Source of the DNA: an uncultured Eubacteriales bacterium
Lineage (GTDB): Bacteria > Bacillota > Clostridia > Christensenellales > Aristaeellaceae
Direction: 5' to 3'
DNA length: 33,369 nucleotides
NCBI GenBank assembly: GCA_902798105.1
Contig: CADBVG010000034.1
Span: 1-33,369, forward strand
Shown: positions 1-33,369 of the stretch, piece by piece
How positions within the stretch are numbered: the first letter of the stretch is position 1
Layout: each line of letters starts with the position of its first letter
Program-made: the position numbers and the translations under genes
Notes under the pieces: model-generated
The model's input: only the letters and a program-made list of their open reading frames with translations
Database searches by the model: none
What the model was told of the DNA's origin: nothing

Positions 1-199
1 CCGACAAGCCCAAGGGCTTGTCGCCTTGGAACAATGCAAGCATTTTCCGGGAAATCCACCTTCCCCAAAGAGGCGGAAATCCTGAGGGATTTCCGGTTTT
101 GCCATAGGCGAAACTGATTTTTCAATTTCGCAGGACTTGAAAAATCACCGGGGAAGGCTACTTTTGGACGCCTCGGCAATAGCTCGCCAAATCGGAATC
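1..199. repeat. Partial copy of the CCTTCCCC-type dispersed element (truncated by window start)
   Basis: Positions 28-66 carry a 39-bp segment identical to positions 12743-12781 and, in reverse complement, to 28669-28707. Around it are the foldback GGAAATCC/GGGATTTCC at about 75-95, a GGGGAAGGCT arm near 150-160, and a degenerate right terminus CGCCAAATCGGAATCC at about 185-200 that resembles the CAAATCAGAATTTG terminus of the other copies. No coding potential is evident. The left end lies outside the window. Confidence 0.75.
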
Positions 200-212
200 C
201 GTAGAGCGTTGT

Positions 213-234
213 AAGGGCAACGCCGCCCCTACAG
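213..234. repeat. Short GCCGCCCCTAC palindromic repeat
   Basis: An imperfect inverted repeat (GTAAGGGC...GCCCCTAC) with the GCCGCCCCTAC end also seen at 21098-21108 and, in variant form, at 2779-2790. It fits a small dispersed REP-like family in this genome. It sits between the truncated element at 1-199 and the tcdA terminator. The stretch 235-344 has no supported gene; it is GC-rich and contains only short local hairpins. Confidence 0.45.
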
Positions 235-344
235 TTGATTTGTTTCTTCGGGGCCATACCCCGCCCTTCTATTTCGCCAGTTCAAGCGGGCACACCCCCG
301 CGAGGAGGACACAAGCCCCAGGCGAAAGCTGGGTTAATCCTTCC

Positions 345-369
345 AAAGCGCCCTTCGCCGGGCGCTTTT
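345..369 (-). terminator. Intrinsic terminator of tcdA (symmetric, may act both ways)
   Basis: AAAGCGCCC and GGGCGCTTT form a 9-bp perfect stem with a 6-nt loop, starting 2 bp past the tcdA stop codon. A T-run follows on the plus strand (366-369). On the minus strand the stem itself ends in TTT. It most likely ends tcdA transcription. Confidence 0.75.
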
Positions 370-371
370 GT

Positions 372-1094
372 TCATACCCCCGCCAGCGTCCGCACCACCT
401 CCGCGGCGATGGCCAGGCCCATGGCGGGCGGCACGAAGGCGGTGCTGCCGGGGATGCTGCGGCGGGGATGGGCGGCGTCCTCCGGGGGCAGCTCGCCCCG
501 GGGCGGGGCGGGCGGTTCGGTGGACCAAGCCACCTTCAGGTGGGCAATGCCCCGCTTGCGCAGCTCCCGGCGCATCACCCGGGCCAGCGGGCACACCGAG
601 GTCTTGCTGATGTCGGAGATCACCAGCTTTGTGGGGTCCAGCTTGTTCCCCGCCCCCATGGCGCTGATGATGGGCACGCCCAGGGCCGTGGCGCGCACGG
701 CCAGCTCCAGCTTGGCGGCGACGGTGTCCACGGCGTCCACGATATAGTCGTAGACGGACAGATCCACCCCGTCGGCGTTCTCGGGCACGTAAAACATGCG
801 GTGCTTTACCACGCGGGCACCCGGCGCGACGGCTGCGACGCGCTCGGCCATGGCATCCACCTTGGCCATGTCCAGGGTGTGGACGGTGGCGACGGCCTGG
901 CGGTTCAGGTTGGTCAGGCTCACCACGTCGTCGTCGAACAGGTCCAGCGCGCCGACGCCGCTGCGGGCCAGCGCCTCCGCCGCGCTGCCCCCCACCCCGC
1001 CCAGGCCGAACACCGCCACGCGGGCCTTCGCCAGACGTTCCATGCCTTCCTCGCCCAACAGCAGCCGGGTCCGGGAAAACTGGTTCGCTTCCAT
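372..1094 (-). CDS. tcdA: tRNA threonylcarbamoyladenosine dehydratase-like ThiF/E1 family protein
   Basis: This 240-aa protein belongs to the ThiF/MoeB/E1-like adenylating family and best matches TcdA (CsdL/YgdL). TcdA uses ATP to dehydrate and cyclise t6A to ct6A at tRNA position 37. The N-terminus reads MEANQFSRTRLLLGEEG, followed by the nucleotide-binding loop GLGGVGG (about residues 28-34) and the DLFDDD acidic strand that contacts ATP. A late CPLARVMRRELRKRG segment with its cysteine is typical of TcdA. The start at 1094 was chosen because AGGGAGG lies 8 nt upstream and the family N-terminus begins there; the open frame continues upstream to 1544 only by chance. A TATAAT-like -10 lies at 1137-1142 (minus). 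It is divergent from the small protein gene at 1255. The exact tRNA activity is inferred from family resemblance. Confidence 0.88.
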   Translation of the reverse strand: MEANQFSRTRLLLGEEGMERLAKARVAVFGLGGVGGSAAEALARSGVGALDLFDDDVVSLTNLNRQAVATVHTLDMAKVDAMAERVAAVAPGARVVKHRMFYVPENADGVDLSVYDYIVDAVDTVAAKLELAVRATALGVPIISAMGAGNKLDPTKLVISDISKTSVCPLARVMRRELRKRGIAHLKVAWSTEPPAPPRGELPPEDAAHPRRSIPGSTAFVPPAMGLAIAAEVVRTLAGV

Positions 1095-1191
1095 ATATAG
1101 CCTCCCTCTGGCGTTACATCGCCACGGTTTTGCCAGATTATAACCCATCCGTATTAAGCGCGTTCGCAAACCCCACCCCGCAATGAAAAAC

Positions 1192-1220
1192 TTGCAATCC
1201 CCACCGACAAGGGGTATAAT
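1192..1220 (+). promoter_or_regulatory. Sigma-A promoter of the 79-aa protein gene
   Basis: TTGCAA (1192-1197), 17-bp spacer, TATAAT (1215-1220). Transcription would start near 1227, just ahead of the AAAGGAG ribosome binding site at 1237-1243. This fixes the downstream start at 1255 rather than the in-frame upstream ATG at 1183. Confidence 0.8.
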
Positions 1221-1254
1221 GATTCCAGCCAATTCGAAAGGAGCGCAAATTGCC

Positions 1255-1494
1255 ATGGATATCCAGAAAATCATCGCGGACGTCGTCGCCAAACTGACCA
1301 GCAACCCCGACCTCATCAAGAGCTTCCTCAGCAACCCCGTACAGCTGCTGGAGAAAACCTTCGGCATCGACCTGCCCGACGACCAGATCAACAAGGTCAT
1401 CGAGGGCGTCAAGGGCCAGATCGACCTGAGCAAGTTCGACCTGAAGGACGCCGCCGGCCTGCTGGGCAAGATCAAGGGCTTCATGGGCAAGTAA
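1255..1494 (+). CDS. Small conserved-looking 79-aa protein of unknown function
   Basis: I do not recognise a named family with confidence. The 79-aa product starts MDIQKIIADVVAKLTSN, contains a FLSNPVQLLEKTFGIDLP segment near residues 22-39, and ends with a glycine-rich GLLGKIKGFMGK tail. It is predicted mostly helical, charged and cytosolic, with no signal peptide. Similar short proteins, with a helical N-terminus and a LLGKIKxxxGK tail, are common in Clostridia. The NPxxLLExxxGIxLP pattern also loosely recalls Nif11/NHLP leader peptides, but no double-glycine cleavage site, core peptide or modification enzyme is nearby. Start chosen from AAAGGAG at 1237-1243 and a strong promoter just upstream. 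It is a single-gene transcript, closed by the 1527-1583 terminator. Confidence 0.8.
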   Translation: MDIQKIIADVVAKLTSNPDLIKSFLSNPVQLLEKTFGIDLPDDQINKVIEGVKGQIDLSKFDLKDAAGLLGKIKGFMGK

Positions 1495-1526
1495 GGCTTC
1501 GCCGACGCAAAGCATAGGATTCTTCG

Positions 1527-1583
1527 CTTCGCCCGGGATGGCACCCATTCAAGCGGTCGCCATCCCGGGCGAAGTGTTTTTTT
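1527..1583 (+). terminator. Strong intrinsic terminator after the small protein gene
   Basis: A 16-bp perfect stem (CTTCGCCCGGGATGGC at 1527-1542 pairing with 1559-1574) with a 16-nt loop, followed by TGTTTTTTT. It lies 32 bp past the stop codon. Confidence 0.9.
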
Positions 1584-1605
1584 GTGTCGGGAGGGAGAGG
1601 GGGAG

Positions 1606-1642
1606 ATTCTGATTTATCGAGCTGTGCTCGATAAATCAGAAT
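1606..1642. repeat. ATTCTGATTTATCG palindrome, type A, copy 1
   Basis: A perfect 17-bp inverted repeat (1606-1622 and 1626-1642) around a TGT loop. Its arm ATTCTGATTTATCGAGC recurs at 5987-6027 and 26018-26057; a sister form with TTTGTCGC arms occurs at 5141, 24076 and 25873. It is the first part of the larger element running to about 1802. Confidence 0.9.
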
Positions 1643-1802
1643 TGAGTGATTAGTGGTTAGTGGCTAGTGACTAGTGGTGGAGCAAATCCCTACGGGATTT
1701 ATTTGATTCAATGGGAACGGCAGAGGTTTCAACGTTTCTCGGTCCTTTTATCAAAAGAAATCCGCAAGGATTTCCTCCTTCACTAGCCACTAATCACTGG
1801 TT
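1643..1802. repeat. TAGTGG-type element attached to the type A palindrome (long copy)
   Basis: Its ends are inverted (GAGTGATTAGTGGTTAGTGG at 1643-1662 against CCACTAATCACTGG near 1788-1801), and it contains small hairpins such as GAAATCC-GCAA-GGATTTC. The reverse complement of 25912-26017 matches it closely, including the join to the type A palindrome. The copy here has roughly 60 bp extra between the left end and ACGTTTCTCGG. It contains no ORF of note, so it is a non-autonomous dispersed repeat. Within 1495-1959 the remaining sequence holds only the terminator and the metal-transporter control region. Confidence 0.85.
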
Positions 1803-1894
1803 GTTTAACCGACAAGCGTGCATTTGCATATAGTATCGGTGTAAGGAAAACCCGGGGGCATCCATCCGCAAAAAGTTCTCACGAATTAACAGAA

Positions 1895-1929
1895 GTTAGA
1901 TATATCTAACTAAAGAAAGGTGATATACT
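1895..1929 (+). promoter_or_regulatory. Promoter and 16-bp operator-like palindrome of the ZIP transporter gene
   Basis: GTTAGATATATCTAAC (1895-1910) is a perfect 16-bp palindrome. It ends 13 bp before a TATACT -10 box (1924-1929), so it covers the expected -35 position, where no good -35 hexamer is seen. The TTAG...CTAA layout resembles operators of DtxR/MntR/IdeR-type metalloregulators. Binding there should block RNA polymerase. The regulator assignment is an inference; the palindrome itself is certain. Confidence 0.7.
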
Positions 1930-1959
1930 GTCCCCATCAAAACCAAGGGAGGTTTGAGT

Positions 1960-2742
1960 ATGAATATGGAGGTTGTTCGGGGCATATTGATCCCCTTTGT
2001 GGGCACATCGCTGGGCGCGGCGTGCGTATTCTTCATGCGGGGCAGGCTGAACGCCATGGTGCAGCGGGCACTGACGGGGTTTGCCGCGGGGGTGATGGTG
2101 GCGGCATCGGTGTGGAGCCTGCTGCTGCCCGCCATTGAACAGAACAACGGCATGGGGCCGATGGCCTTCCTGCCCGCCGCGGTGGGCTTCTGGGTGGGCG
2201 TGCTGTTCCTGCTGCTGCTGGACAAGGTGGTCCCCCACCTGCACGCGGGTCTGAATGAGGAGGAGGGCCCGCGCAACACCCTGGCCCGGACCACGAAGCT
2301 GGTGCTGGCGGTGACGATCCACAACCTGCCCGAGGGCATGGCCGTGGGCGTGGTGTACGCGGGGCTGCTCCAGGGCCAGGCGGGCATCACCGCCGCCGGT
2401 GCGCTGGCCCTGGCGCTGGGCATCGCGATACAGAACTTCCCCGAGGGCGCAATCATCTCCATGCCCCTGCGGGCAGAGGGTACCGGCAAGGGCAAGGCGT
2501 TCCTGTACGGCGTGCTCTCCGGGGCGGTGGAGCCGGTGGGGGCGCTGCTGACCATCTGGTTTTCATCGCTGGTGGTGCCCGCACTGCCCTACATGCTCGC
2601 ATTCGCCGCCGGCGCGATGATCTACGTGGTGGTGGAGGAGCTGATCCCCGAAACCCAGGCCGGGGCCCACTCCAACCTGGGCACGCTGATGTTCGCCCTT
2701 GGCTTCACGGTGATGATGGCGCTGGATTGCGCGTTGGGATGA
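1960..2742 (+). CDS. ZIP family divalent metal transporter (GufA/ZIP11-like)
   Basis: A 260-aa polytopic membrane protein with about eight hydrophobic segments, matching the ZIP family that moves Zn, Fe or Mn into the cytoplasm. The metal-path signatures are HNLPEG (about residues 121-126, TM4) and QNFPEG (about 158-163, TM5), plus SGAVEPVG and VVEELIPE later on. QNxPEG in TM5 is typical of the GufA/ZIP11 branch rather than ZupT proper. Start at 1960: AAGGGAGG lies 7 nt upstream; a TTG two codons earlier is less likely. A palindromic operator overlaps its promoter, which suggests metal-responsive repression. It is monocistronic and convergent with the ArsC-like gene. Confidence 0.9.
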   Translation: MNMEVVRGILIPFVGTSLGAACVFFMRGRLNAMVQRALTGFAAGVMVAASVWSLLLPAIEQNNGMGPMAFLPAAVGFWVGVLFLLLLDKVVPHLHAGLNEEEGPRNTLARTTKLVLAVTIHNLPEGMAVGVVYAGLLQGQAGITAAGALALALGIAIQNFPEGAIISMPLRAEGTGKGKAFLYGVLSGAVEPVGALLTIWFSSLVVPALPYMLAFAAGAMIYVVVEELIPETQAGAHSNLGTLMFALGFTVMMALDCALG

Positions 2743-2763
2743 GGGGAAACGGATAAAGAAATT

Positions 2764-2790
2764 GCAGGGGTGGCGCATCGCCGCCCCTGC
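2764..2790. terminator. Bidirectional hairpin between convergent genes
   Basis: GCAGGGGTGGCG and CGCCGCCCCTGC pair over 12 bp (one G-T wobble) with a 3-nt loop. It is the only strong hairpin in the 54 bp between the convergent ZIP and ArsC-like stop codons. The minus-strand exit is AATTTCTTT, a fair U-tract. It also resembles the GCCGCCCCTAC repeat family, so it may be a REP copy serving as a terminator. Confidence 0.55.
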
Positions 2791-2796
2791 ATCATA

Positions 2797-3153
2797 TTAC
2801 CGTTGTTCTTCCTTCTGCCAGCGCTCGTAGGCCTCCGGGCAATACCCAACGGCGGCCTTTTTGCCGTTGCGCACGATGGGCTGGCGCAGCACTTGCGGGT
2901 GCTCCAGCAGCGCGTCCTCCTTCTGGGACGGGGCGGTGTACTTCACCAGGGCCAGGGCGTCCCGGTCCCGGGCGTCCTCGTCCAGCAGCGCGTCGATACC
3001 GCCGCAGGCCTGGGCCACGCTGCGCAGCTCGCCCTTGCTGATGCCCTTGTCCAGCAGGTCGATCACCTGGGCCTTGATGCGGCGCTCCTTGAACCAGCGC
3101 TCGGCCTTGCGGGTATCGGCGCTCTTTTTCGTTCCGAAGATCTGTATGTTCAT
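2797..3153 (-). CDS. ArsC/Spx-like thioredoxin-fold protein lacking the N-terminal cysteine
   Basis: A 118-aa protein with the arsenate reductase (ArsC/YffB/Spx) fold: N-terminal strand and helix MNIQIFGTKKSADTRKAERW, a middle LLDKGISKGELRSV helix, and the cis-proline region LRQPIVRNGKKAAVGY followed by CPEAYERW. Family members normally have the catalytic or CxxC cysteine near residue 11 (for example GxKKC), but here it is Ser11. The remaining cysteines are in QACGG and GYCPE. Arsenate reduction by the usual mechanism is therefore unlikely. The start overlaps the stop of the Na/Pi cotransporter gene (ATGA, 3150-3153), so the two are translationally coupled. A link to phosphate or arsenate handling is inferred only from that coupling. 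Confidence 0.82.
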   Translation of the reverse strand: MNIQIFGTKKSADTRKAERWFKERRIKAQVIDLLDKGISKGELRSVAQACGGIDALLDEDARDRDALALVKYTAPSQKEDALLEHPQVLRQPIVRNGKKAAVGYCPEAYERWQKEEQR

Positions 3154-4970
3154 GCGCTCCCCTCCCCGGCGTTCAGCAGCGCAAAGTAGTGGTCGTGGGC
3201 CGCCTCGTATTCCCGGTTGAAGGCCTCGTCCTTGCCGGAATGCAGGCGGGAGACGTAGTCGTGGATCTCATGCTTGATCTCCGGCCTGACCCGGGCGATG
3301 GTGAACACGCCCACGTTGGAGCATATATCCGAGATGCGCTCGATGTCGGAGAGCATGTTCAAAAATTCCGTGCCGGCCAGCACCGAGCACTGGTGCAGCC
3401 GCAGGCGCTCCAGGTGGTTCTGGCGCAGGGCGTTGACCATGTCGTCCACGACCTCCTCCAGGGGCTCGATGTGGGCGGCGGCCTTGGCGTCGCACTTTTC
3501 AAAGGTTCGGCCGGTGTAGTTCAGCACCGCCCGCAGCAGGTCGCGCACCACGGCCAGCTCCTTCAGCGCGGTTTCGGAGAAGCTCACGCCCGCCTTGTTC
3601 ATCTCCTCGGCGTCCTCGCCGATGTTCATGGCGTGGTCGCCAAGGCGCTCGAATTCAGAGATGGTGGAATAGTAGTGGTTCATGACCTCCGAATGATCAT
3701 CCGAAGTGATGTGGGCCGAGATCTGCATCAGGTAGCCGCTGACCCGGTCCGCCATGGTGTCCAGGGCGTCCTCATCCCCGCGGATGCGAACCATGAGGTC
3801 GGCGTCGAAGGCGTTGACCACGTCAAAGGCGCGGTAGATGTTGCACTCCGCTACCCGGAACATCTCCATCAGCACGTCGTAGCAGGCGTTGAATGCCAGG
3901 CCAGGGGTGGCCAGGAACACGGGGTTCAGGCCGTCCAGCACCCGCAACTCCTGGGCCCGGGGCGAGGCCAGGGCCTCGGCGGGCTCGTCCTTCACCAGCT
4001 TCAGGCTCAGCTTCTCGAACAATCCCATCGCCGGAAGCAGCAGCAGCGCGCTGGCAAGATTGAACACGGTGTTGACATTGGCGATGTCACCCGAATGAAC
4101 CGTCTTGCTCCAAAGCGCATCCAACAGGCCCATCCTGTGGGCAATGCTCACGCCAATCAGTATCAACGCCGTCTTGCCCAGGTTATACAGAATGTTCGCC
4201 ACACCGACACGCTTGGAATCAGGCTTCGCGCCGATGTTGCAAACGATGGCGGTGGTCACGCAGTCGCCCAGGTAAATACCCATCAACACCGGATAGACGG
4301 CGTTAAAGGTCAGTACACCTGACATGGAGAACGCCTGCAATATGCCGATAGAAGCCGAAGAACTTTGCAGAACGAAGGAAACCGCCAGGCCAACGAGATA
4401 ACCGATCAGGGGGTTCTCTCCCAAACGGGAAAACAAAACCTCTACGATACCGGATTCCGTCAATGAACTGACCGCGTCAGTCATGTTCATCAGGCCGGTA
4501 AACAGTATGCCGAAGCCTATTATAATCCGCCCGATCTTGTCCTGGCCCTTCTTGCTCATGATCAGCGCGATGCCAATGATCAACGCCAGCGGAGCCAGCG
4601 TGGAGGGTTTGAAGAACTCCAGCACCGAAGCGCCGCCCCCTGATGCGTTCAGATCCAGCAGGCGGATGATCTGGCCGGTGACCGTGGTGCCCACGTTCGC
4701 GCCGATGATGATGCCCAGGGACTGGTGCAGCGAGATGATACCCGCGCCCACCAGGCCCGACGTGATCACGATGGTGGCCGTGGAGGACTGGATTACCGCC
4801 GTCATGACCAGGCCCAGCAGGAATGCCTTGAGAGGTGTGCCCGTGACCCGCTCCATGACCCGCTTCAGCGCGCCCGAGGAGCTCTCCTTCAGGCCATCCC
4901 CCATCATGCGCATACCGTAGAGGAACATGGCCAGGCCGCCGAACAGTGAGATGAGATTGAATATGTTCAT
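3150..4970 (-). CDS. Na/Pi cotransporter family protein with C-terminal PhoU-like domain
   Basis: A 606-aa protein of the NptA/YjbB type. Two inverted Na/Pi-cotransporter repeats carry the hallmark QSSTAT (about residues 61-66) and QSSSAS (about 202-207) motifs, with GANVGTT and LGDCVTT as the paired helix motifs. About eight to nine membrane helices are followed by a helical PhoU-like cytosolic domain (about 345-590) with HITSDDHSEVMNHY and EFERLGDHAMNIGE, the typical PhoU signature. YjbB-type proteins with PhoU domains are linked to phosphate export or low-affinity exchange. Start at 4970 agrees with the family N-terminus (FNLISLFGGLAMFLYGM); the upstream ribosome binding site GGGGTAAG is weak. 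Transcribed with the ArsC-like gene. Direction of phosphate transport cannot be told from sequence. Confidence 0.93.
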   Translation of the reverse strand: MNIFNLISLFGGLAMFLYGMRMMGDGLKESSSGALKRVMERVTGTPLKAFLLGLVMTAVIQSSTATIVITSGLVGAGIISLHQSLGIIIGANVGTTVTGQIIRLLDLNASGGGASVLEFFKPSTLAPLALIIGIALIMSKKGQDKIGRIIIGFGILFTGLMNMTDAVSSLTESGIVEVLFSRLGENPLIGYLVGLAVSFVLQSSSASIGILQAFSMSGVLTFNAVYPVLMGIYLGDCVTTAIVCNIGAKPDSKRVGVANILYNLGKTALILIGVSIAHRMGLLDALWSKTVHSGDIANVNTVFNLASALLLLPAMGLFEKLSLKLVKDEPAEALASPRAQELRVLDGLNPVFLATPGLAFNACYDVLMEMFRVAECNIYRAFDVVNAFDADLMVRIRGDEDALDTMADRVSGYLMQISAHITSDDHSEVMNHYYSTISEFERLGDHAMNIGEDAEEMNKAGVSFSETALKELAVVRDLLRAVLNYTGRTFEKCDAKAAAHIEPLEEVVDDMVNALRQNHLERLRLHQCSVLAGTEFLNMLSDIERISDICSNVGVFTIARVRPEIKHEIHDYVSRLHSGKDEAFNREYEAAHDHYFALLNAGEGSA

Positions 4971-5087
4971 GCTTACCCCGTTATAATATTCTGTTTTATC
5001 GGTCCAAATATATGTTATCGCAACAGGTACACAGAAGCAACATATAATGTGTTATGTTTTTCATAGGCAACAATGATTGGCAGAGAA

Positions 5088-5116
5088 TTTACACCGCATC
5101 GGTTTTCGTGTATAAT
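5088..5116 (+). promoter_or_regulatory. Promoter of the permease/ATPase operon
   Basis: TTTACA (5088-5093), 17-bp spacer, TATAAT (5111-5116), close to the sigma-A consensus. The transcript would start near 5123 and have a leader of about 100 nt that contains the complete type G palindrome at 5141-5178. Confidence 0.8.
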
Positions 5117-5140
5117 GGGGGCAGGATCTCAGGCAGTTAT

Positions 5141-5178
5141 AAATTCTGATTTGTCGCCCCAGCGACAAATCAGAATTT
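5141..5178. repeat. ATTCTGATTTGTCG palindrome, type G, in the operon leader
   Basis: A perfect 17-bp inverted repeat (AAATTCTGATTTGTCGC at 5141-5157, complement at 5162-5178) with a CCCA loop. It lies between the promoter and the permease start, so it will be transcribed as a strong hairpin about 44 nt ahead of the start codon. Confidence 0.9.
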
Positions 5179-5221
5179 GCCCGACTGAACCACAACAATA
5201 CACGGTATCGGTATAACAGGT

Positions 5222-5995
5222 ATGATGATGAAAAAAGAGAACACAACCCGCCCGCTTCGACTCGCACTGGCGGCGCTGTTCTGGGTGGCCGCATGGCAGG
5301 TCGTGGCGATGGCCGTGGGCCAGGGCATACTGCTGGCCTCCCCGGTGGACACGCTGGCGCGGCTGGTGGCGCTGGTACAGACCGGCGGCTACTGGCGCTC
5401 GGTGCTTTTCACGCTGTGCCACATCCTGGCGGGCTACGCGCTTGCCTCGGCGGCGGGCATCGCACTGGCAACCCTGGCTGCGCGATACGCCCCAGTGGCG
5501 GACCTGCTCGCGCCGCTGCTGTCGGCCATGCGGTCGGTGCCTGTGGCCTCCTTCGTGATCGCGGCGCTGATCTGGGTGCCCTCCCGGCGGCTTAGCCTGT
5601 TGATCGTGGCAGTGATCGTGCTGCCCGTGGTATACGCCGGTACGCTGGACGGCCTGCGGCAGATCGATCCCCGGCTGACGGAGATGGCAAGGGTGTTCCA
5701 CATGCCCCGACTAAACCGACTGCGCTGCGTGGCGCTGCCCGCGCTGATGCCCAGCCTGACCTCGGCGCTGTCGGTAGCCATGGGCCTGGCCTGGAAATCC
5801 GGCGTTGCCGCGGAAGTCATTGGCATCCCCGGCGGCTCCATCGGTGAAAAGCTGTACAAGGCCAAGGTGTACCTGGCCACCCCCGACCTGTTCGCGTGGA
5901 CCCTGACCATCGTGCTCATCAGCGCGGGATGCGCAAGGCTGTTGCGGATAGGGCTGGGGCGGCTGCAAAGTATATGGGAGAAAGGTAAATTCTGA
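5222..5995 (+). CDS. ABC transporter permease, SsuC/TauC/NrtB-type
   Basis: A 257-aa inner-membrane permease of the nitrate/sulfonate/taurine/HMP (BPD_transp_1) class. It has about six hydrophobic helices, an N-terminal segment ALAALFWVAAWQVVAM, and the EAA-type loop EMARVFHMPRLNRLRCVALPAL (about residues 159-180) that docks onto the ATPase. MRSVPVASFVIAALIWV is typical of the family. Three consecutive ATG codons (5222, 5225, 5228) are possible starts; AACAGG at about 5214-5219 is a weak ribosome binding site and favours the second or third. The last residues GKF and the TGA stop fall inside a type A palindrome (5987-6027). It is partnered with the ATPase at 6051. No substrate-binding protein gene is adjacent, so the substrate is unknown. 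Confidence 0.9.
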   Translation: MMMKKENTTRPLRLALAALFWVAAWQVVAMAVGQGILLASPVDTLARLVALVQTGGYWRSVLFTLCHILAGYALASAAGIALATLAARYAPVADLLAPLLSAMRSVPVASFVIAALIWVPSRRLSLLIVAVIVLPVVYAGTLDGLRQIDPRLTEMARVFHMPRLNRLRCVALPALMPSLTSALSVAMGLAWKSGVAAEVIGIPGGSIGEKLYKAKVYLATPDLFAWTLTIVLISAGCARLLRIGLGRLQSIWEKGKF

Positions 5996-6027
5996 TTTAT
6001 CGAGCCCAGCTCGATAAATCAGAATTT
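5987..6027. repeat. ATTCTGATTTATCG palindrome, type A, between permease and ATPase genes
   Basis: A perfect 19-bp inverted repeat (5987-6005 and 6009-6027) around a CCA loop. The permease stop codon TGA (5993-5995) is part of the left arm, and the ATPase start follows 23 bp after the right arm. It could stabilise or attenuate the two-gene mRNA. Confidence 0.92.
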
Positions 6028-6050
6028 AAGCTCCAAGAAAGGACTCACCC

Positions 6051-6650
6051 ATGGATCTGATCATAGAAGCCCTTCGCAAATCCTACGACGGCCACGTCGT
6101 GCTGGATGGACTGACCCACACCTTCCCCCAGGGCACGCTCACCTGCGTCACGGGACGATCGGGCTGCGGCAAAACCACACTGTTGCGGCTGATCGCCGGA
6201 CTGGAAGCGCCGGACGCGGGCAGCATCGACGGCATCCCGGCAGAGGGTATCGCAATGGTGTTTCAGGAGGACCGGCTGCCACCCCAGCTGTGTGCCGCGG
6301 ACTGCCTGCGCTGCGTGCTGAAGAGAGACTCCCAACGGGAGGCGGCCATCGCCGGCGCCCTGGCAGCGCTGAGCCTGGACCCTGCATCGCCCCAGCCCGT
6401 CCGGGAATTCAGCGGCGGCATGCGGCGGCGGGTCGCCCTGGCCCGTGCGTTGCTGTTTCCCGCCCCGCTGGTGCTGTTGGACGAGCCCTTCAAGGGGCTG
6501 GACGACGACACCCGCAGGCGGGCCGTCGACTTCACCCTGTCGATGCTGGCCGGGCGGACGACCCTGCTGGTCACCCATGATCCCGAGGACATCGCGGATT
6601 TCGGCGGAGCTGTATTGCGCCTGGATAAAGGTCCCGAAATTCGCTCATAA
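6051..6650 (+). CDS. ABC transporter ATP-binding protein (SsuB/TauB-like)
   Basis: A 199-aa ATPase subunit, on the short side for the family. Walker A is GRSGCGKTT (about residues 35-43), the Q-loop is VFQEDRLPP, the signature is FSGGMRRRVALARAL, Walker B is LVLLDEPFKGLD, and the switch histidine is in LLVTHD. All catalytic motifs are present. AAGAAAGGA lies just upstream of the ATG. It energises the permease encoded 55 bp upstream. The C-terminus ends soon after the H-loop, as in SsuB/TauB-type partners. Confidence 0.93.
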   Translation: MDLIIEALRKSYDGHVVLDGLTHTFPQGTLTCVTGRSGCGKTTLLRLIAGLEAPDAGSIDGIPAEGIAMVFQEDRLPPQLCAADCLRCVLKRDSQREAAIAGALAALSLDPASPQPVREFSGGMRRRVALARALLFPAPLVLLDEPFKGLDDDTRRRAVDFTLSMLAGRTTLLVTHDPEDIADFGGAVLRLDKGPEIRS

Positions 6651-6672
6651 CAATTCTACCATGTCAACAAAC

Positions 6673-6694
6673 ACCGGCTTTTTGTCGGTTTTTT
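6673..6694 (+). terminator. Intrinsic terminator of the permease/ATPase operon
   Basis: ACCGGC pairs with GTCGGT (6 bp, one wobble) around a T5 loop and is followed by six T residues. It lies 23 bp past the ATPase stop. Confidence 0.65.
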
Positions 6695-7140
6695 ATCTAC
6701 TTTATTGCTCATAAAGGTCAATTTCATCTGTTATTTGCTTATATACCGTCTATTTTGCATCGATGTGCATTATTGATCTGCTCTTTTTAGCCGTACCATT
6801 CTCCCCTTCCATCCCCTTGCTCTGACTTCTTTCTCCTATCCCCCCAATCGCGTTTGCAGCGAAAAAGCCTGTTTTAACATTCATTGGCATCACTTTGAAC
6901 CTACTTGTTGAACAAACTCAGAATTCGCATACAACTATGTCCGGCCATTGTATAAAAACGACAAACTTTCGTTCGGACCATCATATTTCCGCCTGAATCT
7001 GATTTTTCTGAAATGTGATTCTACTTAAACAGGTATCTACGCATTTTGCGAGTCAATTTTTCTGTATGGGCAATTATTTCAATCAATTTTTATTTTGTAT
7101 CACGATATTTCACTCTACCGGTGAATTGTTCACAAAGGAA
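6695..7140. other. AT-rich noncoding stretch between convergent genes
   Basis: About 450 bp much richer in A+T than its surroundings, between the ATPase terminator and the HD-GYP gene's 3' end. No ORF with a credible start and ribosome binding site was found on either strand. It contains short T-runs and scattered small dyads (for example GTCCG...CGGAC at about 6940-6979), but nothing I can name. It may be a decayed acquired segment. Confidence 0.5.
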
Positions 7141-7173
7141 GCGGCGGCAAGGGCTCATGACCTCTGCCGCCGC
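7141..7173. terminator. Hairpin downstream of the HD-GYP gene
   Basis: GCGGCGGCA and TGCCGCCGC form a 9-bp GC stem with further AGG/CCT pairing inside. On the plus strand CGTTTT follows, on the minus strand TTCCTTTG. It is 25 bp past the stop of the minus-strand HD-GYP gene and is its probable terminator. Confidence 0.6.
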
Positions 7174-7198
7174 CGTTTTACGCATACCTTCCCTGGCT

Positions 7199-9343
7199 CT
7201 AACTGCCCATGTAGGTGTTCATCACCCGGTGCACCTCATCCTGGGCATTGACGAAGGCGTCCACCACCTTGGGGTCGAAGTGACTTCCGGAGCCCTCGCG
7301 GATGATGGCCATGGCCTTTTCAAAGGGGAAGCCCTCCTTGTAGCTGCGCTTGGATACCAGGGCGTCGAACACGTCGGCCACCGCCATGATGCGCGCCGAC
7401 AGCGGTATCTCCTCGCCTGCCAGCCCGCAGGGATAGCCCTGTCCGTTCCACTTCTCGTGGTGGTAGTGGGCCAGGTTCATGGCCTCCTTCAGGTAGCCCG
7501 AATTCTCCTCGGATACCATGTCGATGGCCCGGGAAATGATCTCGGCGCCGGCGGTGGTGTGGGTCTTCATGATCTCGAACTCCTCGTCGGTCAGCTTGCC
7601 GGGCTTGTTCAGAATGGCGTCGGAGACCTGAATCTTGCCCACGTCATGCAGCGGCGCGGAGTTGACCACGTCCTGCATGTAGGCTTCCGTCAGCTGGTCC
7701 GCGTACACGCCCTCCCGCTTCAGCTCGCGCAATATGATGTCCGCGTAAGCCGCCGTCTTTCGCACGTGGTCGCCGGTGCATTTGTCGCGGCTCTCCACCA
7801 TGTCGGCCAGCACCAGGATCAGGCCGTTCTGCAGGCGGCTGATGACCTCGTTCTGGTGCTCCACGTTTTCGATGGTGCCCACCATATCCTCGGTGGTCCT
7901 GACCACAGAGTGATACAGGTTTTCGATCTCGTCGCCGGTGCGGATGTCCAGCTCGTGGATGCGCTCCACTGTCTGGGCGCGGGCCTCCTCGCTGTTGTAG
8001 ACGGCATTTTCGGTGGCGATATCCATGGTGTTGATGGGCAGTATGATGTTATACTCGGCCAGCCAGATCGCGCCGGTCAGGATCAGCAGGAAGAAGCCAA
8101 AGAACAGCGAGAATACCCGGGCCATGAACTGGTAGCCGCTGATGGCGATGTGGTTCATGTTGATGTCTACACCCACATAGCACTGGCACACGCCCTCGCT
8201 GTCGAAGACGGGCTTGTAAACCGTCAGCAGCCAGCCATATTTTTCGTTGGACTGGATGGGAGGGATTTCGCCACCGGCCAGCAGCGTCGGCAGCTTGTCC
8301 ATGAACGCCTCGTCAAACTCGATAATGTCCCCGGGCTCGGAGCCGGGGGTGTCCGGCGTGTCGGCGTCGAATACCACGTGGCAGCCGTCCTCCATGATCT
8401 TGTAGGCGTAGACGTATTCGATCTCCTCGGCGCTGTTCGCCAGGTCGTTGAAGCGCTTGTCCACCCGGGCATACCCTTCGGCATCGAAGCCCTTGGTGAT
8501 GTATTCATCCACCCGGTCCGCTTCGATGGCGTCGGATGCCACGTTGGACACGCCGTAGGCCAGCTTGACCTGCTCGTCGATGGCGGCATTCTGGAAATGT
8601 ATGAAGCTGATCACCGTCACCACCGCGGCGATAATCAACATGGCCGCGGCCACCAGCAATATGATCTTCGACCGCAGGGACATCTTGCGGGCGCGCTTGT
8701 GGTCCACCGCCATCATCTTCTTGCGGGTCAGCGGCGCCTGTTGCCAGCCGGCGAAATAGAGCCTGTCCTTGGTCGCCTGGGGCAGCAAGCGCAATACAAT
8801 CACCACGATGGCGACGGTGATGGCCTTGTCGACAATATCAATCAGCATGTCCGCCGTGAACTGTGCCCAGAACGGGCTCATGATACCAGCGTCCAGTATG
8901 CGCTGGGCCAACGGCGCGGAGAGGCTGGTGCCGAATTCAAAGCCGTACAGCGTCCATGTCAGCACCGAGCCCAGCCCACCGCCGATCAGCGCAAACACGG
9001 CCACCACGATGGGCAGCTTCGAGGGCTTGTTGTAGTAGCCATGCTCGGCAAACCAGGCCGAGCAGATGGCAATCAGCACCGTCAGCGAACCGTAATAGGT
9101 GGTCTCGTGGGCCCCGATGCCGTTGACAAGGTTGGTTAGGAAGCCCACCACGATGCCGGGAATGTAGCCGCCCAGCGCCGCGGTCAGGGCGCTGCCAACG
9201 TTATCCAGAAACAGGGGCAGGTGCAGCGCAAGCGGTACCTTGGCCAGCAGGTAGTTGATGGCCAATCCGACAGCGCAGAGCGCCACTAGGTGAAGCCACC
9301 GGCTGCCTTTGGACATCTCCACGCCCCTCGGCTTGAATTCCAT
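7199..9343 (-). CDS. Membrane HD-GYP phosphodiesterase with N-terminal ECF-S-like multispan region
   Basis: A 714-aa predicted c-di-GMP phosphodiesterase. Residues about 17-190 form five or six membrane helices (LFLDNVGSALTAALGGYIPGI and TNLVNGIG look like an ECF transporter S component). TM helix 225-250 is followed by an extracytoplasmic Cache-like region (about 251-400) and another TM helix (about 408-435), then a HAMP/coil linker. The C-terminal HD-GYP domain (about 505-705) keeps its metal ligands and signature: HD at 566-567, His595, His628-His629 and GYP at 636-638. GGAGG lies 8-12 nt upstream of the ATG. Promoter TTTACA-17-CATAAT is at 9424-9452. It is monocistronic. The membrane region suggests sensing of a small molecule or membrane state; that is inference. 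Confidence 0.92.
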   Translation of the reverse strand: MEFKPRGVEMSKGSRWLHLVALCAVGLAINYLLAKVPLALHLPLFLDNVGSALTAALGGYIPGIVVGFLTNLVNGIGAHETTYYGSLTVLIAICSAWFAEHGYYNKPSKLPIVVAVFALIGGGLGSVLTWTLYGFEFGTSLSAPLAQRILDAGIMSPFWAQFTADMLIDIVDKAITVAIVVIVLRLLPQATKDRLYFAGWQQAPLTRKKMMAVDHKRARKMSLRSKIILLVAAAMLIIAAVVTVISFIHFQNAAIDEQVKLAYGVSNVASDAIEADRVDEYITKGFDAEGYARVDKRFNDLANSAEEIEYVYAYKIMEDGCHVVFDADTPDTPGSEPGDIIEFDEAFMDKLPTLLAGGEIPPIQSNEKYGWLLTVYKPVFDSEGVCQCYVGVDINMNHIAISGYQFMARVFSLFFGFFLLILTGAIWLAEYNIILPINTMDIATENAVYNSEEARAQTVERIHELDIRTGDEIENLYHSVVRTTEDMVGTIENVEHQNEVISRLQNGLILVLADMVESRDKCTGDHVRKTAAYADIILRELKREGVYADQLTEAYMQDVVNSAPLHDVGKIQVSDAILNKPGKLTDEEFEIMKTHTTAGAEIISRAIDMVSEENSGYLKEAMNLAHYHHEKWNGQGYPCGLAGEEIPLSARIMAVADVFDALVSKRSYKEGFPFEKAMAIIREGSGSHFDPKVVDAFVNAQDEVHRVMNTYMGS

Positions 9344-9423
9344 AGTATTTATTCCTCCCGTCAGGCAAATCCGCGGCCTCTATTGAGACGCGAATATGAA
9401 GCAATTGATATATTCCCGGCTAT

Positions 9424-9452
9424 ATTATGACATGACGCCCGCGGTTTGTAAA
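9424..9452 (-). promoter_or_regulatory. Promoter of the HD-GYP gene
   Basis: Minus strand: TTTACA (9452-9447), 17-bp spacer, CATAAT (9429-9424) with a TG extension just before the -10. The leader is about 75 nt; no GEMM c-di-GMP riboswitch is recognisable in it. Confidence 0.7.
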
Positions 9453-9487
9453 GTAAAAAAGCTATATGTTTGTATGATAATCCATAA

Positions 9488-9518
9488 TGAAAAAAGACAC
9501 CGCGTTTCAGCGGTGTCC
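9488..9518 (-). terminator. Intrinsic terminator of the rpsF-ssb-rpsR operon
   Basis: GACACCGC and GCGGTGTC (8 bp) around a short loop, followed on the minus strand by TTTTTTC. It is 17 bp past the rpsR stop. Confidence 0.92.
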
Positions 9519-9534
9519 CGTGTATGGATTTCAA

Positions 9535-9789
9535 TCAGTCAGACACATAGGGCATCAGGGCGATCGTGCGAGCGCGCTTGATGGCCGTGGAGAGCTGACG
9601 CTGGTGCTTTGCGCAGGTGCCGGTCATGCGGCGGGGCAGAATCTTGCCGCGCTCGCTGGTGAAACGGCGGAGCCTGGCCACATCCTTGTAATCGATGTGC
9701 TGGATCTTATCCACGCAAAACGCGCAAACCTTCCTGCGCGGCTTGCGGCCGCGGGGGCGGCGAATGCGCTCGCCTCTATCCTCAGACAT
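9535..9789 (-). CDS. rpsR: 30S ribosomal protein S18
   Basis: An 84-aa basic protein matching bS18 in full. KVCAFC near the N-terminus, [23 protein letters not shown] in the middle, and [26 protein letters not shown] at the end are the family's conserved blocks. S18 binds with S6 in the platform of the small subunit. AAGGAGG precedes the ATG. The three cysteines (two in CAFC, one in GTCAKHQ) correspond to the zinc-type C+ form of S18. It is the last gene of the operon, 90 bp after ssb. Confidence 0.98.
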
Positions 9790-9879
9790 GTTGCGTTCCT
9801 CCTTTTTGGATTATAGGGCGTGCGTTAAGCGCACTCCCAAAGAAGAATCAGGTCGATGGTCAGACGGCCGGTCCGAAAA

Positions 9880-10314
9880 TCAGAACGGCAGCTCGTCGTC
9901 CTCAACCTCGGTGAAGTCGTTCATCGCGGGGCCGGCGGGCGGCGCGGGCGGCGGGGTGGGGCCGTTGTCACGGGGACGGGCCTGACCCTGGCCTTCATCG
10001 CGGCTGCCCAAAGCCTCGATATTGTCGGCAATGACTTCGGTCACATAGCGCTTGGAGCCGTCCTGCGCATCATAGGAACGGACTTGTATGCTGCCTTCCA
10101 CCGCAACCTTGCGCCCCTTGGTGAGGTAGCGGTTGCAGAAGTCGGCGGTCTGGCGCCATGCGACAACCGGGATAAAATCCGCCTCCCGCACACCCTGAGC
10201 ATTGGTAAAGCGCCGGTTCACCGCAACGGTAAACGAGGAGCGCGAAATACCACTCTGCGTGGTAAAGGGTTCAGGATCCCTTGCGAGATTGCCGATCAGG
10301 ATGACTTTATTCAT
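9880..10314 (-). CDS. ssb: Single-stranded DNA-binding protein
   Basis: A 144-aa SSB: N-terminal OB fold (MNKVILIGNLARDPE, FIPVVAWRQTADFCNRYLTKG, KVAVEGSIQVRSY, residues 1-105), a flexible Gly/Pro/Arg-rich linker, and the acidic tip DDELPF that recruits replication and repair partners. AAAGGATGG lies upstream of the start. Its place between rpsF and rpsR is the classical Firmicutes arrangement, which couples SSB supply to ribosome synthesis. Confidence 0.97.
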   Translation of the reverse strand: MNKVILIGNLARDPEPFTTQSGISRSSFTVAVNRRFTNAQGVREADFIPVVAWRQTADFCNRYLTKGRKVAVEGSIQVRSYDAQDGSKRYVTEVIADNIEALGSRDEGQGQARPRDNGPTPPPAPPAGPAMNDFTEVEDDELPF

Positions 10315-10342
10315 ACTTCACACCATCCTTTGTGGGACGGCC

Positions 10343-10789
10343 TTATTCGGCCTCAGAGACAGGCTTCTCGTCGTCAACGGCTTCTGCCACGGGCACCTCG
10401 GCGGGAGCGACGGGCGCTTCAGCGGGGGCAACGGCAGCCTCGGCAACGGGCGCGGCCTCGCGGGGTGCGTAGGGCTTCAGGGGCTCGCGCTTGGCGGGCA
10501 GCTCACCCTCGTAACGCACGGTCAGATAGCGCAGGATGCTGTCAGAGATCTGCATATTGCGCTCGATTTCGCGGGGCAGCTCGGCGGGGGCCTTGATGTA
10601 CATCAGCACATAGTAGCCCTCGGTCTTGTACTGGATGGCGTAGGCCAGGCGGCGCTTGCCCCACTCGTCCACGCGATCCACTTCACCGCCATTCTTCACC
10701 ACCAGGTCGGAAAAACGGTTGATCAGCTCGCTCCTGGCGCTGTCCTCCAGCGTAGGATCGATCACGTACATGACTTCATACTGGTTCAT
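10343..10789 (-). CDS. rpsF: 30S ribosomal protein S6 with Ala/Pro-rich tail
   Basis: A 148-aa bS6. The conserved core is MNQYEVMYVIDPTLEDSA, WGKRRLAYAIQYKTEGYYVLMYIKA and RYLTVRYE (residues 1-100). The last roughly 45 residues are a low-complexity A/P/V/E tail with repeated APAE and VAEA units, an extension beyond the usual 95-100 aa. Start at 10789 is fixed by a consensus AGGAGGTG 11 nt upstream; an earlier in-frame ATG at 10822 lies before that site. First gene of the rpsF-ssb-rpsR operon with promoter at 10858-10886. Confidence 0.97.
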   Translation of the reverse strand: MNQYEVMYVIDPTLEDSARSELINRFSDLVVKNGGEVDRVDEWGKRRLAYAIQYKTEGYYVLMYIKAPAELPREIERNMQISDSILRYLTVRYEGELPAKREPLKPYAPREAAPVAEAAVAPAEAPVAPAEVPVAEAVDDEKPVSEAE

Positions 10790-10817
10790 ACTTACTTTCA
10801 CCTCCTTATGGACTTCG

Positions 10818-10839
10818 GCCACGGCCGGTTAACCGTGGC
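10818..10839 (-). promoter_or_regulatory. Leader hairpin of rpsF, possible S6:S18 autoregulatory site
   Basis: GCCACGG and CCGTGGC form a 7-bp stem between the transcription start (about 10851) and the ribosome binding site (10801-10806), enclosing TTAACCGG, which contains CCG. S6:S18 leader motifs in many bacteria are stem-loops with an exposed CCG that mimics the 16S rRNA site. The match here is by position and these two traits only. Confidence 0.45.
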
Positions 10840-10857
10840 AAGGATGCGCTAACGAAT

Positions 10858-10886
10858 ATTATACAGCAAAACGCCGCGCATAACAA
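10858..10886 (-). promoter_or_regulatory. Promoter of the rpsF-ssb-rpsR operon
   Basis: Minus strand: TTGTTA (10886-10881), 17-bp spacer, TATAAT (10863-10858). Near-consensus sigma-A promoter, as expected for a ribosomal protein operon. Confidence 0.85.
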
Positions 10887-10923
10887 GGGAACACTGTGAT
10901 AAATTTTGGGTAACTGTCGTATG

Positions 10924-10938
10924 CAAATTCTGATTTCC
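10924..10938. repeat. Solitary half-site of the ATTCTGATTT palindrome
   Basis: CAAATTCTGATTTCCC matches one arm of the dispersed palindrome, with no complementary arm nearby. It lies between the stop of the binding-protein gene (10967) and the rpsF promoter. It is probably a remnant of an element. Confidence 0.5.
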
Positions 10939-10966
10939 CTGTCTGAATAAATACACTTCCCGTTTA

Positions 10967-12472
10967 TTACAGCCTGTGAATAAACGTCATGCCCTCCATC
11001 TGGCCGGTGAGCATGTGGTTGATATCGGTAATCAGCTCGCCCACGATGTCGGTGGCCTGGTAGAGGTACTTGTCGGTGCTCCACACGTTGCCCTCCTTCA
11101 CCGCCTTGAAGTCGGCAAACAGCGCGCTCTTGGCCAGCAGGTCCTCCAGGCTGTTCAGCGGGGCGTCGATGGAGGCGTTGTAGATCAGGTAGTCGGCGTC
11201 CACCGCCGCGGCATAGAAATCCTCCATGCTGATGGTCACGGCGGCCCGGGCGCTGTCCAGCGCGGCGGTATCGTTGAAGATATAGCGGCCGCCCGCCAGC
11301 TCGATCATGCCCGCCACGTAATCCCCCGCGCCACGCACCACCACGCTGCCGTCGGTGGAGACGTAGAAGAAGGCCACCTTCTTCTCGGTGTTGGTAAAGT
11401 CCTTCAGCTCGTCGATCACCTTCGCCTGGTCGTCGAAGAATGCCGCGGCCTGTTCCTCCCTGTTCAGCATGGCGGCGTACAGCTTCACCCACTCGGTGCG
11501 GCCCAGCGGGTGGCTCTCGTAGCTGGAATGCTCGATGAACACGGTGACGCCCAGCTGCTCCAGCATCTCCTGCACCTTCGGGGTGTGCAGTATCATCGTG
11601 GATTCGATGGCCAGCGGGCAGCCCATGCCCATCAACAGCTCGTAGTCCGGCGCGCTGTACTTGCCGGCGTAGAGCATGTCCCCCCGCTCCATGGCGGCGG
11701 CGGCGTTTTCGATGTACCAGCCGTCGGCCTGGGTGCCGGACAGGGTGATGGCGTCCAGCCCGTCCACCGCGTCGAACAGCGCCATGGCCGCCGTGGCCGC
11801 AAGATAGACGTTTTTAAGCGGCTGGCGGATGATCTTGACGCCACCGTCCAACCCCCCGGGCGCGTCGCCGCCCTCGGGCACCACCAGGTAGCGGTTGCCG
11901 TCGCCGATGGTCAGCAGCTTGTAGCCGCCCTCGTAGTAGTCCACGGCGAACTCGTGGGCGTATTTCAGCGGCATCTCCGACTGCCAGGTCAGCCCCGGCA
12001 GTTCCTTCTCCCGGTCATCCAGCGCGACGGCGACACGCTCCGCGGGCGCGTCGTCCTCGTCCTCCGGGACTGCCTCGGGCGGGGTCTGGCCCATCCAGAT
12101 GTGGATCGTATATTCGATGTCGTGGGGCTGGGACATGGCCGTGGTGGTGCCCACGACGGTCATGTCCTCGTTCACCTTCGCCGGAATCACGAAGACAGAG
12201 TTCTTCTCCTCATGGGTGGCGGTATACGCCACGCCGTCCACCGTCACCGTGGGATAGTTCGGGCTGGAAAACACCAGCGTGGCCGTTACCGCGCCATTTT
12301 CCACCGTGATCGCCGGGCAGCTGATGGTCACCTTGCCGGTGCCGCCGGAGAAGGTGAAGCCATCCGGGGCGTATTCCCCCTCGGGAATCGCCGGGGCCTC
12401 GGCCAGCGCCCCCATCCCCGGCAGCGCCAGGCAAAGCGCCAGCGCCAGTAGGCGAAGAATCATTTGCTTCAT
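10967..12472 (-). CDS. ABC substrate-binding protein, iron/cobalamin type, with N-terminal beta-domain
   Basis: A 501-aa exported protein. The signal peptide MKQMILRLLALALCLALPG ends in GALA-EA (signal peptidase I type, no lipobox). Residues about 35-130 form a beta-rich domain with APDGFTFSGGTGKV and TTTAMSQPHDIEYTI, as seen next to iron uptake systems in Clostridia. Residues about 165-500 match the two-lobed siderophore/heme/cobalamin binding fold (TroA/BtuF-like): a VYLAATAAMALFDAVDGLDAI strand-helix, LIYNASIDAPLNSLEDLL, and the end KYLYQATDIVGELITDINHML. AAGGAGG precedes the ATG. No permease or ATPase genes are adjacent, so it is an orphan here. The ligand is unknown; a link to the cobalamin genes 17 kb away is possible but unsupported. 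Confidence 0.85.
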   Translation of the reverse strand: MKQMILRLLALALCLALPGMGALAEAPAIPEGEYAPDGFTFSGGTGKVTISCPAITVENGAVTATLVFSSPNYPTVTVDGVAYTATHEEKNSVFVIPAKVNEDMTVVGTTTAMSQPHDIEYTIHIWMGQTPPEAVPEDEDDAPAERVAVALDDREKELPGLTWQSEMPLKYAHEFAVDYYEGGYKLLTIGDGNRYLVVPEGGDAPGGLDGGVKIIRQPLKNVYLAATAAMALFDAVDGLDAITLSGTQADGWYIENAAAAMERGDMLYAGKYSAPDYELLMGMGCPLAIESTMILHTPKVQEMLEQLGVTVFIEHSSYESHPLGRTEWVKLYAAMLNREEQAAAFFDDQAKVIDELKDFTNTEKKVAFFYVSTDGSVVVRGAGDYVAGMIELAGGRYIFNDTAALDSARAAVTISMEDFYAAAVDADYLIYNASIDAPLNSLEDLLAKSALFADFKAVKEGNVWSTDKYLYQATDIVGELITDINHMLTGQMEGMTFIHRL

Positions 12473-12503
12473 GTTGTCACGCCTCCTTGTTGCGTATGAT
12501 GGT

Positions 12504-12532
12504 ATTATAACGCATCATTGGGAAATAGGCAA
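12504..12532 (-). promoter_or_regulatory. Probable promoter of the orphan binding-protein gene
   Basis: Minus strand: TTGCCT (12532-12527), 17-bp spacer, TATAAT (12509-12504). The first bases of the -35 lie at the edge of the repeat element that begins at 12530, so the insertion helped form or replaced the promoter's upstream part. Confidence 0.6.
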
Positions 12533-12849
12533 ATTCTGATTTGTCGAGCAGTTGACGCTCAGGGATTAGGGAATAGGGATTAGAAATAGCTGCTGCCGCG
12601 CCCAAAAGCCTTCCCCAGCGACCGAAGGGAGCGGTTCAGGGGAAGGTGGCCGAGCGAAGCGAGGTCGGAAGAGGTCGTTTCCCCTGCGGTATCGACGGTT
12701 AGCACGCTTTCTTTCAGGAAAACGACCTCATCCGTCTTTCCCGGAACAATGCAAGCATTTTCCGGGAAATCCACCTTCCCCTGAACCGGCAGCTTCGCTG
12801 CCTGGGGAAGGCTTTGGGCTGCCGCGTCTCCCCGCCAAATCAGAATTTG
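12530..12849. repeat. Complete 320-bp MITE-like element with 14-bp terminal inverted repeats
   Basis: CAAATTCTGATTTG (12530-12543) and its exact complement CAAATCAGAATTTG (12836-12849) bound the element. Nested inside are a second perfect 14-bp inverted pair, AAAGCCTTCCCCAG (12605-12618) and CTGGGGAAGGCTTT (12802-12815), and paired GGGGAAGGTGG/CCACCTTCCCC blocks, so the whole can fold back. The 39-bp block at 12743-12781 is identical to two other copies in the window. There is no transposase; a 109-aa open frame across it (12580-12909) has no ribosome binding site and no protein-like features. The element accounts for most of the gap 12473-12921. Confidence 0.85.
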
Positions 12850-12867
12850 ACGAGACGCCTCCCCCAC

Positions 12868-12900
12868 AAAAATCCCCGGCGCGGAGTTCGCGCCGGGGAT
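12868..12900 (-). terminator. Intrinsic terminator of the BMP-family binding-protein gene
   Basis: On the minus strand ATCCCCGGCGCG pairs with CGCGCCGGGGAT over 12 bp, with a 5-nt loop, and runs into TTTTTG. It is about 20 bp past the stop. Confidence 0.93.
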
Positions 12901-12921
12901 GGGGGGCAATCGATCTTTCGA

Positions 12922-14130
12922 TCAGCCCATGATGATGCCGTCGACGGGCAGGTCGAAGTAGGGGGCGGACTGGAACTCGGATTCGTGGAAGCAGCCGTCC
13001 TTGACGTAGCCGGCGGCGATCTGGTGCACCGCGGCGTTGAAGCCGCCGTTGGCGGTATCCTGGAGGTAGTCCTCGGTCTGCACGTACTCCTCGGCGGTCA
13101 TGCCGTTCACGGTGAAGGTGCTGGTGTCGAACACCTGCAGCTCGCCGGAGGCCAGCTTGGCCAGGACCTCCTGGACCTTCTCGGCGCTGCCCTCGGCGGC
13201 CACGTTGGGGTTCAGCTCGGTCAGCTCCACGGCGCCCTCGGCCATGCCCAGGGAGATGTCGGTGGGGAAGCCCTCGCCCTTCATGACGGACTCGATGGCC
13301 ATCTGCATGTAGGGGGTCCAGTTGATCTTGGAGGAGATCAGCGCGGTGTTGGGCGCGACGTTGGCAAAGGAGATGTTGTAGCCGACGTTGGGCACGTTGT
13401 TGTCCTCGCAGGCGGTGGGCGCGCCGACGGTATCGGCGTGCTCGCTCATCAGCACGCAGCCCTGCGCGATCAGGGCGGTGGCAGCCTCCTGCTCCAGGGC
13501 CTGGTCACCCCAGCTGTTGGTGAACTTCACGGTCATGGTGGCGGTGGGGCAGGCGTAGCGGATGCCCAGGAAGGTGGAGGTATAGCCGCTGATGACCTCG
13601 GCGTAGGGGAACGCGCCCACATAGCCGACCTTGGCCTGGTCCTCGGTGATCTTGCCTGCGGCGATCATCTCGTTCAGCTTCAGGCCGGCGGCATAGCCCG
13701 CGGCAAAGCGGCCCTGGTAGATGGAGGCGAAGGCGTTGTGGAAGTTCTCCATGCCGGTACTCTGGGCCTTGGTGCCGGTGGCGTGGGAGAACTGGACCTC
13801 CGGGAACTCGGAAGCGGCCTGGATGATGTAGTCCTCATGGCCGAAGGAATCGGCGAAGACGTACTTGCAGCCCATGTCCGCCAGGTCGGCGGCGGCGTCG
13901 TAGGCCTCCTGGCTCTCGGGAATGTTGGTCTTGATGATCAGCTGGCTCTCGTCCAGGCCCAGGTTCGCCAGGGCCTGCTTCATGCTGTCGATGAAGTTGG
14001 CGTCATAGCCCATGTTCTCGTCGTGCAGGCAGATCAGGCCCACCTTCATGTCTTCCTTCGCAACCTCGGCGGAGGCGACGGCGCAGAGCAGCATGGCAAT
14101 AATCAGGAGTACGGAAGCAATCTTCTTCAT
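12922..14130 (-). CDS. BMP family (PnrA-like) ABC substrate-binding protein
   Basis: A 402-aa exported protein of the basic membrane protein (BMP/Med/PnrA) family, which binds purine nucleosides or related ligands for ABC import. The signal peptide MKKIASVLLIIAMLLCAVASA is followed by KVGLICLHDENMGYDANFIDSMKQAL, the first Rossmann-like strand and helix. GCKYVFADSFGHEDYI, FASIYQGRFAAGYAAGL, KVGYVGAFPYAEV and ALIAQGCVLMSEHADT are the family's conserved blocks. It has a signal peptidase I-type ASA-E site rather than a lipobox. Start at 14130 is fixed by AAGGAGA and the signal peptide. No transporter membrane genes are next to it; it is a single-gene unit with its own terminator. Confidence 0.92.
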   Translation of the reverse strand: MKKIASVLLIIAMLLCAVASAEVAKEDMKVGLICLHDENMGYDANFIDSMKQALANLGLDESQLIIKTNIPESQEAYDAAADLADMGCKYVFADSFGHEDYIIQAASEFPEVQFSHATGTKAQSTGMENFHNAFASIYQGRFAAGYAAGLKLNEMIAAGKITEDQAKVGYVGAFPYAEVISGYTSTFLGIRYACPTATMTVKFTNSWGDQALEQEAATALIAQGCVLMSEHADTVGAPTACEDNNVPNVGYNISFANVAPNTALISSKINWTPYMQMAIESVMKGEGFPTDISLGMAEGAVELTELNPNVAAEGSAEKVQEVLAKLASGELQVFDTSTFTVNGMTAEEYVQTEDYLQDTANGGFNAAVHQIAAGYVKDGCFHESEFQSAPYFDLPVDGIIMG

Positions 14131-14275
14131 AATCAATATCTCCTTCCCTTGTGTTGCCCCCCCAACGGGAGGCCATGTCAATATGATACAAAAGCAAAGT
14201 TACATCCTTTCGCCACATTTGTTAATTATGGACAGAAAACCGGCAAAAGTTCGGGTTTTTTTGATGTTTCCAATC

Positions 14276-14308
14276 AAAAATGCCCCATCAGGCATGGCCT
14301 GGGGGGGC
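14276..14308 (-). terminator. Intrinsic terminator of the GGDEF-EAL gene
   Basis: On the minus strand GCCCC...AGGC pairs with GCCT...GGGGC (about 9 bp with an internal loop, CAT apex), followed by ATTTTTG. It sits 14 bp past the stop. Confidence 0.75.
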
Positions 14309-14321
14309 GTTTTCCCGAACA

Positions 14322-17207
14322 TTATGCTTTAATTTCCCGGAAGAGGCAGATGTACTCCTCCTTGCTGTTCTTGTCCTTGACATAGTCGTTCTTCATGTGC
14401 AGCCGGACGGGGCCGTTGGGGGTAGAGAGAGTGAAATCGAACTCCACGGGCTTCATGTCCCTCAGGGCCTTGGTGGTTACCTCCTCAAGGCGCGCCGCCT
14501 CGTCGGCGTTCAGGCTCCGGAACAGCTCGCCGCTGTTCAGCAGCTTTTCAAAGGCCTTGGCGGTCATGCCCAGCTTTGCCTCCAGGCCGTGGACGACCAC
14601 GCGATACTTGAAGCCATCGCCCTTGCGGCGCACGAACACCACGTCGTCCGTCATCGACCGGCTGAGCAGCCGCATCTGGTTGCGCAGCTTCACAACCTCG
14701 GTCACGTCGATGGCCACGCTCTGGAAGCACACCTGGCCGTTCAACTCGGTCACGCAGCTCTGGTTCATCACGTAGATGTAGCCGTTGTTTTTGCGCTTGA
14801 TGCGGTAGGGCTTGTTCGAGGGCTCCCTGCCCTGCAATATGTCATTGGAGCGCTGGATCAGCACATCCACGTCGTCCCGGTGCACCATGTTGAGGAAGCG
14901 GTTGTCGAACTTTTCCTTGATCTCCTCGGTGGTGTAGCCCACCAGCTGGTGGAAGCCCTCGCTGATGAAGTAGAATTCAAAGCCCCCGTCCACCGAACAG
15001 CGGTGGTAGCCGCCGGGGATGGCCTGGTTGATGTATTGCAGCTCGGTCACATCCTCGGAAGCGCCGTAGAAGTGGATGCCCTGCTCGTTGTCCTCCATGA
15101 AGTACATCTGCAGCGATATCCACAGCAGCGCGCCGTTGGGCCTGAACACCCGCACCACCGCCCGGGCGCCGTTCAGGCGGTCCGCCGCGGCGCGCTCCAG
15201 CAGCCGGAACAACTTCTCTTTGTCGTCCGGGTACAGGAAGCGCTCGATGGCCTTGCGCCGCTCCTCCAGCTGGTTGATCTCGATGCCCACCATCTGGTAG
15301 AACTGCTGGTTGTAGCGGATGATATCCACGCTGTTGCCGTTCCAGCGGTAAATGGCCACCGGGCCCAGTATGTTGTTGAGCATCACGTCGCTGACCAGGT
15401 TTTCATCCAGGAATTCCCGGGTGTGGAACTGGTCGTTGGCCTTGAATTCGAAGCCGTTCAGGTCCACGTTCCGGGGGGCGGAGATCAGGTTTTCAAATTC
15501 CTCCACCGGCATGGGGCGGTAGAAGTAATAGCCCTGCATGTACCGGCAGCCCAGGTCGGCCAGGAAGTTGATCTGCTCGATCGTCTCCACGCCCTCCACG
15601 ATCACGGGAATGGCCATGGTCTTGGCCATGTTGACGATGGATTCCAGTATGCTGATGCCCTTGCGGGATTCGTTCTGGCTGATGTGCAAAAACTGGGCGT
15701 CCAGCTTGATGATGTCCACGTTGAGGCTGCGGAGCATGTTCAGCGACGAATAGCCGCTGCCAAAGTCGTCCATCAGCACCAGGAAGCCCAGGCTGCGCAG
15801 GCGGCGCACCGTCTCCCTGACGGCGGCGGTATCCTCGACATAGGCGGATTCGGTGATTTCGATCTTGATCAGCCGCGCCGGAAGCCGGTATTTCTCCAGC
15901 AGCGCGTTGAAGAAGTCGGGCACGTCGATGGAGAAGATGTCGATCTGGGACACGTTCACCGAGATGGGCACCGGGGTGTGGCCGGCGTCGATCCATTTGC
16001 GCAGCCAGGCACAGACGCCGTCCCAGATGTACTTGTCCAAATTGGTGACGATGCCGTGCTTTTCAAGGATCGGCACGAAGCGGGCCGGGGGGATGATCCT
16101 GCCCTCGGCGGTGCGCCAGCGGGCCAGGGACTCCGCCCCCACCACCCTGCCCGATGACACCCGGCACTGGGGCTGCAGGCAGAAGAAGATTTCGTGGTTG
16201 TCCAGGCCCCGCTGGAATGCGGATAGAATCTGGTATTCCTCGGTGTTGCGCCTGTGGACGTCGGGGTCGTACACCTGGATGCGGTTCTTGAAATCGCCCT
16301 TGATCTGCTCGGCGGTCAGCGCCGCGCGGTTGTACAACTCCATGATCTCATCGTCGGGGTTTTCGACCATGCAGATGCCGAACATCGGCAAAAAGCCCAC
16401 GGAATCCCCCTGGGCCACGATCAGCTTTTGCAGCTCGTCGTACAGCTGGCTGATCCGCGCGACATCGTAGGGAATCAGCAGCTCAAAATCGTCCTGGCCG
16501 CGATAGCCCGCCAGGCCGACGGTCTCCCGCTCCAGCCGCCCCAGTACTTCGCCGATCTGGGCCAGCAGGAAGTGACCGGTCTGCTGGCCGTGCCAGTCGC
16601 AGAACAGCTTGAAGTTCTCGATGTCCAGCGCCACCACGCACCACTTGCCCTCCAGCGAGGGCAGCTTCTTCTGGGCCAGGGCGTAAAACTCCCGGTCCAG
16701 CAGCAGGCCGGTCAGGTCGTCCCTGCGGGCCGTGGCGCCGCCGGAAGCGGCCGTGCCGCCCAGCTCGCGCCGCTTCTGGACGCTGATGTCGTATATGTAG
16801 CTGTAGATCACGCCCTCGGGCAGTCCGTTTTGCGCCCCCGCGACCAACACCTGGCGCACCCACAGCCATCCGCCCTCCACCGTCTTGTACCGCAACTCGC
16901 CGCTGAGCACCCCGGGGGGCTCTGAGCGCTCCAGGCGCTGGAGGATCGTGTCGGGGTCCATCAGCCCCGTAAACAGCTCCCTGTCCTTGGAATAGACCAT
17001 GTGGTCGGCGCAATAGCTGTAAAGCTCGCTCCAGTTGCCGTGCATCACGGGCAGATAGTATTTGTTCTCCACATGCCAGAGGTTGCGGCAGCGGTCGTTG
17101 ATCAGGTCGATCTCCACCAGCTCGTCATAGGGCGAGGCGTTCAGGCGATCCAGCACCGTCTGGTACTCCATCTCATGGCCGCCCAGGTTCAGCCAGTCAA
17201 TCTTCAT
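14322..17207 (-). CDS. Cytosolic PAS-GGDEF(degenerate)-EAL-PAS signalling protein
   Basis: A 961-aa protein without membrane helices. Order: N-terminal PAS-like region (about 45-145), GGDEF domain (about 160-315), EAL domain (about 325-575), then two PAS domains (about 612-735 and 735-860) and a further PAS-like C-terminus. The GGDEF signature is GQDDF (237-241), so diguanylate cyclase activity is doubtful although DLTGL and the DIENFK strand remain. The EAL motif reads ESL (359-361), but the catalytic set looks complete: NVS, EITES, DDFGSGYSS (480-488), KLD (501-503) and EGVET (538-542). It is therefore most likely a c-di-GMP phosphodiesterase with a regulatory GGDEF module. Start at 17207 follows GGAGGGG; the upstream frame to 17282 lacks support. 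Divergent from the aldo/keto reductase gene. Confidence 0.93.
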   Translation of the reverse strand: MKIDWLNLGGHEMEYQTVLDRLNASPYDELVEIDLINDRCRNLWHVENKYYLPVMHGNWSELYSYCADHMVYSKDRELFTGLMDPDTILQRLERSEPPGVLSGELRYKTVEGGWLWVRQVLVAGAQNGLPEGVIYSYIYDISVQKRRELGGTAASGGATARRDDLTGLLLDREFYALAQKKLPSLEGKWCVVALDIENFKLFCDWHGQQTGHFLLAQIGEVLGRLERETVGLAGYRGQDDFELLIPYDVARISQLYDELQKLIVAQGDSVGFLPMFGICMVENPDDEIMELYNRAALTAEQIKGDFKNRIQVYDPDVHRRNTEEYQILSAFQRGLDNHEIFFCLQPQCRVSSGRVVGAESLARWRTAEGRIIPPARFVPILEKHGIVTNLDKYIWDGVCAWLRKWIDAGHTPVPISVNVSQIDIFSIDVPDFFNALLEKYRLPARLIKIEITESAYVEDTAAVRETVRRLRSLGFLVLMDDFGSGYSSLNMLRSLNVDIIKLDAQFLHISQNESRKGISILESIVNMAKTMAIPVIVEGVETIEQINFLADLGCRYMQGYYFYRPMPVEEFENLISAPRNVDLNGFEFKANDQFHTREFLDENLVSDVMLNNILGPVAIYRWNGNSVDIIRYNQQFYQMVGIEINQLEERRKAIERFLYPDDKEKLFRLLERAAADRLNGARAVVRVFRPNGALLWISLQMYFMEDNEQGIHFYGASEDVTELQYINQAIPGGYHRCSVDGGFEFYFISEGFHQLVGYTTEEIKEKFDNRFLNMVHRDDVDVLIQRSNDILQGREPSNKPYRIKRKNNGYIYVMNQSCVTELNGQVCFQSVAIDVTEVVKLRNQMRLLSRSMTDDVVFVRRKGDGFKYRVVVHGLEAKLGMTAKAFEKLLNSGELFRSLNADEAARLEEVTTKALRDMKPVEFDFTLSTPNGPVRLHMKNDYVKDKNSKEEYICLFREIKA

Positions 17208-17322
17208 GCCCGCCCCTCCGTTCCATTGGAAATGGTTACATAAATCTACTTTTATGGTATCATAGCTACAATTACAATGCAAGCCCCACGAAAAATGTTA
17301 TATACAGCATATCATGTAATCA

Positions 17323-17351
17323 TTGCATTTATCGTCGCATTCCCCTATAAT
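17323..17351 (+). promoter_or_regulatory. Promoter of the aldo/keto reductase operon
   Basis: TTGCAT (17323-17328), 17-bp spacer, TATAAT (17346-17351). Its position downstream of the in-frame ATG at 17277 shows that the true start is the later one at 17379. Confidence 0.8.
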
Positions 17352-17378
17352 ATTGGAAACAGAAACGGAGGGGGCACC

Positions 17379-18560
17379 ATGCAATACAGAACCAATCCCA
17401 AAAACGGCGACAGGCTGTCGGCGCTGGGCTTCGGCTGCATGCGCTTCACCCGGCGCGGCAGCGGCATCGACCAGGAAAAAGCCGACCGGGAGATGGCCCT
17501 GGCCCTGGAGCGGGGCGTCAACTACTTTGACACAGCCTACATCTACCCCGGCAGCGAGGTCTGCCTGGGGCAATTCCTGAAGGCCCACAACTGTCGCGAG
17601 CAGGTGCGGGTGGCCACCAAGCTGCCCCAGTACCGCATCAACCGGACGGAGGACCTGGACCGCTACTTCGACGAGGAGCTGGCCCGCTTGCAGACCGACT
17701 ACGTCGATTACTACCTGATGCACATGCTCAACGACGCCAAAAGCTGGCAACGCCTGTGCGACCTTGGAGTGCGCGAGTGGGTGGCCAGGAAAAAAGCCGC
17801 CGGACAGATCCGCAACATCGGCTTCTCTTTCCACGGCGGCACGCTGCAATTCAAGGCCCTGGTGGACGCCTTCGACTGGGATTTCTGCCAGATCCAGTTC
17901 AACTACATGGACGAGCGCAGCCAGGCGGGCATCGACGGGCTGAACCACGCCCATGAAAAGGGCCTGCCCGTGATCATCATGGAGCCCCTTCGGGGCGGTC
18001 GCCTGGCGGGCGGGCTGCCCCAGGCCGCCCGGAAGGCGTTCGAGGCCGCCAACCCCGATCGCAGCCCCGCGGACTGGGGCCTGCGCTGGATCTGGAACCA
18101 CCCCCAGGTGACGGTGGTGCTCTCCGGCATGAACGATGTCAGCCAGGTGGAGGAAAACTGCCGCATCGCCTCCGAGAGCCTGCCCGGGGCGCTGTCCCCC
18201 GAGGAGCTGTCGGTGTACGACCGGGCCCTGGCCGCCATCCGCAAGAGCATGAAGGTGGGCTGCACCGGCTGCGGCTACTGCCAGCCTTGCCCCAGGGGGG
18301 TGGATATCCCCACCTGCTTCGCCGCCTACAACGCCAGCTACGCCGACGGCCTGATCTCCGGTATGCGGGAATACATGATGTGCACCACCCTGCGCAAGGT
18401 GCGCAGCAACGCGGGGCTGTGCGTAAAGTGCGGCAAGTGCGAACAGCACTGTCCCCAGCACCTGCCCATCCGGGAGCACCTGGACGGCGTGAAAAAGCGC
18501 CTGGAAAACCCGATCTATAAAATCGCGGCCTGGGGCGCGCCGAAGGTGATGAAATACTGA
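17379..18560 (+). CDS. Aldo/keto reductase with C-terminal 4Fe-4S domain
   Basis: A 393-aa protein: TIM-barrel aldo/keto reductase (about 1-285) fused to a ferredoxin-like tail. Catalytic tetrad candidates are Asp51, Tyr54 or Tyr56 (FDTAYIY), Lys81 (ATKLP) and His115 (YYLMHML). The tail has two cysteine clusters, CTGCGYCQPC (from about residue 295) and CVKCGKCEQHC (from about 348), each suited to a 4Fe-4S cluster. This architecture is frequent in anaerobic Clostridia and suggests electron exchange with ferredoxin rather than only NADPH; the substrate is unknown. Start at 17379 follows GGAGGGGG. Its TGA overlaps the next gene's ATG by one base. Confidence 0.93.
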   Translation: MQYRTNPKNGDRLSALGFGCMRFTRRGSGIDQEKADREMALALERGVNYFDTAYIYPGSEVCLGQFLKAHNCREQVRVATKLPQYRINRTEDLDRYFDEELARLQTDYVDYYLMHMLNDAKSWQRLCDLGVREWVARKKAAGQIRNIGFSFHGGTLQFKALVDAFDWDFCQIQFNYMDERSQAGIDGLNHAHEKGLPVIIMEPLRGGRLAGGLPQAARKAFEAANPDRSPADWGLRWIWNHPQVTVVLSGMNDVSQVEENCRIASESLPGALSPEELSVYDRALAAIRKSMKVGCTGCGYCQPCPRGVDIPTCFAAYNASYADGLISGMREYMMCTTLRKVRSNAGLCVKCGKCEQHCPQHLPIREHLDGVKKRLENPIYKIAAWGAPKVMKY

Positions 18561-19057
18561 TGGATCGCATTTCCATACACGTCCGGCGGACCGTCCGCCC
18601 CTCCGAGCGCGTGCTGAAGGGCGCGATGCTTGCGCTGGCGATACTGTTCCTGCTGCTGGGGATAATGCTCTCCCGGGGCATGATGCTGCCCTGCTTCCTG
18701 ATGGCCATGGCCTACCTGTGGTACGACCACGCCACGAAGCGGGACTACGAATACGTGCTTGAAAACGACGTATTGAAGATCGACCGCCTGATGGAGCGGG
18801 GCCGGGTAACCCTGCATGAAATTCCCTTCCGGGAATTCCAGGTCCTCGCCCGCCCCGACGACCCCGCCGTGGCCCCCTACCGCAAGGGCAGCGGGGAGAA
18901 AGTAAAGAAGTACGACTACACCTCCTACGCCGAGGGCGTGCCCTGGTATACGCTGATCGCCCGGGAGGACGGCGAAACCGTCAAGCTGCTGCTGGATTTG
19001 ACCGACGAGGCCATCAGGGTCATCCGCCGGGCCAACCGGGCGGCGGTGCGGGTATAG
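18560..19057 (+). CDS. DUF6106-like membrane protein
   Basis: A 165-aa protein with one or two N-terminal hydrophobic helices (about 20-57, GAMLALAILFLLLGIML then LPCFLMAMAYLWY) and a cytosolic domain. It carries the pattern YEYVLENDVLKIDRLMERGR, which I associate with Clostridia DUF6106 proteins; a basic-residue-rich end follows. Function unknown. Its ATG overlaps the aldo/keto reductase stop (TGATG), so the two are translationally coupled. It ends 6 bp before the repeat at 19064. Confidence 0.75.
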   Translation: MDRISIHVRRTVRPSERVLKGAMLALAILFLLLGIMLSRGMMLPCFLMAMAYLWYDHATKRDYEYVLENDVLKIDRLMERGRVTLHEIPFREFQVLARPDDPAVAPYRKGSGEKVKKYDYTSYAEGVPWYTLIAREDGETVKLLLDLTDEAIRVIRRANRAAVRV

Positions 19058-19063
19058 GCCCCT

Positions 19064-19181
19064 TTAAGGAAATACCGCACAATACGGCGGCGCATCTGGC
19101 GGTGCCTTTTCCGACATCTGCTGCTTGCAGATTTCTCGATTTACCGCCAGTAAACCTTCGAATTGCGCGGTATTTCCTTAA
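19064..19181. repeat. TTAAGGAAATACCGC MITE-like inverted repeat element
   Basis: A 118-bp element bounded by TTAAGGAAATACCGC (19064-19078) and its perfect complement (19167-19181); the match extends to 19 of 20 bp (CAAT/ATTG). Inside are a second inverted pair around GGCGGT/ACCGCC and a CTGCTGC/GCAG foldback. There is no ORF. The ends coincide with TTAA, which would fit a TTAA or TA target, though duplication cannot be shown from one copy. Confidence 0.8.
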
Positions 19182-19233
19182 TGAAAACGGGATTAATTGC
19201 CACCTGATGCTGGCAATTAATCCCGTTTTCATT
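19180..19233. terminator. Bidirectional long-stem terminator
   Basis: A perfect 23-bp stem (AATGAAAACGGGATTAATTG... at 19180-19202, complement 19211-19233) with an 8-nt loop. CCCGTTTTCATT follows the stem core on both strands, so it can end transcripts from the DUF6106-like gene and from the sugar permease genes that converge here. Confidence 0.85.
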
Positions 19234-19241
19234 CTATTATA

Positions 19242-20090
19242 TTACTTCACCGCGCCGGTGATGCCCTCGGCAAACTGCTTCTGCAGCACGAAGAATATGA
19301 TGATCGTGGGCAGCGAGCAGAACAGCACGCCCAGCATCAGCATACCGTAATCCACGGCGTAGCCGTTGGACAGGTTGGCGATCAGCATCGGCATGGTCTG
19401 AACGGCGTTGCCCTTCATGACCGTGCGGGGCCACATGTAGCTGTTCCATGCGTTCATGAAAGTGATGACCGCTGCGGCGGCGTAGGTGGACTTCATGATG
19501 GGCATGTACATCTTGAAGAAGATGTTGAACTCGGTCTCGCCGTCGATGCGGGCAGCCTCCAGCAGCGCCACGGGGAAGTTCCGGGAATTCTGCCGGAACA
19601 TCATGATCATGAACGGCGTGGAGATGGACGGTATAATGAACGCCCACACGGTGTTCAGCAGCTTCAGCTTCGAAATCATGGTAAACAGCGGAATCAGCGT
19701 GGCCACCTGGGGCACCATCATGGCCAGCAGCAGCACGCCGAACAGCCGGTCCTTGTGCTTGTCGTGGTACAGCTCAAAGCCGTAGCCGGCCAGCGAGCAG
19801 ATCAGCAGGCACAGCACGGTCTGCACAATGGCGTAGAAGAAGGAGTTCCACATGCTCTGCCACAGGTTCTGCTGGGCGATCAGGTTCTTGTAGTTCTCCA
19901 TCAGGTTGGTGCCGAACCAGATCTTGCCCCGGGCCACCTCCACCGTGGTGTTGGTGGCGGCGGTGGCCATCCAGTACAGCGGGAACACCGATATGATCGA
20001 AACGATGATCAGGAAGATGTAGCTGGGAATCAGCTTGCGCTGGATGTGGGAAAGCGACTTGTCCTGCCTCTTGTCAGTCACGGGTATCAC
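19242..20090 (-). CDS. CUT1 sugar ABC transporter permease (MalG/LacG-like)
   Basis: A 282-aa permease with six membrane helices. The EAA loop reads EAARIDGETEFNIFFKMYMPIMKS (about residues 180-203), the docking site for an MsmX-type ATPase, and the N-terminus has SIISVFPLYWMATAAT as in MalG-type subunits. The open frame starts with GTG at 20090, 16 bp inside the preceding gene. AAGGTGG lies directly before that codon, which is tight spacing, so the GTG three codons later (20081) may be the true start. Together with the genes at 20074 and 21177 it forms a carbohydrate importer. No ATPase gene is nearby, as is common when one ATPase serves many importers. Confidence 0.93.
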   Translation of the reverse strand: MIPVTDKRQDKSLSHIQRKLIPSYIFLIIVSIISVFPLYWMATAATNTTVEVARGKIWFGTNLMENYKNLIAQQNLWQSMWNSFFYAIVQTVLCLLICSLAGYGFELYHDKHKDRLFGVLLLAMMVPQVATLIPLFTMISKLKLLNTVWAFIIPSISTPFMIMMFRQNSRNFPVALLEAARIDGETEFNIFFKMYMPIMKSTYAAAAVITFMNAWNSYMWPRTVMKGNAVQTMPMLIANLSNGYAVDYGMLMLGVLFCSLPTIIIFFVLQKQFAEGITGAVK

Positions 20091-20973
20091 CCACCTTCAT
20101 GTTGATCCAAGCCAGCACGGCCACCAGTATGAACACCACGAAGGCCAGCGCCGAGGCATAGCCGAAGTTGGCCACGCCCTGCCCCAGGGAATTGTTGTAG
20201 ATGTAGTGGGACATGGTGATAGTGGTGTTGGCCGGGCCGCCGTTGGTCAGGTTCACGGATTCGTCGAACAGCTGGAGCGTGCCGTTGATGGACATGATGC
20301 CCGTCATGACGATCACGGGCTTCAAAAGCGGTACGGTGATGCTCCAGAAGGTCTGCCAGCCGCTGGCACCGTCGATGTTGGCGGCCTCGTAGACGGAATA
20401 GTCGATGTTCTGCAGGCCCGCCAGGAAGAACACCATGTTGTAGCCGGTCCAGCGCCACAGAAGCGCGATGATGATGACCGCCTTCGCCGTGCCGGGCTGG
20501 CCCAGCCAGTTGATGTTCTCCTTGACGATGCCGATGCCCACCAGCCAGCTGTTGATCAGGCCCTGGGTGGCGAACAGCGTCTTGAAGATGATGGCGTAGG
20601 AGACCAGCGCCGTGGCGCAGGGCAGGAAGATCATCGTGCGGAACAGGCCGCGGAACTTCAGGTCCTTGTTGTTCAGCAGCTGCGCCAGCAGTATGGCCAG
20701 CACCAGCATGATCGGCACCTGGATGATCAGGTACAGGAAGGTGTTCCCCATGGCGGTCTTGAACATCCTGTCCTGGAACATGCGGGAATAGTTGTTGAAC
20801 AGCGGCTCAGCCCACTGCAAATTGGCGGAAGAGCCGGTCTTCAGCGACGTGATGAAGGCCTGCACCATGGGGTAAAAGCTCATCAGGAAGATGAGCAGTG
20901 TCGCGGGCGTCAGGAAGGCCCAGCCGGCGGCCTGCTGTCTGGCCTGCACGCCGCCCTTGTTCTTCTGTTTCAT
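20074..20973 (-). CDS. CUT1 sugar ABC transporter permease (MalF/LacF-like)
   Basis: A 299-aa permease. The first hydrophobic helix (AGWAFLTPATLLIFLMSFYPM) is typical of the MalF/UgpA group, and the EAA loop EAANIDGASGWQTFWSITVPLL lies at about residues 198-219. About six helices. A GGAGGGG ribosome binding site precedes the ATG. It pairs with the overlapping downstream permease and follows the binding-protein gene after a 203-bp gap that holds a terminator-like hairpin and a repeat. Confidence 0.94.
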   Translation of the reverse strand: MKQKNKGGVQARQQAAGWAFLTPATLLIFLMSFYPMVQAFITSLKTGSSANLQWAEPLFNNYSRMFQDRMFKTAMGNTFLYLIIQVPIMLVLAILLAQLLNNKDLKFRGLFRTMIFLPCATALVSYAIIFKTLFATQGLINSWLVGIGIVKENINWLGQPGTAKAVIIIALLWRWTGYNMVFFLAGLQNIDYSVYEAANIDGASGWQTFWSITVPLLKPVIVMTGIMSINGTLQLFDESVNLTNGGPANTTITMSHYIYNNSLGQGVANFGYASALAFVVFILVAVLAWINMKVGDTRD

Positions 20974-21015
20974 ATCGGCCTTTCCCCTCCTCTCTTGGAA
21001 TTGCGGTCATGGTCA

Positions 21016-21109
21016 ATGTAGGGGCGCTGATGCGGCGCCCGCCCCCGGCTGTGCGGGCTTCATTTACCGGCGCGTGGAAACGGGCGGGCGGCGCATCGCC
21101 GCCCCTACG
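21016..21109. repeat. TAGGGGCGG-type inverted repeat in the sugar operon
   Basis: GTAGGGGCGCTGATGCGGCGCCC (near 21017-21039) and GGGCGGCGCATCGCCGCCCCTAC (near 21086-21108) are imperfect complements of each other. The CCGCCCCTAC end recurs at about 224-234 and, in variant form, at 2779-2790. It lies between the binding-protein and first permease genes. Confidence 0.6.
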
Positions 21110-21118
21110 GCAGTGATG

Positions 21119-21149
21119 AAAACAGGAGGCCGGCCCGCAGCCGGCCTCC
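21119..21149 (-). terminator. Intercistronic terminator/attenuator after the sugar-binding protein gene
   Basis: GGAGGCCGG pairs with CCGGCCTCC (9 bp or more) and is followed on the minus strand by TGTTTTC. It should lower read-through into the permease genes, giving more binding protein than permease. Confidence 0.75.
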
Positions 21150-21176
21150 CGCAAGGCTGGTGGATGATTCGCCGGA

Positions 21177-22433
21177 TTACAGGCCCATCGCGAAGCGGAG
21201 CTGATCCTCGGCGTTCTGCAGCGCGGTCTCAACGTCGCTGCCCATCAGGATCTCCTGGATGGCGGCGCCGATGTACTGGCGGCAGGTGTAGTGGTAGTCG
21301 TTCTGCTCGACGATCGGCACATGGCTGCCCATCTCGACGATCTTGGAGTAGATGGCCTGGCCGTTGAAGAAGTCCACGCCCTCCTGGTACACGTCGGACT
21401 GGCCGGCGCTGATGCAGCAGGTGATGACGCCACCGTTGCGCAGGGCGTTGTCATAGGTCTCGGTGGAACCGCCGAAGGTGTAGGCCAGGAACTTCTTGGC
21501 CAGGTCGGGGTTCTTGCAGTTGGCGGTGATGTACAGGCTGGAGCCGCCGTTGGCCGCATAGCCTTCCGCACCGGTCAGGGTGGGCATGGTGGTGATCTCC
21601 CACTTGCCGCTGTTCTCCGCCACCTGCTCGATGGTGGGGATGATCCAGTTGCCGTTCATGACGCCCGCAACCTGGTCACCCATGATGGTCTGGTCGGTGT
21701 AGCCGGTCCAGTCGTTGGCCAGGTACAGGATGTTCTTCTGCTGCATCTCAACCAGCAGGCTGATGATCTTCACCATGGCCTCGTTCTGGGTGATGAAGGG
21801 CTCGCCGTCCTTGAACTGGCTCAGGCCCTCGGCCTGGAGCATCATGTAGGGCAGGTCGTTGCCGCTGCCATCCATGCTCAGCATGTACTTGCCGGTCTTG
21901 GCGTACACGTCCTCGCCGATCTCGATGAAGCGCTCCCAGGTGATGCCGGTGACATCCTCGATGGTGTAGCCGCACTCCTGGAGCAGGTCCACGCGATAGG
22001 CGAAGATGGCGGTGCCATTGTCCACCGGCACGCCATAGTGCACGCCGTTGATGGTGGAATAGCTCAGCTTCTCAGCGCCGAAGTCATCCCAGTTGATGTC
22101 CGCGCCTTCCAGGGAAACCCAGGCGTCCGGATAGTCCGCGACGTAGCGCTGGATGTAGTGGTCCTGGAACAGCACGATGTCGGACAGGTTGGAGTAGTCG
22201 CCGGAGGAGCCGGCGGTGGTCATGTCGTTCTCCACGTCGGAGGAACCGGACACGGTGTTGATCTCCAGCTCAAAGTCGGGGTCGACATTGGCCTTGTAGT
22301 CCGCCGCGGCGGCCTCCAGGGCCGGGATGTTGAAGTTCGCGTCCCACGCGCTGACGGTCAGCTTCTCCGCGACCGCAGCGGTGGCGCCCATCAGCATGCA
22401 CAGGACGAGCGCGATGGCAAAGACTTTCTTCAT
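21177..22433 (-). CDS. Extracellular sugar-binding protein (CUT1, MalE-like)
   Basis: A 418-aa secreted protein. The signal peptide MKKVFAIALVLCMLMGATAAVA is cleaved before EKLTVSAW (AVA-E, signal peptidase I type; no lipobox cysteine). The body is a family 1 extracellular solute-binding fold with SAWDANFNIPALEAAAADY, KLSYSTINGVHYGVPVDNGTAIFAYRVDLLQ, the GSGNDLPYMMLQAEG segment and a late NPDLAKKFLAYTFG. It delivers a sugar or oligosaccharide, identity unknown, to the permeases at 19242 and 20074. GGGAGGT precedes the ATG. A promoter is at 22490-22519 and a dyad lies in the leader. Confidence 0.94.
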   Translation of the reverse strand: MKKVFAIALVLCMLMGATAAVAEKLTVSAWDANFNIPALEAAAADYKANVDPDFELEINTVSGSSDVENDMTTAGSSGDYSNLSDIVLFQDHYIQRYVADYPDAWVSLEGADINWDDFGAEKLSYSTINGVHYGVPVDNGTAIFAYRVDLLQECGYTIEDVTGITWERFIEIGEDVYAKTGKYMLSMDGSGNDLPYMMLQAEGLSQFKDGEPFITQNEAMVKIISLLVEMQQKNILYLANDWTGYTDQTIMGDQVAGVMNGNWIIPTIEQVAENSGKWEITTMPTLTGAEGYAANGGSSLYITANCKNPDLAKKFLAYTFGGSTETYDNALRNGGVITCCISAGQSDVYQEGVDFFNGQAIYSKIVEMGSHVPIVEQNDYHYTCRQYIGAAIQEILMGSDVETALQNAEDQLRFAMGL

Positions 22434-22458
22434 GTAAAAATACCTCCCACAATATTCT

Positions 22459-22479
22459 CAGTCAAAACGCATTTGACTG
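22459..22479 (-). promoter_or_regulatory. Operator-like dyad in the sugar operon leader
   Basis: CAGTCAAA (22459-22466) and TTTGACTG (22472-22479) are exact complements around ACGCA, a 21-bp dyad just downstream of the -10 box and about 26 bp upstream of the start codon. The place suits a repressor operator for the operon, or an mRNA hairpin. No regulator gene is adjacent. Confidence 0.6.
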
Positions 22480-22489
22480 TTTGCACATA

Positions 22490-22519
22490 ATTTTAGCATA
22501 AATATACCCCGCCCGTCAA
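22490..22519 (-). promoter_or_regulatory. Promoter of the sugar ABC operon
   Basis: Minus strand: TTGACG (22519-22514), 18-bp spacer, TAAAAT (22495-22490). Confidence 0.75.
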
Positions 22520-22569
22520 TAATTTTTATAAAATATTAAATAGCAAGTTTTTCAGTATCAAAGCAGAAA

Positions 22570-22633
22570 GATCCTTCACCGCGCTCAGGATGACAGCAAA
22601 CACAGCCCTGTCACCCCGGCATAGTGAAGGATC
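22570..22633. repeat. GATCCTTCAC foldback repeat, probable terminator of the flavoprotein gene
   Basis: GATCCTTCAC (22570-22579) and GTGAAGGATC (22624-22633) are perfect complements, and an inner TGACAG/CTGTCA pair (22591-22596, 22608-22613) extends the fold. It lies 33 bp past the flavoprotein stop, and the minus strand continues TTTCTGCTTTG, so it may also end that transcript. Repeats of this look are widespread between genes in gut Firmicutes. Confidence 0.7.
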
Positions 22634-22666
22634 CCATACCCGTTTCATGAGAATGATGATTGCACG

Positions 22667-24046
22667 CTACTGTGCCCCCGCGATCTGCCGGGCCACATAC
22701 ACGCCGCTGGCGCTGGCATGGCTGAGGGAGTGGGTCACGCCGCTGCCGTCGCCGATCACATACAAGCCCCTGTGGCAGGTCTCCAGGTTGCTGTTCAGTG
22801 CCACCTCCATGTTGTAGAACTTGACCTCCACGCCATAGAGCAGGGTGTCGTCATTGGCGGTGCCGGGGGCGATGTTGTCCAGGGCGTGGATCATCTCGAT
22901 GATGCCGTCCAGTATCCGCTTGGGCAGCACCAGGCTTAAATCGCCGGGAGTGGCCGCCAGGGTGGGCTTCACGGTGCCCTCCATGATGCGCTTCATGGTG
23001 CTGCGTCGGCCCCGCTCCAGATCGCCGAAGCGCTGCACGATGGCCCCGCCGCCCAGCATGTTGGAGAGTCGCACGATGCTCTCGCCGTAGCCGTTGGAAT
23101 CGTGGAAGGGCTCGGAAAAGTGCTTCGACACCAGCAGCGCGAAGTTGGTGTTCTCCGTCTTGCGCCCCTCGTCCTCAAAGCTGTGTCCGTTGACGGTGAC
23201 GATGCCGTTGGTGTTCTCGTTGACCACGATGCCCCTGGGGTTCATGCAGAAGGTGCGCACGTGGTCCTCGTACTTCTCGGTGCGGTAGACGATCTTGCTC
23301 TCGTACAGCTCGTCGGTGATGTGGGAGAAGATCACCGCGGGCAGCTCCACCCGCACGCCCAGGTCCACGCGGTTGCTCTTGGTGTGGATGCCCAGGTCGT
23401 CGCAGACCTTCTCCATCCACTTGCTGCCGCTGCGGCCCACGGACACCACGCACTTTTCGCATTCGGCGGCTTCGTCGCCGTAGCGCACGCGATAGCCCGC
23501 GTCATCACCGATGACCTCGATGCTGTCCACATGGGTATTGAAGAACAGTGCCACCCTGTCCTTCAGCTGATTATACAGGTTGCCCAGCACCACGTAGTTG
23601 ATGTCGGTGCCCAGGTGTCGCACAGACGCCTCCAGCAGCGTCAGCCGGTTCTGCATGCACAGCTTCTTGAAGCGGGTGCCCGCGGTGGAGTACAGCGTCG
23701 TGCCCTCACCGCCGTTTTCCATGTTGATATCGTCCACGTAGCGCATCAGCGACATGGCCTCGTCCCGGCCGATGTACTCGTACAGCGTGCCGCCGAAGTC
23801 GTTGGTGATGTTGTACTTGCCGTCGGAAAAGGCCCCCGCGCCGCCGAAGCCGTTCATGATGGCGCAGGTGGGGCACTTGATGCACGCCTTCACCCGCTTG
23901 CCGTCGATGGGGCACCTGCGCTTGTCCAGCGGATTGCCGCTTTCAAACACGGCCACCTTCAGTTCAGGCTTGCGCTTGACCAACTCCCAGGCGGTATAGA
24001 TACCCCCGGGACCCGCGCCGATGATGATGACGTCGTAATGATTCAT
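22667..24046 (-). CDS. COG2509-type FAD-dependent dehydrogenase
   Basis: A 459-aa flavoprotein. The N-terminal dinucleotide-binding motif is DVIIIGAGPGGIYTAWEL, and the C-terminal FAD motif is GLYVIGDGSGVTHSLSHASASGVYVA. An internal cysteine-rich stretch, RRCPIDGKRVKACIKCPTCAIMNGFGGAGAFSDGK (about residues 43-77), characterises this uncharacterised dehydrogenase family. Substrate unknown; a redox role in anaerobic metabolism is likely. A GGAGGT site precedes the ATG. It follows the DUF554 gene after 75 bp containing a type G palindrome, and it may be the last gene of the long minus-strand run that begins with cbiA. Confidence 0.9.
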   Translation of the reverse strand: MNHYDVIIIGAGPGGIYTAWELVKRKPELKVAVFESGNPLDKRRCPIDGKRVKACIKCPTCAIMNGFGGAGAFSDGKYNITNDFGGTLYEYIGRDEAMSLMRYVDDINMENGGEGTTLYSTAGTRFKKLCMQNRLTLLEASVRHLGTDINYVVLGNLYNQLKDRVALFFNTHVDSIEVIGDDAGYRVRYGDEAAECEKCVVSVGRSGSKWMEKVCDDLGIHTKSNRVDLGVRVELPAVIFSHITDELYESKIVYRTEKYEDHVRTFCMNPRGIVVNENTNGIVTVNGHSFEDEGRKTENTNFALLVSKHFSEPFHDSNGYGESIVRLSNMLGGGAIVQRFGDLERGRRSTMKRIMEGTVKPTLAATPGDLSLVLPKRILDGIIEMIHALDNIAPGTANDDTLLYGVEVKFYNMEVALNSNLETCHRGLYVIGDGSGVTHSLSHASASGVYVARQIAGAQ

Positions 24047-24075
24047 GTATATATGACCTCCGATTACTGGTTGAC

Positions 24076-24111
24076 AAATTCTGATTTGTCGCAGCCCGAC
24101 AAATCAGAAGT
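24076..24111. repeat. ATTCTGATTTGTCG palindrome, type G, between DUF554 and flavoprotein genes
   Basis: A 13-bp perfect core (TTCTGATTTGTCG at 24079-24091, complement 24097-24109) around CAGCC. The outer bases have decayed on one side (GAAGT instead of GAATT). Confidence 0.85.
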
Positions 24112-24121
24112 AATCACTTTC

Positions 24122-24847
24122 TCACAATCCCCACGGCGTATACGCCGTGATCACCGCCAGCAGCACGGCGGGCAGCATGTTGGCCACGCGCAGCTGCTTT
24201 CCCCACACCAGGTTCACGCCCACACAGAAGATCAGCACCGAGCCGATCAGCGACAGGTTGCCGATGGCCGCCTCGGTCATCACCGGGGCGATGAGCCGGG
24301 CCAGCAGCGTCATGCCGCCCTCGAACACGAACACCGGGATCGCCGAGAAGGCGCAGCCCCTGCCCATGGACGAGGCCATCACCAGCACGATGATGAAGTC
24401 CAGCACGGCCTTTACCGCCAAGGTGGACCAGTCGCCCATCACGCCGTCCTGGATCGAGCCCACGATGGCCATTGCGCCGATGCTCACCGTCAATGACGCG
24501 GTGACGAAGGCGTTGACGAAGCCGCCGTCCCCCTCGTTGCCGGTCCTCTGCTTCAGCCACTCGCCGAAGCGCTCGAAGGCATTCTCGATGCCCAGCAGCT
24601 CGCCGAGCACGGTGCCCAGCGCCAGGCACAGCACCACCAGCATCGCCCGGCCGCTGGTCAGCGCGCCGTCTTCAATCTTCAGCATGCCGGACATCGCCCC
24701 GGCGATGGCGATGAACATGGTGCTGACGCCACAGGCCTTGCCGATGGACGCCTGCTGTTCCTCCCGGAACAGCTTCCCCGCGAACAGACCAAGAATCCCA
24801 CCGGCGACGATGGCCCCGGTGTTGATGAGCGTTCCCAATCCGATCAT
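24122..24847 (-). CDS. DUF554 family membrane protein
   Basis: A 241-aa polytopic protein with about six or seven helices. MIGLGTLINTGAIVAGGILGLFAGK at the start, GELLGIENAFERFGEWL in the middle, and FVNAFVTASLTVSIGAMAIVGSIQDG match the DUF554 (YdfK-type) family, whose function is not established. GAGGAAATG precedes the ATG. It begins 52 bp after cbiB on the same strand. DUF554 being downstream of cobalamin genes does not by itself imply a role in that pathway. Confidence 0.92.
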   Translation of the reverse strand: MIGLGTLINTGAIVAGGILGLFAGKLFREEQQASIGKACGVSTMFIAIAGAMSGMLKIEDGALTSGRAMLVVLCLALGTVLGELLGIENAFERFGEWLKQRTGNEGDGGFVNAFVTASLTVSIGAMAIVGSIQDGVMGDWSTLAVKAVLDFIIVLVMASSMGRGCAFSAIPVFVFEGGMTLLARLIAPVMTEAAIGNLSLIGSVLIFCVGVNLVWGKQLRVANMLPAVLLAVITAYTPWGL

Positions 24848-24899
24848 GTGTACATCATTTCCTCGTTGTTTTCCGCTTGTGGCGGTCTGGGAGCCGCCG

Positions 24900-25859
24900 C
24901 TACATTTTACAGATCAGCGCCGATATTCCGGCCACCAGTGCCAGCATCAGCCCCGCGGTGGCGAACATCAGCCGGTTCATCCGTCGTATATCCTCGCCCT
25001 CCGGGGGACGCAGGTCGTCGCCGATGGTAGGCTTGTGGACCACCTGGCCGAAGTATTCGTGGTCGCCCCCCAGCCGAACGCCCAGCGCCCCCGCCGCGGC
25101 GGACTCGCTCCAGGCGCAGTTTGGCGACAGGTGGTTGGCATGGTCCCGCATCACGGTGCGGAAGGCCCGCCGCCCGTCCAGCCCCAGCGGGAACGCCGCC
25201 AGGCACATCAAAAGCGCCGTAATCCGAGCGGGGATGTAGTTCCACACGTCGTCAGCCTTCGCCGCGAACCAGCCCACGTCCCGGTACTTCTCGTTCAGGT
25301 AACCGATCATGCTGTCCAGCGTGCTGGCAGCCTTGAAGGCCATGCCCAGCACCGGCCCGCCCAGGGCCAGGTACAGCATCGGCGAAATCACCCCGTCGGT
25401 CAGGTTCTCAGCTACCGTCTCGATGGTGGCGCACAATATCTCCCGCCGGGACAGGTTCGCGGTGTCCCGACCCACGATGCGGCCTACCCGCTTGCGGCCC
25501 GCCTCCAGCGAGATTCCAAGGGCTTTGCGCACGCCCTCGGCCTCGTCGGCCAGGTTCCGCGCCGACAGGCACATCCACGAGATCAGCGCCATGCCGATGA
25601 AGTGGGGCCAGAAGCCCCACAGGCGCAACAGGTAGAGTATACCCGCCGTGACGAGCGCTGTCAACAGCACCGTGGAAATCGCCACGACAATCGCCCGTCG
25701 TCTCAGCACTTTGGACGGCGGGTTGTCCCGCTTCGCGGCCTTTTCCGCGAACGATATGTATTTCCCGATCAGCCGCACCGGGTGGTAGAACCACTCCGGG
25801 TCCCCGACGACCAGGTCGATCAGCGCCCCGACGAGCAGGGCGAGTATGTGGGTAGGCAT
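24900..25859 (-). CDS. cbiB: Adenosylcobinamide-phosphate synthase
   Basis: A 319-aa membrane protein that attaches (R)-1-amino-2-propanol phosphate to adenosylcobyric acid. Family markers are LIDLVVGDPEWFYHPVRLIGK at the N-terminus, ETVAENLTDGVISPMLYLALGGPVLGMAFKAASTLDSMIGY in the middle (about residues 146-187), NYIPARITALL, and KPTIGDD near the C-terminus. Several hydrophobic helices fit its membrane location. No good ribosome binding site lies before the ATG; a type G palindrome ends 13 bp upstream, so translation may depend on upstream coupling or be weak. It uses the product of CobD, encoded in the same run. Confidence 0.95.
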   Translation of the reverse strand: MPTHILALLVGALIDLVVGDPEWFYHPVRLIGKYISFAEKAAKRDNPPSKVLRRRAIVVAISTVLLTALVTAGILYLLRLWGFWPHFIGMALISWMCLSARNLADEAEGVRKALGISLEAGRKRVGRIVGRDTANLSRREILCATIETVAENLTDGVISPMLYLALGGPVLGMAFKAASTLDSMIGYLNEKYRDVGWFAAKADDVWNYIPARITALLMCLAAFPLGLDGRRAFRTVMRDHANHLSPNCAWSESAAAGALGVRLGGDHEYFGQVVHKPTIGDDLRPPEGEDIRRMNRLMFATAGLMLALVAGISALICKM

Positions 25860-25872
25860 GGTGTGATTTCTA

Positions 25873-25911
25873 CAAATTCTGATTTGTCGCGTTGCGACAA
25901 ATCAGAATTTG
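25873..25911. repeat. ATTCTGATTTGTCG palindrome, type G, upstream of cbiB
   Basis: A perfect 18-bp inverted repeat (25873-25890 and 25894-25911) around GTT. It is one end of the composite element 25873-26057. Confidence 0.92.
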
Positions 25912-26017
25912 AGTGGCTAGTGGCCAGTGATTAGTGGCTAGTGAAGGAGGAAATCCTTGCGGATTTCTTTTGATAAAAGGACCGAGAAACGTACTAGCCA
26001 CTAACCACTAATCACTC
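25912..26017. repeat. TAGTGG-type element (short copy, inverted relative to 1643-1802)
   Basis: The reverse complement matches 1643-1802 at both ends and through CGGTCCTTTTATCAAAAG..., but lacks roughly 60 bp. Here it is bracketed by a type G palindrome (25873-25911) and a type A palindrome (26018-26057), and fills the gap between cbiP and cbiB. Confidence 0.85.
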
Positions 26018-26057
26018 AATTCTGATTTATCGAGCACAGCTCGATAAATCAGAATTT
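26018..26057. repeat. ATTCTGATTTATCG palindrome, type A, at the cbiP stop codon
   Basis: A perfect 18-bp inverted repeat (26018-26035 and 26039-26056) around ACA. Bases 26056-26058 form the cbiP TAA stop, so the element begins on the stop codon. Confidence 0.92.
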
Positions 26058-27555
26058 ACTCCCCTCTCAATATTGCGTATACCTTTTCCATATCCAAGCT
26101 CTCCCGCACGGTCCGGGCCAGGATGTCGAACTGCTCTTCCCTGTAAGCCTTCATGTTCACGGCGGCCTGTTCGGCGGAGACGGGAGATTCGGGCAGGCCC
26201 TTCAATTTGCGGGCGCGGCGCACGACCGCCTCCGCCAGCACGCCGTCGTCGAACAGGCCGTGCAGGTAGGTCCCCAGCACGTTCCCGGCGGCGTTGCAGG
26301 CCCCGGTCGGGCCCATCCAGAAGCGGGCGCTTTCCCCGAAGGTATTGACGCCGGAGTGGATCTCGTAGCCCTCCACCCGGGTACCCGCCAGCGGCGCGAG
26401 CCAGTCCACCGCGTCGGTCAGCGTGCCCTCGGCCTGCACAGTGCGCTTCTCGGGCTCGAAGGTGACCGCCATGTCCAGCAGCCCCAGCCCCGCTACCTCG
26501 GGCGCGGCGGATTCCACGCCGTGGGGGTCCCGCAGCACCTGGCCCAGCATCTGATAGCCGCCGCACACCCCCAGCAGCAGCTTCCCGGCCCGGGCATGGC
26601 GCACGATGGGGGCCAGCATGTTCCGGTTGCGCAGGTCGATCAAATCGTCGATGGTGTTCTTCGTGCCGGGCAGGATCACCACGTCCGCGCCCTCCAGGTC
26701 ATCCGGGCGAAGGGCGTATTTCAGCGTCACCCCGGGGTGCAGCGACAGCGCCTGGAAGTCGGTGAAGTTCGATATGTGCTTCAGCCGCACCACAGCCACG
26801 GTGACCTCCCCCGTACCGCTGACGGCGGTCAGGCGTTCGGAAACGCTGTCCTCGTCCTCGATGTCGGCGTCGCACCATGGCACCACGCCAATCACCGGGA
26901 TGCCCACCTTATCCTCGATCATCCGCAGCCCCGGCTCGAGTATGCGCACGTCGCCCCGGAACTTGTTCACGATCATGCCCTTTATGCGCGCGCGCTCCTC
27001 CGGCTCCAGCAGCATTACCGTACCGTACAGCGACGCGAACACGCCGCCCCGGTCGATATCCCCCACCAGCAGCACCGGCGCGTCGGCGGCCTCGGCCATC
27101 CACATGTTGACCAGGTCGCCTTCCTTCAGATTGATCTCCGCGGGGCTGCCCGCGCCCTCGATCACCACGGCGTCGTATTTCGACTCCAGACGGTCGTAGG
27201 TGTCCTTCACCAGCTGGCGCAGGTTGGGCTTATAGTTGTGGTACGCCACCGCGTCCATATTGCCGATGGGCCTGCCCAGGCAGATGACCTGGCTCTTTCG
27301 GTCGCTGGTGGGCTTGAGCAGTATGGGGTTCATCTCCACGCTGGGCTCCACCCCCGCGGCCTGGGCCTGCACCACCTGGGCGCGCCCCATCTCCAGCCCC
27401 TCCTTCGTAGCGAAGCTGTTCAGGGCCATGTTCTGGCTCTTGAAGGGGGCGACCCGCAGACCGTCCTCCTTGAAGATGCGGCACAGCGCCGCGCACAGCA
27501 TGGACTTGCCCACCGACGAGCCCGTCCCCTGGAGCATGATCGACTTTCCGCGCAT
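26056..27555 (-). CDS. cbiP: Cobyric acid synthase (glutamine-hydrolysing)
   Basis: A 499-aa CobQ/CbiP that amidates the b, d, e and g side chains of adenosylcobyrinic acid a,c-diamide. The N-terminal ATPase domain has MLQGTGSSVGKS (about residues 7-18), PFKSQNMALNSF, EGAGSPAEINL and GDIDRGGVFASLYGT. The C-terminal class I-like glutamine amidotransferase domain has LPGTKNTIDDL, the nucleophile Cys331 in GVCGGYQMLG, and GYEIHSG with His400. AAAGGAG lies upstream of the ATG. The preceding gene is the EVE nuclease, 32 bp upstream; the following gap is filled with repeats before cbiB. Confidence 0.97.
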   Translation of the reverse strand: MRGKSIMLQGTGSSVGKSMLCAALCRIFKEDGLRVAPFKSQNMALNSFATKEGLEMGRAQVVQAQAAGVEPSVEMNPILLKPTSDRKSQVICLGRPIGNMDAVAYHNYKPNLRQLVKDTYDRLESKYDAVVIEGAGSPAEINLKEGDLVNMWMAEAADAPVLLVGDIDRGGVFASLYGTVMLLEPEERARIKGMIVNKFRGDVRILEPGLRMIEDKVGIPVIGVVPWCDADIEDEDSVSERLTAVSGTGEVTVAVVRLKHISNFTDFQALSLHPGVTLKYALRPDDLEGADVVILPGTKNTIDDLIDLRNRNMLAPIVRHARAGKLLLGVCGGYQMLGQVLRDPHGVESAAPEVAGLGLLDMAVTFEPEKRTVQAEGTLTDAVDWLAPLAGTRVEGYEIHSGVNTFGESARFWMGPTGACNAAGNVLGTYLHGLFDDGVLAEAVVRRARKLKGLPESPVSAEQAAVNMKAYREEQFDILARTVRESLDMEKVYAILRGE

Positions 27556-27587
27556 CTATAATCTCCTTTAACATAACAATAGGCTGA

Positions 27588-28598
27588 TTAAGTCTCTATC
27601 TGAATTGGTTTCAGCACAAGTTGACCATTCGCCATGTAATACTCAATAAGCTGAATTGGCTTATTTTCAATAACAGTCCTCATACGAATATAGTTAATTA
27701 CTTCTTCGGAAAAACGCTTTGCTATACCTACTGATCGTACCATTTTTTGATCTCCATGCGCTCTTTTTTGTAAAAACCACGTCTCATATCCAATCAACTG
27801 CTTACAAGCATCAATGTCAAATATATCTCTTTTCATTTCGATTATAGCATACGAAGATATAATCTGTGTATGAAGTGGATTGTTAAACATCAACAAAACA
27901 TCCATTTCACTACCAATAGATGTTGGTATATAACTTAAATAATCTGTGTATATTCCAAATATCTCCTGGTACTTATTTTCCGTTAATCCCCTGAGAAAAT
28001 AAGCCATCAATCCTGCTTCATATTTCAACTGTCCATCTGCGTCCTTATGAATCAGAGAAAGCAAATCATTTTCTACAACATGGTATGGCCGAGGGATTAT
28101 CTGCTTTACTCGGGAAAAAGGGTTTATTTTGCTTAACTCCCCTACCAGAATCTCAAATTGATCATTTGAGATAGAAAACATTGCATTTACTCCGCTTGCC
28201 CTTTTTAAAGCAAAGCTCCATATTTTGCCTTCATTTTGAAGGTCGTAAATGTCATGTAAATGAAGCGGCACAGTAAAGTTCATTTCGGTTCCGAAAAGCC
28301 TAATTCGATATGGATACACCTTGTCAGGATCTGGCCAGACTAATGAATCATCATAAAATGGTGCCCCTTCTACACGATAAACGCCCGTTAAAATGTTTTC
28401 TTGCGTAATATAGAACAAAACATAATCATTTTCTTTGATCATGCTCATTCTAGAAATCAACTGATCATTGATGTTTTTTTCGTTTCTTCCTGATGCCGCA
28501 CTCGGGACGGCAGTTAGTCCACGTTGCTTACAAATCTCATAATTTTTTCGATCACAAACAAAGATATGTGCCGGCAAAATAATCCCTCCATTTGTCAT
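27588..28598 (-). CDS. EVE (PUA-like) domain fused to PD-(D/E)XK nuclease domain, predicted modification-dependent endonuclease
   Basis: A 336-aa protein, markedly AT-rich compared with its cobalamin neighbours. Residues about 10-115 look like an EVE/YTH-related PUA fold: HIFVCDRKNYEICKQRG, MIKENDYVLFYITQENILTGVYRV and YPYRIRLF. EVE domains read modified DNA or RNA bases. Residues about 185-275 carry a PD-(D/E)XK nuclease core: Glu194 in the lead helix (KYEAGLM), Asp233 (GSEMDVLLM), Glu254-x-Lys256 (YAIIEMK) and the QLIGYE helix with Gln267, NucS/RecB-like. The combination resembles type IV-like defence nucleases; that activity is inferred. ATG 28598 has no ribosome binding site, whereas TTG at 28577 has GGAGGG just ahead, so the start is open. 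It lies between cobD and cbiP and next to a truncated repeat, so it looks acquired. Confidence 0.75.
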   Translation of the reverse strand: MTNGGIILPAHIFVCDRKNYEICKQRGLTAVPSAASGRNEKNINDQLISRMSMIKENDYVLFYITQENILTGVYRVEGAPFYDDSLVWPDPDKVYPYRIRLFGTEMNFTVPLHLHDIYDLQNEGKIWSFALKRASGVNAMFSISNDQFEILVGELSKINPFSRVKQIIPRPYHVVENDLLSLIHKDADGQLKYEAGLMAYFLRGLTENKYQEIFGIYTDYLSYIPTSIGSEMDVLLMFNNPLHTQIISSYAIIEMKRDIFDIDACKQLIGYETWFLQKRAHGDQKMVRSVGIAKRFSEEVINYIRMRTVIENKPIQLIEYYMANGQLVLKPIQIET

Positions 28599-28622
28599 TC
28601 CATTGGTTTTGATCTGTCAACA

Positions 28623-28861
28623 TAGATTAGTTTAGCTGCTCCAGCCCCCAAGAGTAGCCTTCCCCTTTGGGGAAGGTGGATTTCCCGGAAAATGCTTGCA
28701 TTGTTCCGAGAAAGATGGATGAGGTCCTTGTCGCTCGAACAACGCTTGTTTTAGCATATGCGCGAGGCGTAATGTGAGGGGACCTCATCCGCCTGCTTCG
28801 CAGGCACCTTCCCCAGAGGGAAGGCTTTTGGATTCCGTATATACCCGCCAAATCAGAATTG
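28623..28861. repeat. Truncated copy of the 320-bp CCTTCCCC element next to the EVE nuclease gene
   Basis: ATTAGTTTAGCTGCTCCAGC (28625-28644) resembles the interior of the 12530-12849 element. AGCCTTCCCC (28656-28665) and GGGAAGGCT (28818-28825) form the nested arms, and 28669-28707 is the reverse complement of the 39-bp block at 12743-12781. The right terminus CAAATCAGAATTG (28849-28861) is present and overlaps the last codons of cobD. The left terminus is missing exactly where the EVE gene unit starts. Confidence 0.8.
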
Positions 28862-29842
28862 CACCGCCTCCACCAGCCGCCCGTTCTCCCCCTCCGTTCG
28901 CACGCACAGCCGCACGTGGCCGTGGGTCAGGCCAGGGAACATGCCACAGGGGCGGACGAGGATGCCCCTTTGCCGCAGCGCTTCGATGGTGGGCCGCATG
29001 TCCCTTCCGAAGTCGCACAGCAGGAAGTTGGCGTCGCTGGGATAAACCCTCGTCCCGATGGCCGTCAGCGCCGCCGCGAAGCCATCCCGACGTTTGTCGT
29101 TCCGGCGGCGGATCTCGTCGAATTCCGCCCTGTGCCCGGGCAGCGCGGCGGCCACGGCGTCGGCCACGCAGTTCAGCCGCCAGGGCAGCAGCCCTTCCCG
29201 CAGCGTCCCGACCACCGACGGGTGGGCGGCCATATACCCCAGCCGCACGCCGGGGATCGCCAGCACCTTGGTCAGCGAGCCCAGCACAATCAGCGCCGGA
29301 TGGCCGGAAACCGCGTCCCTCACGCTGTGTTCGGGGCAGTAGTCGATGAACGCCTCGTCCACCGCCAGCCGCCCGCCGACGGCCTCCAGCTTTTCCAGCA
29401 GCGCCAGCACGTCCCCGCGAGGCAGCGCGTCGCCGGTGGGGTTGTTGGGGTTGCAAATCCAGAGCGTCTCCCCCGGCTCCGGGCAATAATCAGCCAACTC
29501 CGACCGCTTCACATCCCTGTGCACCCCGCACAATGCCCCATATTCCTGAAAGGTGGGCTGGGCGACGGCGTGGCACCCCGACAGACCGGCGGCGCAGGCG
29601 ATGGCCTCGATGCCTCCGGCCGTGGGCAATATGCAATCCTCCGGCAGGTCCAGGTGGACGCTCAGCCCCGCCAGAGCCGCCCCCTGGCGCAGGTCCGGGT
29701 AGTAGCGGGCGTTTTCAAGCCCCCGGAGCATCGCGGCGCGAACCCATTCGGGCGGTCCTTCCGGATTCAGGTTGGCCGAGAAATCCAGGATTTTATCGGG
29801 GGACGGCCCCTGCCAGACATCTCCGCCGTGAAAAACGCTCAT
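28853..29842 (-). CDS. cobD: Threonine-phosphate decarboxylase (aminotransferase-fold)
   Basis: A 329-aa PLP enzyme making (R)-1-amino-2-propanol O-2-phosphate from L-threonine O-3-phosphate for the cobalamin nucleotide loop. The fold type I aminotransferase markers are DFSANLNPEGPP near residue 20, YYPD, CNPNNPTG (about 130-137), VDEAFIDY with Asp162, and the PLP lysine Lys192 in SLTKVLAIPGVRLGY. The start overlaps the cbiA stop by ATGA (29839-29842), so translation is coupled. The final residues VQF and TGA stop are encoded within the terminal repeat of the adjacent element, so the native C-terminus may have been altered by its insertion. Confidence 0.95.
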   Translation of the reverse strand: MSVFHGGDVWQGPSPDKILDFSANLNPEGPPEWVRAAMLRGLENARYYPDLRQGAALAGLSVHLDLPEDCILPTAGGIEAIACAAGLSGCHAVAQPTFQEYGALCGVHRDVKRSELADYCPEPGETLWICNPNNPTGDALPRGDVLALLEKLEAVGGRLAVDEAFIDYCPEHSVRDAVSGHPALIVLGSLTKVLAIPGVRLGYMAAHPSVVGTLREGLLPWRLNCVADAVAAALPGHRAEFDEIRRRNDKRRDGFAAALTAIGTRVYPSDANFLLCDFGRDMRPTIEALRQRGILVRPCGMFPGLTHGHVRLCVRTEGENGRLVEAVQF

Positions 29843-31104
29843 AAGAACAGCCTTTCCGCCAGCTCGGGCCGGTCGTAGAAGTGGATGTGGGGGTAGCCCG
29901 CCAGCACATTCTTATAGATGTAGCCCTCCCGGTAGCGTCGCTCGCCCTTGGACACCTCAAAGCGGGTGGCCAGCGGGGCCGTGGGCGTCACCACCGAGTG
30001 GTGGAACTCGTGGGCTGGGAAGCGATAGCCGTCGCCGTCGGTGACGGTCACATAACCGAAGCGCTGCAAGCGGTTCGTCATCTCCCATTTCAGGTCGATG
30101 GCGCCGATCATCGACAGGTACAGCATGCCCCCGCACTCGGCGTACACCCGCATGCCACCCTCGATGGCCTCCCGCATCGACGCGGCCATGGCGTCGTTGG
30201 CCTTCAATTCAGCCTCGAAAACCTCGGGGAAGCCCCCGGGCAGGTACAGCGCGTCCAATCCTTCGGGCAGGGCCGTATCTGACAGCGGCGTGAAGGGCAC
30301 CAGCTCGGCCCCCATGCGCCGCAGGGCGATCAGGTTCGCTTCGTAGGTGAATGAGAACGCCGCGTCCTTCGCCAGGCCGATGCGCAGCCCCTTCAGGCTT
30401 TCGGGACAGTGGAAGGGCACGGGCGACAGTTCGCCCGCCCGGCCTGCCACGGCCCGCAGCGCATCCATGTCCAGCTGCAAAAGCGACGCCGCCCGGTCGA
30501 TCTGGCACTTCGCCTCGGGGCGCTCCTCCACCGGCACCAGCCCCAGGTGGCGGTCGGGCATGCCCAGGCCGGCGTCCTTCGGCAGCCATCCCACGCAGGG
30601 CAGGCCGATGCCCGCCATGGCCTCTTTAATCAGGTCATAGTGCCGCTGGGACGACGCCCGATTCACCAGCACCCCGGCAATGGTATTGTCGGGTCGGTAC
30701 TTCATGAAGCCCAGGGCCGTGGCCGCCGCGCTGGCGGCACTGCCGGAGGCGTCCACCACCAGCACGATGGGTGTATGGGTATGCAGGGCCAGGGCGTAGG
30801 CGCTGCACTGGGTGCCGCCGCCGAGGCCGTCATACATGCCCATGGCCCCCTCGATCACGGCGATGTCCGCGCCCTCGCTGCCCTCCGCCAGTATCCGTGT
30901 CACGCTGTCCGGCGCGCACAGCCACTCATCCAGGTTGTGGGAAGGACGACCGCAGGCGATGCGGTGGAAGCCGGGGTCAATGTAATCCGGCCCAGACTTG
31001 AACGGCGCGACGCGAAAGCCCTTCTCCCGCAGCGCCGCCATCAGCGCCAGCGACGCCGTGGTCTTGCCACAGCCGCTGCTGATGCCCGCCAGCATGACGC
31101 GCAT
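29839..31104 (-). CDS. cbiA: Cobyrinate a,c-diamide synthase
   Basis: A 421-aa CobB/CbiA-type amidotransferase acting on cobyrinate (CbiA) or hydrogenobyrinate (CobB). The N-terminal ATPase part has GISSGCGKTT (7-16), PFKSGPDYIDPGFH, EGAMGMYDGL and VLVNRASSQRHYDLIKEA. The C-terminal glutaminase has LYLPGGFPEVFEAEL, nucleophile Cys324 in YAECGGMLYLS, and EFHHS near the end. Of two close ATGs, 31104 is preferred because GAGGGGG is 8-9 nt away; 31110 would leave only 2-3 nt. First gene of the cobalamin run, with a promoter at 31170-31198. Confidence 0.96.
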   Translation of the reverse strand: MRVMLAGISSGCGKTTASLALMAALREKGFRVAPFKSGPDYIDPGFHRIACGRPSHNLDEWLCAPDSVTRILAEGSEGADIAVIEGAMGMYDGLGGGTQCSAYALALHTHTPIVLVVDASGSAASAAATALGFMKYRPDNTIAGVLVNRASSQRHYDLIKEAMAGIGLPCVGWLPKDAGLGMPDRHLGLVPVEERPEAKCQIDRAASLLQLDMDALRAVAGRAGELSPVPFHCPESLKGLRIGLAKDAAFSFTYEANLIALRRMGAELVPFTPLSDTALPEGLDALYLPGGFPEVFEAELKANDAMAASMREAIEGGMRVYAECGGMLYLSMIGAIDLKWEMTNRLQRFGYVTVTDGDGYRFPAHEFHHSVVTPTAPLATRFEVSKGERRYREGYIYKNVLAGYPHIHFYDRPELAERLFL

Positions 31105-31169
31105 ATGCATACCCCCTCGCCCCTGAAATATCGCGCTTTGAGTCCATTTACCAACGAAACCCATGTTAC

Positions 31170-31198
31170 AGTATACCACAGCGGGACAAGGCCATCAA
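31170..31198 (-). promoter_or_regulatory. Promoter of the cobalamin gene run
   Basis: Minus strand: TTGATG (31198-31193), 17-bp spacer, TATACT (31175-31170). The leader to cbiA is only about 60 nt, too short for a cobalamin riboswitch. Confidence 0.75.
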
Positions 31199-31292
31199 GT
31201 TCATAGTGTAGAAACATATATGTAATATTATTATAACCATTTTGACGTATCATGAAAATGTGACGATTTCGGCAAAATTTGGGGAAGAAATT

Positions 31293-33119
31293 ATGGCAAA
31301 TCAGAAAACAGCCGCAACAAGGCCGCCCGATCGCCGGGGCGAGCCCAGGCGCAGGCGCCCGCCGTCCCGCGGCCCCCTGCGCATCATGCGGCGCAAGCTG
31401 CGGCGGCTGTACCGGCGACATCCCAGGGTAAAGCGCGTCTTGCCCGTCGTCTCGTTCGTACTGTGCCTGGTGATGATCGTGGTGGTGGGCTCATTGGGCG
31501 TCCTGGCCATACTGCCCAGGCCGGCCAACCGGGCGCGCCCTGAGGCACAGGTGGCCGCGCCGCCCCTGACCCGGTCGCCCACCCCAACGCCTGAGCCCAC
31601 GCCCGAGCCCACCCCGGACCTGACCCGCTGGCTGCAAGCGGCCGCGCCCGGACCGGACTACGCCGATCCCGCGCGGAACGGGCTGCTAAAGGACATCGAG
31701 GTATTCACGGAGGCCCCCGACGCAGGCGAGGCCATCCACATGATGGACTCCAACAGCTACGCGACGCTGGAGGGCGTTACCACCTTCCGCGGCAGCCACT
31801 ACCGGGACGGCGGGGCCTGGGGAACGATCCCGGACAACCCCACCCAGCTGACCGAGGTTTGGCAGAAGAAGATCCACAGCCTGGACGAATGGACCGGCGT
31901 GGGCTGGACGGGACAGCCCAGCCTGGTGCGCTGGCCGGAAAATCTGCGCCGCCAGATGAACATCAAGCCCGAAAAGCGGGACAAGGACGGCCTGGTGGAG
32001 GTCATCTATGCCACGCTGGACGGCCACATCTACTTTCTGGACATGGAGGACGGCGCGAAGACCCGGGACGCCATCGACATCGACGCGCCCATCAAGGGCA
32101 GCCTGAGCGTCGACCCCAGGGGTCTGCCGCTGTTGTACTGCGGCCAGGGCATCTACGAGGTCGAGGGCAAGCGGCTGAAATGTGGCACCCGCGTCTGGAG
32201 CCTGATCGACCAGGAGCTGCTGTACTTCCTGGACGGCAAGGACCCAGCGGCCCATCGCGGCTGGTTCGCCTTCGACTGTTCGCCGCTGGTGGACGGCGAA
32301 ACTGACACCATGATCACCGCCGGGGAAAACGGCGTGCTGTACAAGGTAAAGCTAAACACCCGCGCCCGTACCGGCGACATCGGCATCAACCCGAAGGTCA
32401 CCCGCTACGTCTACAGGTACGACCGTGACAGGAACGGCAAACCGGGCACTGAAAACAGCGTGGCGATCTACAACAGCTACGTCTACTTTGCCACGAACAA
32501 CGGCACGATACAGTGCGTGGATCTGAACGACATGTCCCTGGTGTGGTGCCTGGACGCAAAGGACGACATCGACGCCAGCCTGGTGATCGAGGTGGAGGAC
32601 GACGGCATGGTGGCGCTGTACGCCGCCAACGAGCTGGACCACCGGGGCCACAGCGGCGAAAGCCAGATGTTCAAGCTGAACGCGCTGACCGGCGAGCTGC
32701 TCTGGAACCGGGATTCCGACCCCATCCACCAGAACGACGACAACGGCGGCGGCAGCTTCGCCACCCCCGCCGTGGGCAAGGACGACCTGTCCGGCCTGGT
32801 TTTCTTCCACATCTGCCGCACCCGCGAAGGCGAGGGCATGCTCTACGCCCTGGACAAGGCCACCGGCGAGGCCGTATGGTCGCTGCCCCTGGGCGCACAC
32901 GGCTGGTCCTCCCCCACCTGCGTGTACACCGAATCCGGCAAGGGCTACGTACTGGTGGGCAGTTCCGACGGCAGGCTGCGCCTGCTGGACGGCCTGACCG
33001 GCGACGAGGCCGCCAGCATTGAACTGAGGGGCAACATCGAGGGCACCCCCGCCGTGTTCGACGACATGATCGTGGTAGGCACGCGAAGCTGCAGGATTTA
33101 CGGGATAAAAATAACATAG
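31293..33119 (+). CDS. Membrane-anchored PQQ-like beta-propeller protein
   Basis: A 608-aa protein. A basic cytosolic N-terminus rich in Arg and Pro (1-50) is followed by one membrane helix (about 51-77, LPVVSFVLCLVMIVVVGSLGVLAIL). A proline-rich stalk with TPTPEPTPEPTP (about 95-106) leads to an extracellular propeller (about 140-608). Blades carry PQQ-like (BamB-type) repeats: YATLDGHIYFLDMEDG, NGVLYKVKL, YFATNNGTIQCVDLNDMSLVW, MFKLNALTGELLWNRD, LYALDKATGEAVWSLPLG and GSSDGRLRLLDGLTGDEAASIEL. Such propellers act as scaffolds or surface binding modules; PQQ binding itself is doubtful. Start at 31293 follows GGGGAAG. It is divergent from cbiA. Function unknown. Confidence 0.9.
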   Translation: MANQKTAATRPPDRRGEPRRRRPPSRGPLRIMRRKLRRLYRRHPRVKRVLPVVSFVLCLVMIVVVGSLGVLAILPRPANRARPEAQVAAPPLTRSPTPTPEPTPEPTPDLTRWLQAAAPGPDYADPARNGLLKDIEVFTEAPDAGEAIHMMDSNSYATLEGVTTFRGSHYRDGGAWGTIPDNPTQLTEVWQKKIHSLDEWTGVGWTGQPSLVRWPENLRRQMNIKPEKRDKDGLVEVIYATLDGHIYFLDMEDGAKTRDAIDIDAPIKGSLSVDPRGLPLLYCGQGIYEVEGKRLKCGTRVWSLIDQELLYFLDGKDPAAHRGWFAFDCSPLVDGETDTMITAGENGVLYKVKLNTRARTGDIGINPKVTRYVYRYDRDRNGKPGTENSVAIYNSYVYFATNNGTIQCVDLNDMSLVWCLDAKDDIDASLVIEVEDDGMVALYAANELDHRGHSGESQMFKLNALTGELLWNRDSDPIHQNDDNGGGSFATPAVGKDDLSGLVFFHICRTREGEGMLYALDKATGEAVWSLPLGAHGWSSPTCVYTESGKGYVLVGSSDGRLRLLDGLTGDEAASIELRGNIEGTPAVFDDMIVVGTRSCRIYGIKIT

Positions 33120-33134
33120 CGGCATCCGTGCCGC
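33119..33134 (+). terminator. Short hairpin at the beta-propeller gene's stop codon
   Basis: GCGGCA and TGCCGC pair around TCCG just after the stop codon. No T-run follows, so it is a weak terminator candidate at best. The rest of 33135-33369 has no gene I can support. Confidence 0.3.
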
Positions 33135-33288
33135 CTCCCGTTGACCGCATGTCCCGGCAGGGCAATGGCGGCGCTGGCGCCGCCGCCACGTTCCGGAATC
33201 GAGTAGGACGGGCGTAATAAGCCCCCGTCATTTCACCGCACCAGCATGTGATACTACTCTCAGGTTAAAACAGCGAAAGCTGTGTAGC

Positions 33289-33369
33289 AGATTTTTCGTC
33301 CTGGCAAGGAAAGACTCTGCAGGCTTGCTGGCGGCAAGTCAAGGAGGCTTGACGCAGTCAGGGCGGAAA
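33289..33369. repeat. Possible dispersed repeat at window end
   Basis: TTTTTCGTCCTG (from about 33292) and CAGGGCGGAAA (33359-33369) are near-complementary ends around a segment with GGCAAG motifs. The shape resembles repeats common between genes of gut Clostridia. Only one copy is visible and the window cuts it, so this is tentative. Confidence 0.35.

Follow-up and report, generated by a model that had tools for sequence, protein, structure and literature searches.

An insert between cobD and cbiP

The window, that is the whole 33,369-nucleotide stretch of DNA analyzed here, carries on its reverse strand the cobalamin operon genes cbiA, cobD, cbiP and cbiB (Table 1). Between cobD and cbiP lie a MITE-like repeat and an additional gene, contained in an open reading frame (27588-28598, reverse strand) that is open over 336 codons. 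The longest version of this frame starts with ATG at 28598 and encodes 336 amino acids. Because the TTG at codon 8 corresponds to a Met in three relatives and is preceded by GGAGGG at a distance of 6 nt, translation probably starts at this TTG (28577), yielding a protein of 329 amino acids.

Table 1. Features of the cobD-cbiP region in the window
Feature	Position	Strand	Details
cbiA	31179-29839	-	NCBIfam, above the cut-off of at least one model
cobD (threonine-phosphate decarboxylase)	28853..29842	-	Intact frame; best match NCBIfam TIGR01140, E 3.6e-72, below the model cut-off
MITE-like repeat between cobD and insert	28643..28860	-	Matches in own genome; ends compared in 30 loci
Outer limits of added DNA	27570..28647	-	Relative to the gene-less junction of G025; gap ~1301 bp here, ~299 bp there
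Probable ribosome-binding site GGAGGG	28584..28589	-	6 nt before the TTG start; sequence reading
EVE + NucS_C-like PD-(D/E)XK nuclease gene	27588..28577	-	Probable true extent; TTG at 28577, stop ending at 27588, 329 aa
EVE domain	28119..28577	-	About residues 8-160 of the 336-aa frame; Pfam, family profile against PDB 1wmm, alignment
PD-(D/E)XK nuclease domain, nearest NucS_C	27591..28094	-	Residues 169-336; E194, D233, E254-x-K256, Q267, Y271, W274
cbiP (cobyric acid synthase)	26056..27555	-	Intact frame; NCBIfam, above cut-off
cbiB	25859-24900	-	NCBIfam, above the cut-off of at least one model

The base composition of the gene sets it apart from its neighbours. Its GC content is 0.363 (36%) with a GC3 of 0.328, against 0.663-0.684 and 0.851-0.904, respectively, for cbiP and cobD; when cbiA and cbiB are included, the GC range becomes 0.656-0.684 at the same GC3. 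The initial annotation had described an AT-rich gene between two GC-rich ones, and the difference in GC3 (0.33 versus 0.85-0.90) bears this out. In a fine GC profile of positions 27400-28950, the drop in GC matches the extent of the gene, and GC climbs through the repeat towards cobD. The window also has milder dips in other places, such as 6751-7250. Judged from the sequence, the gene is of foreign origin and was probably acquired by horizontal transfer. Synonymous sites of the gene are saturated, precluding an estimate of dN/dS; for the related loci L003 and L004 compared with each other, the ratio is about 0.06.

Domain architecture of the encoded protein

The N-terminal half matches the Pfam EVE family (PF01878) over residues 51-152 with an E-value of 3.7e-4 and a score of 20.9 bits, slightly short of the curated cut-off of 23 bits, while the relative encoded at L004 exceeds that cut-off (26.9 bits). 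Searched against the PDB, a six-member family profile retrieved the solved EVE proteins PH1033 (1wmm; E 2.3e-6) and MJECL36 (E 4.8e-4); a four-member profile matched nothing in the PDB. Membership of the EVE family, within the PUA superfamily, is thus seen in profile searches by way of the relatives and the family profile. An EVE/PUA-like N-terminus ending near residue 115 had been proposed initially; the domain is EVE by profiles, but its end lies at about residue 155-160.

The C-terminal half contains the core D...E-x-K of a PD-(D/E)XK nuclease, flanked by a Glu in the helix before it and by Q..Y behind it. Taken alone, the protein matches the NCBIfam NucS model with an E-value of 0.014, and the Pfam NucS_C model found no match up to E 10 in this protein and none in its own genome. 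The connection to NucS_C therefore runs via the family alignment and the protein encoded at L036, which belongs to PF01939 (NucS_C, E 1.1e-13) and was matched by the six-member profile through the nuclease region (positions 181-287; E 3.3e-5 for that genome). When a five-member alignment of the nuclease half was compared with this NucS_C protein using hhalign, a probability of 93.8% (E 1.7e-7) was obtained, pairing D233, E254-x-K256, Q267 and Y271, while a control comparison of the nuclease half with the EVE half yielded 0.1%.

Residues E194, D233, E254, K256 and Q267 are invariant in all three full-length close members (the window protein and two relatives). In a ten-row alignment of the nuclease region, D233 is invariant, and conservation is 90% or higher at E194, E254, Y271 and W274; L030 has another residue in place of the ExK lysine, and L032 is poorly aligned. 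The residues singled out at the outset (E194, D233, E254-x-K256 and Q267) are thus conserved and, from D233 onwards, pair with those of a NucS_C protein, and the profile searches of both halves uphold the proposed EVE plus PD-(D/E)XK architecture. Neither family profile, four-member or six-member, matched a nuclease of known structure in the PDB, and AlphaFold2 models built from three sequences had a mean pLDDT of 37.9 for the whole protein and 40.1 for the nuclease half, too low for either model to be used. The protein resembles NucS/EndoMS (PF01939) in its C-terminal nuclease with the D..E-x-K..Q..Y pattern, yet it has an EVE domain where NucS has its own N-terminal part. Its match to full-length NucS/EndoMS is confined to residues 250-305 and scores 14.4 bits, where the cut-off lies at 216.

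The cobD-cbiP junction in related genomes

A search for CbiP in 28 genomes of the genus, own genome included, gave matches at E ≤ 1e-100 in 22, corresponding to 21 congeners. In the fetched flanks, a cobD match was found upstream of cbiP in 20 of these 21 (L006-L013 and L015-L026) and none was seen at L014. The window protein has no match at any of the 21 congener cbiP loci, and the gene is accordingly absent from all 20 cobD-cbiP junctions, in agreement with the earlier view that it was inserted into the cobalamin operon and separates cobD from cbiP. The two genes are 13-188 bp apart in half of the 20 junctions. At one more, L007 in genome G025, they are separated by 299 bp containing the same kind of MITE-like repeat as in the window, without the gene. 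The remaining nine hold other small genes, which by resemblance we take to encode acetyltransferases (L006, L017, L023, L024), a Cys-rich protein (L010, L015), a small membrane protein (L012), a deacetylase-like protein (L019) and a hydrolase-like protein (L022). Since nine of 20 congener junctions are occupied in this way, an insert at this position is not unusual for the genus.

Relative to the junction of G025, the added DNA sits between the right end of the repeat and the ribosome-binding site of cbiP. The repeat has terminal inverted repeats, TTCTGATTT on the left and AAATCAGAA on the right, and internal arms CCTTCCCC/GGGGAAGG. At least 63 pieces in the own genome match it, some of them being arms of one copy (40 of 127 candidates were scored); C71:2602-2818 is among the places where it occurs. 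Among 30 fetched loci, that of the window included, TCTGATTT is found near the left end in 23, AATCAGA near the right end in 18, and both in 16. The last sense codon and the stop codon of cobD fall inside the copy in the window, in which only the left end is recognizable as such, the right terminal inverted repeat being unrecognizable. Because the repeat was observed on just one flank of the insert, MITE-mediated capture of the gene is offered here as a possibility.

The gene has the same orientation as cbiP and ends 32 bp upstream of its start codon. Promoter-like sites at the gene are not in excess, with four found and 3.7 expected from shuffled sequences. For these reasons co-transcription is plausible, and the gene is probably transcribed together with the cobalamin operon. 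An effect of the insert on cobalamin transcription, whether the dependence or the disturbance suggested in the initial annotation, would be conjectural; the frames of cobD and cbiP are both intact.

Distribution and decay of the family

Homologues of the window protein were found in two of 100 genomes searched, own genome included, a set that contains many incomplete drafts. A single congener of 27 (G011) has a homologue, 49% identical and located at another place, and a scan of genome contigs identified two full-length relatives with 52-53% identity. Profile searches gave matches in three of 396 genomes of the order (E 1e-3), seven of 391 of the class (1e-4) and, at the level of the phylum, one of 398 at 1e-10 and six of 398 at 1e-4 with a wider profile, each count including the own genome and the genomes being partly shared between searches. 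No relative was found in phage records, plasmid records or viral contigs.

Outside the window, 12 related loci consist of an EVE or EVE-like part combined with a NucS-like nuclease, or of a broken copy of this arrangement. L075 aligns with the family end to end (hhalign 99.7%, E 5.1e-27) and L077 over most of its length (95.1%, E 3.4e-8); the N-termini of L030, L076 and L077 are not recognized by the Pfam EVE model. Three further loci have other architectures: the protein matched by the EVE profile at L034 also has an AAA_5 domain and is McrB-like by reading, L035 consists of EVE alone and adjoins a C5 methylase, and the L036 protein joins DUF7669 to NucS_C, its gene adjoining a weakly methylase-like frame.

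The EVE frame is kept and the nuclease half lost or interrupted in L002:1-784 (the G011 copy), L073:1435-2061 and L074:1486-2124, of which L073 and L074 are near-identical (98%). In L074, recognizable nuclease sequence continues in another frame to STNLGKEID. The frame of the G011 copy ends just past YVPTR, with about 125 bp left before the contig stops. At this break GTGTG is read, and the end of a group II intron was therefore considered, but discarded because Rfam gave no match up to E 0.1.

Such decay raises the question of whether the gene in the window is itself a decaying or silent passenger of the operon, devoid of present function. Its AT-rich composition has not yet been ameliorated, its homologues in G011, L033, L073 and L074 are broken, and promoter-like sites are not enriched. 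Against this, its 329 codons are open, the catalytic residues are intact and the ribosome-binding site is good, and we consider a functionless passenger improbable.

Genomic neighbourhoods of the relatives

Defence genes are found near eight of the 12 related loci, the flanks of the loci obtained by profile search spanning about 1.5 kb. At L003, GajB of a Gabija-type GajA/GajB pair ends 45 bp ahead of the gene; an M.Eco57I-like methylase is likewise encoded upstream, and a MobL relaxase and a serine recombinase are encoded downstream. At L004, an nSTAND3 protein is encoded about 3.5 kb downstream, and the copy of G011 (L002) adjoins a BrnT toxin gene. The other five, L029, L030, L033, L075 and L077, have type II restriction-modification methylases or restriction endonucleases alongside: an N6_N4 methylase and IceA at L029, a C5 methylase and a frame without family match at L030, an N6_N4 methylase and a frame resembling part of that of L030 at the broken L033, an IceA gene overlapped by the EVE-nuclease gene at L075, and DpnII and an N6_N4 methylase on either side at L077. 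No defence gene was seen in the flanks of L032, L073, L074 and L076; that of L032 holds a YgjP-like metallopeptidase gene and that of L074 a weak DUF6236 match.

Proteins of the EVE-NucS type recur beside or between restriction endonuclease and methylase genes, the endonucleases being IceA, DpnII and an unnamed endonuclease-like family. With regard to the last, the protein of L030:39-1499 consists of two copies of a domain present singly in L033:498-1223 (34% and 30% identity), in both cases near methylases. It has no significant Pfam or NCBIfam match, and the domain perhaps represents an undescribed restriction endonuclease family. At L004, a frame of 1077 amino acids (6382-9615) separates the EVE-nuclease from the nSTAND3 protein; it has no match in Pfam or PADLOC and a weak one in NCBIfam, making it a candidate for an unknown defence component.

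These neighbourhoods also bear on two other functions that the protein might have. The first is that of a repair or mismatch nuclease, in which the NucS-like domain would cut mismatched or damaged DNA and the EVE domain would read a damaged or deaminated base. Archaeal and actinobacterial NucS/EndoMS cut mismatches, and the nuclease half is indeed nearest to NucS_C. Moreover, DNA methylases adjoin several relatives, a company that could be likened to that of Vsr, which accompanies C5 methylases. However, three of the adjoining methylases (L029, L033, L077) belong to the N6_N4 class, and a T:G repair partner of the Vsr type would hardly make sense for these. Gabija, BrnT and nSTAND3 are the neighbours of other relatives, and the sporadic occurrence of the gene, in one of 27 congeners, is unlike that of a housekeeping repair gene. 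A role in repair thus appears unlikely.

Alternatively, the target of the EVE domain might be a modified base in RNA, with the nuclease acting as a toxin-like effector within an abortive, toxin-antitoxin-like unit. The BrnT gene next to the G011 copy would fit such a unit, and the EVE frame has survived without the nuclease in three relatives, of which two are near-identical, as if the nuclease were costly. PD-(D/E)XK nucleases of this type, however, are known to act on DNA, five of the 12 related loci are found among DNA restriction-modification genes, and the window gene, flanked by cobD and cbiP, has no antitoxin-like partner adjoining it. Although EVE domains are described in predicted toxin-antitoxin modules (PMC7641849), we give an RNA-directed or toxin-like function little credence.

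Relation to known systems

A role as type IV restriction endonucleases has already been predicted for fusions of EVE and PD(D/E)XK domains (Bell, Wolf, Koonin 2020, PMC7641849). Because that work describes such fusions as putative type IV enzymes, we regard the window protein as a member of an already predicted class. It shares with those enzymes the two domains and their predicted roles, EVE sensing modified DNA and PD-(D/E)XK cutting it, and the fast-evolving EVE domains described there in defence contexts are a further likeness to the present family. The setting in a cobalamin operon, in contrast, is particular to the window genome. EVE proteins are also described beside type I restriction-modification systems (PMC7641849). 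The domain is mentioned together with Gabija in PMC12839542 and PMC12707154, the latter a review in which type II restriction-modification is mentioned as well.

Among characterized enzymes, VcaM4I (EVE-HNH, PMC7897488) flips 5mC and 5hmC and is a modification-dependent endonuclease tested on 5mC/5hmC DNA. Like the window protein, it unites an N-terminal EVE sensor (residues 1-147) with a C-terminal nuclease in a single chain, here of about 310 residues; its nuclease, however, is of the HNH class, in contrast to the PD-(D/E)XK domain predicted for the window protein. CMoRE (PMC12923530), a single-gene GIY-YIG type IV enzyme against modified cytosine, likewise unites sensor and nuclease in one gene, but in the opposite order, with an N-terminal nuclease of another class and a C-terminal sensor.

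The main text of PMC7641849 does not mention NucS, and in the open-licence papers searched, no mention of an EVE domain together with NucS was found. The present comparisons contribute an assignment of the nuclease to the NucS type and the finding that the architecture recurs within type II restriction-modification loci; either may already have been described.

Proposed function and origin

Taken together, the best explanation, and one we hold to be likely, is that the gene encodes a horizontally acquired, single-chain modification-dependent (type IV-like) DNA endonuclease. In architecture, the protein is the sensor-nuclease fusion expected of a type IV restriction enzyme; PADLOC gave no match for it. 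The type IV-like defence module put forward in the initial annotation gains from the defence genes near eight of the 12 related loci, while modified-base reading, the metal roles, cleavage and phage restriction or defence by this protein are what we infer. The EVE domain would flip out and hold a modified base of DNA entering from a phage or plasmid, a cytosine derivative being the likeliest target, and the NucS_C-like PD-(D/E)XK domain would cut the DNA nearby, with a metal bound via D233 and E254 and with K256 and E194 assisting. A type IV enzyme would act without a partner methylase, and on this point the observations are mixed: the own genome has no match to PF00145 and the window contig none to PF01555, but methylases or restriction endonucleases stand beside five of the 12 related loci. 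Lack of a C5 methylase fits an m5C reader but says little, because 24 of the 28 genus genomes, own genome included, lack one; this genus baseline weakens its use as support.

As to its origin, the gene probably arrived as a one-gene insert of about 1 kb at the edge of the MITE-like repeat, between cobD and cbiP. In this genus the junction is a collector of small genes, and the newcomer is probably transcribed along with the cobalamin operon. More tentatively, EVE-NucS proteins may repeatedly serve type II restriction-modification loci as a third component, one that catches DNA shielded by its modification from the partner endonuclease; the window gene could then be a solitary, methylase-free escapee from such a locus, now residing in a biosynthetic operon.

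The locus thus appears to record a neat capture event, and its product is a well-supported candidate for a defence enzyme, though one belonging to a class predicted before. It presents a one-gene candidate restriction enzyme caught between two vitamin B12 biosynthesis genes, and a close relative offers the gene-less junction for comparison. Where the same architecture occurs inside type II restriction-modification loci, a modification-reading nuclease must somehow spare host methylation. These loci would provide small EVE proteins whose genetic partner fixes the host modification, making the question of what EVE reads a testable one.
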